From assembly GCA_011045915.1 (NCBI GenBank), contig DSBT01000175.1:1-64000 (forward strand): 64,000 bases of DNA. Direction: 5' to 3'. The DNA comes from Mesotoga infera (GTDB lineage: Bacteria > Thermotogota > Thermotogae > Petrotogales > Kosmotogaceae). Under the pieces are notes generated by a model. It was not told the origin of the DNA and ran no database searches. It worked only from the letters and a program-made list of their open reading frames with translations. Below, piece by piece: positions 1 to 64,000 of this stretch; position 1 is the first letter of the stretch; each line of letters starts with the position of its first letter. The position numbers and the translations under genes are program-made.

Positions 1-19
1 AAAAAAAACGACACGTCTT

Positions 20-1438
20 CTATCTGCTCCATCCTTCCGAATCGAATATCTCTTGAACAACCGCTTTTGCCTGCTCATAAGATTTCGTTCTAGGATCTCT
101 TAGAAGAAGCTCGACGATAAGATCGGGATTCTTCTCTTCAAAGGCTTCGAGAGCCCACTCCATCCTGAGTATTCTTGGTTTCAAGTACCACTGAATGACC
201 CTCTCGGGTAATGCCGGATTAATCTCCTCTACGTGAATTCCACCTCTGTCTACTATCGCAGGAACTTCAACTGCAACATCGTCATCAATATCTGCAATAA
301 CACCTTCATTCAGAGTGTTCACAACTAATCTTGCCGAATTTCCATTTACAATTGCGTCAATAAAGGGAATATGCTGCTCACCGCTCATCGAATCCCTATC
401 GTAAAGTTGATTTGCCTCTCTCGTGAAATCGCCTGACAGACCTTTCGAACCGTCGATTATCAGCTTCTCCAGACTCACGTCGGGAAACTGCTCGATTGCC
501 TTTGCTAGAGCAATAGTTGCATCAGTAACCTCTCTAAGCTGCTCTCTGTACCACTTCCAGCCAGGCACGGAATCCGGGCTACCCCAAGGACTACCATACC
601 ACTTCTCCATAGTATGCTGGTCGTAATGATACTTCCACCCGCTATTTCGTACGGTATCTCCGATTGGAACCAAACCGTAGAATGAATACATGTCAAGAGC
701 AGCGGGCGACATCTGGACATTGAAGGGATTTGACGGCTGGAACTTGCTGCATTCATAACTTGACGCGTAATCCTCAAACAAAGGATAGAGATCCTCCCCA
801 TTTCTTCTAAACCTGTTCAGCCATATCCCGTGGTTTACTCCGGCAACCTGCCAGTCAAGCTCAGATTTGTTTACTCCAAGTGTCTCGGCAACCTCCAGAA
901 CATCGTAATGGCCATGGCAGAATCCTATCATTCGGATTTCCGAATGCCTTCTTATCAGAGTTGTACCCTCAAAAACCGGATTGGCTGCCTGAAGAAGCCA
1001 TGCATTCGGTGCACGCTTCTCAATCATTTCCGCGATTTCTAAGAAGTACGAGAGTTGATTCCAGTTAGTCAGAGTGTAGTAATCTGAGACCATGTTGAAC
1101 TCTTGAGTGTCTATCCCTCTGCAATAGCCGAACTTCTCGCCGATTGCCCTCACTCTTTCCAGGAAAGAGTGTCCTCCGACCAATGCCGAGTTAATCACAA
1201 AATCGCTTCCCTCTATAGCTTCTTCCAACTCTACAGTCTTAGTGAACTGAAGACTTGTGCCCATCTCTTCTGCAAACTTTGATGCAAGGATCTGAACTGC
1301 ATCAAGTCTCCCCTCGTCAATGTCCATCAGTGTTATCTTGCTACCATGAAGACCAATCGTCTTGCACAGATCACTGACCAGCCTGAGAGAAAACACCGCA
1401 CTTCCCGCACCGATTATGCTTATGTTGACTGCCGACAA
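20..1438 (-). CDS. Glycoside hydrolase family 4 enzyme (NAD- and Mn-dependent; AglA/alpha-glucuronidase type)
   Basis: GH4 enzymes cleave glycosides by a redox mechanism using NAD and a divalent metal. Seen: an N-terminal Rossmann motif (GAGSAVFS), the QAANP segment, a CHGH motif and a VAGVNHGIW motif. I start at the TTG at 1438 because GGGAGG lies just upstream; with that start the metal-ligand Cys and His fall at residues 174 and 203, the same numbers I recall for Thermotoga maritima AglA. From memory, subgroups are told apart by the residues after Cys-His, CHGx being linked with alpha-glucuronidases and CHEV with alpha-glucosidases; the substrate here is therefore uncertain, with a uronide plausible. 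It diverges from a sugar ABC operon. Length about 472 residues, normal for GH4. Confidence 0.85.
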   Translation of the reverse strand: MSAVNISIIGAGSAVFSLRLVSDLCKTIGLHGSKITLMDIDEGRLDAVQILASKFAEEMGTSLQFTKTVELEEAIEGSDFVINSALVGGHSFLERVRAIGEKFGYCRGIDTQEFNMVSDYYTLTNWNQLSYFLEIAEMIEKRAPNAWLLQAANPVFEGTTLIRRHSEIRMIGFCHGHYDVLEVAETLGVNKSELDWQVAGVNHGIWLNRFRRNGEDLYPLFEDYASSYECSKFQPSNPFNVQMSPAALDMYSFYGLVPIGDTVRNSGWKYHYDQHTMEKWYGSPWGSPDSVPGWKWYREQLREVTDATIALAKAIEQFPDVSLEKLIIDGSKGLSGDFTREANQLYDRDSMSGEQHIPFIDAIVNGNSARLVVNTLNEGVIADIDDDVAVEVPAIVDRGGIHVEEINPALPERVIQWYLKPRILRMEWALEAFEEKNPDLIVELLLRDPRTKSYEQAKAVVQEIFDSEGWSR

Positions 1439-1600
1439 ACGAATCCCTCCCAGTTGTTTATACGTAAATGATACCACTATCGTGCGTGCCGAAGAAAATT
1501 GCCATTCAGATCGGATTTCATCCTGAAGAAATAACTATGAGAGAAGTCTGCTAAGAAGTTCAGTTATTCCCGAATAGTCACTGGCTTCTGTTCCGAAGAG

Positions 1601-1631
1601 TTGCTTAGTAAAATGTTAACAGGAGTATAAT
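1601..1631 (+). promoter_or_regulatory. Probable sigma-A promoter of the sugar ABC operon
   Basis: A perfect TATAAT lies at 1626-1631. TTGCTT at 1601-1606 could be the -35 box, but the 19-base spacer is long. It lies about 80 bases upstream of the binding-protein gene. The rest of the 1439-1710 divergent spacer shows no operator I can name. Confidence 0.45.
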
Positions 1632-1710
1632 CTTCATTAGGTTCTTATTCGGTCTGGGGAAAAGGAAGACTATTGCGCGGCGTGAAGCCGAACAAACAGG
1701 GGGTGTTTTG

Positions 1711-2943
1711 ATGAAAAAGTGTCTTTTGGCAGTTCTTCTTCTCTCCGTAGGTCTGCTCTTTGCCTCTGGAAGTGTTGAGATTTTCAGCTGGTGGACTGGT
1801 GGAGGAGAAGAGGAAGGACTTGCCGCTATCTACGAGGTATTTAGAACCAAGTATCCCGACGTCGAGATAATTAACGCAACCGTCGCCGGTGGAGCCGGTA
1901 CAAACGCAAAAGCTGTCTTGAAAACGAGAATGCTGGGTGGCAATCCTCCTGACTCTTTTCAGGTGCACGGAGGTATGGAACTAATCGACACTTATGTGAT
2001 TACCGGTATGATGGAGCCGCTCACCGATATTCTGGAAAGCTGGGGAATTCTCGATAAGTTCCCCGAAGACATTATGACAATTTGTAGCTATGAGGGAGAA
2101 GTATACTCGATTCCCGTAAACGTTCACAGAGGAAACGTAGTCTTCATTAACAACGAAATCCTTACGAAAGTCGGTATAGACGAAGTCCCTAGCGACGGAC
2201 CGGGATTTCTGGAAGTCTGTGCAAAGATTGAAGAAGCCGGTTATGTTCCACTCTCCCTTGGAGACAAGGACAAGTGGGAGGCCGGTCATCTGTTCGAGAC
2301 CGTGTTGCTTTCGGCTTTGGGTCCAGATAAGTACAACGGTTTGTGGAATGGGACTACAAGCTTCGAAGACTCAGGAATTGAAAGAGCGATAGTAATCTTC
2401 GAAGAACTGATTAAGTATGTAAACGAAGACCATGCCGCTCTCACCTGGCAGGATGCCACAAGGATGGTCTTCGATGGAAAGGCTGCCTTCAACGTAATGG
2501 GAGACTGGGCAGAAGGTTATCTGAAAACCTTGGGCTGGACACCGGGAGAGGAGTTCAGCTGGATGGCAGTTCCAGGAACCGAGGGCTCCTTCATGGTAGT
2601 AACTGATACATTTGGCCTGCCGAAGGGCGCACCAAACAGAGAAAATGCTCTTAAGTGGCTGGAAATAGTTGCCTCAGTCGAAGGTCAAGATGCATTCAAC
2701 CCGATAAAGGGTTCGATTCCTGCAAGACTAGATGCAGACAAATCACTCTACGATCCTTACCTCACATGGTCTATGGAGGACTTCTCCACAAACAACCTGT
2801 GTCCTTCTATAGCTCATGGATCTGCCGCGCCTGAAGGCTTTATAACCGAGCTGAACGATGCTGTAAACATCTTTATTACTACAAAAGATAGAGCAGCTTT
2901 CCTGAACGCCATTGAAAACGCTGCAGAAGACTACATCAACTAA
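1711..2943 (+). CDS. Sugar ABC transporter substrate-binding protein (CUT1; possibly glucose/mannose)
   Basis: Extracytoplasmic binding protein that delivers sugar to the two permeases encoded next. It has a typical signal peptide (MKK, then a hydrophobic run ending near ASG, about residue 20) followed by the SWWTGGGEEEG segment and the AGGAG loop typical of the CUT1 family. The wording of the mature N-terminus recalls glucose/mannose binders of the Thermus/Pseudomonas GtsA type, but substrate is inference. ATG at 1711 is chosen over the TTG at 1708 because GGGGGTG lies 5 bases before it. A strong hairpin follows the stop, a common way to make more binding protein than permease. No ATPase is encoded here, so a shared ATPase elsewhere must power it. 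Confidence 0.88.
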   Translation: MKKCLLAVLLLSVGLLFASGSVEIFSWWTGGGEEEGLAAIYEVFRTKYPDVEIINATVAGGAGTNAKAVLKTRMLGGNPPDSFQVHGGMELIDTYVITGMMEPLTDILESWGILDKFPEDIMTICSYEGEVYSIPVNVHRGNVVFINNEILTKVGIDEVPSDGPGFLEVCAKIEEAGYVPLSLGDKDKWEAGHLFETVLLSALGPDKYNGLWNGTTSFEDSGIERAIVIFEELIKYVNEDHAALTWQDATRMVFDGKAAFNVMGDWAEGYLKTLGWTPGEEFSWMAVPGTEGSFMVVTDTFGLPKGAPNRENALKWLEIVASVEGQDAFNPIKGSIPARLDADKSLYDPYLTWSMEDFSTNNLCPSIAHGSAAPEGFITELNDAVNIFITTKDRAAFLNAIENAAEDYIN

Positions 2944-2952
2944 TCCTTGCAA

Positions 2953-2980
2953 AATGGGGCCCGCATCTGTGGGCCCCATT
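2953..2980 (+). terminator. Intercistronic hairpin (attenuator) after the sugar-binding protein
   Basis: A perfect 10-base-pair stem (2953-2962 with 2971-2980, core GGGGCCC/GGGCCCC) and an 8-base loop. No U-run follows, so it may act as partial terminator or mRNA-stabilising 3' end, raising the ratio of binding protein to permeases. Its right arm abuts the ribosome site of the next gene. Confidence 0.7.
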
Positions 2981-2987
2981 GTTGGAG

Positions 2988-3926
2988 GTGTTCCAGATCA
3001 AGAGGAAGACAAAACGAGGGATTATTTCCTTTTTCATACTTTCGCCAACTTTTGCGGCGATAGGGGTTTTCGTTTATTTCTTTATTGGTTGGACGAGTAG
3101 AACTTCTCTTTCCAACTGGAATAGTTTTGCTAGACTTCTTAAAGGCGAATTCGAATTTGTCGGATTGCGAAACTATTTCAGGCTCTTCGAAGATCCCAGG
3201 TTTCAAACCGATCTGTGGAACACTTTGTACTTCACTCTTTTCTTTATTCTAGGTTGTCTCCTACTGGGGATTGTTTTGGCAGTACTGATTGATCGTAATC
3301 TCAAGGGATCTAGTGTTTTTAGAAATATTTATCTGTTTCCCATGGCACTCTCATTCGTTGTGACTGGAGCAGTCTGGAGATGGATTTTCGCTCCCGGGAT
3401 TCTTCCAAACAGTCCACAGGGTATGAACCTTCTCTTAAATCTAGTGGGGTTGGATTTCTTTCAATGGAAGTGGTTCACCAGCACTGAGAGTTTCCTCAAT
3501 TTCAACATAGCACTGATTCCGGTGATAATAGCAGCTGTGTGGCAGATGTCAGGCTATACAATGGCCATGTACCTTGCAGGGCTTCGTGGGATTTCCCAGG
3601 ATCTGGTGGAAGCTGCAGAAGTTGATGGAGCAACAGGTTGGCAGATCTTCTGGAAGATCAAGTTTCCCATTCTAAGACCGATAACTCTAAGCGCAATGAT
3701 TATTTTAGGCCACATCTCGCTGAAGATCTTTGATCTTGTTTACGCTATGACCGGCAGTGGCCCGAACAACGTGACCGACGTTCCGGCCATCTACATGTTT
3801 GAAACCACTTTCAGAGCGAACAAATATGCAACTGGCTCGGCAATAGCGATAATAATGCTCCTCATGGTCGCAGTTGTCATAATACCTTACCTTGCTTCTG
3901 CCTTCAGAAAGGAGAAAAGGATATGA
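2988..3926 (+). CDS. Sugar ABC transporter permease, MalF type
   Basis: Inner-membrane permease of a CUT1 importer. Six hydrophobic segments are visible, plus the EAA loop that docks the ATPase ([14 protein letters not shown], about residue 210). The start is ambiguous. In-frame TTG (2979, 2982) and GTG (2988) codons lie within or before the only good ribosome site, GGAGGTG at 2984-2990. The codon properly spaced from it is ATC at 2997, giving an N-terminus of basic residues then TM1. I list GTG 2988 as the nearest canonical start; ATC initiation is an open alternative. The stop overlaps the next start by 4 bases. Confidence 0.85.
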
Positions 3927-4735
3927 CCAAGAAGATTGTAATCTATATCCTTCTTGCGGTTTTCGCATTGTTCTTTCTGATGCCTATATATGTGTTATTG
4001 GCAACAAGCCTCAAACCCCTTAAAGAAGTTGGTCTTGAGCGAATGTGGTTTCCGCCGAACAATCTTTCCCTAGATGGGTTTGCCAAGGCTTTCAGTCGTC
4101 TTGCTCCCAACTTGAGAAACTCTTTCCTGCTGGTGATCCCTGCGACACTTCTATCGGCAATCGTTGGATCGGTAAACGGATATGTATTGTCTAAACTGAA
4201 GTTCAGGTACTCAGATCTTCTCTTTGCTCTCGTTCTCTTTGGAATGTTTATTCCTTATCAGAGCGTTCTTTTTCCTTTAATACGCTTTCTTCAAGACATC
4301 GGGCTTTACGGCTCCTTATGGGGATTGATATTGGTTCACGTGGTCTATGGTCTGCCGATAACCACCCTGATTTTCAGGAATTACTACAGCGAAGTGCCTA
4401 CGGAATTAATCGAAGCGGCCAGTATAGACGGAGCAGGCATTTTCAAGACATATCTGAAAGTTTTGTTTCCGATATCCCTTCCCGGTTTTGTAGTAGTGGT
4501 CATATGGCAGTTCACGAATATTTGGAATGAATTTCTTTTCGCCGTGACAGTTACCAGTGACCCGACAAAACAGCCGATTACCGTAGCACTTGTGAATCTG
4601 GCTGGGAGTCAAGTTGTCGAGTGGAATGTCCAGATGGCCGGCGCACTGCTTGCCGCTCTACCAACACTTATAGTCTATATACTGCTCGGAAAGTACTTTC
4701 TGAGAGGGCTTCTTGCTGGTTCTGTCAAAGGATGA
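3923..4735 (+). CDS. Sugar ABC transporter permease, MalG type
   Basis: Second permease of the CUT1 importer. It has an N-terminal TM (residues 6-27), several further TM helices and the EAA loop ([17 protein letters not shown], near residue 155). About 270 residues is the usual MalG length. ATGA overlap with the upstream permease implies translational coupling. This is the last gene of the operon; the 63 bases to the convergent gene at 4799 contain no clear terminator hairpin. Confidence 0.88.
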
Positions 4736-4798
4736 CAAAATTCCTGATATGATTCTCGACCTTGAACGCAAGACTGCTCCGGGTGATCACACAATCTT

Positions 4799-5809
4799 TC
4801 ATGTAAGATTGCTGAAGATTTCAACAAGCCGACTCTCAAGTGTATTTCCGCTCCGATCTCTTGAGGCTATGAGGTGAGTATGAAGTTGTTTCCCGACCAT
4901 TTCTGTCATAGTGAAGCCGGTCTTTTCTTGCATGGTATTGTGAAAGCTCTTCGCAATTTTCTCTCCAAATTCCTCAAGCAAGTAGGCGTATGTCATCCCA
5001 TATATAACAAACTCGGTGAACATATCCTCCCATGAGGTATACTTCTCTCCGTATGAGGCGAGAACACCTTTTGCAAAGGGAGTCTCCCTGAGCCCTCTTA
5101 CAAGCTCGGCATTCCGAGAGAGAAACGGATCTATAAGCGGGTGGCAGAACTCGTGAAAAGCTACTATTCTCGACCATACACGGTTCTCAGAGTAACCGGA
5201 GAACTCCTCACAAGGAGCCGTGACCCCCGGTTCATATGGCCACTTCGAAGTCGCTTTACCCGGATATCTCGCAATACAGTAGAGCCCTTCATATCCCGCT
5301 GCACCAAGGGAGACAAGTTCAGGAAAAAGGGGATTTGGAGCGAAAACTAGATTTGCTTCAAGTCTTCCAAAAAAACCTGCGATTGTGCTATCAATGGTGC
5401 TACCTGCAAAGGCAAGGGCAGCGTCTTTTTCAATCTCCTTCCATTTTGGAGCCTGGCTTTCCCAGATGTTCTCCAGAGTTCCCCCTCTTACGACTTCCCT
5501 TAGTTCCATGTTCACACCGCTCCTGCACAGATTCGGTTCATATCTCTCGAGGAATGGCGGGAAGGCAACAGGTTCGAGATCTGGCCATGAGTGGCTCAAA
5601 ATGTAAGTGAAGAGAAAATAGGAAGGAGTAACATCTCTCAATAGTCTCTCGAGTTCATGGAAATGGAGCTCACTTTCTTCAATGAAGTCCTCTGTCTCAA
5701 GATAGAGAGGGTGGTGCCTGTGGGACCTTTGCTTTTCACTACTATTGAGCTCCGTCGTCATAAGAGCGAGAGCCATTAGTCGGATCCGCTTGTCACTCTC
5801 GACTTTCAT
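4799..5809 (-). CDS. Putative zinc metallopeptidase with HExxH motif (DUF4932-like)
   Basis: No family I can name with certainty. Seen: an HEFCH motif at residues 219-223, the HExxH signature of zinc peptidases, followed about 45 residues later by WEDMFTEF, whose Glu (about residue 266) could be the third ligand. That arrangement resembles the DUF4932 group. No signal peptide or TM helix is evident, so it is probably cytoplasmic. The ATG at 5809 follows a strong AAGGAGG site. The gene stands alone, with a hairpin in its leader (5834-5865). Length 336 residues. The function and substrate are unknown. Confidence 0.6.
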   Translation of the reverse strand: MKVESDKRIRLMALALMTTELNSSEKQRSHRHHPLYLETEDFIEESELHFHELERLLRDVTPSYFLFTYILSHSWPDLEPVAFPPFLERYEPNLCRSGVNMELREVVRGGTLENIWESQAPKWKEIEKDAALAFAGSTIDSTIAGFFGRLEANLVFAPNPLFPELVSLGAAGYEGLYCIARYPGKATSKWPYEPGVTAPCEEFSGYSENRVWSRIVAFHEFCHPLIDPFLSRNAELVRGLRETPFAKGVLASYGEKYTSWEDMFTEFVIYGMTYAYLLEEFGEKIAKSFHNTMQEKTGFTMTEMVGKQLHTHLIASRDRSGNTLESRLVEIFSNLT

Positions 5810-6151
5810 CTTCCACCTCGCCTCCTTATGATCCTTTCGACCCCTCCCTTCAATGAAGTCGAAAGAACCATTATCTGAACTTCGGTACAGGAATCATATC
5901 AGAGAGTCTTGACCAACTAAACCTCGCTTGTCCCCGATAAAAGAACTATACTGGTTATTGAGAAACGTCAGTACCTGTCCTTCATGGGATACTGCTTCAA
6001 GAAAAATACGCAAAACGGAGTACAAACCGGATCAGCATCTGGAGGTCTATCTGCAATCACTCCGCAACGTCTCTTCACCAAATGAGAAGCATCGAACTAG
6101 ATAATCAGGGAGTACAAATCAGTGTATCCGACCAAGAACGGTTAGTCAAAA
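5810..6151. other. 342-base non-coding gap
   Basis: The left part is the leader of the minus-strand metallopeptidase and holds a hairpin. The rest shows no convincing promoter pair. A 33-codon plus-strand ORF starting at 5984 lacks a ribosome site and is probably chance. GGAGTACAAA occurs twice (near 6017 and 6109), too short to interpret. Confidence 0.5.
5834..5865 (-). promoter_or_regulatory. Leader hairpin upstream of the metallopeptidase gene
   Basis: CTTTCGAC (5834-5841) pairs perfectly with GTCGAAAG (5858-5865); a small palindrome TTCAATGAA lies inside. It ends 25 bases before the start codon, so it would lie in the mRNA leader. No U-run follows. Regulatory role is inference. Confidence 0.35.
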
Positions 6152-6967
6152 TCAGACTCTCAGGCTAGATACATCTGCGTAATAAAGAAAAACATCCCTT
6201 ACTCTCTCGAAAGGTCTGAATCCATTAGAGAGGAAGGGGCCCAAATCAAATGATTCACTAACCATAGCATGAATACGGAAGAAACTCTTCGCCCGCGAAT
6301 AGTAAAGAAGCTCCTTCAGGAAATTCTCAACACCATCTTCGTCTGCCATACATATGAAGTTGATATCAAGGCAACCCTTAGATTTGGAATTCCTTGATAC
6401 AACCGCCCAGTTCGCTCCGCCCACAAGCCTCACCGGATCGTTCAGGAATCTTCTTTTGTTTGAGATTTCCTTTGGAATAAACATCCAGTCTTCACTGATA
6501 TGATCATCGATTTCCGGAATCTCATCGCTTTCTAGTAAATTTATGGGACAGGGAGTAAGTTCGCCAATCTCTTTCTGGAGATTTGTGAATACGGCGATTC
6601 GTCTGAACCCGAAAGCTTCGTTCATCTTTATCGAAGCGGTGTTGTCAAAATAGGTCGAAAAATAAAGCCTCTCAAGTCCCAAACTTTCGGCAAGCTTTAG
6701 CATCTCTCCGCCCATCTCCCTCCCGAATCCTCTTCCCTGATAGAGTGGATCGATTCTCATTCCTTCCATCCAACCAACTTTGCGACTGAAGAGCCTGAGG
6801 TTGTCTATACCAATAAGTTTTCCTCCCTTCCAGAGTCCCATGAAATGACATGAAGGGTCGCGAACCCACTTCTCAAAGACTTGGGGTATATAATCATCGC
6901 CTTCCCATATTGTCTCAACGATTTCCTTCACCCTTAAGCGATCGGCTCTCCTAAGTCGCTTTATCAT
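6152..6967 (-). CDS. GNAT-family N-acetyltransferase
   Basis: Residues 1-140 form a GNAT acetyltransferase domain: the acetyl-CoA site is seen in the MRIDPLYQGRGFGREMG stretch (about residues 70-86), and NEAFGFRR fits the final helix/strand. The remaining 130 residues look like a second, degenerate GNAT-like half without a clear CoA loop. Substrate unknown. The start (ATG 6967) overlaps the stop of the upstream racemase gene by 4 bases, so the two are probably made together; the acetyl acceptor might therefore be an amino acid or D-amino acid, which is inference. Confidence 0.8.
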   Translation of the reverse strand: MIKRLRRADRLRVKEIVETIWEGDDYIPQVFEKWVRDPSCHFMGLWKGGKLIGIDNLRLFSRKVGWMEGMRIDPLYQGRGFGREMGGEMLKLAESLGLERLYFSTYFDNTASIKMNEAFGFRRIAVFTNLQKEIGELTPCPINLLESDEIPEIDDHISEDWMFIPKEISNKRRFLNDPVRLVGGANWAVVSRNSKSKGCLDINFICMADEDGVENFLKELLYYSRAKSFFRIHAMVSESFDLGPFLSNGFRPFERVRDVFLYYADVSSLRV

Positions 6968-8025
6968 AGGTACACTTTCCTCACATAGGGGGATGTCATT
7001 ACTCTCAGCAGTGCTCCGTAAGACATTCTGAAGGGAATCGAGTCACCAACAGCAAAGGACTTCTCGGAATCTGTTACATCCACTATCAGATGGTCGCTCG
7101 AAGCATGAATTATTTCACATCCACTTACCAAAGGTGTCAATCCGGAGGGAACCACATCTTGTTCACCAAGATCAAGTATAGCCTTCATTCTCTTTCCTTT
7201 ATCTACGAACCTTGGAATACGACCAAAGGCATCATGACCGATATCGCCAATTGGTATTGAGGGCTTCTCTGCAAGTTCGATAATCTCTCCTACTAGAGTG
7301 AATGTGTTCTGTAAGGTTCCCGGAACTCTTCGGTTGTTTGTGACGTCTGTTCCACACATTATCGATTCTCCCAGTCGAAAGTGATTTATGCCTTCAGGAA
7401 GGTTTTTCTCTTCAAGCAACGGTAATGAAGCTGTGTTTCCGGCAGAGTACCGCCTAAATGTGTAACCGGTAGTCCCTTTCAGTGATTCTCCCAGACTGAG
7501 AAGGATTTCAAATTTCTCTGGAGTTGCAATTACTCCTCCAAAACATCCAAGATTAGTGCCGATTCCATCAAGGTCCTTGCCGACGATTGAGAGTGCTTTC
7601 TCAAGAACTTCTTGCGCTTCATAAAACATGACTCCCTCTCTAAGGTCTCCCGTATCTACCATATATATGAACTTCAATTTCTTCTCAGTTTCAGAAGAAA
7701 TCTCCTTTAATCTGGAAAGACTATCAAGATCTCCGACAAGCACTGAATCAACAAGCTCAACAACTTCGCGAAATCGCGATTTCTCTGGAAGTCTGAGCAG
7801 AATTAAGCTTGAATTGATGCCCGCGCTTTTCAGCCTTGCGACATTCTCGAGTCTTGATTCGCCAATTTCCGTAATCCCGTTTTCAAGTAGAGACATCGCT
7901 ATCTCAGTATCTCCGCACACAACTTTAGTTACTGCAGCCACCTCAACCCCATTACTTCTGGCAAGCTCCAAGATCTTTCTTGAATTCTTCGCTATGCTTT
8001 TCTTATTCACTTCAACATAAGCCAT
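6964..8025 (-). CDS. PLP-dependent alanine/ornithine-racemase family protein
   Basis: Fold-type III PLP enzyme of the alanine racemase N-terminal family, closest in feel to ornithine/lysine racemases. The PLP lysine is seen in VTKVVCGD (about residue 34); IGESRLEN, GTNLGCFGG and FRLGESIMCGTD are further family segments. About 353 residues. Thermotoga cell walls are known to contain D-lysine, so a broad-specificity racemase for wall synthesis is a reasonable guess, not shown here. ATG 8025 has a GGGGGTG site 6 bases upstream. Operon with the GNAT gene (4-base overlap). Confidence 0.8.
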   Translation of the reverse strand: MAYVEVNKKSIAKNSRKILELARSNGVEVAAVTKVVCGDTEIAMSLLENGITEIGESRLENVARLKSAGINSSLILLRLPEKSRFREVVELVDSVLVGDLDSLSRLKEISSETEKKLKFIYMVDTGDLREGVMFYEAQEVLEKALSIVGKDLDGIGTNLGCFGGVIATPEKFEILLSLGESLKGTTGYTFRRYSAGNTASLPLLEEKNLPEGINHFRLGESIMCGTDVTNNRRVPGTLQNTFTLVGEIIELAEKPSIPIGDIGHDAFGRIPRFVDKGKRMKAILDLGEQDVVPSGLTPLVSGCEIIHASSDHLIVDVTDSEKSFAVGDSIPFRMSYGALLRVMTSPYVRKVYL

Positions 8026-8104
8026 CTAGATCACCCCCAACAAATTATATATTAAGCTTGCCGCCCAGTTTCAGCAGCCCGTCATTTGGGAAGCGAAGCT
8101 GTCG

Positions 8105-8110
8105 TATAAT
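8105..8110 (+). promoter_or_regulatory. -10 box just upstream of the DUF123 gene
   Basis: A perfect TATAAT ends only 9 bases before the ATG at 8120, so transcription should begin within 2-3 bases of the start codon. No consensus -35 box at proper spacing. The 94-base divergent spacer holds nothing else I recognise. Confidence 0.5.
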
Positions 8111-8119
8111 ATCTACATT

Positions 8120-8542
8120 ATGGATTACAATAAAGGCGACTATGTTGTTCTTTTCTTTCTCAAAGAGACGGTTGAGGTTTCTAGCCGCTGCCGGAAGTGG
8201 ACCCTTGATTCTGGCTATTACATGTATGTTGGTTCGGCGATGAGCTCTTTAGCAGAAAGAGTGAAGAGGCACCTAATCGAAGAAAAAAGAAAATACTGGC
8301 ATATTGACTACTTGAGGGAGAATGCCGAGGTTGTGGCCGCTCTGCTTCTTCCGACAGAAGAGCAAAGAGAGGAAGAGCTTTCAAATCTCGTCTCCGAGTA
8401 TGGTGAAGCAGTCCCCGGGTTTGGAGCTTCAGACTGCTCAACGGATTCGAATCTCTACAGACTCGAATCGAGGAATATGGGGAGAGTCTTTTCTTCTATC
8501 GTTTGCAAATGGAGGGATAGGTGTGATAGCTTTTTTGACTGA
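8120..8542 (+). CDS. DUF123 (GIY-YIG-like) domain protein
   Basis: Small protein (140 residues) of the DUF123 family, whose fold is related to GIY-YIG nucleases; some members are fused to endonuclease III in archaea. Family marks seen: GYYMYVGSAMSSL (residues 34-46), HIDYLR and a final VPGFGASDC. Role in this organism unknown; a DNA-related function is only suggested by the family. No ribosome site precedes the ATG and a TATAAT lies 9 bases upstream, so the mRNA may be leaderless. The 3' end overlaps the next gene by 20 bases. Confidence 0.8.
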   Translation: MDYNKGDYVVLFFLKETVEVSSRCRKWTLDSGYYMYVGSAMSSLAERVKRHLIEEKRKYWHIDYLRENAEVVAALLLPTEEQREEELSNLVSEYGEAVPGFGASDCSTDSNLYRLESRNMGRVFSSIVCKWRDRCDSFFD

Positions 8543-9305
8543 CTGGGGTTCGGACAGCTACTATGTTGGAGTAGCAAAGGCTGTTATTAGGGGGCTGAAT
8601 AAGAAGGTTGAGGTAATTGATATTTGTCACGAAATCAAACCCTTCAACATAAGGCAAGGCGCCTACATCATTCACAGAGCCCTCAAGGATTTACCAGAAG
8701 ATGTTGTCTTTTTGGCTGTAGTTGACCCCGGCGTGGGCACGTCGAGAAAACCGATACTAATGGTTCTAAAGAATGGGATGAGGCTCGTGGGACCTGATAA
8801 TGGCCTGTTTACCTTTGCAGCCGAAGAATACGGAGTTCACGAGATTCGGGACCTCGAAAACAATGAGTATCACAGGGGGAACTCAAGAAGCTTTCACGGA
8901 AGAGATATTTTCGCTCCCGTGGCTGCCTATGTAGCCGCCGGACTGGAACCGGAGAAGCTGGGTTCAAGGCTGATGAACTTCGAATATCTGAAATTCAAGA
9001 AGCCTGGCAGGGAAGGAAACACGATTGTTGGCGAAGTCGCATTTTATGATCACTTTGGAAATCTTGAGACGAACGTTCCTGCAGCCCTGGGGAACGATCT
9101 CGAGGAAGGTGATGTTCTTGAAATCGGGAAGGGGAGAAGACCCTTCAAGGCAACATTCGGAAAGACATACTATGATGTGAATTCGGGGAATCTGCTCGCC
9201 CATTTCGATTCAAGCGGATTCCTAGAAATCACTGTAAACAAAGGGAGTGCCCGAGAGTTCCTTTCTTTTGAAGAAGGGGAACCCATTACACTTGTCAAAG
9301 TCTGA
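8523..9305 (+). CDS. SAM hydroxide adenosyltransferase (DUF62 family S-adenosylmethionine hydrolase)
   Basis: Family members use water/hydroxide to split S-adenosylmethionine into adenosine and methionine. Seen: the N-terminal FLTDWG(S)DSYYVG, DPGVGTSRKPI, PDNGLF, the FHGRDIFAPVAA segment and a C-terminal YDHFGN, matching DUF62 throughout. Start GTG 8523 is chosen because GGAGGG lies 6 bases upstream and the protein then opens directly with the conserved strand; about 260 residues is normal. It overlaps DUF123 upstream and the histidine kinase downstream. Confidence 0.88.
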   Translation: MIAFLTDWGSDSYYVGVAKAVIRGLNKKVEVIDICHEIKPFNIRQGAYIIHRALKDLPEDVVFLAVVDPGVGTSRKPILMVLKNGMRLVGPDNGLFTFAAEEYGVHEIRDLENNEYHRGNSRSFHGRDIFAPVAAYVAAGLEPEKLGSRLMNFEYLKFKKPGREGNTIVGEVAFYDHFGNLETNVPAALGNDLEEGDVLEIGKGRRPFKATFGKTYYDVNSGNLLAHFDSSGFLEITVNKGSAREFLSFEEGEPITLVKV

Positions 9306-10587
9306 CAAAGGATTGTTCAATCCTGGCTACCACTACATAGTTGGTGGGGTAGTCATGGGAGCGGGAGTTCTATTCTCTCTCTTCTACGGCTTGAGTTTAG
9401 AAAGAATGTCACTTGTGATTCTTCTCGCGCTTGCGTCGGTTTTTACCGTATATCTTACATTAGTCAGGCAGCTTGAAAGGCTCATTAGACTTATCCGTAC
9501 GGGAGAAAAGAAGTCGATTGGCGAACTTGAGGGACAGTTTAATGAAATATATGGCTTCTACAGAAACCTCTCACTACAGATAGAAGAGGAGAGAAACTAT
9601 TACGAAAAACTGTACAGGGATTACTCAGAGCTTCTAAACACACTTGACATTGCTGTCGTCTCGGTTGACGAGAAAGGCAACTTTGATCTTGTTAATGATT
9701 CTTTTATACGAAGCTTTTCCTACGGGAGTCAGGGAGGAAGATATCTCCGTATCGACAGATTCACGAGGAGAACAGGTCTTATCTTCCCGCTTCAAGAAGG
9801 CCAGTTCGAGGTTTACAGCAGAAAGCTTGGGAAACGCTACCTCGTGTCGGTAGCTCACAAAAAGAAGAGCGGCTTTCTTCTGACCCTAACAGACAAGACC
9901 AGCCAGTGGAAAACAAAGCAACTCTTAGAAAAGACAAGAAGGTACGCGGTAGATGCCCAGACAGTTGCGGATCTCGCACACGGTCTTAAACAGCCTCTGG
10001 CAAATGTTAAGTTGGCTCTTGATCTTTACAAGAGAACAAACAGGCCGGAGTATATGGAGACTCTTTCGAAAGAACTCAACTCGTTTCAGAGTAGGATTGG
10101 GGGCATTCTGCAGATCTTCAGATATGGCGAAGAGTTCGATAGGGTAGATCTTTCCGAACAGGTGATGAAAGTCGCTTCCTTTATGTCTTCAATCTTCTCG
10201 GAAAGAAAGATACAGTTCAAGGTCGTATCTCTCGACAAAGGAATCGTTCTCATCCAGCGGGGAAGGCTTGAGAATGTTCTGAAGAATCTACTCATGAACG
10301 CCGTTGAAGCAAGCATACCGGGGGAGAGTTCCATCATCTCTAAAGTCCGGACATCTAGAGAGGTGATTACGCTGATTATTGCCGATACGGGTAAAGGGAT
10401 CGATTCTGCCGCTTTGCAGAATGTATTCAAACCATTCTTCTCTACAAAGGCCGAAGGATCGGGATTGGGACTGTACCTTGTCCGCAATTTCTGCGAAGAA
10501 AACGATGTAAGATTGAAAATGAGGAGCATTCCAGGAAGGGGAACCATATTCGCATTAACCTTCAGGAGGCAAAGAGATGAAGAGTAA
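9292..10587 (+). CDS. Membrane sensor histidine kinase, NtrB-like
   Basis: Two N-terminal TM segments (roughly residues 13-57 of this start), a linker/PAS-like region (around NTLDIAVVSVDEKGNFDLVND), a dimerisation/phosphoacceptor helix with DLAHGLKQPLANVK, and a complete ATPase domain: N box (NLLMNAVEAS), G1 (DTGKGID), F box (FKPFFSTK) and G2 (GSGLGLYLV). The H-x-L-K-Q-P box is of the NtrB type. TTG 9292 is taken as start since it overlaps the previous stop by 14 bases; an upstream GTG at 9247 is less likely. It is followed at once by its partner regulator. The stimulus is unknown. Confidence 0.85.
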   Translation: MSKSDKGLFNPGYHYIVGGVVMGAGVLFSLFYGLSLERMSLVILLALASVFTVYLTLVRQLERLIRLIRTGEKKSIGELEGQFNEIYGFYRNLSLQIEEERNYYEKLYRDYSELLNTLDIAVVSVDEKGNFDLVNDSFIRSFSYGSQGGRYLRIDRFTRRTGLIFPLQEGQFEVYSRKLGKRYLVSVAHKKKSGFLLTLTDKTSQWKTKQLLEKTRRYAVDAQTVADLAHGLKQPLANVKLALDLYKRTNRPEYMETLSKELNSFQSRIGGILQIFRYGEEFDRVDLSEQVMKVASFMSSIFSERKIQFKVVSLDKGIVLIQRGRLENVLKNLLMNAVEASIPGESSIISKVRTSREVITLIIADTGKGIDSAALQNVFKPFFSTKAEGSGLGLYLVRNFCEENDVRLKMRSIPGRGTIFALTFRRQRDEE

Positions 10588-11935
10588 GGTTTTGCTAGTC
10601 GATGATGATCTCGCCTTTAATGGCTTGCTGGGCTCCGCTCTGGAAGAAGAGGGGTACGAAGTCGTTCAGGTTTACAATCTTGTTCAGGCAAGAAAGCAAG
10701 TATCCGAAGAATTCTTTGACTGCCTTATACTGGACGTGAGACTCCCCGATGGTTCAGGACTCGATATTCTCTCTGAAGCCGCGAACAATACGCCCGCAAT
10801 AGTCGTTTCTGCTCACGGAGATATAAATACAGCAATAGATGCGGTGAGAAAGGGAGCGTTCAATTTCCTGGAAAAGCCGTTTGACCTGACTCATGCTCTT
10901 CTTGAAGTGAAGAGGGCCATTGAGTTTTCGGAGCTTTCTCAAGAAAGGGACAGTCTCGCTGAAAGAATTATTGTCGAACCTTCTGTTGAAATAGTCGGTA
11001 ACAGCAACAATATCCTTAAGCTAAGGGAAACCATAGCCATGATTGCACAAAAAAAGGTAACTGTCCTTCTTGAGGGAGAGAGCGGGACAGGGAAAGAGGT
11101 CGTTGCAAGGTCAATCCACGAGAAAAGCGGAAGGAGAAAGTTCGTGCCAATAAACTGCGGCGCAATACCGGAAAATCTATTTGAAAGCGAACTATTCGGA
11201 TATGAAAGAGGAGCCTTCACTGGGGCACTGAATTCGAAGCCTGGTCTCATCGAAGAATCACACCGAGGAACGCTCTTTCTTGATGAAATATCTGAGATGC
11301 CACTTGCAATGCAGGTTAAGTTGCTAAGAGTGTTGGAAACTTCCTCAAGTCAAAGGCTGGGCGGAAATTCTTTCCGTAAGCTTGATCTCCGGGTTGTTGC
11401 AGCTACCAACCGAGATCTTAGATCAGCCGTCGCAGAAGGGAATTTCAGAAGCGATCTGTATTACAGATTGAATGTTGTCAGGATAGAAATCGAACCGCTT
11501 AGGGAGAAGAGAGAAGACATTCCTCTCTTGATAGACTACTTTCTGCCGAAGCTATGTGATGAACTTGGATTAAAGAAACTCCCAGATGTACCGGAGAATT
11601 TTGTTAAGAGGATGAAAGAGTACGATTGGCCAGGAAATATCCGTGAACTTCGGAACAAGCTCCTTTCGATTCTTGCAATGAACGGCAGTCTCGACAAACT
11701 TTCACATCCACTTCTCCCCGAACGAGTTCAACCCGAAGAAAAGGAGTTCAAATTCGAGGAAGTCACTCTTGACGAGCTCGAAAGGTGCTACGTTAAGTGG
11801 TTGATCGATCGACATGGAGGAAACAAGACAAAGGTGGCAAGGATTCTTGGAATAAGCAAGAGCACGCTTTACGAGAAGCTGAAGAGGTGGAATGTCTTTG
11901 AGAGTAATAACTACTCACAGGAACCCCGATTTTGA
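10577..11935 (+). CDS. NtrC-family response regulator (sigma-54 activator type)
   Basis: Three domains in order: receiver (phosphoacceptor Asp in LILDVRLPDGSG, about residue 52), AAA+ ATPase (Walker A GESGTGKE, the sigma-54 contact loop GAFTGA intact, Walker B TLFLDEI), and a Fis-type helix-turn-helix at the C-terminus (NKTKVARILGISKSTLYEKL). It should activate sigma-54 promoters after phosphorylation by the kinase upstream, whose gene it overlaps by 11 bases. GGAGG lies 7 bases before the ATG. I saw no sigma-54 gene or clear -24/-12 promoter in the window. Confidence 0.9.
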   Translation: MKSKVLLVDDDLAFNGLLGSALEEEGYEVVQVYNLVQARKQVSEEFFDCLILDVRLPDGSGLDILSEAANNTPAIVVSAHGDINTAIDAVRKGAFNFLEKPFDLTHALLEVKRAIEFSELSQERDSLAERIIVEPSVEIVGNSNNILKLRETIAMIAQKKVTVLLEGESGTGKEVVARSIHEKSGRRKFVPINCGAIPENLFESELFGYERGAFTGALNSKPGLIEESHRGTLFLDEISEMPLAMQVKLLRVLETSSSQRLGGNSFRKLDLRVVAATNRDLRSAVAEGNFRSDLYYRLNVVRIEIEPLREKREDIPLLIDYFLPKLCDELGLKKLPDVPENFVKRMKEYDWPGNIRELRNKLLSILAMNGSLDKLSHPLLPERVQPEEKEFKFEEVTLDELERCYVKWLIDRHGGNKTKVARILGISKSTLYEKLKRWNVFESNNYSQEPRF

Positions 11936-14486
11936 CGCATTTGCGTCCGCAGTAGCCGCTCAGAAGCTCTATCCAGATCACGTGATCGTCTTTGGAGGAC
12001 AACTTGCTCCTGCGCTGAAGGCCTTCCTTTCTTCCAAAAGTCTTTTGTTGTCATTCTACAGTGTGAATGAGCTGAAGATCTTCAGTCTTTCTTCCCTAAT
12101 TGTTGTCGACACTTCAGACGATAAGAGGATTCCATCTGCTCTTCAGCATATGATAAGCAAGAACACTGAAGTCAAATTCTTTGATCATCACAACACAACT
12201 CTTTCGGGATCACAACACGGAGTTTTCAAGGAACTGGGATCTTGCACCACTCTCATGTGTAACCAACTGAGAAAGAAAAGGAAGGAAGTCACTGAGAGTG
12301 AAGCAGTACTCTTCGCTACAGCGATCTACAGAGAAACCGGGAATTTCACTCACGCCTCGACCAAGGCCCAGGACCTGAGGACGGCCGCCTGGCTGATAGA
12401 CCTCGGCGCACAACCAGACGGCTTAGGAATCTACTCGAGCTATAAGTTGAGCTCCTCCCAGCAGAGACTAGTCGAGTCTCTTATATCGGGGCTCAAAAGC
12501 ACATCGATAAGGGGTGTGGAAATCAACATGGCTACTGCAAAGAGGCAATCACTGCCTGCCGGATTCAGTCTTGTGGTTGAAAAGCTCTGGTCGTTCCTTG
12601 GCGTAGAGAACCTGGTAGTGCTGCTCGAAGCAAATGACAGGGTCTACTTCACACTCAGGTCGCGCCACATGAATCTCGACACGGCCGAGCTCGAAGGCAT
12701 TCTCAGGAATGGCGGAGGGTCTTACACTCTAGGTTATTTCGAAAACTGCACAGCAGCAGAGGCAGAAGAAAGAATTGTAAGAAACTTTGAAGACAATATT
12801 GAACGTTTGATAAAGGTTAGGGAGATTATGTCCTCGCCTGTCAGAACCGTTCTGGTCGATATGAAAGTCGAGGACGTCTTGAAAATCATGCAGCGAACCG
12901 GTCATCACTCTCTCCCGGTAGTGGACAATGAGAAAATCGTGGGCGTTTCCAAATATAGAGATATCGAGAAAGCTGTACGCCACGGGCTCTCTGAGAAGAG
13001 AATTGTCGAGGTTATTGATAGGTTTTTCGTAACCGCTTCAGCAGACGATTCCGTTCAGTTGGTAACCGACAAGATGGTGGAAAACAACACAACGGCGATT
13101 CTAATTCTTGACAACGGCATACTAAATGGAATAGTAACAGGAACCGATCTGTTAAAGAGTACCTTTGGCAGAAAAAGAATGATTGATCCTGGGGAAAGCC
13201 ATGGCGAACAGAATTACGCAAAGTTCCCGGTAGAAGATCTCATAGAGGAACGCACCGATAAACGAATAGTAACGATGCTGAGATTTCTTGGCGCTGTCGG
13301 CTCAGAACTCAACATGCCGACATATATTGTGGGTGGATTTGTAAGGGATCTGTTGCTCAACAAGCATAATCTAGATCTGGATATCGTAGTTGAGGGCAAC
13401 GCAAACACTTTTGCAGAAACTTTCAAGAAATACTTCAACATAAAGATTGTGGAACACAAAGAGTTCCTTGCAAGCTCAATGTTTTTCAACGATGGTCTGC
13501 GAATCGACGTGGCAACTGCCAGAACCGAGTATTACAAAAAGCCGGCAATTCTCCCTGAGATCGAGATGAGTACGATCAAGAAGGATCTTTACAGAAGGGA
13601 TTTTTCCATCAATGCAATGGCGATAAAGCTTAATCAGGAGGAGTTTGGCATTCTGATTGACTTTTTTGGCTCAAGGAAAGACCTTTCAAATGGAGTTATT
13701 AGGGCTCTTCATCCGCTTAGCTTTATAGAAGATCCGACAAGAATTCTCAGGGCTGTGAGATTTGAGCAACGGTTTGGATTTGAAATTGAGGTTCGGACTG
13801 CCGAACTGCTAAAACTGTGCGCTGCTGAAGGATACTTGAATAGAGTCACCGGACAGCGGCTGAGAGACGAGTTGTTCAAGACCCTGCAAGAGCCTCTTCC
13901 CCTGAAGGCAATAAGAAGACTCTCTAGCCTGGGCGTAACTGAAAAGCTCTTCCCGCAATCGAAGTTTGATAGAGAGACTGACCACATGCTAGACAGGTAT
14001 TTCAGCAGAAGAGCAAGAAATGCTTCGCTGGCCGGGGAGGACAAGATTTTCTACACTCTCTTGATGATAATGCTTAGAAATAGCGATAATGAGGCGATCG
14101 AATGGTGTATCGATCGTTATGGACTGACTAGAAACTTTCTCGACAGGCTAGCTGATGCGATAGATGCTGCTGGTAGAATAGTAATTGAGAAGCCAAGAAA
14201 GCCCTCACAGTTTCACATGATGTTGAAGTCAAGAAAGCCGGAAACTTTGAATTTTGTTGATTCCTATCTCAGTGAAGAACAAGATCTTCTGTTTCAAGCT
14301 TATTTGAGAAAGTTGAACGAGATCAGACTGACCGTTGATGGAACTGTGCTGAAAGAGAAGTACGGCATGAAAGAAGGTCCAGGGATTAGAGAAATACTCG
14401 ATGAGCTTTTCTATGCAAGACTGAATGGTTTGGCTGTAGATAAGGAAGAAGAGTTTGTTGAAGAGTTCCTGAAAGGGAGGGATTAA
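11892..14486 (+). CDS. DHH - CBS - tRNA nucleotidyltransferase (CCA-adding) fusion protein
   Basis: 864-residue fusion. Residues 1-300: DHH phosphoesterase (THRNPDFDAF, VVDTSD, FFDHHNTT). About 310-435: two CBS domains (EIMSSPVRTV..., and TASADDSVQLV... to GIVTGTDLL). About 460 onward: class II tRNA nucleotidyltransferase (YIVGGFVRDLLL, LDLDIVVEGN, RRDFSINAMAI, EDPTRILRAVRF). This adds or repairs the 3' CCA of tRNAs; the DHH part may be a nano-RNA or c-di-NMP type phosphodiesterase. The same architecture is known in Thermotoga. ATG 11892 lies 44 bases inside the preceding gene; TTG 11898 is a better spaced alternative to the GAGGTGG site. Confidence 0.9.
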   Translation: MSLRVITTHRNPDFDAFASAVAAQKLYPDHVIVFGGQLAPALKAFLSSKSLLLSFYSVNELKIFSLSSLIVVDTSDDKRIPSALQHMISKNTEVKFFDHHNTTLSGSQHGVFKELGSCTTLMCNQLRKKRKEVTESEAVLFATAIYRETGNFTHASTKAQDLRTAAWLIDLGAQPDGLGIYSSYKLSSSQQRLVESLISGLKSTSIRGVEINMATAKRQSLPAGFSLVVEKLWSFLGVENLVVLLEANDRVYFTLRSRHMNLDTAELEGILRNGGGSYTLGYFENCTAAEAEERIVRNFEDNIERLIKVREIMSSPVRTVLVDMKVEDVLKIMQRTGHHSLPVVDNEKIVGVSKYRDIEKAVRHGLSEKRIVEVIDRFFVTASADDSVQLVTDKMVENNTTAILILDNGILNGIVTGTDLLKSTFGRKRMIDPGESHGEQNYAKFPVEDLIEERTDKRIVTMLRFLGAVGSELNMPTYIVGGFVRDLLLNKHNLDLDIVVEGNANTFAETFKKYFNIKIVEHKEFLASSMFFNDGLRIDVATARTEYYKKPAILPEIEMSTIKKDLYRRDFSINAMAIKLNQEEFGILIDFFGSRKDLSNGVIRALHPLSFIEDPTRILRAVRFEQRFGFEIEVRTAELLKLCAAEGYLNRVTGQRLRDELFKTLQEPLPLKAIRRLSSLGVTEKLFPQSKFDRETDHMLDRYFSRRARNASLAGEDKIFYTLLMIMLRNSDNEAIEWCIDRYGLTRNFLDRLADAIDAAGRIVIEKPRKPSQFHMMLKSRKPETLNFVDSYLSEEQDLLFQAYLRKLNEIRLTVDGTVLKEKYGMKEGPGIREILDELFYARLNGLAVDKEEEFVEEFLKGRD

Positions 14487-14487
14487 G

Positions 14488-15558
14488 ATGAAAAGAGCTA
14501 GGTTGTTCCTGGTATTGGGTGCGTTGTTGGTTCTTGTGTTTTCGCTATCTTCTTGTATTCGAATACCGATTATGATTTTCCTTGCCCAAGAAAGCAACAG
14601 GGAACCGGGCGAGCCGATAATGGTAAGCGTAACGCCGTTGAATTTCACCCCGACTTCTAACTTCATCTGGAAACTCGAGAAAGAACAGGGAGGTTGGGTG
14701 AATATCACTTCTCAGAATCTGAAGCAGAAAGAGAATGATACCGCTATTGTTTATCTTCCGACTGTACCGGAATCTGGAGAAGTCAGGGTAACGGTAAGAG
14801 CGAATTATGAAGGAGGCTATGTCGAACAAACCAGATACATAACTTATGGCCCGAAAACGCCTGTCCTAGTTGAGGTTTTTGAAGAATTCGGGACCACCTT
14901 CTCCCAGCCTTCTAGTTGGTTCGGAAACTACGACTTCTCAAACACAAGGATTCCTACTTTCGTTCGGTACAGGGAAAGTTTCCTTGAATCCGCTGTAGGC
15001 AAGGATCCTTTTGCAACTAGACTGCTCTTCGGAATCGATCCAACTTCCAAAAGCGCAATATATGACTGGGGAGAGGTTTACTTCCAAGCCTGTACGCAAC
15101 TTCCCAGCAATGTCTACACTGCTGGGCAGATGACAACGATACTTAACACTGAACCTGTTGCAACTGACTGGAACATAAGAATTCAGCCCACGGGGTTCAT
15201 TTCATGGAGAGCGAGCAGTTGGAAGGTTAGTGTTCAAAACATTGATCGTTTCAATGATGATCTTTGGCTCTTCAGAGCAAGGAAGAGCGATAACCTCGTA
15301 ACGCACCTGGTGAAAATAAACAGTTACTACACACCATCATCTGAGGAATTTGGAGAAGAAGCCGTCGGCACATATGTGAATTTCACCTTCAATGAGACGA
15401 GCATCGTTGGGCCGTCCAAACATCTTTGGGACGAAAATTATTATTTCGGCGTCATTGCAGTCGAAAGGCCAGTTCTAAGCTCGGACTTTGAAGAACAGGT
15501 ATCAATTGTTGCTTTCAAGGGTTCTGCGATGGTTTTGTTCCCAAGCATAGACTGGTAA
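14488..15558 (+). CDS. Putative lipoprotein of unknown function
   Basis: Residues 1-23 are a lipoprotein signal with lipobox LSSC (Cys 23), so the protein is expected on the outer face of the inner membrane or in the toga. The rest (about 330 residues) is rich in Thr, Ser, Tyr and Trp with beta-strand character and begins with a region resembling an immunoglobulin-like or cadherin-like strand set (SVTPLNFTPTSN..., VRVTVRANYEGG). No family recognised. GGGAGG precedes the ATG; the upstream stop is 1 base away. Confidence 0.75.
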   Translation: MKRARLFLVLGALLVLVFSLSSCIRIPIMIFLAQESNREPGEPIMVSVTPLNFTPTSNFIWKLEKEQGGWVNITSQNLKQKENDTAIVYLPTVPESGEVRVTVRANYEGGYVEQTRYITYGPKTPVLVEVFEEFGTTFSQPSSWFGNYDFSNTRIPTFVRYRESFLESAVGKDPFATRLLFGIDPTSKSAIYDWGEVYFQACTQLPSNVYTAGQMTTILNTEPVATDWNIRIQPTGFISWRASSWKVSVQNIDRFNDDLWLFRARKSDNLVTHLVKINSYYTPSSEEFGEEAVGTYVNFTFNETSIVGPSKHLWDENYYFGVIAVERPVLSSDFEEQVSIVAFKGSAMVLFPSIDW

Positions 15559-15576
15559 TCAAAGAAGGAGAAAGGC

Positions 15577-16155
15577 TTGGAAGAGAGAGTTCTCGTAGTC
15601 GATGTTGATTGTCTAGGAGAGCTGGCAGCCCGTTCCGGGTTGCTGGCTCTTCCTTTGGATGAAATTAGAGAACGCGTCAGGAGATTCGGAAGATTCGTAC
15701 CGCGTTCCGATGCAGAGCGCGATGAATCAATGAGGCAAATAATACCTTATGCGGTCTTCAAGAATGGAAATGAACACCTCCTCATGAAGAGAACTAAGAA
15801 ACAAGGAGAAGCGCGTCTTCACGACATGTATTCGATAGGTGTCGGGGGCCACATCAATCCAGAAGATGGAGCATATCCCTGGGAAGCATTTGAGAATGGC
15901 TTCGAACGGGAGATCCGAGAAGAAGTCTCGGTGGAAATTCACTCAATTGAATACTTGGGAATCTTGAACGACCTGCACACGGCTGTAAGCAGGGTCCACA
16001 TGGGTATTGTATACTTGGCAGAGGTGGATTTCAATGGATTTAACGAAGTGGAAAAGTTCACCGGTGAGATGGTCCACCTTGCAATGCTTTCCAAGTATAG
16101 GGAGAAGATGGAAACATGGTCTCAAATCGTTTTGGAATATCTTCTGTCTCGTTGA
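15577..16155 (+). CDS. Nudix (MutT-like) hydrolase
   Basis: Residues about 55-190 form a Nudix domain. The box is seen as GGHINPEDG, then ENGFEREIREEVSVEI, with the REIREE core intact though the Gly-to-Glu interval is longer than the textbook pattern. Nudix enzymes cleave nucleoside diphosphates linked to another moiety; the substrate is not evident. The N-terminal 50 residues match the extension of the MutT-like group COG4112 as I recall it. TTG 15577 has AAGGAG 7 bases upstream. The 3' end overlaps ispE by 40 bases if that gene starts at its first ATG. Confidence 0.8.
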   Translation: MEERVLVVDVDCLGELAARSGLLALPLDEIRERVRRFGRFVPRSDAERDESMRQIIPYAVFKNGNEHLLMKRTKKQGEARLHDMYSIGVGGHINPEDGAYPWEAFENGFEREIREEVSVEIHSIEYLGILNDLHTAVSRVHMGIVYLAEVDFNGFNEVEKFTGEMVHLAMLSKYREKMETWSQIVLEYLLSR

Positions 16156-16985
16156 AATGTCCTGCAAAGATAAACCTGTATCTTGCTGTAGATAAGAGGA
16201 GAAGTGACGGATTTCATAACATAAGCTCCGTCTTCCAGACAATAGACTTATTTGACGAGCTGATCCTTACTCCAGGAGTTAGTGAGACTTACTTCAAGTG
16301 CAATTCCGACATTAGCTGGAATCAAGAGAACACTCTTCACAAAGCGCTTGCCGAGGTTGAAAGGCAGATTGGGAGAAAGATTAAGATTGGAATGGAATTG
16401 AAGAAGAGGATTCCATCAGGTGGAGGTTTGGGTGGAGGTAGTTCAGATGCCGCTTCTTTGCTGAGATTCTTTGCTAAGATATTCGAGATCGAATCTGAAA
16501 GACTGATTGAAATGGCATCGATGGTCGGTAGCGATGTCCCTTTCTTTCTTAGAGGTGGAACAGCGATAGCTTCGGGAAGAGGCGAGATTCTTAGTTATCC
16601 TGGCGATGTAACGGGATATTCCGTTGATTTGAGCTTTCCGGAGGTTGAGGTCTTGACAGTACTGGCATACAAACTAATAGATAAACGGGATTTCTTTCCT
16701 GGAATTGATGAGAACGGGGCCGAACAATACTATAAAGCCCTGAAAGCTCGTGATAGCCTTGGGATAAAGAATCTTTCTCTAAATTCATTTCAGAATCCCA
16801 TCTTCGGTCGCTTTGCGGAGATCAAAGAGCATTATTCGAAATCCTCGTTGGAGAAGCCTAATGCAGTCGTTACAATGATGACAGGATCAGGATCAACCAT
16901 CTTCTCACTTTTTCAAGGCAGAATTGGAAAGTACAGGTTCATTAGTTCAGAGGAGCTGAATAGAATATGGTATTCGACGGGCTGA
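16116..16985 (+). CDS. ispE: 4-diphosphocytidyl-2-C-methyl-D-erythritol kinase
   Basis: Fourth enzyme of the MEP (non-mevalonate) isoprenoid pathway, a GHMP kinase. Seen: CPAKINLYL at the N-terminus, DGFHNISSVFQTIDL, the phosphate loop PSGGGLGGGSSDAASLL, VGSDVPFFLRGGTA and a C-terminal MTGSGSTIFSLF, all diagnostic of IspE. The conserved part begins at residue 13, so the real start may be the TTG at 16152; ATG 16116 is kept because TTG has no ribosome site. About 280 residues is normal. It overlaps both neighbours. Confidence 0.92.
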   Translation: MVSNRFGISSVSLKCPAKINLYLAVDKRRSDGFHNISSVFQTIDLFDELILTPGVSETYFKCNSDISWNQENTLHKALAEVERQIGRKIKIGMELKKRIPSGGGLGGGSSDAASLLRFFAKIFEIESERLIEMASMVGSDVPFFLRGGTAIASGRGEILSYPGDVTGYSVDLSFPEVEVLTVLAYKLIDKRDFFPGIDENGAEQYYKALKARDSLGIKNLSLNSFQNPIFGRFAEIKEHYSKSSLEKPNAVVTMMTGSGSTIFSLFQGRIGKYRFISSEELNRIWYSTG

Positions 16986-18655
16986 CTCTTCAGAGAGTCA
17001 CTGCAGAGATCTCAGATAGCAAAGGAATGCAGCTGAGACAGCTATATCAAATAGGGAGGACGGAGTTCTTTTTCAAGTTGTCGAAAACCGGCATCGAGGT
17101 CTCGATTAACCCGTCTTCTCCATACATCGCTAAAGGAGAGAGACAGCAGAACTCCCCGTCTCTGGAAACGCCGTTCAGCCTCTTCATGAGAAGACATCTC
17201 AACGGATTCTTTCTAATCGACGTAGAGCAGAAGGGAATGGACAGGATACTCAGGCTTGATTTCGAAGGAAGAGACGCCTTTGGAGAGAAAAAACATTACT
17301 CGCTGCTGATAGAGTTCATCGGACCGGGCTCGAACATTGTTGTACTGGATGAACAAGGCATGATAGCACAGGCTTTCAGAGAGATGGTGACCTCAAAGAG
17401 AACCATCGCGAGGGGCTTGAAGTATTACTCTCCCGACACCCCATGCAAATCTCTGAGGGGGCTTTCTAGAGAAGAGATCCAGTCCTATCTGCTTGAATCG
17501 ACCGATATCCTTTCGTCCGCTATCAGAAAGTCCTTTACAGGTTTTTCAAGAGCGACGGCCGAGAATATCGTCGGCTATCTTCAACTCGAAGATATCCCTC
17601 CAGCCATGATTGAAGAGGAACGGCTTGCGGAAGCGGCTGAGTTCCTAAGAAATCTTTCCAGCAAGAGCAGCGATGACGGTCTTTTCATTCTCGAGGGGGA
17701 AGGTGGTACTGAGATCTCCCCAATCCCGCTCGATCACAAGAATCATAGCGAGAGGGTGAGAGCATCCGAGGCAATAAAGCTCGCCCTCGAATCTGCAGGC
17801 ATTGAAACTGAGATTGACAGGCGAAAGACTTCCATTATAAGGAAAATCGATAAATCCTCTAAACGGCTATTCAAATTGGTTGAAAAATTGGAGAAGGAGT
17901 TGGCCGAACTCGAAAACTACGAAGCGTACAGAAGGTACGGAGAGCTTCTTGTTGCAAACTTATACAGGCTGAAAGAGAGACAGGAAAAAGTTGAGCTTGA
18001 AGACTGGGAGACCGGCGGGTTAACAACGATTTCTCTCGACAAAAGACTTACGCCCTCAGAAAATGCGCAGCTCTTCTTCAAGTACTTTAGCAAATCTCAT
18101 AGAAAGGAGCTTCATGTCAAGAAAAGACTGAGAGTCCTTCGAGAAGAAAGTGAATACTTGGAGCAGCTCAAAGAAATGCTTCTTCAAGCCGAATCGATCG
18201 GTGAAATTCTTGAATTCTCATACGAACTTGAAGCGGCCGGCATAGTCCGAAAGCCGAAGTATGCCAGAAACGGGAGGAAGAAACTTAAGAGATCCGGTCC
18301 GAGGATCTTTGAAAGAGATGGTTTCAAATATCTCGTTGGAAGAAATAACGTTGAAAATGATGAAATTACGAGAAACGCCTCCAAGAATGATATTTGGTTT
18401 CACGCCAGAGGTATTCCAGGAGCGCATGTTATACTTAAAAGAGCAGGTATGGAGATTAATACCGATGCCATTTACTTTGGCTCTCTGCTGGCTGCAAAGT
18501 ATTCGAGAGGCAGGCAGTCAGGAAAGGTAGATGTTGTCTATACTGAAGTTCAGAACGTCAAGAAACCAAAAGGAGCAAAGCCAGGAATGGTTCTATATAG
18601 AAGCCCGGAAACGATCACAGTAGATCCTGCGAAAGAGATGGAGGAAGGAAATTGA
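16967..18655 (+). CDS. rqcH: Ribosome quality control factor RqcH (NFACT/Rqc2 homolog)
   Basis: RqcH binds stalled 50S-peptidyl-tRNA complexes, recruits tRNA-Ala and elongates C-terminal alanine tails that mark nascent chains for proteolysis. Seen: NFACT-N start (MVFDGLTLQRVTAEI), the Asp-Arg pair at 92-93 corresponding to the DR pair required in Bacillus RqcH, a long helical coiled-coil middle (about 280-400), and the NFACT-R domain (RDGFKYLVGRNNVENDEIT, DIWFHARGIPGAHVIL). 562 residues is typical. Older annotations call it fibronectin-binding protein. An rqcP homolog is at 63201-63425. Confidence 0.92.
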   Translation: MVFDGLTLQRVTAEISDSKGMQLRQLYQIGRTEFFFKLSKTGIEVSINPSSPYIAKGERQQNSPSLETPFSLFMRRHLNGFFLIDVEQKGMDRILRLDFEGRDAFGEKKHYSLLIEFIGPGSNIVVLDEQGMIAQAFREMVTSKRTIARGLKYYSPDTPCKSLRGLSREEIQSYLLESTDILSSAIRKSFTGFSRATAENIVGYLQLEDIPPAMIEEERLAEAAEFLRNLSSKSSDDGLFILEGEGGTEISPIPLDHKNHSERVRASEAIKLALESAGIETEIDRRKTSIIRKIDKSSKRLFKLVEKLEKELAELENYEAYRRYGELLVANLYRLKERQEKVELEDWETGGLTTISLDKRLTPSENAQLFFKYFSKSHRKELHVKKRLRVLREESEYLEQLKEMLLQAESIGEILEFSYELEAAGIVRKPKYARNGRKKLKRSGPRIFERDGFKYLVGRNNVENDEITRNASKNDIWFHARGIPGAHVILKRAGMEINTDAIYFGSLLAAKYSRGRQSGKVDVVYTEVQNVKKPKGAKPGMVLYRSPETITVDPAKEMEEGN

Positions 18656-19572
18656 TAAGACTTCCACCATATATATTTTTCCTGGGCGGCTTCCTTACTT
18701 ACGCCTCGATTTTCTTCTCAAGCGCAGTAGTCTCAATGACTATGTCGGTTATTGGAATGACAATAAGTCTATATATATGGTATATTCTAGCCTGGAATCG
18801 AGATCGTCATCTAGCAAGTATGAAGAAGAAGGGTCTTGTCAAGCCAGAAAGTCTCGCTGAGCTCAACATAAAAGGAAATTCCAGGGTCTGGGTAGTATTG
18901 TACTCAATCACTTATTTGACAATGAATTTCACTGGATTGTACATCATCAAGGCAATTGTGGAGCATGTGGATGTTGGCCTTAATTCTCCGAACGTGGACG
19001 AGCTAATTGAGTTGCTGGGTACCGGTTATATTCTTTCCAGCTGGTTGTTCTTCATAACTGGAATCGCATCTCTTTTTCTTTACGGAAAGCTGATAGCGAT
19101 GTTGTACAACGATGAGATGAAAGTGCAGTCACTTGAGAGCAAACACAGGAATATACCTGTGCTGATTCTCAAGCCTCTGTCTATTGCTCTAATGGTCATT
19201 TTTACTCTTGTCACCTACGGTCTTTTCAGCTGGTTCATGAGATACAGGCTTGCTGCCGTGCAGAGATTCCACAATCAAATTGAGAAGAAGCTGGACGAGC
19301 TTGAGGTTTCCTTCAGAGAAAAGGCATCGGAAGCTCAGCAGATTGAGAAAAACAATGCGCCAAAGTCAGTTGGCGAAGAGATTATTGAGAAGTACTCTGA
19401 GATCCTTGCCTCAATCGATGAAAGCGAAGAAAGAAAAGAGGTTATTGCTTCTCTATTCAGAGATCTCGGAAGCCTAAAATCCGATCAGGCAAGGTCTCTA
19501 CTCAGCAATCTGCTTTCCAGGCAGTTACTGACGGAAAATGAGTTCAATAAGCTCATCAGACTTTTAGTTTAG
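18652..19572 (+). CDS. Four-TM membrane protein with SHOCT-like C-terminal tail
   Basis: Uncharacterised. Hydrophobic segments at about residues 8-48 (one or two helices), 77-100, 126-148 and 172-195, then a cytoplasmic region. The first part resembles DUF4234-type membrane proteins only loosely. The last 60 residues (244-306) align with the last 65 of the rhomboid encoded next: both have an IxxKYxxxLxS start, a SLK segment and an xLLTENEFNKLIRLLV-like end. TTG 18652 overlaps the rqcH stop by 4 bases and has GGAAGGA upstream. Function unknown; shared tail suggests a partner of the rhomboid. Confidence 0.7.
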   Translation: MIRLPPYIFFLGGFLTYASIFFSSAVVSMTMSVIGMTISLYIWYILAWNRDRHLASMKKKGLVKPESLAELNIKGNSRVWVVLYSITYLTMNFTGLYIIKAIVEHVDVGLNSPNVDELIELLGTGYILSSWLFFITGIASLFLYGKLIAMLYNDEMKVQSLESKHRNIPVLILKPLSIALMVIFTLVTYGLFSWFMRYRLAAVQRFHNQIEKKLDELEVSFREKASEAQQIEKNNAPKSVGEEIIEKYSEILASIDESEERKEVIASLFRDLGSLKSDQARSLLSNLLSRQLLTENEFNKLIRLLV

Positions 19573-19586
19573 CAGGAGGAGGAAAA

Positions 19587-20435
19587 TTGATCCGATTTAG
19601 AAGCGCAACGATAACTTTGATAGTCATAAATGTGGTTGTATATCTCCTGGTAGTGATTATGGGGCTGTTTAGAAGTCCTCAGGGGGTTAGTTATCGTGAC
19701 CTTATAACGATATACGGTGGAGTCAGCAGGTATGCCCTTTCAAATGGCTTGATATATACGCCGCTTACGGCCCTCTTTCTCCATGGGAACCTTATGCATA
19801 TTCTCTTCAACATGTGGGCTCTTTTCCAGCTAGGTCATGTGGTTGAAGGCGTCTACGGTATGAAGTGGTATCTTTTCTTCTACTTTGCCACAGGAATAGG
19901 CGGAAGTTTGAGCGCGGCTGCCTTTTCGAATGCTTTCACAATCGGTTCGAGCAGTGCGATTTTCGGCCTCGTTGGTATTCTCTTCACTCTGGGGCTCAAG
20001 AAGGACACCCCGGTTGCATTGAAGTCGATAACGGGATATTCCCTTTTGCCCATTATACTGATCAACTTGTTCCTCGGATTGAGTATCCCTGGAATAAGCA
20101 ACGCAGCTCATATCGGAGGTCTTGTTGTTGGAGCAGTCATTGGGTGGTTTGCAAAACCTGCTTATGCCAGGTTCGCTCGCTCCAGGAAAGTCTATACAAA
20201 GGTGAAGGAAAAAAGTCCTGAAGAAACCTCTAGAGATATTCTGGTGAAGTACATTCCTGTACTGAACTCGCTAAAGGATGATAGGTCGGAGGAAAGAACG
20301 GTACGAGTAGCTCAGCTTAGAAGTGAACTGAGCAGTTTAAAAGATCAAGAGATAGCCTCGAAAGTACTGTGGGAACTATTTAGACGAGATCTGATTTCGC
20401 AGGAGGAATTTGAGAGGCTTAGAAAATTCTTATGA
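19587..20435 (+). CDS. Rhomboid-family intramembrane serine protease
   Basis: Six-TM rhomboid core in residues 1-190. The catalytic dyad is visible: Ser 122 in GSSSAIFG and His 175 in NAAHIGG; the conserved HxxxN is at 71-75 (HILFN). Rhomboids cut TM substrates within the membrane; the substrate here is unknown. After the core comes a charged linker and a C-terminal module (215-282) shared with the upstream membrane protein. TTG 19587 follows GGAGGAGG closely. Last gene of the plus-strand run. Confidence 0.9.
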   Translation: MIRFRSATITLIVINVVVYLLVVIMGLFRSPQGVSYRDLITIYGGVSRYALSNGLIYTPLTALFLHGNLMHILFNMWALFQLGHVVEGVYGMKWYLFFYFATGIGGSLSAAAFSNAFTIGSSSAIFGLVGILFTLGLKKDTPVALKSITGYSLLPIILINLFLGLSIPGISNAAHIGGLVVGAVIGWFAKPAYARFARSRKVYTKVKEKSPEETSRDILVKYIPVLNSLKDDRSEERTVRVAQLRSELSSLKDQEIASKVLWELFRRDLISQEEFERLRKFL

Positions 20436-20442
20436 TAAAATT

Positions 20443-20462
20443 AGAGCCCCTTCCGGGGCTCT
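20443..20462 (-). terminator. Terminator of the decarboxylase gene
   Basis: Perfect 8-base-pair stem AGAGCCCC/GGGGCTCT with a 4-base loop between convergent genes. On the minus strand it is followed by AATTTTATC, making it a rho-independent terminator for the decarboxylase; it may also stop the plus-strand operon although no U-run follows in that direction. Confidence 0.8.
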
Positions 20463-20464
20463 GA

Positions 20465-21628
20465 CTATTCTATGAACTCACCGTCAATCGGCATTTTTGC
20501 ATCTATGAAGTCTTCTACAAAGAGCACTCTCGGAGCATCAATCCCGTTGAATTTGGTTGCGTATTCAGTCGTATAAGCACCCGCATTGATAAAATACACG
20601 ATATCTCCGTAGCCTAAATTCTTCGGCAAGTCAATTTCGTGGTAAACGGTGTCGACAGAATCACACGTGGGTCCCGCAAGATGAAAAGAAATCTTTGTGT
20701 CATCAACCTTTCCTTCGGTCAGGACCTCGTACCTGAACCCTTCTATTGTCTCAGTGAGGCCGTGAAAGACGCCTGCATCAATGTAGACCCAGTTTTCGTT
20801 ACCCTTCTTGCTTCTGAGGATCACCTGGCTTACGAGAATCGCTGAATTACCAACCATTGATCTTCCTGGTTCTATGAAAAGCTCAAGATCGGGGATAGAA
20901 GACATGTATCTGTCAAGCGCTTTGTTAATAATGTCGCCATATGCCTTGACGGACTTGATTTCTCTGACGTGCTTAACCGGCATTCCTCCGCCAAGGTTCA
21001 GCATCCTGAGGTTGATACCTCTGGACCGCAGAGTCTTGAAGACCTCCGCGGCATCACTAATCGCGTCGTCCCAGCTATTTACGTTGTAGTTCTGAGAACC
21101 AACATGGAAACTTACCCCATATGCATCAAGCCCAAGCTGATCAGCATATTCCATTATAGAGATGACATGATTTACATCTGTTCCAAACTTTCTGGAGAGA
21201 GGCCAGTCACAATCGCCACCGCTTGTGGCAATTCTTCCGTACACTTTGCTTCCAGGAGCGTGAGCGGCTATCTTCTCAACTTCCATTTCCGAGTCGACTG
21301 CATAATAGTCTATTCCAACGGAATAGGCGTATGCAATATCTTCCACTTTTTTGATTGTGTTTCCAAAACTCATTCTGTCTGGACCAATCCCAAGCGAGAG
21401 AAGTTTCTCAATCTCACCGCGAGAAGCTACGTCAAAATTACTGCCGAGGTCCCGAAGAGTCTCGATAATCCTGGGGTGTGAGTTCGCTTTAACCGCATAA
21501 AACACCTGAACATTCCTAACATGGCTTACAATGTCGAAATAATTGTTTCTGACGTAATCCATATCCATTATCAAGAATGGTGTCTTCACTTCTCTTGCGG
21601 CCTTTCTTACCTCAGGGGTAATGTGCAC
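20465..21628 (-). CDS. Ornithine/lysine-type decarboxylase (fold-type III PLP enzyme)
   Basis: Group IV decarboxylase of the ornithine/diaminopimelate family, cytoplasmic, likely making a diamine for polyamine synthesis. Seen: PLP lysine in FYAVKANSHP (about residue 48), the HVGSQ and LGGGMPV loops, EPGRSMV that binds the PLP phosphate, and CDSVDT, where the Cys-Asp pair is the ODC catalytic signature rather than the DAPDC one. 387 residues. GTG 21628 follows AGGAGGG by 8 bases; an out-of-use ATG-CCG-TAG sits between them, too close to the ribosome site to matter. Ornithine versus lysine cannot be told from sequence. Confidence 0.82.
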   Translation of the reverse strand: MHITPEVRKAAREVKTPFLIMDMDYVRNNYFDIVSHVRNVQVFYAVKANSHPRIIETLRDLGSNFDVASRGEIEKLLSLGIGPDRMSFGNTIKKVEDIAYAYSVGIDYYAVDSEMEVEKIAAHAPGSKVYGRIATSGGDCDWPLSRKFGTDVNHVISIMEYADQLGLDAYGVSFHVGSQNYNVNSWDDAISDAAEVFKTLRSRGINLRMLNLGGGMPVKHVREIKSVKAYGDIINKALDRYMSSIPDLELFIEPGRSMVGNSAILVSQVILRSKKGNENWVYIDAGVFHGLTETIEGFRYEVLTEGKVDDTKISFHLAGPTCDSVDTVYHEIDLPKNLGYGDIVYFINAGAYTTEYATKFNGIDAPRVLFVEDFIDAKMPIDGEFIE

Positions 21629-21754
21629 TACGGCATCCCTCCTATAAAATAATCAAGTTATTGTAGCATCGATACTATGAAGGAATGCCAAAGATAAAAT
21701 GTCATTTATAGTTTAATAAAGTTACAAAACTATATTGCCCAATATTAGCCGCTT

Positions 21755-22702
21755 TCAGCCCTCGATGAGGAGTCTACAAGTTTTTTCGAGAAATCCCCGA
21801 TCAAGATCATCGAAACTATTTTGCAAATGACTGTCAATATCCAGTTCACCTATTACCGTCTCTCCAGCCAAAAGGGGAAGAACTATTTCTGATTTAGTTC
21901 TTGCGCTGCAAGACAGATAGTTGGATTCCTTGGAGACGTCAGGCACAAGGAAAATCCGCTTAGTCTCTGCCGCCTGTCCACATATACCACTTCCGAAGTC
22001 GATCTTGACGTGTTCGGTGGGTTCGCCAACATAAGGACCTAGAACCAGGGCGTCTTTATCAACGAGATAGAAACCAGTCCAGTTATAATAATCGACATAT
22101 TTATCAAGCAGCCTCGAGACAATCGTCAACTTTTCTTCCAGAGAATGTCCCTGTATCTTCTTATCAATACACTCAAATATCTTCTCGAGCCTTTCAGCTT
22201 TTTCTGAACCGTTCATGTAATGGCGAACATTCATGCTTGAATACTCGACGAAGTCATCAAGAGCATCCATGGTTACACTCAGGAAGTCATTTACTGTATT
22301 CTCTTTCCAACAATAAAGAAGATCTATCATTACTACATTTCCCTTTGAAGTCGGAACGATTAGATGTTGCTCTCTTCCAAGAGCGCCCAGTATGTGGATT
22401 ACGAAGTCTTCCCTTTCCAGGTGAAGTTGTGCGGACATCCTTCCCAGTTCCTTGAGTACTTTCGTCTTTTCGATTGGACCGTTGACTTCCCAGTAGCGAG
22501 AAAGCCTGTCTATTTCTCTCCTTTCGAGGCCATCCAATGCTTGAGCAAGTAACGTCTCGTCAAGGTTGTTCTTGAACATGTATTCCTCGAGAACTCTTGG
22601 ATGTTTCTCTCTATAAAGCACCCAGAAATCGTTCCATTTCTCTTTTGGATAATTTAGAATACCGAAGAAATCGTATGTAAAATCCCTGAAGATACTCCTC
22701 AT
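21755..22702 (-). CDS. GAF-domain protein related to free methionine-R-sulfoxide reductase, with N-terminal extension
   Basis: The last 130 residues match free-Met-R-sulfoxide reductase (fRMsr): NWTGFYLVD, FGSGICGQAA (Cys 241), SCSARTKSEIVLPL (Cys 265) and GELDIDS. In the enzyme three Cys take part; here the first is replaced by His 231 as I align it, while the middle and the C-terminal catalytic ones remain. About 180 N-terminal residues precede it and match nothing I recognise. It may be a reductase using two cysteines or a redox/ligand sensor. It lies 4 bases downstream of the LCP gene. Confidence 0.7.
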   Translation of the reverse strand: MRSIFRDFTYDFFGILNYPKEKWNDFWVLYREKHPRVLEEYMFKNNLDETLLAQALDGLERREIDRLSRYWEVNGPIEKTKVLKELGRMSAQLHLEREDFVIHILGALGREQHLIVPTSKGNVVMIDLLYCWKENTVNDFLSVTMDALDDFVEYSSMNVRHYMNGSEKAERLEKIFECIDKKIQGHSLEEKLTIVSRLLDKYVDYYNWTGFYLVDKDALVLGPYVGEPTEHVKIDFGSGICGQAAETKRIFLVPDVSKESNYLSCSARTKSEIVLPLLAGETVIGELDIDSHLQNSFDDLDRGFLEKTCRLLIEG

Positions 22703-22706
22703 CTTA

Positions 22707-23909
22707 TTACTTTCCTCCTACGCCAAGCAAAACATATGCATCATAATTAGATTGATAGAATCTGTTCTTCGACAGTGAATCTATTAGCGAGTAGTAATAC
22801 TCAAGCCCTCCGAAGCTGGAAGTAACCATGACAACAGGTCTGTGATAAGCATGAGCCTTCGAGAAAAGCTCTCTGATCTCAGAAGCTCTCGAGTTAATAA
22901 AGAGATAAGTGTCACGCTTCTCAATTCCTGGTATATCGGGAACGAGACCAGTTGCTTCGACCTTCACTCCAGCCAGTGAAGACCACTGACCTTTTATCAT
23001 CTCGGCAAAATCGCCGAATCTTGCGTTGAAGTCTGGAATGTTGTTCACCACGAGGACCTTTGGGAATGCGCCCCCTGCTTTGACAGGTTTTGGTTCATCC
23101 TCGCCCGGTCCAGAAGGGATTATTCGACCATCATCATCAATATAGTAGTCTATTTGTGTGAAATTTACAGTTCTTTGCCCAGTGAAAAATCCAGCTGCCA
23201 AATCTGTTAGAGACTTCTTATCTATACTGATTTCAGTTTTTTCAATCACAAAGTCTATCATATCGATTATTTTCGAGGGTCCCGCCTTTAGCAGATTTTG
23301 AATGAACTGCTCGATGACTTGTTTCTGTCTTTCAATACGACCAAGGTCTCCCGAATCCGCCTGCCTGTAACGAAGAAATTTCAGCAAATCCTCCCCCTCA
23401 AGAAAGTGAATGCCAGGTTCAAAGTGAATGTGAAGTCCTTGCTGAAAATCATCGTGGTGCATAAGAGAGGTAACTTCCACGCGAATGGGGCCGGAGAACT
23501 CAGTTACTCCAGTAACTGTGTTGAAATCTATGGCAACTGATCCAGTAATTCTTCGCTCTGTGAGCTTCTCGACTTCTCGAATGAGCGCATCCATTCCAAA
23601 AGAGTTAAGTAAAGAGTTGACCTTTCTTCTTTCCGACTCGTATGTAATGATCGTGTCTCTTGGGATGTTCTTCAGCACTAGAGTTCCTGAGGATCCGAAG
23701 TAAGCTATCGATATGTAGTCAGTTCTTCCGCCAACAGCATCTTTCGAATTTCCACCGGTATCAATACCGACTATCAGGAAAGTCTCTCCTGCAAGATCTC
23801 TCCCCAACATGGAACTATATGCTTCCCTGAACATAAGGAAGATCAGGAAAAAGAAAAGGATGACCTGAAAGATCGCCAGGACAACCAAAGAGAGATGAAC
23901 AGATTTCAT
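22707..23909 (-). CDS. LytR-CpsA-Psr (LCP) family cell-wall glycopolymer ligase
   Basis: Membrane-anchored enzyme that attaches polymers to peptidoglycan from lipid-linked precursors. Seen: an N-terminal TM (residues 8-30), then the LCP core with GRTDYISIAYF, NIPRDTII and the helix YRQADSGDLGRIERQ whose Arg/Asp residues bind the polyprenyl pyrophosphate. A C-terminal LytR_C-type domain follows after a linker (about 290-390: VLVVNNIPDFNARF...). 400 residues. The ATG overlaps the upstream stop within ATGA. Confidence 0.87.
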   Translation of the reverse strand: MKSVHLSLVVLAIFQVILFFFLIFLMFREAYSSMLGRDLAGETFLIVGIDTGGNSKDAVGGRTDYISIAYFGSSGTLVLKNIPRDTIITYESERRKVNSLLNSFGMDALIREVEKLTERRITGSVAIDFNTVTGVTEFSGPIRVEVTSLMHHDDFQQGLHIHFEPGIHFLEGEDLLKFLRYRQADSGDLGRIERQKQVIEQFIQNLLKAGPSKIIDMIDFVIEKTEISIDKKSLTDLAAGFFTGQRTVNFTQIDYYIDDDGRIIPSGPGEDEPKPVKAGGAFPKVLVVNNIPDFNARFGDFAEMIKGQWSSLAGVKVEATGLVPDIPGIEKRDTYLFINSRASEIRELFSKAHAYHRPVVMVTSSFGGLEYYYSLIDSLSKNRFYQSNYDAYVLLGVGGK

Positions 23910-24619
23910 CAGTTTGAAAGTGCTCTCTTAACGCTATCCAGAGAATCAGGTCTGAGATAGAGCCGGCTTACGCTCTCTTCTCCAACCCCGATGGAGATCT
24001 TCATAGGGAACTGAGTCGACGTCTCCAGTTGATAGGCCATCCTCGATGAGTTCCCTAGTCTTTCGAGAAGCACAGCAACTGCCCTGGGAGTCAAGGTAGA
24101 AGAACCATCGTACTCCTTGAAGATCTCGGCATAGCCGGAAATCTTCCAGTAATCCAGTATTTTGAAGCCCCTCAGTGCTATGACATCTACTAGCTGAACG
24201 GGATTTGAAGCACCAACACCAAGTTTGGAGGTAAGCGTATCGATAAGATCGGGAGAGAGGTTTGCAAAATACGAGAAATCGCTTTTAATGCCAAGCCAAT
24301 TATGGATTAGCCCTACGGCTTCCGCTCCCATCTGGGGATCAAGAACCTGTTTAGAATTTTCGATAGTAGCATAAACAGGAAAAGTCACTACGGACGTTCT
24401 GCCTCCTGTAGAAGTTCTCAAGTAATAGTAGAGAGAATCGTCACCCTCTTGCCAGTAGAAAAGATAGTCGACATTTCCCGCCTTCATTTCATTACTGTTT
24501 TTCACACCGTTGACTGTGAAATATACGTACCCTGCGCCGGCTGCAACGACTACTATAACAACTATAATCAGCCACAACAACTTTGGACCACGTCGTCTCT
24601 TTGGCTTAATTAGAGACAT
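23909..24619 (-). CDS. Single-TM protein, possibly a degenerate LCP-like paralog
   Basis: A basic N-terminus (KPKRRRGPK), one TM helix (about 12-35), then about 200 extracytoplasmic residues. Its pattern follows the LCP protein encoded next: VDYLFYWQEG beside TDYISIAYF, SVVTFPVYATI beside LVLKNIPRDTI, and a helical stretch ending near a Leu-Ile rich segment. The Arg/Asp of the PRD motif and the later RxxR helix are absent, so no LCP catalysis is expected. ATG 24619 is chosen over an upstream start because GGAGGTG lies 6 bases before it. Overlaps yqeK by 14 bases. Function unknown. Confidence 0.6.
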   Translation of the reverse strand: MSLIKPKRRRGPKLLWLIIVVIVVVAAGAGYVYFTVNGVKNSNEMKAGNVDYLFYWQEGDDSLYYYLRTSTGGRTSVVTFPVYATIENSKQVLDPQMGAEAVGLIHNWLGIKSDFSYFANLSPDLIDTLTSKLGVGASNPVQLVDVIALRGFKILDYWKISGYAEIFKEYDGSSTLTPRAVAVLLERLGNSSRMAYQLETSTQFPMKISIGVGEESVSRLYLRPDSLDSVKRALSN

Positions 24620-25199
24620 GATTGGCACCTCCAAGGATTTCATTCCACGTCCATACAGTCTCGGGAAGCAATAGACTGCCCGTTTTAATGGCCCATGCTA
24701 TCTTCAATCTTATCACGTCAGCAAACGATTTTTCTAGATCAAGCTCAGCCGCTTTCCGAATCTGAAGGGCTTCTGGAAAGGATCTACCTTCCTCGCCTAC
24801 ATCCGAAACCATGAGTATTTTTCCAAGAAGAGTCATACCCGGGATTCCGCTTACATGCCAGTACAAAGCCTGAAAAACATCTTCTTCCACACCGTGTTCT
24901 TCCCTCAGATAGGAGGCTGCAATTTTACCATGAAGAAGAACAGGAGCAATTCTCTCGATCTCCGTGGTCTCTATTCCGAAGAAGATCGACAAGCGTATAA
25001 GCTCGTCTTCATCATAATCTCGAAAGATATCGTGTGAAACAGCAACTAAACCAGCCTTTGAAGAGTCAACACCGTAAATTCTGCTCAGCTTCCTTGCGAG
25101 TCTTTCTACTCCTAAAACATGTTTCAGTCTCTCTTCGGAACACATTCTTCTTGCTCTTTCTCTGACAACTTCAATTAGCGTATCGTATTCTATATTCAA
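24606..25199 (-). CDS. yqeK: HD-domain protein of the YqeK family (Ap4A hydrolase)
   Basis: YqeK hydrolyses diadenosine tetraphosphate symmetrically to two ADP. Seen: KHVLGVERLARKLSRIYG, the HD pair in AVSHDIFRDY, and LLHGKIAASYL, all YqeK landmarks; 197 residues fits. In many bacteria yqeK lies beside nadD and rsfS with an LCP gene. Here the LCP gene is present but neither nadD nor rsfS is. The gene overlaps the upstream DUF4139 gene by 29 bases. Confidence 0.82.
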   Translation of the reverse strand: MNIEYDTLIEVVRERARRMCSEERLKHVLGVERLARKLSRIYGVDSSKAGLVAVSHDIFRDYDEDELIRLSIFFGIETTEIERIAPVLLHGKIAASYLREEHGVEEDVFQALYWHVSGIPGMTLLGKILMVSDVGEEGRSFPEALQIRKAAELDLEKSFADVIRLKIAWAIKTGSLLLPETVWTWNEILGGANHVSN

Positions 25200-26394
25200 T
25201 CTCTACCTCCGCTGTCTCACCTGGTTTGACTGAGATTTCGGCAGACCAAATCCCCGATTCCTTAACGTACTCGAATTCGTCTGCGAAATTTGTGAGAAGC
25301 TGATCAGCGTTTTGACCAAGATAATCCTCGATTTTTACATCTACTGTTTCCCCTGAAAGGTTTCTCAAGAAATACGTATTCTTGTAGTATCTGTAACTGG
25401 AATCAACTTTCGTTGTCACTGAGCTACTTCTACCAGTGATTTCGATCGATCTAGCGATGCTTTGCAGAGTGATGCTTTCCCCTGCGGCTATGTTGCCTAT
25501 TCCAGCAGATCCAAGATATACAGAATTATTCCAGATCTCTACGTTTCCAGATGGGAGATCAATCGGGACTTCGTCCAAGGATATATCTATATCGACTCCG
25601 GTGAAACCACTTCCCCCCCTGTTGGCCCTGAACACGAATCTCTTCTTTCCGGCAAACACCTCGGAGAGGAAGGCAATATGGTTGGTTCCACGTTTCAAAG
25701 GGACGGAAATCTCGTAGAGCCTCGTTTCCGAATCGGCAGTTGAAGGCGATACTGAGTACGATTCATTGGCAGTCTTGGTTGCCATATCCCTTACCGCATA
25801 ACCGTAGTTTGGATTAGAAGAAACCAGCGTCACATGACCCTCAGTGTCGAACTCCAAATAAACGACCATAAGACCGGTTATAGAGAAATCTTCAAGTGAC
25901 AGGGAGTACTTCACGGTCCAGCTGTTGTTTCTCATTTGGTAAGCGAAAGATGAACTCCCATTGAAATTGCCGGGAGCGGTCAGAAGAAACTGACCATTTG
26001 GACTGAATTCTCCGGTGAAAACAGGAGAACCCTTTGGATCCACAAGAATCTCTCCGTAAGAATTTCTGAAAACAGGAAACGCTGAAACGACTTCAAGCAT
26101 TTCAACTCTTCCATCGTCAAAAAAGTACTTGATTTCCTTTCCGATGTTCTTCTCATAAAGTGACTGAACACTATCACCGGGAATGAAGTTGATCAGCGTG
26201 CTTTTCGGTACGTCCTGCACCGAAAGAGTCTCGGGAGAGACCTGGATCCCAAATGGCACCTCTATGACAGCTGCTCCTTCCTCAAATGTCAGCTCTCCCG
26301 TCAAAATCGAGAATCCGTTGAAGATATACAGATGTTCAGCAAAAGAAACAACAGCAAGAAAAGCAAGTAATGCAAAAGTAATTCCCTTTCTCAT
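25171..26394 (-). CDS. Secreted DUF4139-like protein
   Basis: Signal peptide at residues 1-19 (cleavage after SFA likely), then a beta-rich protein of about 390 residues. The C-terminal half (VEIWNNSVYLGSAGIGNIAAGESITLQ region to the end, near 285-407) resembles DUF4139: repeated beta strands, a conserved short Asn-rich segment and a final KPGETAEVEIEYRI. No catalytic motif is visible. GGAGGTG is well placed before ATG 26394. Probably exported; role unknown. Confidence 0.65.
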   Translation of the reverse strand: MRKGITFALLAFLAVVSFAEHLYIFNGFSILTGELTFEEGAAVIEVPFGIQVSPETLSVQDVPKSTLINFIPGDSVQSLYEKNIGKEIKYFFDDGRVEMLEVVSAFPVFRNSYGEILVDPKGSPVFTGEFSPNGQFLLTAPGNFNGSSSFAYQMRNNSWTVKYSLSLEDFSITGLMVVYLEFDTEGHVTLVSSNPNYGYAVRDMATKTANESYSVSPSTADSETRLYEISVPLKRGTNHIAFLSEVFAGKKRFVFRANRGGSGFTGVDIDISLDEVPIDLPSGNVEIWNNSVYLGSAGIGNIAAGESITLQSIARSIEITGRSSSVTTKVDSSYRYYKNTYFLRNLSGETVDVKIEDYLGQNADQLLTNFADEFEYVKESGIWSAEISVKPGETAEVEIEYRIRYAN

Positions 26395-26410
26395 TTTTCA
26401 CCTCCACTTC

Positions 26411-26689
26411 TCACCAGATCTCTCCATTCTCACCGATAATCTCGATGCCATTCCATATAATGCGTTGCCAAACCGACTGAAGGAGTGAATCCAGTTCACC
26501 TCTCTCGTTTGTGACAATACTTACCGTTAATTCCGCCTCTTGCTTCGAATCATGTTTCCCAGTTTCGACGACGGAAGCGTTGAAGTTCTTTCTGAGATCA
26601 CTGATTAGAGGTCTAATAACCGCGCGCTTCTCCTTCAGAGAACCGATCCCGTATAGTCGTAACAGATATGTCATGTAACCTACGTGCAT
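26411..26689 (-). CDS. DUF503 family protein (YlxP-like)
   Basis: Small cytoplasmic protein, 92 residues. The marks LYGIGSLKEKRAVIRPLISDLRKNF and VVETGKHDSKQEAEL are characteristic of DUF503/YlxP, a family often encoded with nusA, infB and rbfA and suspected to act in ribosome maturation. Here it instead heads a gene run with DUF4139 and YqeK. TGGAGGGTGAG precedes the ATG. Confidence 0.82.
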   Translation of the reverse strand: MHVGYMTYLLRLYGIGSLKEKRAVIRPLISDLRKNFNASVVETGKHDSKQEAELTVSIVTNERGELDSLLQSVWQRIIWNGIEIIGENGEIW

Positions 26690-26754
26690 CTCACCCTCCA
26701 GGTTTCTGAAGTCTCAAGTCTATGACATTTATCGCTCAGCTACCGTTCAAAAGA

Positions 26755-26776
26755 AAGCGGGGGAGAACCCCCGCTT
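26755..26776 (-). terminator. Terminator of the EF-G-like gene
   Basis: 9-base-pair perfect stem AAGCGGGGG/CCCCCGCTT with a 4-base loop, followed on the minus strand by TCTTTTG. It lies 18 bases past the EF-G-like stop codon. Confidence 0.85.
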
Positions 26777-26793
26777 GACTGACTGTCTCGTTA

Positions 26794-28866
26794 TTACTTC
26801 TGCTGTTCTTCGAGCTCTCTTTGTCTCTCCAGAATGATTTTCTGCTGGACATCGGGCGGCGTTTCCTGATAACCATTGAATCTCATGGTGAAGTAACCTC
26901 TCCCGCTGGTTATTGAGCTTAATTTGTTCGCAAAATCAAGCATCTCTGCAAGCGGGACCTGAGCAACGACTTTCGAAGTACCCTTCCCTTGAGGTTCCAT
27001 ACCCATTGGTCTGCCTCTTCTAGAAGTTATCTCACCCATTATATCGCCCGTCGCTTCTTCGGGAACGAAGACATCGACATCCATCAAAGGTTCAAGAATT
27101 ACCGGACTGGCTTCTCCCATACCATTCTTGAAGGCCTGCCTGGCAGCTATCTGGAAAGACATATCCGAAGAGTCTACATCGTGGTAAGAACCGTAGAAAA
27201 GCGTAACTTTCGCATCGACTACTGGATAAGAAGCCAGCACGCCCTTCTTCATAGCCTCAACTACACCCTTCTCGACAGCTGGTATGTAGTTCTTTGGAAC
27301 GACTCCACCAACGATTTTATCTATGAACTCAAAACCACCGCCACGCTCATTCGGCTCAATCTTTATCTGAACGTGTCCATATTGACCATGTCCCCCGGTC
27401 TGTTTTTTGTGCTTATACTCAGCTTCTACAACTTTTCTGACAGTCTCTCTGTATGCAATCTTTGGTTTTCCAACTTCGACATCAACAGAGAATAGTTTCT
27501 TCAGCCTTTCTATCATTATTTCAAGATGTACAGAACCAAGACCGCTGATGACTGTTTCATTGGTTTCGGGATCATTTTCCCACTTAAAAGTCGGGTCGGA
27601 TTCAGCCAGTCTTGCCAGACCTCCGCTTATCTTATCTATGTCTCCCTTCGATTTCGGCTGAATCGACTTTGAAATCATCGGTTCAGGCATCAAAGGAAGC
27701 TCAAGTGTCAACTGTCTATCCTTGTGAGCCACAGTGTTTCCTGCTGCGCTTTTCTTAAGTTTGCTAAGCTTGACAATGTCTCCAACTGTTGCTTCATCTA
27801 CCTCAATTTCCTTTGTACCCTCTGGTAACATCACGTGGCCAACCTTCTCAGAGGAATCCTGATCGACAACAACAAAGGAGTCCCCTTGCTTCAGAGTACC
27901 GGAGAGTATCTTCATAAAAGTTAGCTTCCCAACGAATGGATCAACGACAGACTTGAAGATGTAGGCCACAAGAGGTTCCTCTTCGTCAGGCTTCACTTCA
28001 ATTCTCTCGCCAGACAGGAGTCTAGCTGGTTTCACCGAAGTCTCAGAAGGTTTTCTGCCTACTTCAATCACGAACTCCAGGAGCTGCTGAATTCCGATGT
28101 TCTTTGCGGCCGAACCTAGTAGGACCGGTATTACTTCATTCGCCAGGTAGGCCTTTCTAAAGGCTGAAAGCAGTTCTTCAGTTGAGAGTTCTTCTCCCTC
28201 CAGATACTTCATCATCAGTTCTTCGTCGTTCTGGACGATATCCTCAATCATTTTCGTTCTTGCCTCTGCGGCAGAAGATTGCAGATCTGCGGGGATATCT
28301 TCTTCTCTGCATGTTCCTCCGTCTTCAACAACAAATGCCCTCATCTTCAAAAGATCTACTAGACCTCTAAAGCCGTCTTCCTTTCCTATCGGTAGCTGAA
28401 CGAGAACTGGCGTTCTTTCAAAAGTGTCTGCAATGTCTGTAAGGGTCTCTTCATAGCCGGATCTTTCCTTGTCCATCATGTTGAAGAAGGCAATTATTCC
28501 TTTTCCAAGCTCCTTTGCGATTGTCCCGAACCTTTCTGTCTGTATCTCTAGCCCGGCTGTTGAGTTTATGACCGCCACAATATTCTCTGACGCAAAGATA
28601 CCGTTTGCAGTCTCTGCATAGAAGTCCGACATGCCGGGGGTATCGATAACATAGATTCTGCTGTCGTTATGGGGTAAACTTGTGACTCCCATAGAGAAAC
28701 TTGCTTTCTTCTCCTTTTCGACTTCTTCAGAATCAGTTGCCAGGATGCCTATTCGATCGATTAACTTTGCATTGAAAAGCATGGCATCAACAATTTGAGT
28801 TTTACCAGACCCGTGGTGCCCAATGAGTGTAATGTCTCTTTTGGCATCGATCGGAATCTTGTCCAT
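26794..28866 (-). CDS. Elongation factor G-like GTPase
   Basis: 690-residue translational GTPase with EF-G layout. G1 is GHHGSGKT (residues 17-24), G3 is DTPGMSDF. The G4 motif normally NKxD reads NMMD here, typical of the divergent EF-G-like subgroup rather than the translocase EF-G. Domains II, III, IV (GHGQYGHVQIKIEP) and V (RRGRPMGMEPQGKGTSKVVAQVP) are all present. Role of this subgroup is not settled; ribosome recycling or stress functions have been suggested for second EF-Gs. ATG 28866 has TGGAGGTGG upstream. Confidence 0.88.
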   Translation of the reverse strand: MDKIPIDAKRDITLIGHHGSGKTQIVDAMLFNAKLIDRIGILATDSEEVEKEKKASFSMGVTSLPHNDSRIYVIDTPGMSDFYAETANGIFASENIVAVINSTAGLEIQTERFGTIAKELGKGIIAFFNMMDKERSGYEETLTDIADTFERTPVLVQLPIGKEDGFRGLVDLLKMRAFVVEDGGTCREEDIPADLQSSAAEARTKMIEDIVQNDEELMMKYLEGEELSTEELLSAFRKAYLANEVIPVLLGSAAKNIGIQQLLEFVIEVGRKPSETSVKPARLLSGERIEVKPDEEEPLVAYIFKSVVDPFVGKLTFMKILSGTLKQGDSFVVVDQDSSEKVGHVMLPEGTKEIEVDEATVGDIVKLSKLKKSAAGNTVAHKDRQLTLELPLMPEPMISKSIQPKSKGDIDKISGGLARLAESDPTFKWENDPETNETVISGLGSVHLEIMIERLKKLFSVDVEVGKPKIAYRETVRKVVEAEYKHKKQTGGHGQYGHVQIKIEPNERGGGFEFIDKIVGGVVPKNYIPAVEKGVVEAMKKGVLASYPVVDAKVTLFYGSYHDVDSSDMSFQIAARQAFKNGMGEASPVILEPLMDVDVFVPEEATGDIMGEITSRRGRPMGMEPQGKGTSKVVAQVPLAEMLDFANKLSSITSGRGYFTMRFNGYQETPPDVQQKIILERQRELEEQQK

Positions 28867-28894
28867 ATCTGACCACCTCCAAATCTATTTCAGT

Positions 28895-30568
28895 CTATTT
28901 ACGCGACCCAGTTATAATTACAGGCAGAGAAGGCACTCCTGAAGAAGGTGAGTTGATTATTTCACCATTCACAGACATCACGGAAGACTTCCCACCATCC
29001 AGACACATCAAGGAAAAGAATCCTTTGTCTTTGAAAAATTCTATCATCTCTTTGAAAGTTAAGCCATAGCTGCTTTGCTGGTAGCCGTCGATCACTATAA
29101 AAACAACTTCTCCAGTCACTTTTACTCCAACAAGTGTTCTTGGAGCTCTGACATCAAGAAGCGACGCTGAATAGTAGTTTCTCTCGTAATCAGTGACGGG
29201 CCTGCCATCATGTATGATCATTGGTCCGCCTTCGACGGCTCCCGTTATCCTCTCACCGTAGGAATTCAGTAGCTCCAGCGAAACTGATCTACCCACGGAG
29301 GCCGAATCCGATATCTTCTGAAGCGATGAAGGCGAAAGAACAAGAACATCCGAACCCTTCTCCACTCCAGAAACATAACCCTTGCTAATTATTCTACTGT
29401 CTTTTATCGAAAGGTAAACGAAGTCGTCAAATTCAGGGATACCGTTACGGTATTCGTCGGTGTACAAAACCGCCTCTCCTCTGTACGGAGAATTGACCCC
29501 CGTTATCTGAACAAAGCAATCATCAAATCTTGCCAGATAGATTATATCCATCCTGGAAACGTGGACTCTGCCATCTTCAGTGAAGTAAATTGCCGGTCTG
29601 CCAAGAGTGGGGAGTCCGAGGACCTTTCCATCTCTCACAAGAAGACCGATAGGGAGATTCTGATTCTGATCGAAATAACCACCGTTAATCATTATCTGCG
29701 CACCGCTTCTTCTGAGAGTGTCGGTTGCCTTTTCCAGTCCTGAGACTCTGTCATTTGCAAGCTCAATTTCGAAAGAGAACTTTGCACTGTTCATTTCGAG
29801 GAAGGACATCATGAATTTCTGACCGCCCGCATAGGATTCGAATATGTTCAGATCAAAATCAAGACTGGTTTCCTGCTGCAGAGTCCTTCCAATTCCACTC
29901 TTTCCCCTAAGAATCAGCGTTCTTCCCTTTATCTCATACTCGACATCGGGCCACGGTTTTTCAGCGGATATCTTCACGAAACCCCTTCCCGTGGTCACAG
30001 TCATCCCATCATATACCAGGAAAGGATCAATCTTCGCAGGTCTTAGGGTCACGGCCAACGAACCGCTTCCAGTCCACCATATCGTGAAAAAATCCGGAAG
30101 TATATCTCTGTCCAGTGTTATCGATATTGAATCCAGACGATTCTCAATGCTCTTGATAGTAAGAGGCTGAGCGTAAAGTATCAGCGCCTCGCTTTCGCTG
30201 AAAAAAGACTTATCGGTTATTGCCCCAAGCAATTCTGCGTTGATGTGAACCTTGTCGTCTTTAATAATCAGTGAGTTTTCAAATTCGCTCCCAAATTCAA
30301 CCGTAGCCCTCTGATTCTCATGAGAGAGAGAGACGATAATCCCCGAAGGAAGAATCATTATTGTCTCTTCCTGACGAAGAGACTGAGAAACAACCACGCC
30401 CCTTATAAGCTCTCCGATTATTTCCAGCTTAACGAAATCCATAGACCGCTCAGTAACTACTGCATCAGCAAATACCCTCGTCTGTCCTCTCTCGTCGAGA
30501 TAAATCAAATTCTTTGCTGAAGAAACAAACGAAAGAAATAGGAAAAAAATCATGAAAATTCGCCTCAT
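28895..30568 (-). CDS. Secreted phosphodiester glycosidase (NAGPA-domain) protein
   Basis: Signal peptide (residues 1-18, ending VSSA), then about 210 residues of beta-rich N-terminal domain, then a C-terminal NAGPA/DUF2233 domain. The latter shows INGGYFD, EGGPMIIHDG, RTLVGVKVTG, FIVIDGYQQSSYGLT and CLDGGKSSVMSVNGEI, which form the active site of the GlcNAc-1-phosphodiester alpha-N-acetylglucosaminidase family. Likely trims a cell-surface glycopolymer or exopolysaccharide. I use ATG 30568 (AAGGAG 8 bases upstream) rather than the GTG at 30577. Confidence 0.82.
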   Translation of the reverse strand: MRRIFMIFFLFLSFVSSAKNLIYLDERGQTRVFADAVVTERSMDFVKLEIIGELIRGVVVSQSLRQEETIMILPSGIIVSLSHENQRATVEFGSEFENSLIIKDDKVHINAELLGAITDKSFFSESEALILYAQPLTIKSIENRLDSISITLDRDILPDFFTIWWTGSGSLAVTLRPAKIDPFLVYDGMTVTTGRGFVKISAEKPWPDVEYEIKGRTLILRGKSGIGRTLQQETSLDFDLNIFESYAGGQKFMMSFLEMNSAKFSFEIELANDRVSGLEKATDTLRRSGAQIMINGGYFDQNQNLPIGLLVRDGKVLGLPTLGRPAIYFTEDGRVHVSRMDIIYLARFDDCFVQITGVNSPYRGEAVLYTDEYRNGIPEFDDFVYLSIKDSRIISKGYVSGVEKGSDVLVLSPSSLQKISDSASVGRSVSLELLNSYGERITGAVEGGPMIIHDGRPVTDYERNYYSASLLDVRAPRTLVGVKVTGEVVFIVIDGYQQSSYGLTFKEMIEFFKDKGFFSLMCLDGGKSSVMSVNGEIINSPSSGVPSLPVIITGSRK

Positions 30569-30580
30569 TGAATGCACTCC

Positions 30581-31882
30581 TTAAAGCACTTCGTAGACTA
30601 TTGGTGGAGGTGTGGACTTCTGTTCTGAAAGAACAAAGCTCTTTCTAATCGCTTCGATCTCCTTCTCAATGATATTTTCATTATTAGCATGAATCATAGC
30701 GATGGGCTCGCCCTCTTGGACTCTATCTCCAATCTTCTTCAATACCTCCAGGCCTACGGAAGGATCCACGACATCTTCCTTTTTCTCTCTTCCAGCACCC
30801 AGCCTCATACAGACAAGCCCTATCGACTCAGCATCGACAGACCTTACATACCCATTAAAACTGGATCTGACTTCCTTCACAAAAGCGGCTCTTTTGAAAT
30901 ATGTGTCATACCGCTCCGAAAAACCTTCAGGCCCACCTTGAGCACTGACAAACTCATCGAACTTGCTTATCGCTTTTCCAGAGACAATTAGGTGATCAAC
31001 AACCTCTTCGGCATCCTTACCACTTGCAGCTCCCCCGATTACTAGCATCTGACCGGCAATAACTCTGCAAAGGTGACTGAAGTCATCAGGACCGGCTCCC
31101 TTAAGTGTCTCTATGGCTTCGACGACTTCCATGGAGTTGCCGACAGCGATCCCCAAAGGCTGGTTCATATCACTTATTACAGCCTTTGTGGTCCTCCCCT
31201 TCCTCTTTCCAATATCAATCATTGCAACTGCAAGTTCTCTGGCTTCCTCAAGATACTTCATGAAGGCGCCTGTTCCAATTTTGACGTCAAGGAGTATTCC
31301 ATCTGAATCAACAGCGAGTTTCTTGCTCATTATACTTGAGGCAATAAGCGAAATCTCGTCAACTGTCGCAGTAACGTCTCTCAAGGCGTATAGCTTCTTG
31401 TCTGCTACCGCGACCTGTGCAGTCTGACCGGCCAATGCAATTCCAATCTTCTCGGACTGCTGCTCAAACTCCTCAATACTCAGTGAGGTCACAAACCCGG
31501 GAATTGACTCAAGTTTATCAATAGTTCCCCCTGTATGGCCCAGACCTCTTCCTGATAACTTGGCGAAGACCAGACCCGCAGCTGCAACAATGGGTCCAAC
31601 AACCAGTGTGACTTTGTCCCCGACACCGCCAGTAGAGTGCTTATCCACTTTCATCCCATTAATTGAAGAAAGCTGAATCTTCTCGCCGGAATCAATCATT
31701 ATTTCTGTCAAATGGAATCTCTCTTCTGAATTAAGGTGGTTGAAATACACTGCCATTAACCATGCTGCCATTTGATAATCGGGCACATCGCCACGGACAA
31801 AGCCCCTTATTAGAGAACAAAGCTCTTCCTTTGTGTTCGGGAGACCGTTTCGCTTTTTCATGATTATGTCGTATGTCCTCAT
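30581..31882 (-). CDS. pdp: Pyrimidine-nucleoside phosphorylase
   Basis: Splits uridine, thymidine or deoxyuridine with phosphate to base and (deoxy)ribose-1-phosphate. Hallmarks: KHSTGGVGDK (phosphate/substrate site, about 80-89), SGRGLGHTGGTIDKLESIPG, KKLAVDSDGILLDVKIGTGAFM. 433 residues, normal for the family. Its start overlaps the kinase stop upstream by 4 bases, a two-component pair in front of a salvage gene. Together with cdd, udk and the BMP transporter it gives the organism a pyrimidine salvage route. Confidence 0.92.
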   Translation of the reverse strand: MRTYDIIMKKRNGLPNTKEELCSLIRGFVRGDVPDYQMAAWLMAVYFNHLNSEERFHLTEIMIDSGEKIQLSSINGMKVDKHSTGGVGDKVTLVVGPIVAAAGLVFAKLSGRGLGHTGGTIDKLESIPGFVTSLSIEEFEQQSEKIGIALAGQTAQVAVADKKLYALRDVTATVDEISLIASSIMSKKLAVDSDGILLDVKIGTGAFMKYLEEARELAVAMIDIGKRKGRTTKAVISDMNQPLGIAVGNSMEVVEAIETLKGAGPDDFSHLCRVIAGQMLVIGGAASGKDAEEVVDHLIVSGKAISKFDEFVSAQGGPEGFSERYDTYFKRAAFVKEVRSSFNGYVRSVDAESIGLVCMRLGAGREKKEDVVDPSVGLEVLKKIGDRVQEGEPIAMIHANNENIIEKEIEAIRKSFVLSEQKSTPPPIVYEVL

Positions 31883-33129
31883 TCAAACACCTTCTTAAGT
31901 GGTAGCTTAACCTTTATAATTGTCCCCGTTCCATATTCACTCTCAAGGGAAATCGTGCCTCCATGTTTCTCGATGATGAACCGCGTAATTGCCAGTCCCA
32001 AGCCTGTACCGCCCATTTTTCTAGATCGTGCCTTATCCACTCTATAGAAGCGCTCGAAAATATGCTTTAAAGAATCTTCAGGTATTCCAACTCCAGTATC
32101 TTCTACTTCTATCATGGCATAGTTGTTCTGCGCAAAAGCTCTCAGCCAGATCTCTCTCGGCCCGTGTTCCTTTGCAAAAGTATACTTGACGGCGTTATCA
32201 ATCAGATTTAGAAGAAGTTGTACGAGCCTGTCAAAATCACCCTCTACAAAGATTCCCTCCTCCATGTCAACATTTACAGAGACATCTTTCTCGTTTGCGA
32301 GCGGTTCAACAATCCTCATGACATACTTGACTACTTCTCCAAGTTCGACATCCTCCTTACTGAAAGAGGCTTCGCCAGATTCAAGCTTCTCCAGATCAAG
32401 CAAGTCGTTGATCAATCTCGTCATTCTGGCAGATTCGTTTTCGATAATTGACAGAAACCTGTAGACCGTCTCTTTGTCTTCCAGATCATCTTCAGCAAGC
32501 GTTTCAGCATACCCATGAATTGATGTCAGCGGTGTCCTGAGTTCGTGAGAAACGTTGGCAACAAAGTCTCTTCTCATTGCCTCTACTTCCTTTTCTTTAG
32601 TTATATCTCTCAAGAGTATGAGGTATCTAACAGAATTTTTGAGAGGCACTCTCATTATTTTGCACTCTCTTATTGTTCTCTTGGGATAGTATATAGTTAT
32701 CTCGGATTCCTGGTTTTCCTGAGTTCTAACCGAATCTTCAAACAAATCACCGATGTAGTAGTTTTCTATCCCTTCGCTTATTTTTCTTCCAACAATTTGC
32801 TTGCTTGATAGCTCTTGTGCGGCTTTGTTTGCGTATTCTATCTTTCCATCCTCTACTACTATCAAGAAGGCATCGCTCAGATTATCGAAAATCGTGACGA
32901 GATTCTCGATTCTGGCGTTGAGAGAGGACATATCCTCTTCGATTTTCGAGACCAACTGCTGGACCTTCTTATATATGAAGATGAACTCGGCGCTTCTTGG
33001 AACTTCAACGAGGTCCGCAAAGCGCCTTTTGGCGGCTTCTAATCTCTCATTTTTCTGCTTTTCGCGTTTGAACAGAATTAAAAAGAGAAAAGCCATCACC
33101 GCAACAGTAGCGAGGACAGCATAAAGCAA
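31879..33129 (-). CDS. Sensor histidine kinase, PhoR/WalK-like
   Basis: One N-terminal TM (residues 2-20), a short coiled linker, a PAS domain (about 75-160), the HisKA box FVANVSHELRTPLTSIHGYAETL and a HATPase domain with NLIDNAVKYT, VEDTGVGIPED, FERFYRVD and GTGLGLAITRF. With only one TM and no large sensor loop it probably reads an intracellular or membrane cue, as PhoR-type kinases do. TTG 33129 has AAGGAAG about 9 bases upstream. Partner regulator ends 4 bases upstream. Confidence 0.9.
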   Translation of the reverse strand: MLYAVLATVAVMAFLFLILFKREKQKNERLEAAKRRFADLVEVPRSAEFIFIYKKVQQLVSKIEEDMSSLNARIENLVTIFDNLSDAFLIVVEDGKIEYANKAAQELSSKQIVGRKISEGIENYYIGDLFEDSVRTQENQESEITIYYPKRTIRECKIMRVPLKNSVRYLILLRDITKEKEVEAMRRDFVANVSHELRTPLTSIHGYAETLAEDDLEDKETVYRFLSIIENESARMTRLINDLLDLEKLESGEASFSKEDVELGEVVKYVMRIVEPLANEKDVSVNVDMEEGIFVEGDFDRLVQLLLNLIDNAVKYTFAKEHGPREIWLRAFAQNNYAMIEVEDTGVGIPEDSLKHIFERFYRVDKARSRKMGGTGLGLAITRFIIEKHGGTISLESEYGTGTIIKVKLPLKKVFE

Positions 33130-33133
33130 CGAA

Positions 33134-33853
33134 TCAGTCTTCCTTTCCGGGATCTCTAAACTTGTAACCCTTGCCCCTAACAGTAATAATGTACTTCGGA
33201 TTGGAAGCGTCTTCTTCGATCTTCGTTCTCAATCTTCTTATATGTACATCAACAGTCCTGGTGTCGCCGTAGTAATCGTATCCCCAGAGTTTGTCGAGAA
33301 GAACATCACGACTGAATACTTTCCCTTCATTTTCGGCTAAGAACCTCAGAAGCTCGAATTCTAAGGGAGTGAGACTTACCATTCTGTTCCTGACTCTTAC
33401 TTCATACTTCTCGGTATCGATCTCAAGATCTCTGGCAAGTATCTTCTTTGGCCTTTCCTCTTTTGCCTGGGCGCTCTGCTGAATTCTTCTAAACACCGCT
33501 CTGATTCTAGCTAACACTTCTCTTACACTGAATGGCTTTGTGATGTAATCATCTGCGCCAAGCTCAAGCCCCAACACCTTGTCGAATTCTTCACTCTTGG
33601 CACTCAAAAAAATCACAGGTGTCTGTCTGAACTTTTCAGTGGCTCTGAGATTCCTGACCAGTTCGAATCCATCCATTCCAGGAAGCATAATATCGACGAT
33701 AAACATGTCCGTTTCGTTATCTTCGGCGATCTTCAATGCTTCTTCGGCATCATAGGCCTTAAGTACATCATAGCCCTCCTTCTTTAGATTGAAAGTAAGG
33801 AGTTCCACGATCGAAGGTTCATCGTCAACGACCAGAATACTCTTCTTTGCCAT
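33134..33853 (-). CDS. OmpR/PhoB-family response regulator
   Basis: Receiver domain (phospho-Asp in MFIVDIMLPGMDG, about residue 53; Lys in DDYITKPFS) joined to a winged-helix DNA-binding domain (VSLTPLEFELLRFLAENEG, VLLDKLWGYDYYGDTRTVDVHIRRLRTKI). 239 residues. Works with the kinase encoded 4 bases downstream. The gene start overlaps the radical SAM gene by 29 bases. Confidence 0.93.
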   Translation of the reverse strand: MAKKSILVVDDEPSIVELLTFNLKKEGYDVLKAYDAEEALKIAEDNETDMFIVDIMLPGMDGFELVRNLRATEKFRQTPVIFLSAKSEEFDKVLGLELGADDYITKPFSVREVLARIRAVFRRIQQSAQAKEERPKKILARDLEIDTEKYEVRVRNRMVSLTPLEFELLRFLAENEGKVFSRDVLLDKLWGYDYYGDTRTVDVHIRRLRTKIEEDASNPKYIITVRGKGYKFRDPGKED

Positions 33854-35300
33854 GCTTATTCCACTCCTTCCGTTTCGAATTCACTTCCTCTGCATATTTT
33901 TTCAGAATAGGTGTTGGATCAATTCCACGTTCTACGTATCCGAGCAATTCTTCACTTCTTTCCTTATCGATATTGGCAAGGGCAAATTGAAGTTGCGACT
34001 CTCTAAGGCTCTCGAAATCAATCTTTATTCCCTCCAATACCAATTCCGATCGAATCTCCCTTTCATACTTTCTAAGATTTCCTGTTGGCTCCATTGGCAA
34101 TCCTTCAAATGGAGTTCCCGGTTTAGGAATCAGAGGATTGAGACTCAAAGTTACATTTGAATATCCCATACTTAAAGCTTGCTTGGCTGTTCTTACTATC
34201 CCCCGCCTGTCTTCAGAGCATTCAAATAGCGCGCCAAAAATGTAGTACATCTTCACTCTCCGGAACCCATTTTCCCTTCCAAGTTCGAGCGCCTTCAGAA
34301 TATCTCCGTCGCTTATTCCTTTTGCAAAGGCATCCCTCATTCTCTGACTACCGCCTTCGGGGGCAATTGTAAATGAGCTCTGCATGGAAAGCCTAAGCGC
34401 TTTCATTAGAGTACTTGAAAGAGAATCCAGCCTAAGGGAAGAAACAGACAGCTCATAGCCTTTTTCTATACAGTGTCCGGCCACTTCCTCAATATTCGGA
34501 TAGTCTGTAACCGTCGCTGCCACAAGACCAAATCTCTTCGTTATTGGAGAAACGGAATCCATTAAGTCAATAGCATCTTTCAGTCCTCTAAATCTTGGTC
34601 TACCGAATCTGTGCCCTGCTACACAGAACCTGCATTTCCTGTAGCATCCTCTTCCGATCTCAATCAAATATCGATCTCCAAACACAGAATCCGGGGTAAT
34701 AAAGACACTCTCTCCGAGAGAATTCGAGAAGACCGGTTCCACTCGTTTTGTAGTCATAGCAGCGACAATCTCTTCTCTACTCATTCGATGGTCAACAGAA
34801 GAAAGACAGCCCAAGAACTCTTCACTCAAATCTCCTTTGTAGACGACATCACCAACTTCGGCTAGCAGGATGTCACTAAAGTAAGTCATGGCACCGCCAA
34901 TAAGGATTACCGGGTGAAAACTGTTCCTTTCCTCTTTCTTGAGGGGAATGGAGAACCTATTAAGAATGTCAAAGACGTTTAGTAAATCAAGTTCGAAATG
35001 TATCGAAAAAGACCATATCCTGAATTCGTCCAGGGGCGTAAGAGAATCAAAAGAATAGTACTTCGAAAAACCTCTGCTGTAAAAGAATCTCTCCGCTCTC
35101 ACACTGCCTATTTCGTTAAATTTCTTCAACAACACGTGTGTTGACAAACTTGCGCTTCCCACTTCATAAGAGTTCGGATAAATAATTGCCACTCTCACGT
35201 CTCCAAAACTCTCCACACTCTGAATAAACCGTTCTCTAGATCGCAGGTTAGAAACTAATTCGTACTCGCCCCAGCTTCTTTTGTCTCTAGGTCTACGCAC
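33825..35300 (-). CDS. Radical SAM protein with B12-binding-like N-terminal domain
   Basis: About 491 residues. N-terminal part has RVAIIYPNSYEVG and ILIGGAMTYFSD, resembling a cobalamin-binding fold. The [4Fe-4S] cluster motif is CYRKCRFC in a RGCYRKCRFCVAGHRFGRPR context (around residue 215), followed by TIAPEGGSQRMR. It resembles the first half of a larger fused radical SAM family (with DUF2344) but lacks the second half. The reaction is unknown. GTG 35300 is taken as start because CAGGAGAG lies 6 bases upstream and longer forms run into the neighbouring gene. Confidence 0.8.
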   Translation of the reverse strand: MRRPRDKRSWGEYELVSNLRSRERFIQSVESFGDVRVAIIYPNSYEVGSASLSTHVLLKKFNEIGSVRAERFFYSRGFSKYYSFDSLTPLDEFRIWSFSIHFELDLLNVFDILNRFSIPLKKEERNSFHPVILIGGAMTYFSDILLAEVGDVVYKGDLSEEFLGCLSSVDHRMSREEIVAAMTTKRVEPVFSNSLGESVFITPDSVFGDRYLIEIGRGCYRKCRFCVAGHRFGRPRFRGLKDAIDLMDSVSPITKRFGLVAATVTDYPNIEEVAGHCIEKGYELSVSSLRLDSLSSTLMKALRLSMQSSFTIAPEGGSQRMRDAFAKGISDGDILKALELGRENGFRRVKMYYIFGALFECSEDRRGIVRTAKQALSMGYSNVTLSLNPLIPKPGTPFEGLPMEPTGNLRKYEREIRSELVLEGIKIDFESLRESQLQFALANIDKERSEELLGYVERGIDPTPILKKYAEEVNSKRKEWNKHGKEEYSGR

Positions 35301-35700
35301 CAAACACTCTCCTGAGAAAATCAGTAGAGATAAATTTCCGTGAAAACTCAAAAGAACCTGCCTCGGAACCAAGTTGGTCTACCGAGCCTGAAAATCGAAC
35401 CTCGGCATTGTCAGAAACGGATTCAATCTTTATATGTATTACCAACTCCTCATCCATAAGCAAAGGAGAATGATGCCTGATAAAACTCTCAGATACTACC
35501 GAGACAAGTGACTCAGATTCAAAATCGGCAATAATCTTGTGCCCACAATTATGAATAATCTTCATCAGGCCGCTTGTCGAAAGGAGGTTCAATAGTTCAA
35601 AATCGTATCTTTCCGACCATCTCAACGATACGTCGGTTAATGTAACCGCTTCTGTGTATTTCTTGCCTGTCAAAGACTTCAAATGCACGAAATCCAGCAT
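35293..35700 (-). CDS. Hotdog-fold thioesterase-like protein
   Basis: About 135 residues. The central helix STSGLMKIIHNCGHKII and the strand SVVSESFIRHHSPLLMDEELVIHIK are laid out as in FlK-type hotdog thioesterases. No catalytic residue can be assigned confidently. ATG 35700 is preferred since a longer ORF would overlap ftsH by more than 50 bases. It lies between ftsH and the radical SAM gene, overlapping the latter by 8 bases. Confidence 0.6.
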   Translation of the reverse strand: MLDFVHLKSLTGKKYTEAVTLTDVSLRWSERYDFELLNLLSTSGLMKIIHNCGHKIIADFESESLVSVVSESFIRHHSPLLMDEELVIHIKIESVSDNAEVRFSGSVDQLGSEAGSFEFSRKFISTDFLRRVFGA

Positions 35701-35707
35701 TACGCGG

Positions 35708-37615
35708 TCACTCCAGTTTTTTTGTGATCTCAGGATCTGCTGCATTTGCTCCAGGTGCAATATCTACCGCTTCAAGTTCATCCTTATAATAGTTGCCGGC
35801 TTTCAGTTCCAGAATCTCTGCAAGTTCTCTACCGGAAATAGTCTCTTTCTGGAGAAGGTAATCTGCTGCTTCATCTAGTTTCTTCCTGTGATCGGAGAGA
35901 ACTCTCTTCGCCTTCTCATAACAAGTAAGAACTATCGTCTTTACCTCAGAATCGATTTCACTGGCTATCTCCTCAGAATAATTCTTCATTCTGGTCAGTT
36001 CTCTTCCAAGAAAGACCTCATCTTCTTCCTTGCCCCAGGCAATTGGTCCCAATCTCTCACTCATTCCGAATTGGGTAACCATACTTCTTGCCATGGCGCT
36101 CGCTCTTTCAAGATCACTTGCAGCTCCCGTCGTTATTTCACCAAACACAAGATCCTCTGCGGCCCTGCCTCCAAGTGCTTGAGCCATGTTATCCAAAAGT
36201 TCAGACTTCGTAATCAGGTACCTGTCCTCCAAAGGAAGGCTCTCCGTGAAGCCTAGCGTCGAAGTCCCACGAGGAATTATCGTTACCTTGTGGACTGGAA
36301 AGGCCTTAGGAAGTATCAATCCGACCACGGCGTGACCAAGCTCATGATAGGCGAGTATTTTTTTCTCTCTTTCACTGATTATCCTGGACCTTTTTGCCGG
36401 ACCCGCAAGAACTCTGTCGATAGCTTCTTCGAGTTCTGTCATTCCTATCATCTTTTTCTTCTTTCTGGCCGATAGAATTGCTGCCTCATTAATCAGGTTC
36501 TCAAGATCAGCCCCGACAAATCCTGGCGTCCTCCTGCCCAGAAGCTGCACATCTACTTCGGGATCTATTGGTTTTCCACGCATATGAATTTTGAGAATTT
36601 CCGATCTTCCCTTCAAGTCAGGCGGATCAACAGAGATTTTCTTGTCAAATCTTCCAGGCCTTAACAAAGCTTTGTCAAGAATATCGGGTCTATTTGTTGC
36701 AGCGATTACAATTACATCGGTCTTTGCATCAAAACCGTCCATTTCGACAAGGATCTGATTCAGTGTTTGTTCCCTCTCATCGTGGCCGCCGCCAAGTCCA
36801 GCTCCTCTGTGCCTTCCCACGGCATCGATTTCATCAATAAATAGAATAGCAGGTGCCGAGGACTTGGCCTGGGTGAAGAGATCTCTGACTCTTGCAGCTC
36901 CAACTCCAACGAAAAGCTCCACAAAATCTGAACCACTTATGAAGAAAAAGGGAACACCGGCTTCACCTGCAACTGCCCTTGCAAGAAGAGTCTTTCCTGT
37001 TCCAGGAGGACCGACAAGCAACAGTCCTTTTGGCATTCTCGCACCTGTATCAGAAAAAACAGTAGGATCCTTCAGATAGCTCACAATATCAGCCAGTTCT
37101 TGTTGCGCTTCTTCTACTCCCGCAACATCTTTGAAAGTAACTTTTTTGTCTGTACTTACGTATTTCTTCGCTGGGCTCTTGGTAAATGTGAAAGCCTGAG
37201 AGTTTCTTCCTGACATTGATCTCATAAGGAAGAACCAGATGAAAATTATTATCGCCAAAGGAATGATTGTACCTAGCAGATTGACCCAGAAGAGAGAATC
37301 ACTACCTCGTTCAAATGTTATGTTTACTCCCCTTTCAGCCAGATGGTCAACATGATTCTGAAACGTCTGGGTTACGAGAGTTTGAGAAGGAACATAAGTC
37401 TCAAGAGATCTTCTTGGATTATCTCCTGTAATGTACATGACCTTCCCGTTGTCATAGATAACTATATCTATTATGTTATTGAAGTCATCCAGGAACTTCG
37501 TGTAGGGAACGACAACACTTGTCTCAGATGGATATAGGCCCCTGAGAGCAATCAGCAGAAAAATGCCCAAAACAACGTAAAACAAGATCATTCCAATCCT
37601 GGGCTTCTGATCCAC
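35708..37615 (-). CDS. ftsH: ATP-dependent zinc metalloprotease FtsH
   Basis: Membrane-bound AAA+ protease degrading misfolded and regulatory membrane/cytosolic proteins. Two TM helices (about 8-26 and 110-130) enclose a periplasmic domain. The AAA module has Walker A GPPGTGKT (202-209), Walker B LFIDEID and the second-region ATNRPD; the zinc site HELGH is at 424-428. GTG 37615 is the start because AAAGGAGGT lies 6 bases upstream. It follows tilS by 4 bases, a common arrangement (tilS-ftsH) in bacteria. Confidence 0.95.
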
Positions 37616-37619
37616 AGAA

Positions 37620-39011
37620 CTACCTCCTTTCAAGGCAAAAAGCTACAGTATCAAGACTGGAGGGGCCAACTCTACATAGCTCGCTCGTGACAACACCTGG
37701 AATCCAAAGGATCTCTCCAGAAGCGTTTTCAAGAACCAGAATCTTACTTGAGAAGCCCTTCAAACCTTTCTCTGAAAGCACATCAATCACTTTCTTGTTT
37801 CGCTTCATTCCGAATGGAACGATTGTATCTCCCGCTTTCATAGTTCTCAACCTCATTGGTAATACGATCCTGCTGGCAGAACACATACCGTAAAAAGCGC
37901 CGTCCATTTTCTCAAATTCCTCTCTCGGCTTCTTAGTAATCCTTTCCAGTGTAATCTGCCATTTTTCATATGAACAGGCAAAAGGCAAAAAATCAATGGT
38001 TCTTTCCTCCAACCCCTGAAATATCAGTTCTCCCACATGGAAGAAGAGATACTTTCCGATTCTCGAAGCCTTCACGTCCTTCCCAAACTCTATTGTCCAT
38101 CTTCCTTTGGAGGAGACAAGAAGATCGTAAAAAGCTAAGACACGCTCTCTTGACGGCGGATAACTGTCGCAACTCAAGTTTACAACCATTTCTCTTGCCA
38201 TCTCGAAAACAACGGCTTTTTCGACTGCAATCAGCTTTGAACTTTCTATGAAATATACATCTTCTAATAGTTCAAATTGGTCGAGAATCATTTCAACCTT
38301 CGCGCGTATGAATTCATATCCGTCGTATATGTTTTCAAAGAACCGCCATATGGCTTCATTGAGGGCTGGATTCATCTTCTTCAACTCGGGGATGATTCGT
38401 AAACGAACGTAATTGCGCTCAAAATCATCCTCAGAGTTGGTTTGATCCTCCATGAATGTAACCCTGTTAATTGTAACATAATCTATAATACGTTGCATAT
38501 CGCTGAACAGCAAAGGTCTGATCAAGTCACTACTGAATGGACGCAGTCCGACGACACCTTTCATACCCGTTCCCCTCGCTAACCTCAGTAGAATGTTCTC
38601 CACAAGATCGTCACGATTATGACCTATGGCTATCAGGTCAGCTTCAACCGCAGACTTAACTTCTCTTAAGAAACCGTATCTAACCTCTCTCGCAGCCGAC
38701 TCAACAGACAGGCCCTGCTTCTTCTTCATCAAATCTCTTACATCACGTTTCTCGTGGTAGAAAGGCACAGATCTCTCTCGACAAAAATCCTCAATCATTC
38801 TTGCCTCTTCAGCAGGACCTTCTTTTCGAAGACCGTGATCTAGATTAGCGGCGAGAAGCTCAATCCCCAGCTCTGTCTTCAGATTAATCAGGATATTTAG
38901 CAGAGCCATCGAATCTTTCCCGCCCGAGACAGCAACCAGTATCTTCTGATTTTTTCTGATTAGGTGCCATTTCTCTATGAACTTCAGTACTTCGAGCTCA
39001 AATTGATCCAA
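37620..39011 (-). CDS. tilS: tRNA(Ile)-lysidine synthase
   Basis: Modifies the wobble cytidine of tRNA-Ile(CAU) to lysidine, changing both its identity and codon reading. PP-loop ATP site SGGKDS (about residues 29-34), then AANLDHGLRKE, VESAAREVRYGF and ARGTGMKGVVGLRPF, all TilS marks. The long C-terminal half carries the extra TilS domains. TTG 39011 is chosen because GGTGGTG is 6 bases upstream; the longer TTG at 39026 has none. The gene follows a tRNA-Thr gene on the same strand. Confidence 0.92.
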   Translation of the reverse strand: MDQFELEVLKFIEKWHLIRKNQKILVAVSGGKDSMALLNILINLKTELGIELLAANLDHGLRKEGPAEEARMIEDFCRERSVPFYHEKRDVRDLMKKKQGLSVESAAREVRYGFLREVKSAVEADLIAIGHNRDDLVENILLRLARGTGMKGVVGLRPFSSDLIRPLLFSDMQRIIDYVTINRVTFMEDQTNSEDDFERNYVRLRIIPELKKMNPALNEAIWRFFENIYDGYEFIRAKVEMILDQFELLEDVYFIESSKLIAVEKAVVFEMAREMVVNLSCDSYPPSRERVLAFYDLLVSSKGRWTIEFGKDVKASRIGKYLFFHVGELIFQGLEERTIDFLPFACSYEKWQITLERITKKPREEFEKMDGAFYGMCSASRIVLPMRLRTMKAGDTIVPFGMKRNKKVIDVLSEKGLKGFSSKILVLENASGEILWIPGVVTSELCRVGPSSLDTVAFCLERR

Positions 39012-39031
39012 TTCTTTCACCACCAATAATA

Positions 39032-39052
39032 ATGCGCCCGTTTAGGGCGCAT
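39032..39052 (-). terminator. Terminator after tRNA-Thr
   Basis: Perfect 8-base-pair stem ATGCGCCC/GGGCGCAT with a 5-base loop, starting 1 base past the tRNA CCA end and followed on the minus strand by TATTATT. It also lies immediately before tilS. Confidence 0.7.
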
Positions 39053-39053
39053 C

Positions 39054-39129
39054 TGGAGCCAACGAAGGGACTTGAACCCCCAACCTGCTCATTACGAATG
39101 AGCCGCTCTACCGGTTGAGCTACGTTGGC
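39054..39129 (-). tRNA. tRNA-Thr (anticodon CGT)
   Basis: 76 bases including an encoded 3' CCA. Acceptor stem GCCAACG/CGTTGGC with T as discriminator, D arm with TAGCTCAACCGGTAGAGC, anticodon stem GCTCA/TGAGC around loop TTCGTAA giving anticodon CGT, and T arm with GGTTCAAGTCC. All arms pair. Reads ACG codons. Own promoter at 39141-39169. Confidence 0.95.
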
Positions 39130-39140
39130 ACCCGACTTCA

Positions 39141-39169
39141 ATTCTATATTACTGCTTTTCACATGTCAA
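39141..39169 (-). promoter_or_regulatory. Sigma-A promoter of tRNA-Thr
   Basis: On the minus strand a perfect TTGACA (39164-39169) is separated by 17 bases from TAGAAT (39141-39146), 5 of 6 matches to the -10 consensus. The tRNA begins 11 bases downstream of the -10 box. Confidence 0.85.
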
Positions 39170-39173
39170 TCCG

Positions 39174-40709
39174 TCAGGAAGCATAAGAGACGCTTCTTCT
39201 CTCTCTTATAACAGTCACCTTGATAACGCCCGGATACTCAAGTTCCTCTTCTATCTTCTTGGCAATATCTACAGCCATCTTCTCGGCCAGAAGATCGTCG
39301 ACCTTCTCGGGCTCAACAATCACACGAATCTCCCTTCCTGCTTGAATTGCGTAGGCCTTCTCTATGTGCTTGAAACCGGTTGCAATGTTTTCGAGGTTTT
39401 CCAATCTCTTTATATACATGTCAAGAGATTCTCTTCTTGCCCCCGGCCTTGAAGCGGAGACTGCGTCCGCGGCAGCCACAAGGACAGCCTCAGGGGTCAG
39501 TGCCTCGGTTTCGCCGTGATGATACTGTATCATATTTATGACATGAGCCTTTTCGCCGTATCTCTTTGCGATTTCGCCGCCGATAATCGCGTGTGACCCC
39601 TCGACTTCGTGGTCAATCGCCTTGCCTAAATCGTGAAGAATCGCCCCTCTCTTCACTTTGTCAATATTCAAGCCCAGTTCCGAAGCCATTAAGGCTGCCA
39701 GATGAGCCACTTCGACAGAGTGTTGCAACACGTTCTGCCCGTAACTGGTTCTAAACTTCAGCCTACCAAGCAATTTTACAAGCTCCGGATGCATAGAGGG
39801 AATCCCGACTTTCATCAGAGCCTCCTGGCCGGCTTCCTTTATCTCGCTGTAGACTTCCTTCTTCGACTTCTCGTACATCTCTTCGATTCTCGCCGGATGA
39901 ATTCTTCCGTCTTCAACAAGCTTATCTAAAGTCATCTTCGCTATCGCTCTCCTAAGAGGGTTGAAACAGGACACAACGACTACCTCCGGTGTGTCATCTA
40001 TCACAAGATCTGAACCGGTCAGCTTTTCGAAGGCCCGGATGTTTCTTCCCTCTCTTCCGATAATTCTTCCCTTCATTTCATCGGAAGGGAGACTTACTGC
40101 GCTTACTGTCACATCACCCGTGTAGTCTGCAGCGTATCGCTGTACAGAGTTCACGATGACCCATTTTGCATATCGATTTCCCTCTTCATCATAATGATCC
40201 TTCATTTCCTTCAATCTCTGCGCAAGATCGTGCTCATAGATCTCTTCAGCCCTCTTCAACACAATCTCCCTGGCTTCTTCCATAGAAAGGTCGGCCAAAC
40301 TAAAAAGCTTCTTCTCAGCCTCTTCCTTCATCTCTTCAACGCGAACCCTCTCTGAATCGAGTAGCTGCCTCGTCTTCTCGATAGCCTCTTCCTTTTTGTC
40401 GATGTTATCTTCTCTTCTGGAAATCCTATCTTCCCACTGCTTCAATTCTTCACGATCTCTCTTGAAATCCTTCTCCTGCTCTTCACGAAGTCTGTGAAGT
40501 TCTTCACGTCCTTCGATTAGAGCCTTCTTCTTCATATGATCGGCCTCTTCCTGAGCCCTTTTGATGATCGATTCAGAATCTTGCTTTGCAGATTTTAGCT
40601 GAAGCTCCATATCCTCCTTTGCCTTCTTCACGGCCAAGGGGGTAAGTATAAAATAAGCCAGCGCTATCCCTGCCGCCAGGCCGGCGATTATACCAATCAA
40701 TAGCATCAT
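39174..40709 (-). CDS. rny: Ribonuclease Y
   Basis: Membrane-anchored endoribonuclease that starts mRNA decay. One N-terminal TM (3-22), a long charged coiled coil (about 25-190), a KH RNA-binding domain (GRIIGREGRNIRAFEKLTG) and an HD domain with HSVEVAHLAALMA and GAILHDLGKA. 511 residues fits. The ATG at 40709 is followed by another ATG; ribosome site is weak, and a hairpin lies in the 54-base gap before it. recA-recX-rny order is like that in Thermotoga as I recall it. Confidence 0.95.
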   Translation of the reverse strand: MMLLIGIIAGLAAGIALAYFILTPLAVKKAKEDMELQLKSAKQDSESIIKRAQEEADHMKKKALIEGREELHRLREEQEKDFKRDREELKQWEDRISRREDNIDKKEEAIEKTRQLLDSERVRVEEMKEEAEKKLFSLADLSMEEAREIVLKRAEEIYEHDLAQRLKEMKDHYDEEGNRYAKWVIVNSVQRYAADYTGDVTVSAVSLPSDEMKGRIIGREGRNIRAFEKLTGSDLVIDDTPEVVVVSCFNPLRRAIAKMTLDKLVEDGRIHPARIEEMYEKSKKEVYSEIKEAGQEALMKVGIPSMHPELVKLLGRLKFRTSYGQNVLQHSVEVAHLAALMASELGLNIDKVKRGAILHDLGKAIDHEVEGSHAIIGGEIAKRYGEKAHVINMIQYHHGETEALTPEAVLVAAADAVSASRPGARRESLDMYIKRLENLENIATGFKHIEKAYAIQAGREIRVIVEPEKVDDLLAEKMAVDIAKKIEEELEYPGVIKVTVIRERRSVSYAS

Positions 40710-40720
40710 AGTTTCTCGTC

Positions 40721-40754
40721 GCTGGTCCTTTAACTAGCCTTCAAGGAAACCAGC
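40721..40754 (-). promoter_or_regulatory. Leader hairpin between recX and rny
   Basis: GCTGGTCCTT (40721-40730) pairs with AAGGAAACCAGC (40743-40754) to form 10 base pairs with a 2-base bulge and 12-base loop. No U-run follows on the minus strand, so it is more likely an mRNA leader structure of rny (for example for processing or autoregulation) than a terminator. Confidence 0.4.
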
Positions 40755-40763
40755 TCCCTCCCT

Positions 40764-41201
40764 TCATAATTTCTGTTTGATCTCACCGATAACCTCGTCG
40801 ATTATGGCAGACGAAAAACCTTTTCTGTACAGTTTTCTTCTAATCTTATCAGGATCTGCTTGTTCTGTGTTACCTGCCGCCTTCTTTACAATCTCTTTCA
40901 AGTCGCAATTTTCTAATTCTTTGTCCATCAAATCGTCAATAAGCTCTTCCGAAACGCCAAGCTTTAGAAGTTCCTGTTTCAGTCTGAAAGGTCCCTTATA
41001 GTAAACACTCAGTCCATCACTGATATAGAATTTGGCAAAGACCCTGTCATTCAGTAGGTTCTGGTTTTCCAACTTCCCGATGACCTCTTCAATCTCTTCT
41101 TCAGAATACCCCTTCTTGAAGAGCTGTGCGTGGATCTCCTTTCTTGATCTCAACCTGTATCTCAAATATCTTAGAGCATCTTTCAACGGATCGGAAAGCA
41201 T
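40764..41201 (-). CDS. recX: Regulatory protein RecX
   Basis: Modulates RecA filaments. 145 residues with the three-helix repeats typical of RecX: LRYLRYRLRSRKEIHAQLFKKG, EEEIEEVIGKLENQNLLNDRVFAKFYI and DPDKIRRKLYRKGFSSAIIDEVI. Its start overlaps the recA stop, so the two are translationally coupled, the usual bacterial arrangement. Confidence 0.9.
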   Translation of the reverse strand: MLSDPLKDALRYLRYRLRSRKEIHAQLFKKGYSEEEIEEVIGKLENQNLLNDRVFAKFYISDGLSVYYKGPFRLKQELLKLGVSEELIDDLMDKELENCDLKEIVKKAAGNTEQADPDKIRRKLYRKGFSSAIIDEVIGEIKQKL

Positions 41202-42250
41202 CAGCTATCCTCATCCTTCTCCTCTTTCTTCACTTCCAGAAGCGGCAGATTGAATTTCGTTCTCAGTCTGTTTTCCATTTCCACCATTAACTCTGGGTTC
41301 TCCTTCATGAACTCCACTCCGTTAGCTTTTCCCTGGCCAAGGCTAACTTCATTGCCATCGGCGGGAATATATGCGTACCATGCACCCTTTCTATCTATCA
41401 TGTTTTCTGAGAGCGCAAGATTGAAAAGCTCATTCGCATGTTCTATACCCTGTCCGTAGATTATGTCTACCTTCGCTTCGCGGAAAGGGGGAGCGACTTT
41501 GTTCTTGACAACTTTAATGGTTGTTTCATTCCCCAAAACTGTGTTTCCTTCTCTTATCGCACTGCCTCTTCTGACTTCTAGCCTTACCGAAGCATAGAAC
41601 TTCAGAGCGACACCTCCGGTAGTTGTTTCCGGGTTACCATAGACTACCCCGATTTTCATTCTCGTCTGATTGATGAATATCACTATGCATTTTGACTTGC
41701 TCACATTTCCAGAAATCTTCCTCAATGCCTGCGACATAAGCCGAGCCTGCAAACCCACCTGCAACTCACCCATCGCGCCCTCTATTTCAGTTCGAGGTAC
41801 TAGTGCGGCAACCGAATCTACCACAATGAGGTCTACTGCATTTGACCTTATGAGACCATCCACAATGTCTAGAGCCTGTTCCCCGTAGTCAGGTTGAGAT
41901 ATCAGAAGATTATCAACATCCACGCCAAGATTTTGAGCGTAATGAATATCCAGGGCATGTTCTGCATCAATGAAGGCAGCTATTCCGCCACGCTTCTGAA
42001 CTTCTGCAATGGCATGCAAGGCTATTGTTGTTTTTCCGCTTGATTCCGCACCGTAGACCTCAACAACTCTACCTCTAGGATATCCTCCCACTGTGAGGGC
42101 GATATCGACCGCAAGAGACCCGGTCGAGATTACCTCAATGTTTTTCCGGTCTTCCTTCTCTCCCATCAACATAACCGAACCCTTTCCAAATTGCTTTTCG
42201 ATATCCTTTATCGCTCTTTCGAGCGCGTTCTTCTTATCCTTCGACAGCAT
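41201..42250 (-). CDS. recA: Recombinase RecA
   Basis: DNA strand-exchange and SOS co-protease. Seen: [13 protein letters not shown] at the N-terminus, Walker [10 protein letters not shown] (about 67-75), [10 protein letters not shown], the L2 region [20 protein letters not shown], and an acidic C-terminal tail (KKEEKDEDS). About 349 residues. I use ATG 42250; the TTG at 42256 lies nearer the AAGGAGGA site and is an alternative. Overlaps thpR by 17 bases. No LexA-type operator is seen because the gene sits inside an operon. Confidence 0.97.
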
Positions 42251-42806
42251 GTTCAATCAGTCCTCCTTCAAAGCTGCATGTGAAGACCTTCCTGTACCTC
42301 GCTCCTTCCCTGGAGAGGATTGATTCAAATACCGATACTTCTCCGACGGGAAAGATTATTCGTTCATCTTCGATAGTGCTTAGAAATTTGCGCCACATTG
42401 GCGGGCTGAACTTCATTCTTCCAACGGTCAAGTGAGGTCTGAAGTTTCCGTCAACAGGCAGATTCATCGCCTCCAAAACAACTTTGGTTTCCCTCTGGAG
42501 ATTCAAAAGACTTTGATTCCGCTCTATTGCCACCCAGATCACTTTCGGCAGCTCCTTATGTTTGAAATAACCTATCCTTCCAGTTTCAAGTGTGAACGAA
42601 GGGAAACCTCTAAGCCTGCGCGATAGCATTGATGCTATCAAAGAAAGTCTCTCCTGTTCGATATTGTCGAGAAAGGCTAGGGTAAGATGGGCGTTACTGC
42701 CCGGAACCCATGAAGCTTTGAATCCCATTCTCCTAAGTTTTTCCGAAATACCGTCTATCATCGCCGGAACTCTCTCTCCTGTATCCACTGCAATAAACGA
42801 GCGCAA
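42234..42806 (-). CDS. thpR: RNA 2',3'-cyclic phosphodiesterase (LigT/ThpR family)
   Basis: 2H phosphoesterase with both signature HxTx motifs: HLTLAFLDN (about 40) and HLTVGRMKF (about 124). It opens 2',3'-cyclic RNA ends to 2'-phosphates. About 190 residues. TTG 42806 is chosen as start since it just follows the pgsA stop and gives the usual family N-terminus (RSFIAVD). Confidence 0.88.
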
Positions 42807-42807
42807 T

Positions 42808-43347
42808 TCACTTTCCCCCCCTGAAAATATCAATATTCTTAAGCAGGTAATTGGCGCCACTTATTGCTGTAATTGCCGCAATTACTACTTCCAGCCATAA
42901 CATCATTTCCCCGGGAGGAATACCCCAGAGCAAATTGGAGTAGAGCAAAATCAAAAGAGTCATTTGAGAGACCGTCTTTGCTTTTCCAAAAATGTCGGCG
43001 GCGATAACTTTTCCCTTGTTCGACGCGACCATTCTGATTCCCGAAACCAGTGTATCTCTAGTTACAAGTATAAATAGGAACCATAAACTGACTCTCGAAA
43101 GAGCCATGAAACCGAGAAATATTGAAGTGACCAGTATTTTATCAGCTATCTGGTCTAGGAATTTTCCCAAATCAGTAACCAATCCACGTTTTCTGGCAAT
43201 CCTGCCATCGAAAAAATCAGTCAGAGAAGCAATCAAAAAGATAACAAACGAAAAGTAGTTTCCAATTGCGTTCCCAGTCGTCAGGAGCAAAAGAACGGGC
43301 AAGGCTAGCACCATTCTGGACAGCGTTAGAATATTAGGCAAGTTCAT
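42808..43347 (-). CDS. pgsA: CDP-diacylglycerol--glycerol-3-phosphate 3-phosphatidyltransferase
   Basis: Makes phosphatidylglycerol phosphate in the membrane. The CDP-alcohol phosphotransferase motif is complete: D-x2-DG-x2-AR-x8-G-x3-D-x3-D, seen as DFFDGRIARKRG ... DLGKFLDQIAD. Several TM helices; 179 residues. ATG 43347 (NLPNILTLSRM follows) has GGAAGGTG 9 bases upstream and overlaps rimO by 14 bases. Confidence 0.92.
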   Translation of the reverse strand: MNLPNILTLSRMVLALPVLLLLTTGNAIGNYFSFVIFLIASLTDFFDGRIARKRGLVTDLGKFLDQIADKILVTSIFLGFMALSRVSLWFLFILVTRDTLVSGIRMVASNKGKVIAADIFGKAKTVSQMTLLILLYSNLLWGIPPGEMMLWLEVVIAAITAISGANYLLKNIDIFRGGK

Positions 43348-44635
43348 CCAGCACAACACCTTCCATGTCATGTTCATAAGTTTCCGTAATTCTAGCCTTC
43401 AAGAAAACTCCTTCCTCATTATGGCCCTTCAGAACGACCACCCCGTCGACTTCAGGAGCACTGTTGTAAGCTCTTCCTAAAGTGTAGCTGGCACCGCTTT
43501 CCTCAAGCAATACAGTCATTACCTTACCTTTGAAGCGTGAAAGGCGTTGAGCGGAAATGGAATCCTGTTCTTCCAGTAGCGTTTCGAGCATTTGCTTCGC
43601 AAATTCCTTTCCGACAGTCGGCTTTTGACCAAACGCTCTTGTTCCTTCTTCCCTGGAGTAGACAAAACCCCCGAGTCTGTCGAATTCTACAGTTCTCGCA
43701 AAGTCTAGAGTCTCATTGAAGGTAGCTTCGTTTTCACCGGGAAATCCGACCATGAATGTGGTTCTCAAAATAGCGTGAGGAGCCTTCCGCCTTATACCTA
43801 GAAGCATCTCAAGAAGCTCGACAGAATTCCTGGATCTACCCATTCTCTTCAGAATTTTGTCCGAACCACTCTGAACAGGTACATCAAAGTAATCTACTAC
43901 TTTCGGCAACGAGATAATCATATCCACCAAAGCATCGTCAACATGATCAGGATGAAGGTACAGAACGCGAATCCAGAAATCACCTTCGAGATCATTCAGT
44001 TTCCTAAGAAGTCCTTTGAGGTCGATTCCTTCACTAAGATCTCTGCCATATTGAGTGGAATCTTGAGATACCAGGACTATCTCCTTAACGCCCTTTTTCA
44101 CAAGAGAAAGCGTCTCCTTGACCACGCTTTCTGAGGTCCGACTAACCGACATGCCTTTGAAATTGGGAATTGAACAGAAAGCACAATCTCTATTACAGCC
44201 GTCTCCTATCTTGACGTATGCAGAATACTTCCCTGCTACTCTATTGGAATAATCATAGATTACTTCGGGTTCACTGTGATAGAAGAACTCTCCCTTCTCA
44301 ATCAAATCTGCAAGGGTCATTGGGCTTGTAACCCCTATCAAACCGTCAATTTCGATGATCTCCGACTTCAGTTCTTTATAATACCTCTGAACAAGACATC
44401 CTACCGCAAGCACTTTGAGGCCAGGATTTTTCGTTTTGAAGGAAAGGGATTTGAAGATCTCTTCAAGACTTTCCCTCTTCGCATCGTCTATAAATCCGCA
44501 AGTGTCTATGACGAGTAAGTCAGCAGCCAAAGCATCTTTCACTATCTCATGACCTCTGCCTATCATAATGCCCACGAAATTGTCCATATCGGCCATATTC
44601 TTGGAGCATCCCAGGGAAAGGACTCCAAATCTCAT
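43334..44635 (-). CDS. rimO: Ribosomal protein S12 methylthiotransferase RimO
   Basis: Radical SAM enzyme adding a methylthio group to an aspartate of ribosomal protein S12. N-terminal UPF0004 domain with three cluster Cys (LGCSKN, DTCGFI, GCLVQR), then the radical SAM CxxxCxxC motif in GCNRDCAFCSIPNFKG, and a C-terminal TRAM domain (from about 370). SIPNFKG marks RimO rather than MiaB. 433 residues. Start overlaps the DUF4416 stop by 4 bases. Confidence 0.95.
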   Translation of the reverse strand: MRFGVLSLGCSKNMADMDNFVGIMIGRGHEIVKDALAADLLVIDTCGFIDDAKRESLEEIFKSLSFKTKNPGLKVLAVGCLVQRYYKELKSEIIEIDGLIGVTSPMTLADLIEKGEFFYHSEPEVIYDYSNRVAGKYSAYVKIGDGCNRDCAFCSIPNFKGMSVSRTSESVVKETLSLVKKGVKEIVLVSQDSTQYGRDLSEGIDLKGLLRKLNDLEGDFWIRVLYLHPDHVDDALVDMIISLPKVVDYFDVPVQSGSDKILKRMGRSRNSVELLEMLLGIRRKAPHAILRTTFMVGFPGENEATFNETLDFARTVEFDRLGGFVYSREEGTRAFGQKPTVGKEFAKQMLETLLEEQDSISAQRLSRFKGKVMTVLLEESGASYTLGRAYNSAPEVDGVVVLKGHNEEGVFLKARITETYEHDMEGVVLDELA

Positions 44636-45171
44636 AGTCTTTCCTTTCTCTTCAGGAGGTACAACTCTCTAATCCTCATCAATTCTTCGATGTACTCCCG
44701 ATCCCTGTAGTTAGGATACGTATATGGAAGGGGTGCAAAAGAACCGTTGACAAACATAAGCGTAATTTCCGCAGAGATACCGTCCCACAAATAGATTCGA
44801 TTTGCCCAGTGCTTCGTGGAAGCAAGAACAAACTGTGCATGGTGTACGTACCCTGGATCAAGATTAATTTTTCGCTTCCCTTCAAGTCTGAAGTCTTCTT
44901 CGACTCCATTGGTGATTTTCTTTGTCAACGAAAGCTGCTGAGGATGAATTAGCCTCTTGAAGGAGATCAACTTGCCTTTGAGGTTGTAGCCCATCTCATC
45001 GTTATAATAAGACGTGTACTTGTCGAAGTCCAGAGACCTCGATATATAATCTGCCGGTCCAAACTTCCTCTCAAGAACTGGCTGAATTTCCTGAAGCCTG
45101 TAATCTATGTATGAACCGAACATGAAGACAACGAGATTCACCATTTCAGTCTTTCGATAACTTCCCATCAC
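44632..45171 (-). CDS. DUF4416 family protein
   Basis: Unknown function; 179 residues. FGPADYISRSLDFDKYTSYYNDEMG, RKINLDPGYVHHAQFVLAS and PLPYTYPNYRD are typical of DUF4416. Its conserved aromatic and charged residues suggest an enzyme or nucleic-acid binder, but no motif allows a call. GTG 45171 overlaps the previous stop (GTGA); ATG 45168 is an equal alternative. Confidence 0.8.
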   Translation of the reverse strand: MMGSYRKTEMVNLVVFMFGSYIDYRLQEIQPVLERKFGPADYISRSLDFDKYTSYYNDEMGYNLKGKLISFKRLIHPQQLSLTKKITNGVEEDFRLEGKRKINLDPGYVHHAQFVLASTKHWANRIYLWDGISAEITLMFVNGSFAPLPYTYPNYRDREYIEELMRIRELYLLKRKERL

Positions 45172-45503
45172 CTTACACTCACTTCCGCCAATGGAATACT
45201 CACGTTGACAATCTTCCCATTACTCATTATTGAGTACCTTCCAGGTAACTCTTGTTCAACGACAAGTCTATCGTTTCGTTTTATCTTCAGTACCAGGCTT
45301 TCTCCTGGCTGAAGCACATATCCTTCATCATCAAACTGCACTCTCAATCGACTTGTTATATCAAAAAAACCGACTTCAAATTCGGTAGACTGCGTTTCTT
45401 TTACATACCTATAAATGAATAGAGTTTCTACGAAAAGGAAGAGAGACAAAATCAGCAGTACTACCGACGCTAATTGACTATTCAATCCAACTCTCTTTCC
45501 CAT
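45168..45503 (-). CDS. Single-TM protein of unknown function
   Basis: 111 residues: a TM helix (about 10-33) then an 80-residue beta-rich extracytoplasmic domain containing LQPGESLVLKIKRNDR. No family recognised. It is the first gene of the long minus-strand run, with TATAAT upstream at 45544-45549. Confidence 0.65.
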   Translation of the reverse strand: MGKRVGLNSQLASVVLLILSLFLFVETLFIYRYVKETQSTEFEVGFFDITSRLRVQFDDEGYVLQPGESLVLKIKRNDRLVVEQELPGRYSIMSNGKIVNVSIPLAEVSVR

Positions 45504-45543
45504 AAAAAGTGCTCCAGTCTATATTATGAACATTCTAAGAGTA

Positions 45544-45549
45544 ATTATA
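45544..45549 (-). promoter_or_regulatory. -10 box for the minus-strand rimO-pgsA-recA gene run
   Basis: TATAAT on the minus strand, about 40 bases before the first ATG. The region 17 bases further upstream is A-rich but has no TTGACA match. Confidence 0.4.
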
Positions 45550-45611
45550 GCACGTTGATGTATGACATTTTTTGAGTGGTCTGATCAAAGGTAGTTGATG
45601 AGTAACCGTGT

Positions 45612-45617
45612 TATAAT
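45612..45617 (+). promoter_or_regulatory. -10 box of rex
   Basis: TATAAT 35 bases before the rex ATG. A TTGATG at 45595-45600 is only 11 bases away, too near to be its -35 box. I saw no convincing Rex operator (TTGTTAA-type palindrome) in the divergent spacer. Confidence 0.45.
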
Positions 45618-45652
45618 TTTCGCAAAGAAACCGGCCGGGAGGTTGATTGACA

Positions 45653-46306
45653 ATGGATAGCAGGAGGATCCCCAGACCTACGATAAAAAGACTTGCCGTA
45701 TACCATAGATGCTTGGAGAATCTGGTGATCTCTGGTGTGCCTAGCATATCCTCAAAGGACCTTGCGGAAAGACTTGGAATCAAGGCTAGCCAGGTCAGGA
45801 AAGACCTCTCTTATTTCGGAGAATTCGGCAAGAGGGGCGTAGGTTATGGCACCGAGCTTCTGTTGGACAGTATAAGCGAAATACTTGGAATCAGGAAGAA
45901 ATGGAATACCTGCATCGTTGGAATGGGTAACTTGGGGATGGCTCTAGCCAACTATCCGGGTCTTGCCGGTTCAGGCTTCATTACAAGAGCTCTGTTTGAC
46001 AACAATCCCAATAAAATAGGAATACCGATGCCAAACGATCTTATAATCGAATCAACCTCGCTGCTGAAAAACATTGTCAGGGAAAGAAATATAGAGATAG
46101 GTGTCATTACAGTTCCCGCAAACGCTGCACAAAGTACAGCCGAGCTCCTGATCGAGGCCAGCATAAAGGGAATAGTCAATTTCGCTCCAGTCAGACTCTC
46201 GTTGCCGCCAGAAGTGAGGAATGAAGAGATAGATATTTCTGTCTCGTTCAGGTCACTGGCCTTCAGCATGACCTTTGGATCTTCAGGAAGGGGAAGAATA
46301 CGGTAA
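45653..46306 (+). CDS. rex: Redox-sensing transcriptional repressor Rex
   Basis: Rex binds DNA when NADH/NAD is low and lets go when NADH rises, controlling fermentation and hydrogen genes. N-terminal winged helix ([36 protein letters not shown]) and C-terminal Rossmann domain with [10 protein letters not shown], ending in the swapped helix. About 217 residues. ATG 45653 is taken as start; TTG codons at 45643 and 45647 are nearer the GGGAGG site. First gene of the plus run; udk starts at its stop codon. Confidence 0.95.
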
Positions 46307-46911
46307 TGGTGCTTGTTTCTATAATCGGTGGCAGTGGTTCAGGCAAGACATCGGTCACCAACGTCATCTATAACCACTTCAAAGATAGAGCCGCAATACT
46401 CTCGATGGATGATTACTACAAGAATCTCGATCCCGGGACAGACCCAAGAGAGTTCAACTTCGACTCACCAAGAGCTTTTGATTTCGAACTATTTGAGCAG
46501 CACCTGAAGTCGACTAAAGGGAACAAAAGCATTATGGTTCCAGTCTATAGTATGGTCACTTACCGACGGGAAGAGGGAATATGCAGAGAGTTCAAACCAA
46601 AACCGCTGGTTATTGTTGAAGGGCTCCTCGTTATGTTCAAGAAAGAGATGAGAGACCTCTTTGATTTTTCTATCTACATAGATGCTCCTTCCGATGAGAG
46701 ACTGATTAGAAGAATTGAGCGCGATACCAAGGAGAGAGGAAGGTCTGTGGACAGTATAATTGAGCAGTACAGGAAGTTTGTTGCCCCTTCTTTTGAGAGC
46801 TTCATAGAACCTCAGAAATACTTTTGTGATATAGTTTTACCTGACGGAGCCGCTAACACTACCGGGCTAAACGTGATAATAAACGCTATTGAAAACATGT
46901 TGAACAAGTGA
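46306..46911 (+). CDS. udk: Uridine kinase
   Basis: Phosphorylates uridine and cytidine to UMP and CMP. P-loop GGSGSGKTSV (about 8-17), LSMDDYYKNLD, EFNFDSPRAFD, VIVEGLLVMF and RRIERDTKERGRS are uridine kinase marks. 201 residues. The ATG shares its first base with the rex stop codon, so the two are tightly coupled. Confidence 0.93.
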   Translation: MVLVSIIGGSGSGKTSVTNVIYNHFKDRAAILSMDDYYKNLDPGTDPREFNFDSPRAFDFELFEQHLKSTKGNKSIMVPVYSMVTYRREEGICREFKPKPLVIVEGLLVMFKKEMRDLFDFSIYIDAPSDERLIRRIERDTKERGRSVDSIIEQYRKFVAPSFESFIEPQKYFCDIVLPDGAANTTGLNVIINAIENMLNK

Positions 46912-46929
46912 TCGGGCTGGAGGTGTAAA

Positions 46930-49251
46930 GTGCCAAAGAGTATACTCTCGGTCATTGTCTTTCTGGCAATTGCTGTTCTTTCCTTTTCCTTTAGCCAGAA
47001 ACTGATAGTCGAGGACTTTAAGATTTATGTAGATGACTACAGCCAGCAAGAACCACAGCTACCGAAAGTTGTCAAACTCATTGAAGACCTCGATTATCTG
47101 TCAATCTACAGATTGTATAAGCTTCAGATGGTAGGAAGTATTGAGAAAAAAGAGAGTTCGACAACAATCGCAGGACTTCTCACAAAACATCTTGAGGCAT
47201 TCACTGAAGAAGACTTCCGCGATAGCGATGACAGAATTGCTTACAGCGCTTTTCTCGCGTGGGTTCTTTCAGACATTTCTGGAAAGGCATTTGAGACTTA
47301 CTCGCTAAATGAAATGCCGGCTTACCTCGAAGTCTTCAATTCTTATTCCTCAAGAGTGCGCAGTATGGCCGAGGTTGTCTACAAGGAGTGGATCGCCTAC
47401 TCTTTGGGTCTATTGGAGGAAAAACCAGGAGCATTTCCTGACGCGCTAGAGACCTCCAATTCATTCTCCTCTTTCAGTTTGAAAGTTGACGCTCCGGTTG
47501 AGTCAGAGCAGGAAATACTGAGTCTTTCCGACAACAGAATAATCGATGCGCTTAACGAGACTGTAGCCAAGTTAAGCTCAAAAGAGTACAGTGTGAGTGC
47601 TCTTGTTGAAGAAGAAATCAGCAGGTTGGCGATACAGACGGCTATGGATCTCGCTCAATTAGGCGACGCCGAGATGATGTCTGCAGGAAGGGAGCTCTTT
47701 CGACTCTGGCTTCTAAGATCCATGGGGCTTATTGAATATGCACCTTTTTTCCCAGAGTCGATTGCCGTGAGAGAAAAAGAAGTTGCTGGATTTCAACTTG
47801 ATATTGAACCGGTAGACTCCAAGTATCAAGTACTAATCGACTCACTTGAGGAGAATCCTGGAGTCAGAACTACAGTAATAGAAAAGATTGAGATGGGAGC
47901 ACAGCTTCTTTCGATGAAGCAATTCACTCCTGTAGGCCTAATCGAAAGCGATATTGCAGACGAAGTAAGGAAGATTGTTCCAATTCAGGCGAATATAATG
48001 GGTGGAATAAGGAATGAACTCTCTGCAAATCTTGTTCTGAGTGTTGAAAAGCGCCTCGATCTCTGGTGGTTAAGGGTTATTGTGTATGCATTATTAGTCG
48101 TTCTGGCATTCACAATCCTGCCTTTCGTCAAGAAGTATCTGATTGGCTTAATAATTCTTCTTGAAACCACTTATGTATTTTTCATAGGCAACATCATTGC
48201 AGGTATCTTTGACCTGTCCCTTCATTCGATATTCGTGCTTCCAGCCTTTGCTTTCTTACTTATGCTAACTATCTCTTCTCTGCTGAACAAAAGAAAAAGA
48301 AGCAGGATTCTTATCCTGAAGTTAATCCTGCTTGTCTTGATCTCAATATTTCCCTTCCTCAATATTCTTAACGAGCAGCCAGAGATAGCTATGGACAACT
48401 TTGAGGGATTCTATGATTCCGTTTACTATTCAACACTGAAGAATGATGTCTTTCTCGCTCCGGAATCGATGATAAGTCTGCAGACAAGAGACCTGAACTC
48501 TCTTGTCTCAAGCGAGCTGAACGCTCTCAAAAGAATTCTGCGAGTGGTTATTCCAAATAAGATGAATTCATTCTCCACGGCTGCCGAAATGAGCTATAGC
48601 GTCGACAGTAATGGAAGGCTCAGAGTTGCGGCTCCCGCATTCAATGAGTATTTCTCCATTGAAAATCAAACTACATACATCTCCGAGCTCCAGGGCCTCA
48701 CAAAAGACATTGATAGCTTCATAAGGGATAGCAATAGAAACAGCAGGAGTTACTCATCATCAGTATCGGCTTTGATCGCGACTTCTGAAAGAATAGTTGT
48801 TTACGCCGGAGAGAAGATGAGGGAAGATTTCACCTATTCACTCGAAACTGCGCTTGGATCTAAACCCGAACTGGCAACTGCCCTCAATGATTATCACAAA
48901 GAGATTGATCCCCTTCTCGAAAGCGACCCCTCTCCAGTACCTGTGAAAGTATATAGAGTGCGTGAGTTTGCTGCACTCATAGTCGCTCTATTATTACTCG
49001 CAGTTACTCTGTTCGTTGTTAGGAAGCCAATAATCTCTTATATGAACCTGGCAATAATCGTCGTATATTTTTTCTTGGTTTTGCCAGGAATTAGCAGCTT
49101 GAATCTCTTTGTTCAAGGCGGGTCTCCAATCTTAAGAGTGACCATCAATCCCTCAATAAACGTTTTGTTTTTGATTGTTTTTGCGGGTATAATTGTCTTA
49201 TCAGTTCTATGGATCTTACTATCTCATAAGAAAGGGAGTGTTAGTGAATGA
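46930..49251 (+). CDS. Large multi-TM protein with internal repeats, unknown function
   Basis: 773 residues. N-terminal signal/TM (4-22); an extracytoplasmic region (25-375) made of about three similar 105-120 residue units; about four TM helices (380-480); a second extracytoplasmic domain (about 485-675); three C-terminal TM helices. Repeat junctions are seen at 153-173 (EWIAYSLGLLEEKPGAFPDAL), 258-278 (RLWLLRSMGLIEYAPFFPESI) and 375-384 (RLDLWWLRVI). No catalytic motif. GTG 46930 has GGAGGTG upstream. It overlaps the nucleoside-binding protein gene by 4 bases, so a role with the transporter is possible. Confidence 0.7.
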   Translation: MPKSILSVIVFLAIAVLSFSFSQKLIVEDFKIYVDDYSQQEPQLPKVVKLIEDLDYLSIYRLYKLQMVGSIEKKESSTTIAGLLTKHLEAFTEEDFRDSDDRIAYSAFLAWVLSDISGKAFETYSLNEMPAYLEVFNSYSSRVRSMAEVVYKEWIAYSLGLLEEKPGAFPDALETSNSFSSFSLKVDAPVESEQEILSLSDNRIIDALNETVAKLSSKEYSVSALVEEEISRLAIQTAMDLAQLGDAEMMSAGRELFRLWLLRSMGLIEYAPFFPESIAVREKEVAGFQLDIEPVDSKYQVLIDSLEENPGVRTTVIEKIEMGAQLLSMKQFTPVGLIESDIADEVRKIVPIQANIMGGIRNELSANLVLSVEKRLDLWWLRVIVYALLVVLAFTILPFVKKYLIGLIILLETTYVFFIGNIIAGIFDLSLHSIFVLPAFAFLLMLTISSLLNKRKRSRILILKLILLVLISIFPFLNILNEQPEIAMDNFEGFYDSVYYSTLKNDVFLAPESMISLQTRDLNSLVSSELNALKRILRVVIPNKMNSFSTAAEMSYSVDSNGRLRVAAPAFNEYFSIENQTTYISELQGLTKDIDSFIRDSNRNSRSYSSSVSALIATSERIVVYAGEKMREDFTYSLETALGSKPELATALNDYHKEIDPLLESDPSPVPVKVYRVREFAALIVALLLLAVTLFVVRKPIISYMNLAIIVVYFFLVLPGISSLNLFVQGGSPILRVTINPSINVLFLIVFAGIIVLSVLWILLSHKKGSVSE

Positions 49252-50270
49252 AACTAAGATTATTACTGGTGTTCTCACTTATTCTCATGATTGCCCTCCC
49301 AGTGATGGCAATGAAGGTAATCATGGTTACTGACGTCGGCGGACTTGGTGACAAGTCTTTCAACGACGGAACATGGGAAGGAATTGTGAAAGCTTCTGAT
49401 TTCCTTGGATTGGAAAGGGAAGTAGTTCAATCTAAAGAACAGGCCGACTACATACCGAATCTGTCGAACGCCGCAAAGGAAGCAGATATTATTTTCGGAG
49501 TCGGTTTCATGATGGCCGATGCGCTTTACAAGGTTGCTCCTCAGTTCCCGGACACCTACTTCATAGGTATCGACATCGATCTGATCGAGAATATGCCTAA
49601 CAACGTGGCAACGTATCTATTCAAGGAACAGGAAGGGGCTTTCCTTGTAGGCTATGTAGTAGCCGCTATGACTGAGACAAACATGGTAGGTTTTGTTGGT
49701 GGTCTCCCGATTCCTCCTGTCGAAAGATTCCGCTATGGCTATGAGGCTGGAATTAGGGTTTACGAAGAGCTTCACGGAAAGACCATTAGCATGCTTCAGG
49801 GATACACTATGGACTTCAACGATCCAAAGAAGGGTAAGGACCTCGCCCTCGCTCAGTTCGCTGAAGGTGCAGACATTGTCTTCCACGCAGCAGGTGCATG
49901 TGGAAACGGAGTAATTGAAGCCGCCGCTGAAAAGGGAGAAGGCTTCTTTGCAGTAGGAGTTGACGTTGATCAGGACTATATGGCTCCTGGAAGAGTCCTA
50001 ACCAGTTCAGTTAAGAGAGTCGACATGGCTTCTTATCAGGCCGTTATGAGCATCGCACTTGGAACTTTTGAACCCGGAACGAAGACCCTCGGTATTAAGG
50101 ATGAAGGCGTTGGAATCAGCCCTATGACTTATACCAAAGATGTTGTGGGACCAGTTATCCTTTCCGAAGTCGAATATCTTAGAGGTCTTCTTAAGGCTGG
50201 AGCATTTATAGTTCCTGACACTCAGGAAGAGCTGGATGGATTCGTTGTCCCAGAAATAACCCTTCCATAA
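49248..50270 (+). CDS. BMP-family (PnrA/TmpC-type) nucleoside-binding protein
   Basis: Extracytoplasmic binding protein for a nucleoside ABC importer. Signal peptide at 1-21 (ending VMA), then VTDVGGLGDKSFNDGTWEGI, a family hallmark, and FGVGFMMADALYKVAPQFPD, VGFVGG, HAAGACGNGVIEAA and GVDVDQD. 340 residues. No lipobox Cys, so it is soluble or loosely held in the periplasm. Two tandem hairpins separate it from the ATPase, and ATPase and permeases follow in the usual order. Confidence 0.9.
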   Translation: MKLRLLLVFSLILMIALPVMAMKVIMVTDVGGLGDKSFNDGTWEGIVKASDFLGLEREVVQSKEQADYIPNLSNAAKEADIIFGVGFMMADALYKVAPQFPDTYFIGIDIDLIENMPNNVATYLFKEQEGAFLVGYVVAAMTETNMVGFVGGLPIPPVERFRYGYEAGIRVYEELHGKTISMLQGYTMDFNDPKKGKDLALAQFAEGADIVFHAAGACGNGVIEAAAEKGEGFFAVGVDVDQDYMAPGRVLTSSVKRVDMASYQAVMSIALGTFEPGTKTLGIKDEGVGISPMTYTKDVVGPVILSEVEYLRGLLKAGAFIVPDTQEELDGFVVPEITLP

Positions 50271-50280
50271 TGGAAGCTCT

Positions 50281-50332
50281 TCACACAATCGTGTGATATC
50301 AAAGATCGGGAGAGCAAACTCTCCCGATCTTT
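50281..50332 (+). terminator. Tandem hairpins (attenuator) after the nucleoside-binding protein
   Basis: First hairpin 50281-50296: TCACAC/GTGTGA with loop AATC. Second 50301-50332: a perfect 14-base-pair stem (AAAGATCGGGAGAG with its complement) and loop CAAA, followed by CG. The second is strong enough to reduce readthrough into the ATPase gene, giving an excess of binding protein. Confidence 0.75.
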
Positions 50333-50359
50333 CGTATCATGTACGATGGAGGTGAGCGT

Positions 50360-51952
50360 GTGAAAGAAAACAACGTTAAAAACCTCGATCTCTCCGGCAT
50401 CGCAGTTGCAATGAAGGGAATCGTAAAGACATTTCCTTCCGTTGTTGCCAATGATCATGTTGATTTCCAAGTCAAACAGGGCGAAATACATGCACTAGTT
50501 GGCGAGAACGGTGCAGGAAAATCGACTCTTATGAATCAGTTGTATGGACTGTATACTCCTGACGAAGGGGAGATTTTTATAAATGGCAAGAGGACCGTAA
50601 TCAACGGGCCCAAAGATGCTATTGATATGGGCATTGGTATGGTTCATCAGCATTTCATGCTTGTGGACAATCAGACTGTAACTGAAAACGTCGTCCTCGG
50701 TTCGGAACCGAAGCGGGGCCCTGCAAAGCTCTTCATGGATACTGGAAAATCACGAAAAATCGTCAAAGAATTATCGATAAAGTTTGGGTTGGCCGTTGAC
50801 GTTGATTCCTATATCGAAGACATTCCGGTTGGAATGCAACAAAGGGTTGAAATTCTGAAAATTCTTTACAGGGGCGCCGAGATACTGATTTTCGATGAAC
50901 CGACAGCCGTTCTTACTCCGCAGGAGACTGAAGAGCTTTTCAAGATCCTCCGCGTACTTAAAGAGAATGGCAAGACTATCATTTTCATTACTCACAAACT
51001 TAACGAAGTGATGGCCATAACCGACAGAGTAACGGTAATGAGACTTGGTAAAGTTACCGGTCAAGTAAACACGAAAGACACCAACCCGAGACAACTTGCC
51101 ACAATGATGGTCGGAAGGGAAGTCCTTCTACGCGTGGAAAAGGAAGAGAAGCAGGCCGGCGAGACTGTACTAGAGGTAAAAGACCTCCATGTCAAAGACA
51201 ACAGAAATCTATTTACTGTTAATGGAGTCTCTTTTTCGGTTCGTCAGGGCGAAATCGTGGGAATAGCAGGTGTGGCAGGCAATGGTCAAACAGAGCTCGT
51301 TGAGGCAATAACTGGTTTACGGAAGGTTGAAAAAGGCAATGTCTTTCTAAACGGCAAGGATCTAACCAATCAAACCGCGCTGGAGATTAGGGAGACAGGT
51401 TTAACTCATATTCCGGAGAACAGAATCAGGCGAGGCATGGTAACTCAGTACCCCGTGTTTTATAATCTTATCCTTGGCAAACAAGACGAAGAACCGTTTT
51501 CGCAGGAGGGGTTTATAAACCTGAAAGCTGTTAAGGACTTCGCCAGGGAAGTTGTGGATATATTTGATGTCAGGCCAAAGAATATCAACATGCTTGCTGG
51601 AAACCTCTCAGGCGGAAACCAGCAAAAAGTGGTAGTGGGGCGTGAACTTAGTATCGTACCGATTGAACCGAAAGTTGTGGTAGTCTCTCAGCCGACAAGA
51701 GGACTAGATATTGGGGCCATTGAGTTCATACACACAACTTTGATCTCAATGCGTGACAAGGGTATTGCAATGCTTCTGATTTCAATGGAGCTGGACGAGA
51801 TATTTTCCCTTTCTGATAGAGTACTCGTCTTCTATGAGGGCGAAATAATGGGGGAAGTAACTCCAGATGAAGTCGATCGAGAAGAAATCGGACTGATGAT
51901 GGCCGGTCACAAGAAGGCCGAAGTCGTCAGGGAACGGAGTGATGTAGAATGA
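50360..51952 (+). CDS. Nucleoside ABC transporter ATP-binding protein (double ATPase)
   Basis: Two fused ABC ATPase domains. First: Walker A GENGAGKST (about 43-51), Q loop, signature region with PVGMQQRVEILKILY, Walker B LIFDEPTAVLTP. Second: degenerate Walker A GVAGNGQTEL, signature LSGGNQQKVVVGREL, VVSQPTRGLD. This is typical of YufO/NupO and sugar RbsA-type ATPases; with the BMP binding protein it indicates nucleoside uptake. GTG 50360 is used because GGAGGTG lies 5 bases upstream. Confidence 0.92.
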   Translation: MKENNVKNLDLSGIAVAMKGIVKTFPSVVANDHVDFQVKQGEIHALVGENGAGKSTLMNQLYGLYTPDEGEIFINGKRTVINGPKDAIDMGIGMVHQHFMLVDNQTVTENVVLGSEPKRGPAKLFMDTGKSRKIVKELSIKFGLAVDVDSYIEDIPVGMQQRVEILKILYRGAEILIFDEPTAVLTPQETEELFKILRVLKENGKTIIFITHKLNEVMAITDRVTVMRLGKVTGQVNTKDTNPRQLATMMVGREVLLRVEKEEKQAGETVLEVKDLHVKDNRNLFTVNGVSFSVRQGEIVGIAGVAGNGQTELVEAITGLRKVEKGNVFLNGKDLTNQTALEIRETGLTHIPENRIRRGMVTQYPVFYNLILGKQDEEPFSQEGFINLKAVKDFAREVVDIFDVRPKNINMLAGNLSGGNQQKVVVGRELSIVPIEPKVVVVSQPTRGLDIGAIEFIHTTLISMRDKGIAMLLISMELDEIFSLSDRVLVFYEGEIMGEVTPDEVDREEIGLMMAGHKKAEVVRERSDVE

Positions 51953-53004
51953 ATACAAGCAAAATTTATGCATTGCTAGTACCTGTTGTCTCCGTTTTGA
52001 TAGCTCTCCTTATCGCCTCCATCATTATCATAATGATCGGAAAGAATCCGATAACAGCCTACTCCATAATGCTTGAAGGTGCATTTGGTAGTCAGGAAGC
52101 AGTCGCAGATACAATAATGAAGATGACACCTCTAATTCTTACCGGTCTTGCAGTGGGGTTCGGTTTCAGGGCCGGAGTCTTCAACATAGGCGCAGAGGGC
52201 CAAATGACAATGGGAGCGCTAATTGGCGCCATAGTGGCTATGAACATTGGTGGAATACCTTCGATAATCGCTATTCCTCTTTCTATACTTGTTGGAATGC
52301 TAGCCGGTGCCTTTTGGGCATCCATAGCCGGCTTTCTTAAGGCATTCACTGGGGCGCACGAGGTTATCTCGACAATAATGCTCAACTGGATTGCTGCAAA
52401 CATAGCTTCGTTCATGGTAAGTGGGCCTCTTGCGGTGGGTTCGGGTACTCCCAAGAGCCCAGAAATTGCGGAAGCTTCCAAGCTTCCGGTAATACTGAAG
52501 GTACAAGCCACGGAACTCAGTATTGGAATTTTTATTGCCATTGCCGTAGCAATAATAATGTACATCTTGATAGAGAAGACCACAACAGGATACAAGCTAA
52601 AGGCCGTTGGGTTTAACCCTCATGCAGCAGAGTACGGTGGAATTAGCATAAGAAAGAGTATAATTCTAACCATGGCGATCAGTGGTGCTCTTGCCGGAAT
52701 GGCAGGAATAGTTGATCTTATTGGGGTCCCGCCTCATAGATTTGTCGGCGAACTGACCGGTGGAAGGGGATTCGACGGGATCACGATTGCTCTGATCGGC
52801 AGAAACAATCCTATCGGCATAATTTTTGCCGCTCTGCTTATTGCCGCCCTTAGGACCGGATCAAATGCGATGCAAATTAGAGCCCAAATACCAAACGATA
52901 TTGTTTCAATAATCCAGGGGATAGTAATCTTTCTTGTTGCAGCTGAAAGGATCGTATCCACACTCATATCCTTGAGGCGAAAGAAAGGAGTGACTGCAAT
53001 ATGA
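51949..53004 (+). CDS. Nucleoside ABC transporter permease (YufP/NupP type)
   Basis: About nine TM helices; GFRAGVFNIGAEGQMTMGAL and FKAFTGAHEVISTIMLNWIA and GFNPHAAEYGGI are family marks. 351 residues. Overlaps the ATPase stop by 4 bases and the next permease start by 4. Forms a heterodimer with the next permease. Confidence 0.92.
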   Translation: MNTSKIYALLVPVVSVLIALLIASIIIIMIGKNPITAYSIMLEGAFGSQEAVADTIMKMTPLILTGLAVGFGFRAGVFNIGAEGQMTMGALIGAIVAMNIGGIPSIIAIPLSILVGMLAGAFWASIAGFLKAFTGAHEVISTIMLNWIAANIASFMVSGPLAVGSGTPKSPEIAEASKLPVILKVQATELSIGIFIAIAVAIIMYILIEKTTTGYKLKAVGFNPHAAEYGGISIRKSIILTMAISGALAGMAGIVDLIGVPPHRFVGELTGGRGFDGITIALIGRNNPIGIIFAALLIAALRTGSNAMQIRAQIPNDIVSIIQGIVIFLVAAERIVSTLISLRRKKGVTAI

Positions 53005-53960
53005 GCTGGATCGAAGCGATCTTTGCTATACTTGTCAACCCTTTGTTCTATAAACTCACTCTGCTTTCCGCAACTCCTCTGATTTTCGCCTCTCTCGGAG
53101 GTACATACAGCGAAATCACCGGGGTAACTAATATTGCTCTCGAAGGTATCATGCTCATGGGCGCGTTTACCTCTATTGTTTTTACCCTTCTTTCGGGCAA
53201 TGCGTGGATTGGAGTTCTTATGGCAGTAATTATTGGAACGGGGTTCACTTGGTTCCACGCATGGGCCAGCATACGGTGGTCTGCAAACCAAATTGTCAGC
53301 GCCACAGCCCTAGTAATAATTGCTCAGGGGACGACGTCCTTCTTGATGATTCCAATATTCGGAAACGAAGGCCAGACTGATTTCATCGGCAGGGTTGCTT
53401 ATTTGGAAGCAGGTTGGCTAAAGGAAATCCCTTTCATAGGGGATATTTTCGGTTCTATGAGTCCTTTTACCTATCTTGCGATCATCTCCGTAGTTGCAAG
53501 CTGGTTCCTGATGTACAAGACACCTCTAGGTCTTAGAATGAGAGCTGTCGGAGAGAACCCGGAGGCCGCAGATACTCTTGGAATAAACGTATTCAGGATA
53601 AGATATTTCGGAGTTCTTATGAGTGGTGTCTTTGCCAGTCTTGCAGGAGCTTTTCTGTCGGTAGGAGAGCTCGGAAGGTTTGTTGAAAACATGATACATG
53701 GAAGAGGGTTTATTGCTCTTGCAGCGATGATTCTCGGTAATTGGAATCCAGTGGGCGCGATGTGGGCCGCGATTTTGTTTGGGGCTGCAGAAGCGATGAA
53801 TCTTCAGCTGCAAAGCAGTTCGATTGTCTCGGTATCTGCTAGTGTCAAGCCGCTTTTCAATATGCTTCCTTTTGTTGTAACGCTTATAGTTGTTGGTGGC
53901 TTCATTGGGAAAACAAGATCCCCGGCAGCTTCGGGAACGCCTTACGAAAAGGAATCATGA
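53001..53960 (+). CDS. Nucleoside ABC transporter permease (YufQ/NupQ type)
   Basis: About eight TM helices; GGTYSEITGVTNIALEGIMLMGAF, NPEAADTLGINVFRIRY and GRGFIALAAMILGNWNPVGA are marks of the second permease. 319 residues. Completes the four-protein importer; transcription ends at a strong hairpin. Confidence 0.92.
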   Translation: MSWIEAIFAILVNPLFYKLTLLSATPLIFASLGGTYSEITGVTNIALEGIMLMGAFTSIVFTLLSGNAWIGVLMAVIIGTGFTWFHAWASIRWSANQIVSATALVIIAQGTTSFLMIPIFGNEGQTDFIGRVAYLEAGWLKEIPFIGDIFGSMSPFTYLAIISVVASWFLMYKTPLGLRMRAVGENPEAADTLGINVFRIRYFGVLMSGVFASLAGAFLSVGELGRFVENMIHGRGFIALAAMILGNWNPVGAMWAAILFGAAEAMNLQLQSSSIVSVSASVKPLFNMLPFVVTLIVVGGFIGKTRSPAASGTPYEKES

Positions 53961-53965
53961 TAAAT

Positions 53966-53993
53966 GAGAAGAGGCCCCGAGGGGCCTCTTCTC
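53966..53993. terminator. Bidirectional terminator between the nucleoside permease and gltX
   Basis: 13-base-pair perfect stem (GAGAAGAGGCCCC with its complement) over a 2-base centre, between convergent stop codons. On both strands the stem core is very GC rich; the flanks supply only short T runs. Confidence 0.85.
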
Positions 53994-55442
53994 TTATGCC
54001 ATCCTCAGTGCCCTCTGAAGCCGGTTAAGCGTCTTATTTCTTCCGAGAAGGAATATTACATCTACTAGTTCTGGCCCTTCTTCGGCAGATGTGAGGATAT
54101 ACCTTAACGTCATGTAGAAACCCTTTCTGTCAGGTTTCATATCTTTAATGATGGCTCTTATGGTCCCAATTATTTCATCGTTATTCCAGGAATCTAGATA
54201 TTCTATTCTGTCTTTGAAGGCTTCAAGAGCCCTGTAAACTCCCTTCTCGCTATCATTGGATGGGCTGAATGGAGTCAAATCAGGGTCATCGAAATACAGT
54301 TTCATTTTCTCTGGAACTTCAGAAAGTGTCTCAACTCCCTTTCGAACAGAGTCAATGGCTCTTCTTAACCACTTCCTGTTGGCAACAACCTCTTCAGAAG
54401 TCATAAGCTTCGATTCCACAATGAAAGGGATTGTCAGATCCGTTATTCTGTCAAGATCGGTCTCGCGAATATAAACCCCATTCATCCACCTTACCTTGGC
54501 ATCGTCAAAGATCGCTGCGCTTGTATTGACTCTTTCAATAGTGAAGCTATCAACTATCTCCTCATGCCGCAAAATCTCCTTCCCTTCCGGATGTGACCAA
54601 CCCAATAAAGAGAGGAAATTGAAGAACGCTTCAGGAAGAAATCCTTTTTCTCTGAACTGCTCGACCGATGTGTCACCATGTCTCTTGCTGAGCTTCTTTC
54701 CATCAGGTCCGAGGATCATGGAGACATGGGCGAACGACGGTATTGGAGCGCCAAAGGCTTCATACAGAGCCAGCTGCCTCAGTGTGTTTGAAAGATGGTC
54801 ATCCCCTCTTATCACATGAGAAATCTCCATCGAGATATCGTCGGCAACTACGGCAAAGTTATAGATCGGCTGCCCGTTGGAACGCATTATCACGAAATCA
54901 CCAATGGCTCCCTCTTTGAAGACGACCTCTCCCTTTATCTTGTCGGGAAGCCGGTACTCCTTACGTGGCATTCTAAAGAAGACGACAGGGTTCAACTCTC
55001 TTGATTCAAATTCCGATACTCTACTGGCTGAATTGAAGGACTCCAGCATCGATCGATCGTAGTGCGGAGCTTTACCTTCCGAAAGCAGCTTGTCGTGAAG
55101 TCCTTCTATCTCCTCCGGATAAGCGTAAACCTTATAGGCAAGATCTCTTTCAAGGAGGTCTCCTACCATGTCTCTGTAAATATCTCCTCTTTCACTTTGC
55201 CTGTACGGTCCAAAAGAACCACCCACGTCTGGTCCCTCGTCCCATGTAATGCCCAACCACAGGAGTGCTTCCATCAGTTGTTCCTCGAACTCCTTCGTGG
55301 ATCTGGAAATGTCTGTATCTTCAACTCGCAGAACGAGCTTCCCTCCATAGTGCTTTGCGTATAGATAGTTGAAAAGCGCAGTTCTTGCTCCGCCGACATG
55401 GAGAAATCCAGTAGGGCTGGGAGCGAATCTCACTCTAATCAT
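53994..55442 (-). CDS. gltX: Glutamyl-tRNA synthetase
   Basis: Class I synthetase charging tRNA-Glu. The HIGH motif appears as FAPSPTGFLHVGG (residues 6-18) and KMSKS as KLSKRHGD (about 245). RVEDTD and the anticodon-binding C-terminal helical region are present. About 482 residues. ATG 55442 is the family N-terminus (MIRVRFAPSPTG) although a longer ORF exists; it overlaps the Nudix stop by 8 bases. Some Thermotogota carry a second, tRNA-Gln-directed GluRS; which form this is cannot be told. Confidence 0.94.
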   Translation of the reverse strand: MIRVRFAPSPTGFLHVGGARTALFNYLYAKHYGGKLVLRVEDTDISRSTKEFEEQLMEALLWLGITWDEGPDVGGSFGPYRQSERGDIYRDMVGDLLERDLAYKVYAYPEEIEGLHDKLLSEGKAPHYDRSMLESFNSASRVSEFESRELNPVVFFRMPRKEYRLPDKIKGEVVFKEGAIGDFVIMRSNGQPIYNFAVVADDISMEISHVIRGDDHLSNTLRQLALYEAFGAPIPSFAHVSMILGPDGKKLSKRHGDTSVEQFREKGFLPEAFFNFLSLLGWSHPEGKEILRHEEIVDSFTIERVNTSAAIFDDAKVRWMNGVYIRETDLDRITDLTIPFIVESKLMTSEEVVANRKWLRRAIDSVRKGVETLSEVPEKMKLYFDDPDLTPFSPSNDSEKGVYRALEAFKDRIEYLDSWNNDEIIGTIRAIIKDMKPDRKGFYMTLRYILTSAEEGPELVDVIFLLGRNKTLNRLQRALRMA

Positions 55443-55971
55443 TATAATCACTTTCCTTTCCAAGAAAAGCAAGCAGAATACCTGAGATCGTTTTGCTGTC
55501 AGTTATCTGCCCGTCGATTATCATTTCGACAGCCTCTTTGGTGTCAATCAGAACCGGTTCCACAAATTCACCCACATCGGGACATGGATCCCGAAATCTT
55601 TCAACTTCCGAAGAATAGATGTGAATAATCTCATCGGAAAAACCCGGCGAAGTCTCAATCGTTGCCAGTTTACGCAGATCTTTCGGAATGTATCCCGTCT
55701 CCTCCAGCAACTCTCTTCGGGCACATTCTTCAGGACTCTCACCTGCATCAAGTTTTCCTGCAGGAATTTCGAGCATAGTCTTCTGCACCGGGAAACGAAA
55801 CTGCTTGACAAGTAGCAATTTGCTCCCCGAAACCGCAACAATTGCCACTGCCCCCGGATGCCTTACAACTTCCCGCGATGCCGTGCTTCCGTCCTGCAAG
55901 CTCACAGTGTGCTTTTCGAGTTTCAAGACTCTGCCAGAGAAGATTTCTTCCTTCCCAATCGAAAGCTCCAT
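55435..55971 (-). CDS. Nudix hydrolase, probable ADP-ribose pyrophosphatase
   Basis: Nudix box PAGKLDAGESPEECARRELLEETGY matches the consensus, with the usual GAVAIVAV and RFPVQKTMLEIPAG strands around it. It resembles ADP-ribose pyrophosphatases, which clear free ADP-ribose. About 178 residues. ATG 55971 has GGAG 7 bases upstream and begins 1 base past the cdd stop. Confidence 0.87.
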   Translation of the reverse strand: MELSIGKEEIFSGRVLKLEKHTVSLQDGSTASREVVRHPGAVAIVAVSGSKLLLVKQFRFPVQKTMLEIPAGKLDAGESPEECARRELLEETGYIPKDLRKLATIETSPGFSDEIIHIYSSEVERFRDPCPDVGEFVEPVLIDTKEAVEMIIDGQITDSKTISGILLAFLGKESDYND

Positions 55972-55972
55972 C

Positions 55973-56365
55973 TTACTTCTCCATCTCGAAATGAAGAGGC
56001 AGCAACTCATAGGTGCTTGTTCTGATAATTCTTTCATTTCCAACGAGAATTACTTCGAAGTCGCCGAATTCAACCATAAACTGTCTACATGCGCCGCATG
56101 GGGAGGTTGGCTCTTTCCGGTCGCTTACTACTGCAATACTTCTGAATTTCCTGTAGCCTGTTGAAACAGCAGATACTATTGCCGCTCTTTCGGCGCACAT
56201 GGAGAGTCCGTATGAACCGTTCTCCACATTGGTCCCAACGAAAATCTCTCCCTCCACCGTCAGTAGCGCCGCTCCAACCGGAAACCTCGAGTATGGCGAA
56301 TATGATCTATCCTTTGCCTCAATAGCCTTCTGTATTAGTGCTTTCTCCTCTGAAGTGTCTTTCAT
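55973..56365 (-). CDS. cdd: Cytidine deaminase
   Basis: Deaminates cytidine and deoxycytidine to uridine forms. Zinc site seen as CAERAAI (Cys at about 57, Glu proton shuttle) and PCGACRQ (two Cys at about 88 and 91); SPYSRFPVGAAL and NVENGSYG complete the tetrameric Cdd pattern. 130 residues. ATG 56365 follows GGAGGG by 6 bases. Its start lies 47 bases inside the end of the CorC-like gene. Feeds uridine to pyrimidine phosphorylase. Confidence 0.94.
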   Translation of the reverse strand: MKDTSEEKALIQKAIEAKDRSYSPYSRFPVGAALLTVEGEIFVGTNVENGSYGLSMCAERAAIVSAVSTGYRKFRSIAVVSDRKEPTSPCGACRQFMVEFGDFEVILVGNERIIRTSTYELLPLHFEMEK

Positions 56366-57686
56366 CAACGTCCCTCCTATCTACATTGAGCCTGATCTTC
56401 TCCACCTTATTCTTTCCAGCCGCCAGGATTTCAAAAGTGAAACCATTTACGATTATTTTCTCCCCCACTTCAGGAAATCTCTCAAGAACTTCAAGCAGAT
56501 ACCCACCTATCGTCTCAAACTCAGTATTGGGAAATGGTTGTTCCAGTTCTCTCTCTATATCGTTAATCGGAGTCATTCCATCAACAATATACTCGTTTTC
56601 TCCTAGTCTCTCTATCATCATCTCTTCCGACTCCTCATCGTACTCATCGAGGATCTCTCCCGTGAGTTCCTCGATAACATCTTCCATGGTTATTATTCCT
56701 GCCGTTCCACCATACTCATCAATGACAACCGCGAGATGATTTTTCTTCTCTCGGAATTCTCTCAGCAAGTCATCGACCTTTTTTGTTTCGGGCACGAAAT
56801 ATGGAGATCTCATAATCTCTTCAACATGGATAGACTGAAGAACGTTATTGTCCTTTCTCTCCAGAATGAAATTCAGCAGGTCTTTTGCGTAGCATACGCC
56901 AACTATTCTGTCGATATTCTCTCTGTAAATCGGATATCGCGAATAACCTTCCGATTCTACTAGTTCCATCAAATCTATGAGCGGCTGCTCTTCCTCCAGT
57001 GCCTCGATCTCTACTCTCGGAGTCATTATCTCTTTTACTGAGATGTCTTTCAATTCCAGAGTTCTCTTCATTATCATTCTCTCTTCCGACTGGAGTACTC
57101 CTTCTTCATGACCGGCATCTACAGCAGATCTTATTTCATCCTCAGTAATAAATGGTGCGAAATCGACCTTCTTGCCCCCAACAACCACTATGAAAAAATT
57201 CGAGATATGCAATAAAAGCCATAAAAGAGGTTTCAGAACCACAGTGATTACAGTGATTACCGTTATCATTCTTCTAAATAATCTCTCTGAATTCTCACGC
57301 GCAAAGATCTTCGGAGTTATCTCTCCAAATACCAGAATGAGAAAAGTCATGACCCCTGTAACAAGAGCCGCCGCAATTCCGGCCGAATTATTGGGAAGAA
57401 GTCGAAGTGCAAGTAAAGTCGCGAGTGATGAAGAAAGGATATTTACAACATTGTTCATCACAAGTATCGCCGTAAGAACTGAATTCGGGTTGTCGACGAA
57501 GTATTTCACCGACCTGCTGAAGCGCTTTTCTTTGCTTTCCATAAGATCGCGTAGTTTCAATTTGCCCATTGTCATGAGAGCAGTTTCTGTTCCAGAGAAG
57601 ACACCCGAAAGGTAAAGAAGAAAGCCAAGTAGTACAAAATTCAATAAGAGCGAAACAGGATCCCCGCTACTAGTAGGGTCTTCCAC
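56319..57686 (-). CDS. CNNM/CorC-HlyC family membrane protein
   Basis: DUF21 membrane domain (about 10-180, four TM; FGEITPKIFARE and VFSGTETALMTM visible), two CBS domains (EIMTPRVEIEAL... and EEIMRSPYFVPE...) and a C-terminal CorC_HlyC domain (from about 370). The family is linked with Mg/Co export; hemolysin in older names is misleading. GTG 57686 is chosen as start (GGAGGTG 10 bases upstream); longer forms run into the ribosome site. A 9-base tandem repeat encodes ITVITVITVV in the membrane region. Confidence 0.85.
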   Translation of the reverse strand: MEDPTSSGDPVSLLLNFVLLGFLLYLSGVFSGTETALMTMGKLKLRDLMESKEKRFSRSVKYFVDNPNSVLTAILVMNNVVNILSSSLATLLALRLLPNNSAGIAAALVTGVMTFLILVFGEITPKIFARENSERLFRRMITVITVITVVLKPLLWLLLHISNFFIVVVGGKKVDFAPFITEDEIRSAVDAGHEEGVLQSEERMIMKRTLELKDISVKEIMTPRVEIEALEEEQPLIDLMELVESEGYSRYPIYRENIDRIVGVCYAKDLLNFILERKDNNVLQSIHVEEIMRSPYFVPETKKVDDLLREFREKKNHLAVVIDEYGGTAGIITMEDVIEELTGEILDEYDEESEEMMIERLGENEYIVDGMTPINDIERELEQPFPNTEFETIGGYLLEVLERFPEVGEKIIVNGFTFEILAAGKNKVEKIRLNVDRRDVDERHFRGESTNTEGY

Positions 57687-57706
57687 TTCTAATTTGCACC
57701 TCCAGA

Positions 57707-58174
57707 TCAATAATGATACGGTCTGTTGTCCAGAATTGTGAATCCCCTGAAGAGCTGCTCCAGCAGTACGAGAACAGCCATTTCATGAGTAAATGTCATC
57801 CTTGACAAAGACAACTTCTGCCAGCCTCTCGAAAGAACCTCTTCGCTGAAACCTAACGGCCCTCCGACGAAGAAAGACAGACTACTTACTCCTATATTTT
57901 GCCATTTTTCAAGCATTCGTGCAAACTCTTCTGATGAGTACTGATCTCCCCGATTATCGAGAAGGAGAATTGTGTCGTAAGGGCCGGCGATTTTCAAATA
58001 CCTCTTTCCCTCTTTCTCTTTTACCTTCTCCTTTTCCCTAATGACTTTGCCGCCCAGTGGGAAGCACTCAAGATCTACTCTTGCAAAACTCGTAAGCCAT
58101 TTTCTGTACTGCTCGATTCCTTCAAGGATGAAATGAGACTTTGGCTTTCCCGTAACGACAACCTTTATATTCAT
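57707..58174 (-). CDS. rlmH: 23S rRNA pseudouridine-1915 N3-methyltransferase RlmH
   Basis: SPOUT-class methyltransferase. Seen: LLLDNRGDQYSSEEFA, FFVGGPLGFSEEVL (SAM-binding knot) and the C-terminal ILDNRPYHY. 155 residues matches. ATG overlaps the hutI stop by 4 bases. Confidence 0.94.
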   Translation of the reverse strand: MNIKVVVTGKPKSHFILEGIEQYRKWLTSFARVDLECFPLGGKVIREKEKVKEKEGKRYLKIAGPYDTILLLDNRGDQYSSEEFARMLEKWQNIGVSSLSFFVGGPLGFSEEVLSRGWQKLSLSRMTFTHEMAVLVLLEQLFRGFTILDNRPYHY

Positions 58175-59388
58175 CTTACCCTGTTCCCGTTCTTAATTAC
58201 TCCTTCTACAAGATCCCTGGAAAAATTGTAAACTATCTCACTATAATCTTCTGCTCTTATTAGCACCATATCTGCATCGTATCCGACCTCAAGCCTGCCC
58301 TTCTTATTATCAAGGCATAAAGCCCTTGCACTGTTAGCCGTATATGCATTTATAGCCTCTTCAACAGAAAGACCGCAACGAGATACCGCAAGGAAGATAA
58401 TGAAAAACGGATCGAATATATTGCAGGAACCCGGGTTAAAATCCGATGCTATCGCTACTGTCGCACCGAGATCGATGAGTTTTCTACCTTTTGCAAAAGG
58501 CTCATTGAGAAAAAATGAAGTCCCCGGAAGCAGAGTAGCTACTGTCTCGCTTTCTGCCAGAAGTACTAGAGTCTCATCGTCAGCTGAAATCAGATGATCT
58601 GCCGAAACAGCTCCCAGTTCAACTGCCAGTCTCCCTCCACCTGATGACGAAAGTTCGTCAGCATGGAGCTTCACTTTGAAGCCCTTCTCTTGTGCCTTCA
58701 TCAGGTACCGTCTGGACTGATCTTCATCGAAGACCCCTTTCTCACAGAAGATATCGATTGTGTCTGTTAGTTCCACCAGATCATCGAATAATCCTACCAT
58801 CAAATCCAGGAATTCCTCTGGTGAGCCATACTCATCAGTCACTGCATGTGCTCCCAAGAAAGTTGGAACAACATCGACCGGATGAATCGAATCTAACGCT
58901 CTCAAGACCTTCAACTGTTTGAGCTCATTTTCTTTATCCAGACCGTATCCGCTCTTCCCTTCAACAGTCGTAACACCGAGAGAGAGCATGGAATCCAGAA
59001 AACTCAAGGAGTTGGCAAGGATACTCGTGGCCGAAGCCTTTCTTACCTCTTTGACAGTAGATAAAATACCCCCGCCGGCATTCATGATATCCATATAGCC
59101 CTTCCCTGAGAGTCGCATTATGAACTCGCTGCTTCTGCTTCCAACGAACGGGATGTGTGTGTGACAGTCAACGAACCCTGGAATGACAACGAGTTGATTG
59201 CCATCTATGTATTGATCGGCCTCTACGTAATCCTGGCCAACGTACGATATCTTCCCTCCCTCAATTGCGATGTTCACATCGCGCTTTATCTCGAGAGAAG
59301 ACATCTCTTTGCCCCGGAGAGGACCGTCCTTTGGAGGAGACGCGACCTGTCGAATATTCAGAATAGCGAGCTCGGCAGTCACTTTCAT
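58171..59388 (-). CDS. hutI: Imidazolonepropionase
   Basis: Amidohydrolase opening 4-imidazolone-5-propanoate to N-formimino-L-glutamate in histidine breakdown. Metal site motif DCHTHIPF (about 74-81), SGKGYMDIMNAGGGI, GKSGYGLDKENELK, KLHADELSSSGGG, ATLLPGTSF and ASDFNPGS identify HutI. 405 residues. Overlaps ftcD by 4 bases, and the product is that enzyme's substrate. Confidence 0.92.
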   Translation of the reverse strand: MKVTAELAILNIRQVASPPKDGPLRGKEMSSLEIKRDVNIAIEGGKISYVGQDYVEADQYIDGNQLVVIPGFVDCHTHIPFVGSRSSEFIMRLSGKGYMDIMNAGGGILSTVKEVRKASATSILANSLSFLDSMLSLGVTTVEGKSGYGLDKENELKQLKVLRALDSIHPVDVVPTFLGAHAVTDEYGSPEEFLDLMVGLFDDLVELTDTIDIFCEKGVFDEDQSRRYLMKAQEKGFKVKLHADELSSSGGGRLAVELGAVSADHLISADDETLVLLAESETVATLLPGTSFFLNEPFAKGRKLIDLGATVAIASDFNPGSCNIFDPFFIIFLAVSRCGLSVEEAINAYTANSARALCLDNKKGRLEVGYDADMVLIRAEDYSEIVYNFSRDLVEGVIKNGNRVR

Positions 59389-60299
59389 TTATCCCGGTCT
59401 GAGATGAAGTCTAGCACCCTTTTCTCAAGAATCGTGGAACCTGAGAACTTTTCCAGTCTTAAGTAGTGCTCGGCAACTTCGACAAGCGCTTGTAGGGGAG
59501 TAAGACCAACGATTTCCGAGCCAACAATCGGAACACCGTATCTCTCTGCTTCCGATTTTATTACTTCAAATACCCTGAAAAGAGGCGTCTTTCTGTAGTT
59601 CGTCATGTTCATCGAAATCTGAACGATGTCTCTGTCCTCCAACCTGAATCCAAGAGCTTTCACGTAGCGAAATCCTCCACTTATGTGCCTTATAGATCTT
59701 GATATTCTGTCTGCAATCTCGATCTTATCAGTCCCCAAATTCACGTTGAAAGCAATCAAATACTCTCTGCAACCTATAGCGACCACTCCCGCAGACGGAT
59801 GAATCTCTGAAGGGCCGAAGTCAGGTTTCCACTGCTCACTTTCAATCTTCGAAGCGAAATTCTCAAACTCTCCTTTTCTGATGTTTGAAAGACTTACCCT
59901 TTCAGGTGCAGTTGCTGAATCCTCGTACAGGTAGACGGGAATCTTGAGTTCCTCCCCAATTCTCTTACCAAGTCTGTTTGAAAGTGTGATACATTCTTCT
60001 TTCGTCGTATTCATAACTGGGACGAGTGGAATGACATCCGTTGCACCCATTCTTGGATGTTCACCGGAGTGGTTTCTCAAATCGATCAATTCCTCCGCCT
60101 TCTGGGTCATCTTAAACAACGTAGTCTCCACTGCTTCAGGTTCTCCAGTTATCGTAATTACAGAACGATTGTGATCTGGATCGCTTGAATAGTCAAGAAC
60201 CCAAACGTTCTCCACTTTCCTGGCTTCCTCAACAATCTGCTCAACAATGTCTAATCTTCTTCCTTCACTAAAATTTGGCACTGATTCTATGAGTCTCAT
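59385..60299 (-). CDS. ftcD: Glutamate formimidoyltransferase
   Basis: Transfers the formimino group of formiminoglutamate to tetrahydrofolate. VPNFSEGRRLDIVEQIV, DHNRSVITI, HPRMGATDVIPLVP and FGPSEIHPSAGVVAIG are diagnostic of the N-terminal FTCD domains. At 304 residues it is the short bacterial form without the cyclodeaminase domain. Partner hutI lies next; hutH and hutU are not in the window. Confidence 0.92.
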   Translation of the reverse strand: MRLIESVPNFSEGRRLDIVEQIVEEARKVENVWVLDYSSDPDHNRSVITITGEPEAVETTLFKMTQKAEELIDLRNHSGEHPRMGATDVIPLVPVMNTTKEECITLSNRLGKRIGEELKIPVYLYEDSATAPERVSLSNIRKGEFENFASKIESEQWKPDFGPSEIHPSAGVVAIGCREYLIAFNVNLGTDKIEIADRISRSIRHISGGFRYVKALGFRLEDRDIVQISMNMTNYRKTPLFRVFEVIKSEAERYGVPIVGSEIVGLTPLQALVEVAEHYLRLEKFSGSTILEKRVLDFISDRDK

Positions 60300-60319
60300 T
60301 CATACCCCCTCACAATCTA

Positions 60320-61408
60320 CTACTCTCCACGTTCTTTGTCATATTCAACTTCTTTTACTGAGTAACTATGGACTATTCCTAACTGAAGAGCAAATATCAT
60401 CGACGATGATCCGCCGTAACTAACGAAAGGTAACGGGATTCCAGTAACTGGCAGGAGTCCCAGATTCATTCCGACATTCTCAACCACATGAAAGGCAAAA
60501 ACAGCGAATATTCCGCTAAGAACTATTCTACCAAACTCGCTCCCTGTTTTTCTTGTGATCGACCAAATCCTCCATAGCAGAAGCAAATACATTGTAAGCA
60601 ACGAAACGGCTCCTATGAAGCCCCACTCTTCTCCCAGAACCGAGAAGATGAAGTCGGTGTGATCTGCTGGAACGTATCCGAGCCTGTTCATAGTTCCTTG
60701 AAGCATTCCGGTGCCCTCCAGACCGCCGGATCCAATTGCCCTGATTGCCTGTATCGTATTGTAAGCTGCGCCGGAGGCATATTCCTCGGGGTGAAGGAAA
60801 CTCAGGAGTCTGTCTCGCTGGTAAGGTTTTAGACCGAACATGAAGACTACCGGCGCCAATAAAGCGATTAGCGCAGTAATTGCAATCATTAGCTTATCGT
60901 ATTTCTTGCTGACTAGAGTCATGAAATACCAGATGATCATCACGATAATTGTCGTTCCCAGGTCGGGTTCCAGATAAATCAGACCAACGAAGGCGCCAGT
61001 AATCAGTACGCCCAGGAAGAAAAGGCCATACTTGCGCTTGACTTCGCTGGAATATATATATCCAAGGAATATTATCAGGGAGAATTTCGCGAGCTCAGAT
61101 GGCTGAAAGCTGGCAACGCCAAGATCTATCCATCTTCGAGAACCTTCAACCGGACCCAAGTAAAGAACCGCGCCCAATGTCACAACAGATAGAAACAGTA
61201 ACAGAAAGGAAATGCTCTTCCAAAAACCTCTCTTGACGACGTAAGCAGTAAAAACGAAAACCGCGCACGAAAGCAGGACCCAAACTAGTTGCCTGCCGAA
61301 CAGGTACTCTTCTCTATCACCAAAAGTGGCACTATACAGCACGATCAGGCCAAATATCATAAGAGAAACCATGATTCCCGGAAGCAAGAACTCAACTCTG
61401 CGCTTCAT
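60320..61408 (-). CDS. rodA: Rod-shape SEDS peptidoglycan polymerase RodA
   Basis: SEDS-family glycosyltransferase that polymerises lipid II during elongation. About ten TM helices; RRWIDLGVASFQPSELAK, LEPDLGTTI, YVPADHTDFIFSVLGEEWG and LPFVSYGGSS are signatures. About 362 residues. ATG 61408 is chosen because GAGAGGA lies 6 bases upstream; the longer ORF would cross a TATAAT promoter. PDLGTT and loop lengths fit RodA better than FtsW. Confidence 0.93.
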   Translation of the reverse strand: MKRRVEFLLPGIMVSLMIFGLIVLYSATFGDREEYLFGRQLVWVLLSCAVFVFTAYVVKRGFWKSISFLLLFLSVVTLGAVLYLGPVEGSRRWIDLGVASFQPSELAKFSLIIFLGYIYSSEVKRKYGLFFLGVLITGAFVGLIYLEPDLGTTIIVMIIWYFMTLVSKKYDKLMIAITALIALLAPVVFMFGLKPYQRDRLLSFLHPEEYASGAAYNTIQAIRAIGSGGLEGTGMLQGTMNRLGYVPADHTDFIFSVLGEEWGFIGAVSLLTMYLLLLWRIWSITRKTGSEFGRIVLSGIFAVFAFHVVENVGMNLGLLPVTGIPLPFVSYGGSSSMIFALQLGIVHSYSVKEVEYDKERGE

Positions 61409-61432
61409 ATACACTCCTCTCAGTTCAATATG

Positions 61433-61438
61433 ATTATA
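61433..61438 (-). promoter_or_regulatory. -10 box of rodA
   Basis: TATAAT on the minus strand, 24 bases upstream of the rodA ATG. No consensus -35 box. Confidence 0.4.
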
Positions 61439-61512
61439 TAACTTCTTAATCACCTTACGCATTACAGCCTGCATCAGGCTATCCCAGAAGAAATGTCGTC
61501 TTTGACCAGGCT

Positions 61513-61542
61513 TTGTCTTGAAGGCCGACAAAAATGTATAAT
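61513..61542 (+). promoter_or_regulatory. Promoter of panB
   Basis: TTGTCT (61513-61518), 18-base spacer, TATAAT (61537-61542) with TG before it (extended -10). About 95 bases upstream of the panB ATG. Confidence 0.55.
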
Positions 61543-61636
61543 CGAACCGGAGAGGTCTCCATAATCAAAGATAGTCAAAAGAGGAAGAAAATGAACCCGG
61601 AGACACGGACGAATCTGAAGGAGAAGTGAGGTTATT

Positions 61637-62437
61637 ATGAATGTGAGAGAGATTCTTGAATCAAAGGATCAAAGGAAGCTTTCCATGGTTTCCGCATACA
61701 GTTACTTTGAAGCGAAATTCGCCGAAGAGGCGGGGGTAGACATAATATTGGTTGGAGATTCTCTTGGAACTCTTGTTATGGGGAAGAGGGATACCCTATC
61801 AGTTACGATGGACGAGATGATCTGGTCTCTCAAATCCGTTCGCCGAGGTTCAAAGAAGGGATTCATTGTTGCAGATATGCCCTTCGGCTCCTATCAGTGT
61901 TCTACAGAAAAAGCCGTTGAGAACGTCATGACTTTTCTTAGGCATGGAGCCAACGCAGTAAAGATCGAGGGAGGGTTCGAAACAGCCGATCTAATAAAGT
62001 ATCTTGTAGACAGAGGATTCCCCATAATGGGGCACATTGGCATAACTCCTCAGCACGCCAGTTTGGTTGGGGAGTACCACGTTCAGGGACGAGACGAAAA
62101 GAGTATAAAAAGATTGATCGAGTCCGTAAACGATCTTGAAGAAGCCGGAGTCTTTGCAATACTTCTCGAAATGGTGGTAGAGGATGTGGCGAAGAGGCTA
62201 ACGGAGGATTCTTCTGTTCCTACCATAGGTCTTGGTTCAGGGCGATACTGTGACGGACAGTTTTTGAGATGGCATGACCTTTTGGGAATAAACGATGAGT
62301 CGAGGCCTAGATACGTCAAGAGATTTGCAGACCTCAAATCGGAGATCATTGAGGCCCTCTCAAATTTCAATGAAGAGGTTAAGTCAGGTGCCTTCCCCGA
62401 CGAAAGGAATGCCTTTGAGGGCGCCGAAGAGATTTGA
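61637..62437 (+). CDS. panB: 3-methyl-2-oxobutanoate hydroxymethyltransferase
   Basis: First step of pantothenate synthesis, ketopantoate from 2-oxoisovalerate and methylene-THF. VSAYSYFEAKFAEEAGVDIILVGDSLG, VADMPFGSYQ, VKIEGG, MGHIGITPQHASL and IGLGSGRYCDGQ are PanB motifs. 266 residues. GTGAGG lies 5 bases before the ATG. Confidence 0.94.
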   Translation: MNVREILESKDQRKLSMVSAYSYFEAKFAEEAGVDIILVGDSLGTLVMGKRDTLSVTMDEMIWSLKSVRRGSKKGFIVADMPFGSYQCSTEKAVENVMTFLRHGANAVKIEGGFETADLIKYLVDRGFPIMGHIGITPQHASLVGEYHVQGRDEKSIKRLIESVNDLEEAGVFAILLEMVVEDVAKRLTEDSSVPTIGLGSGRYCDGQFLRWHDLLGINDESRPRYVKRFADLKSEIIEALSNFNEEVKSGAFPDERNAFEGAEEI

Positions 62438-62482
62438 TGCTCCCTGACATTTCTGAACCGTCTGGAGAGGTAGGATCCTAAT

Positions 62483-63211
62483 ATGATGGCAGGAGAAAAT
62501 GTTATTTCTTTCTCTGAGATAGACTCCACGAATCGATTCGCTGTTGACAACCTGGACAGACTTCCTTCCGGTACAGTAGTCTGGTCTTTGTCGCAGACGA
62601 AGGGTTATGGGAGGCACAAACGAGTTTGGCACTCCAGCAGAGGCGGGCTGTGGATCTCAATAGTCTTCAAACCAACACTGATTAGAGAACCAAATGAATA
62701 TACTAAACTTGCTTCCGTCGCAATTGTTGAAACTCTTCTGCAGCTTGACTTCAAATCTGTGAGGATTAAGTGGCCAAACGATGTTCTGATAAACAGCAGA
62801 AAAGTTGCCGGGATTCTTACTGAGGCAGTTTTTACAGGCAGGTCGCTTAGTGCCATAGTGGTAGGTGTAGGTATCAACGTAAACAATGAATTGCCTGACG
62901 AAATCAAGCAAACCGCCCTCAGTTTGAGTGCCGTGAAGGGTAATCATATTTCGCTTGAATCACTTCTAGATAGGCTTCTTAAGAGAATGGAATTCCTCAG
63001 AAAGACCTACCTGATAAGAGGAAAAAGCAGATACCTCACCAGACGCTGGAAGAAATACCTCGCTTTTCGAGAGAATGATGAAATAACTGTATCCCTGCGC
63101 GAAGATGACAGAGTCACTGGTATAATTAAGAGGATAACTCCTTCATCATTGCTGATCGAACAAGAGAACGGAACGGTCCTCGAAATAAAGTCGGGGGAGG
63201 TTATCCTCTAA
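62483..63211 (+). CDS. birA: Biotin--protein ligase
   Basis: Attaches biotin to carboxylase carrier proteins. Catalytic domain only (242 residues): SEIDSTNRFA, the biotinyl-AMP loop KGYGRHKRVWHSSRGGLWIS, IKWPNDVLINSRKVAGILTEA, VVGVGINVN and a C-terminal SH3-like domain. No helix-turn-helix, so it is not a biotin-operon repressor. The 3' end overlaps the convergent rqcP gene by 11 bases. Confidence 0.92.
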   Translation: MMAGENVISFSEIDSTNRFAVDNLDRLPSGTVVWSLSQTKGYGRHKRVWHSSRGGLWISIVFKPTLIREPNEYTKLASVAIVETLLQLDFKSVRIKWPNDVLINSRKVAGILTEAVFTGRSLSAIVVGVGINVNNELPDEIKQTALSLSAVKGNHISLESLLDRLLKRMEFLRKTYLIRGKSRYLTRRWKKYLAFRENDEITVSLREDDRVTGIIKRITPSSLLIEQENGTVLEIKSGEVIL

Positions 63212-63425
63212 TCTCCTGAACAACCTCCGACCGGAAATCCTCCGTAACCTTCACAATGAGTGTTCTGTTTGAAAACCTTATAGAGACGATGTCGTTGGGT
63301 TTCACTTCCGAACCTGGCTTTGCCGGAGTATTGTTTCTTGATACATAACCCTTTTCAATCGCTCTTTTTGCCACTACTCTTCGTTTGATTATCCCATTTA
63401 CTTTCAAGTATTTGTCTATACGCAA
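63201..63425 (-). CDS. rqcP: S4-domain RNA-binding protein RqcP
   Basis: 74 residues. RIDKYLKVNGIIKRRVVAKRAIEKGYVS is an S4 RNA-binding domain and, with AKPGSEVKPNDIVSIRF, lines up closely with Bacillus RqcP (YabO), which binds 50S-tRNA during alanine tailing and works with RqcH. Related Hsp15-type proteins are larger. TTG 63425 is chosen: TAGGAGA lies 6 bases upstream. TATACT on the minus strand near 63441-63446 may be its -10 box, overlapping the opposite promoter. Confidence 0.85.
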   Translation of the reverse strand: MRIDKYLKVNGIIKRRVVAKRAIEKGYVSRNNTPAKPGSEVKPNDIVSIRFSNRTLIVKVTEDFRSEVVQEIRG

Positions 63426-63449
63426 GATAAATCTCCTATGAGTATACAC

Positions 63450-63478
63450 TTGACTAACTAACTCAAAATAGGTATAAT
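63450..63478 (+). promoter_or_regulatory. Strong sigma-A promoter of a short transcript
   Basis: TTGACT (63450-63455), exactly 17 bases, TATAAT (63473-63478): 11 of 12 consensus bases at ideal spacing, the best promoter in this part of the window. It points away from rqcP into a short hairpin unit. Confidence 0.75.
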
Positions 63479-63484
63479 TATGTC

Positions 63485-63536
63485 ATCGAGATGTTCTTGC
63501 CCCCGCCACTCCGCTAGGTGCAGGGGCACTTTTTTT
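63485..63536 (+). ncRNA. Candidate small RNA or attenuated leader (about 50 nt)
   Basis: Expected to start about 63485 and stop at a hairpin (63498-63506 with 63520-63528, six GC-rich base pairs plus two more after a mismatch) followed by seven T (63530-63536). No plus-strand gene lies downstream; the T run reaches the stop codon of the convergent unknown gene. An ATG at 63491 opens an 8-residue ORF (MFLPPPLR, stop at 63515-63517) whose three Pro codons lie in the hairpin's left arm; no ribosome site is visible before it. Identity unknown. Confidence 0.45.
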
Positions 63537-64000
63537 ACATAATCACTATAAGGGTTCTTACTCCACCCGTCTCTTCAAGATACTGGCTGTTAAGGAGAAC
63601 TCCGCTCTCAATTTCGAGACCCATGAGACCTGTCAAGATGTATCCGGAATCGACAAACAACCTGGCGAATCCCTCGACTCCTGTGAAATCCAGAAGCATT
63701 TTGTACGTAGCTAATTCGGAGATTATTACTCCATTATTAAGCGCTTCATCAGTTTCAGTCTGACTCTTTGATGAAACGAAAAGCCATCCATTTTGGATCC
63801 ATATATACTGACCTTCCACTAATAGGCCGTCGTTGGAAACAGACACTCTTAGGTTCGGTTCCGCCTCCTCTATCATGGACTTGACTTTATCTAATGTGCC
63901 ATTGTAGGAGGCTCTCACAACGTAGGTGTAGCCTACTGAGTCTGTACTTTCAGTTGTCGTTCCACCCGCACCCATTAGACCTGCAAAGATATCATCTACC
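63535..64000 (-). CDS. 3' part of an unknown protein gene, cut by the window end
   Basis: About 155 C-terminal residues, open through the window edge (the ATG at 63975 is not the real start, since the frame stays open above it through VDDIFAGL). The visible region begins with a Gly/Thr stretch (GAGGTTTES), then a domain with YVVRASYNG, LVEGQYIWIQNGWLFVSS and LDFTGVEGFARLFVDSGYI. The pattern is of an extracytoplasmic or solute-type domain but no family is recognised. The stop codon touches the T run of the opposite short transcript. Confidence 0.5.
   Translation of the reverse strand, partial: VDDIFAGLMGAGGTTTESTDSVGYTYVVRASYNGTLDKVKSMIEEAEPNLRVSVSNDGLLVEGQYIWIQNGWLFVSSKSQTETDEALNNGVIISELATYKMLLDFTGVEGFARLFVDSGYILTGLMGLEIESGVLLNSQYLEETGGVRTLIVIM

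Follow-up and report, generated by a model that had tools for sequence, protein, structure and literature searches.

The window analysed here, a stretch of 64,000 nt of Mesotoga infera DNA, ends in a spacer where a promoter is followed almost at once by a terminator, and it raises the question of what so short a transcript could do. The initial annotation proposed an attenuator in which ribosomes stalling on a polyproline mini-ORF would keep the terminator from forming, tied this to ribosome rescue through the neighbouring rqcP gene, and kept a plain small RNA as its fallback.

A short transcription unit and its surroundings

The features of the locus are as follows.
63201..63425, minus strand: rqcP-like S4-domain gene (Pfam S4, 4e-10), a divergent but not constant neighbour
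63442..63449, plus strand: conserved element GTATACAC, abutting the -35 box upstream
63450..63478, plus strand: promoter TTGACT-17-TATAAT, conserved in 13 genomes with a spacer of 17-18 nt
63485..63536, plus strand: small RNA of ~50 nt, 5' end predicted 6-8 nt past the -10 box
63487..63496, plus strand: 5' seed CGAGATGTTC, complement of the spacer between Shine-Dalgarno (SD) and start in the ftsL-like mRNA
63499..63527, plus strand: hairpin GCCCC-CGCCA/AGGTG-GGGGC
63509..63515, plus strand: invariant hairpin loop CTCCGCT (RNA CUCCGCU), complement of AGCGGAG at the rsmH end
63530..63536, plus strand: T7 tract of the intrinsic terminator, T5-T7 in 13 of 13 homologues
63535..64000, minus strand, extending past the window: convergent gene for a 444-aa protein, next to the sRNA in each of the three genera

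The near-consensus promoter and the GC-rich hairpin with seven T that had been annotated both hold. TTGACT (63450-63455) and TATAAT (63473-63478), 17 nt apart, match the consensus at 11 of 12 positions, and the pair ranks first among the 12 promoter-like sites in 60-64 kb, where shuffled sequences average 5.5. A terminator-like hairpin lies at 63516-63531, with the T tract running on to 63536. The RNA 63485-63538 has a folding energy of -17.4 kcal/mol (z = -2.28), equalled by 5 of 200 shuffles. Across homologues, 88% of the cells of the hairpin stem are paired, a share that falls to 32-50% in controls with a slid partner, and the G-U pairs of the inner stem are consistent with a plus-strand transcript. 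Both sides of the stem have changed at two positions, counts that are not significant on their own against shuffles.

The upstream motif GTATACRC and the sRNA promoter are invariant or nearly so across homologues; the conservation of GTATACAC (63442-63449) equals that of the promoter. In each of the seven genomes tested GTATACRCTTGACTA has exactly one copy. This element also stands upstream of the sRNA promoter in genus g3, which has no divergent rqcP there, and we therefore assign it to the sRNA promoter. GTATACAC may be an operator that would reveal the inducer of the sRNA. An operator shared with sites elsewhere was rejected, since the element and -35 box together are exactly repeated nowhere else in the genomes tested.

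No plus-strand gene lies downstream, as had been annotated; the sole downstream feature is the convergent minus-strand ORF, with its stop codon at 63535. Its 444-aa product, which has no family match in Pfam or NCBIfam, begins with a signal-like segment and is probably exported. The same gene was observed at L033:1551-2885. For rqcP, the start is most likely the TTG at 63425 behind AGGAG rather than the GTG at 63449. A RodA/FtsW-looking ORF occupies 60320-61531 of the window (minus strand), 2 kb from the sRNA.

Conservation of the unit but not of the mini-ORF

Searches with two covariance models (R1 and R2) and a sequence pattern found the unit, as a single copy each time, in 13 of 17 Kosmotogaceae genomes; nine of these belong to the window's genus, out of its ten, and the rest to two further genera. 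Within the window's genus, 9/9 genomes with an identified rqcP have the whole unit upstream of it, as does Kosmotoga olearia. A covariance model and the pattern located three more copies in genus g3, where the unit sits behind a cysS-like gene (named by eye from its translated C-terminus) with its own terminator, away from rqcP. It follows that the system does not include rqcP, and the proposed link to ribosome rescue is rejected. That 13 genomes share the combination of promoter, 5' end, hairpin and T tract is more than chance. Among 103 genomes of the phylum there was no convincing copy outside Kosmotogaceae, and pattern matches outside the family in the genome collection were taken as chance. 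Four of the 17 Kosmotogaceae genomes (G008, G010, G013 and G014) lack the sRNA; G008 is 78% complete and is also without a detectable rqcP, and the other three are at least 90% complete.

The covariance search and the alignment of the spacer across relatives show that promoter and hairpin are conserved and that the mini-ORF is not. In the window's species the transcript does contain the 8-codon ORF MFLPPPLR*, as it does, with the same stop, in three close relatives. Ribosomes stalled on its proline codons would open the terminator and let antisense transcription continue. Against this, the downstream gene lies on the opposite strand in the three genera examined, the PPP run is retained in 5 of 13 homologues, five genomes (G001, G002, G005, G007 and G012) have no in-frame stop within the transcript, G005 having none at all in the 120 nt examined, the AUG has become ACG in G011 and G016, and no Shine-Dalgarno precedes the ORF. 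With no conserved leader ORF carrying a stall motif among the 13 homologues, comparison refutes the polyproline attenuator, and we give it practically no credence.

What is conserved instead are two parts of the RNA itself: loop and 5' end are invariant among the homologues while the stem varies, and the 5' seed CGAGAYGUUC is the same in all 13 genomes save a T to C change in G011 and G016. The unit has its own promoter and an intrinsic terminator and holds no conserved ORF, as expected of an sRNA. No Rfam family reached its gathering score, and the sole match, to atoC, was at chance level (E = 8.8). Hfq (PF17209) is encoded in 17/17 Kosmotogaceae genomes, so that two traits of Hfq-dependent sRNAs, a host Hfq and a U-rich 3' tail, are present together; the T tract is a possible Hfq-binding tail, with Hfq binding itself an inference. 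The fallback of a plain small RNA was thus the right one, and the RNA moreover has an identifiable mRNA target.

A predicted target in the division operon

Genome searches for the complement of the sRNA 5' end returned mostly matches within coding sequence, in numbers near or modestly above a reversed-pattern control. One site was found in the same place in four genomes, the SD-to-start spacer of an ORF of 95-96 aa lying immediately downstream of rsmH, where the seed complement GAAC[A/G]TCTCG is exact. The ORF is followed by a penicillin-binding transpeptidase gene (Pfam PF00905), and with rsmH (mraW) before it and this gene after it, it occupies the ftsL position of the dcw cluster. Its product agrees with FtsL in this rsmH-X-PBP position, in its size (95-96 aa, where about 90-100 aa is expected) and in having one membrane segment. 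The Kosmotogaceae protein has no curated FtsL match in Pfam or NCBIfam, and we therefore call the gene ftsL-like only; an orthologue in the sister family matches FtsL_2 at E = 0.008, short of the cut-off. The putative naming of the target rests on position, membrane segment and size.

Targets were sought by pattern searches. In G000 and G007 the only exact 13-nt complement is the one at the ftsL-like gene, and K. olearia (G012) has it just there and on the sRNA's own antisense strand; two further exact matches occur in G001 and one in G011. Of RBS-like sites with at least seven seed matches, the ftsL-like one alone recurs in all seven genomes tested. A second target at another RBS was considered and rejected, no other such site having recurred in these genomes.

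We extracted the rsmH-ftsL junction from 30 genomes. The arrangement TGA-AGGGAGGAAC[A/G]TCTC-GTG stands at the ftsL-like gene in 13/13 genomes with the sRNA and also in G008; it reads AGGGAGGAACATCTC-GTG throughout the window's genus (10/10) and in K. olearia, and AGGGAGGAACGTCTC-GTG in three g3 genomes. In three family members without the sRNA, the spacer is altered to AGGGGGTAACACATC-ATG or AGGGGGTAACATTT-ATG, or is unrelated, and in the sister family it is likewise altered or unrelated. The two partners also change together: in G011 and G016 the mRNA has GAACGUCUCG and the sRNA CGAGACGUUC, an A to G change in the mRNA with a U to C change in the sRNA. This co-variation is limited to one pair position in one genus. 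Seed and target thus co-vary or vanish together, with one compensated position and an altered site in three genomes that lack the sRNA, a small number of independent events, and the predicted pairing of the sRNA with the ftsL-like mRNA is strongly supported by comparison. At the same position, G015 differs from G011 and G016 (L042, L058, L081) in having U in place of C in the seed facing the same mRNA G, a G.U rather than a G-C pair.

Could the SD-start spacer be conserved for some other reason, the true targets of the sRNA lying elsewhere? That the compensated position is a single one would fit this, as would the conservation of codon stretches around the RBS even where the sRNA is missing. 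AGCGGAGCGGAT, at the rsmH end, and AGCGAAGCGGA, in codons 5-8 of the ftsL-like gene, are nearly fixed in Kosmotogaceae, sRNA-less genomes included, and are perhaps an older regulatory feature. The spacer itself, on the other hand, is conserved only alongside the sRNA, and the seven genomes tested share no other recurring RBS-like site, so we regard this reading as quite improbable. The two stretches flank the RBS and resemble each other (L161, L168, L175, L177).

When each sRNA was co-folded with its own target, the energy gain ranged from -7.5 to -28 kcal/mol, with z = -1.7 to -6.0; z lay between -2.0 and -6.0 in seven of eight genomes, and G006 was weak at -1.7. Foreign sRNA-mRNA pairs gave z = -0.5 to -2.9, some of them near -2 to -2.9, so energy alone separates own from foreign pairs only partly. 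For most genomes, co-folding predicts a complex held at two points: the seed sits on the RBS, and the loop binds AGCGGAG at the rsmH end, 15 nt upstream of the seed site. Two genomes that lack the sRNA also have AGCGGAG, and about 4% of shuffles produce it, so that the loop contact does not discriminate. The second contact, plausible though not proven, is the less certain because the rsmH codons are the same in those two genomes.

We consider it highly probable, from these comparisons, that the locus is a free-standing gene for a trans-acting sRNA of ~50 nt, which would most likely block translation of the ftsL-like gene. The unpaired 5' end CGAGAYGUUC would pair with the RBS and start codon of this gene in the rsmH-ftsL-pbp (dcw) operon, probably aided by the loop CUCCGCU on AGCGGAG. 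Since the duplex covers the SD and the GUG start, repression of translation initiation is to be expected: ribosome binding should be barred, synthesis of the septum protein lowered and division slowed. Comparison across genera shows a conserved gene, its complementarity to the target, and the joint occurrence and co-variation of the two; we infer expression of the RNA, the repression, help from Hfq and the nature of its trigger. Published RNA-seq of K. olearia selected against RNA under 200 nt (PMC5674127).

An sRNA that activated or stabilised the ftsL-like mRNA, or an mRNA that served as a sponge for the sRNA, would leave identical conservation data, and DicF activates one of its targets (PMC9438474). 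The duplex spans SD, spacer and start codon, which is the usual geometry of repression, and we hold activation or sponging to be unlikely. The transcript might also be a mere cis-antisense or barrier terminator shielding the 444-aa gene from divergent transcription out of the rqcP promoter region, as it does converge on the 3' end of that gene in all three genera. A barrier would account neither for the invariance of 5' end and loop nor for their match to the ftsL RBS or the loss of the site where the sRNA is missing; we judge it very improbable.

On an rsmH tree the genomes without the sRNA do not form one group: G013 stands apart, and G010 and G014 fall near g3 with weak support. Their scatter makes a gain in the Kosmotogaceae ancestor, followed by losses along with the decaying mRNA site, the simplest history, though not an established one. 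Beyond translational repression as such, we somewhat favour the fuller picture of a single-copy sRNA that would clamp the ftsL mRNA at two points, by its 5' seed and a kissing loop, and that would have been kept since the Kosmotogaceae ancestor and lost along with its site in certain lineages.

Relation to known RNA regulators of division

FtsL is a limiting and regulated protein of the divisome in other bacteria, and the predicted target therefore makes biological sense. The pair offers a concrete sRNA and target in a deep-branching phylum with few described non-coding RNAs; a search of mostly open-access literature turned up no previous description of the RNA, nor of any sRNA directed at ftsL or any pair of sRNA and target in Thermotogota.

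With Hfq-type sRNAs that end in an intrinsic terminator, the Kosmotogaceae RNA shares a sigma-70-type promoter, a 5' seed, a U-tailed terminator hairpin, an RBS target and a host Hfq. It differs from them as a new sequence family confined to Kosmotogaceae, and its dependence on Hfq is putative. StfZ of E. coli is likewise an antisense RNA to a division gene; it lies opposite its target ftsZ (PMC9628754), whereas the Kosmotogaceae sRNA is encoded elsewhere in the genome than its predicted target. DinR of Klebsiella pneumoniae also covers the start of translation in a division mRNA, again that of ftsZ, and is processed from the dinI 3' end under LexA (PMC10907235); its target and sequence differ from those described here.

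DicF, from the Qin prophage of E. coli, is similar in length (~53 nt), ends in an intrinsic terminator and pairs with the RBS of a division mRNA, that of ftsZ (PMC5069750); Hfq is encoded in Kosmotogaceae too. Processing of a prophage mRNA yields DicF, which uses its 3' region on ftsZ (PMC5069750), whereas the Kosmotogaceae sRNA has its own promoter and would use its 5' end on an ftsL-like mRNA. By analogy, the latter most likely works like DicF but is unrelated to it. This suggests that control of septation by RNA at the RBS, exerted by unrelated RNAs on ftsZ in enterobacteria, arose separately at another division gene.
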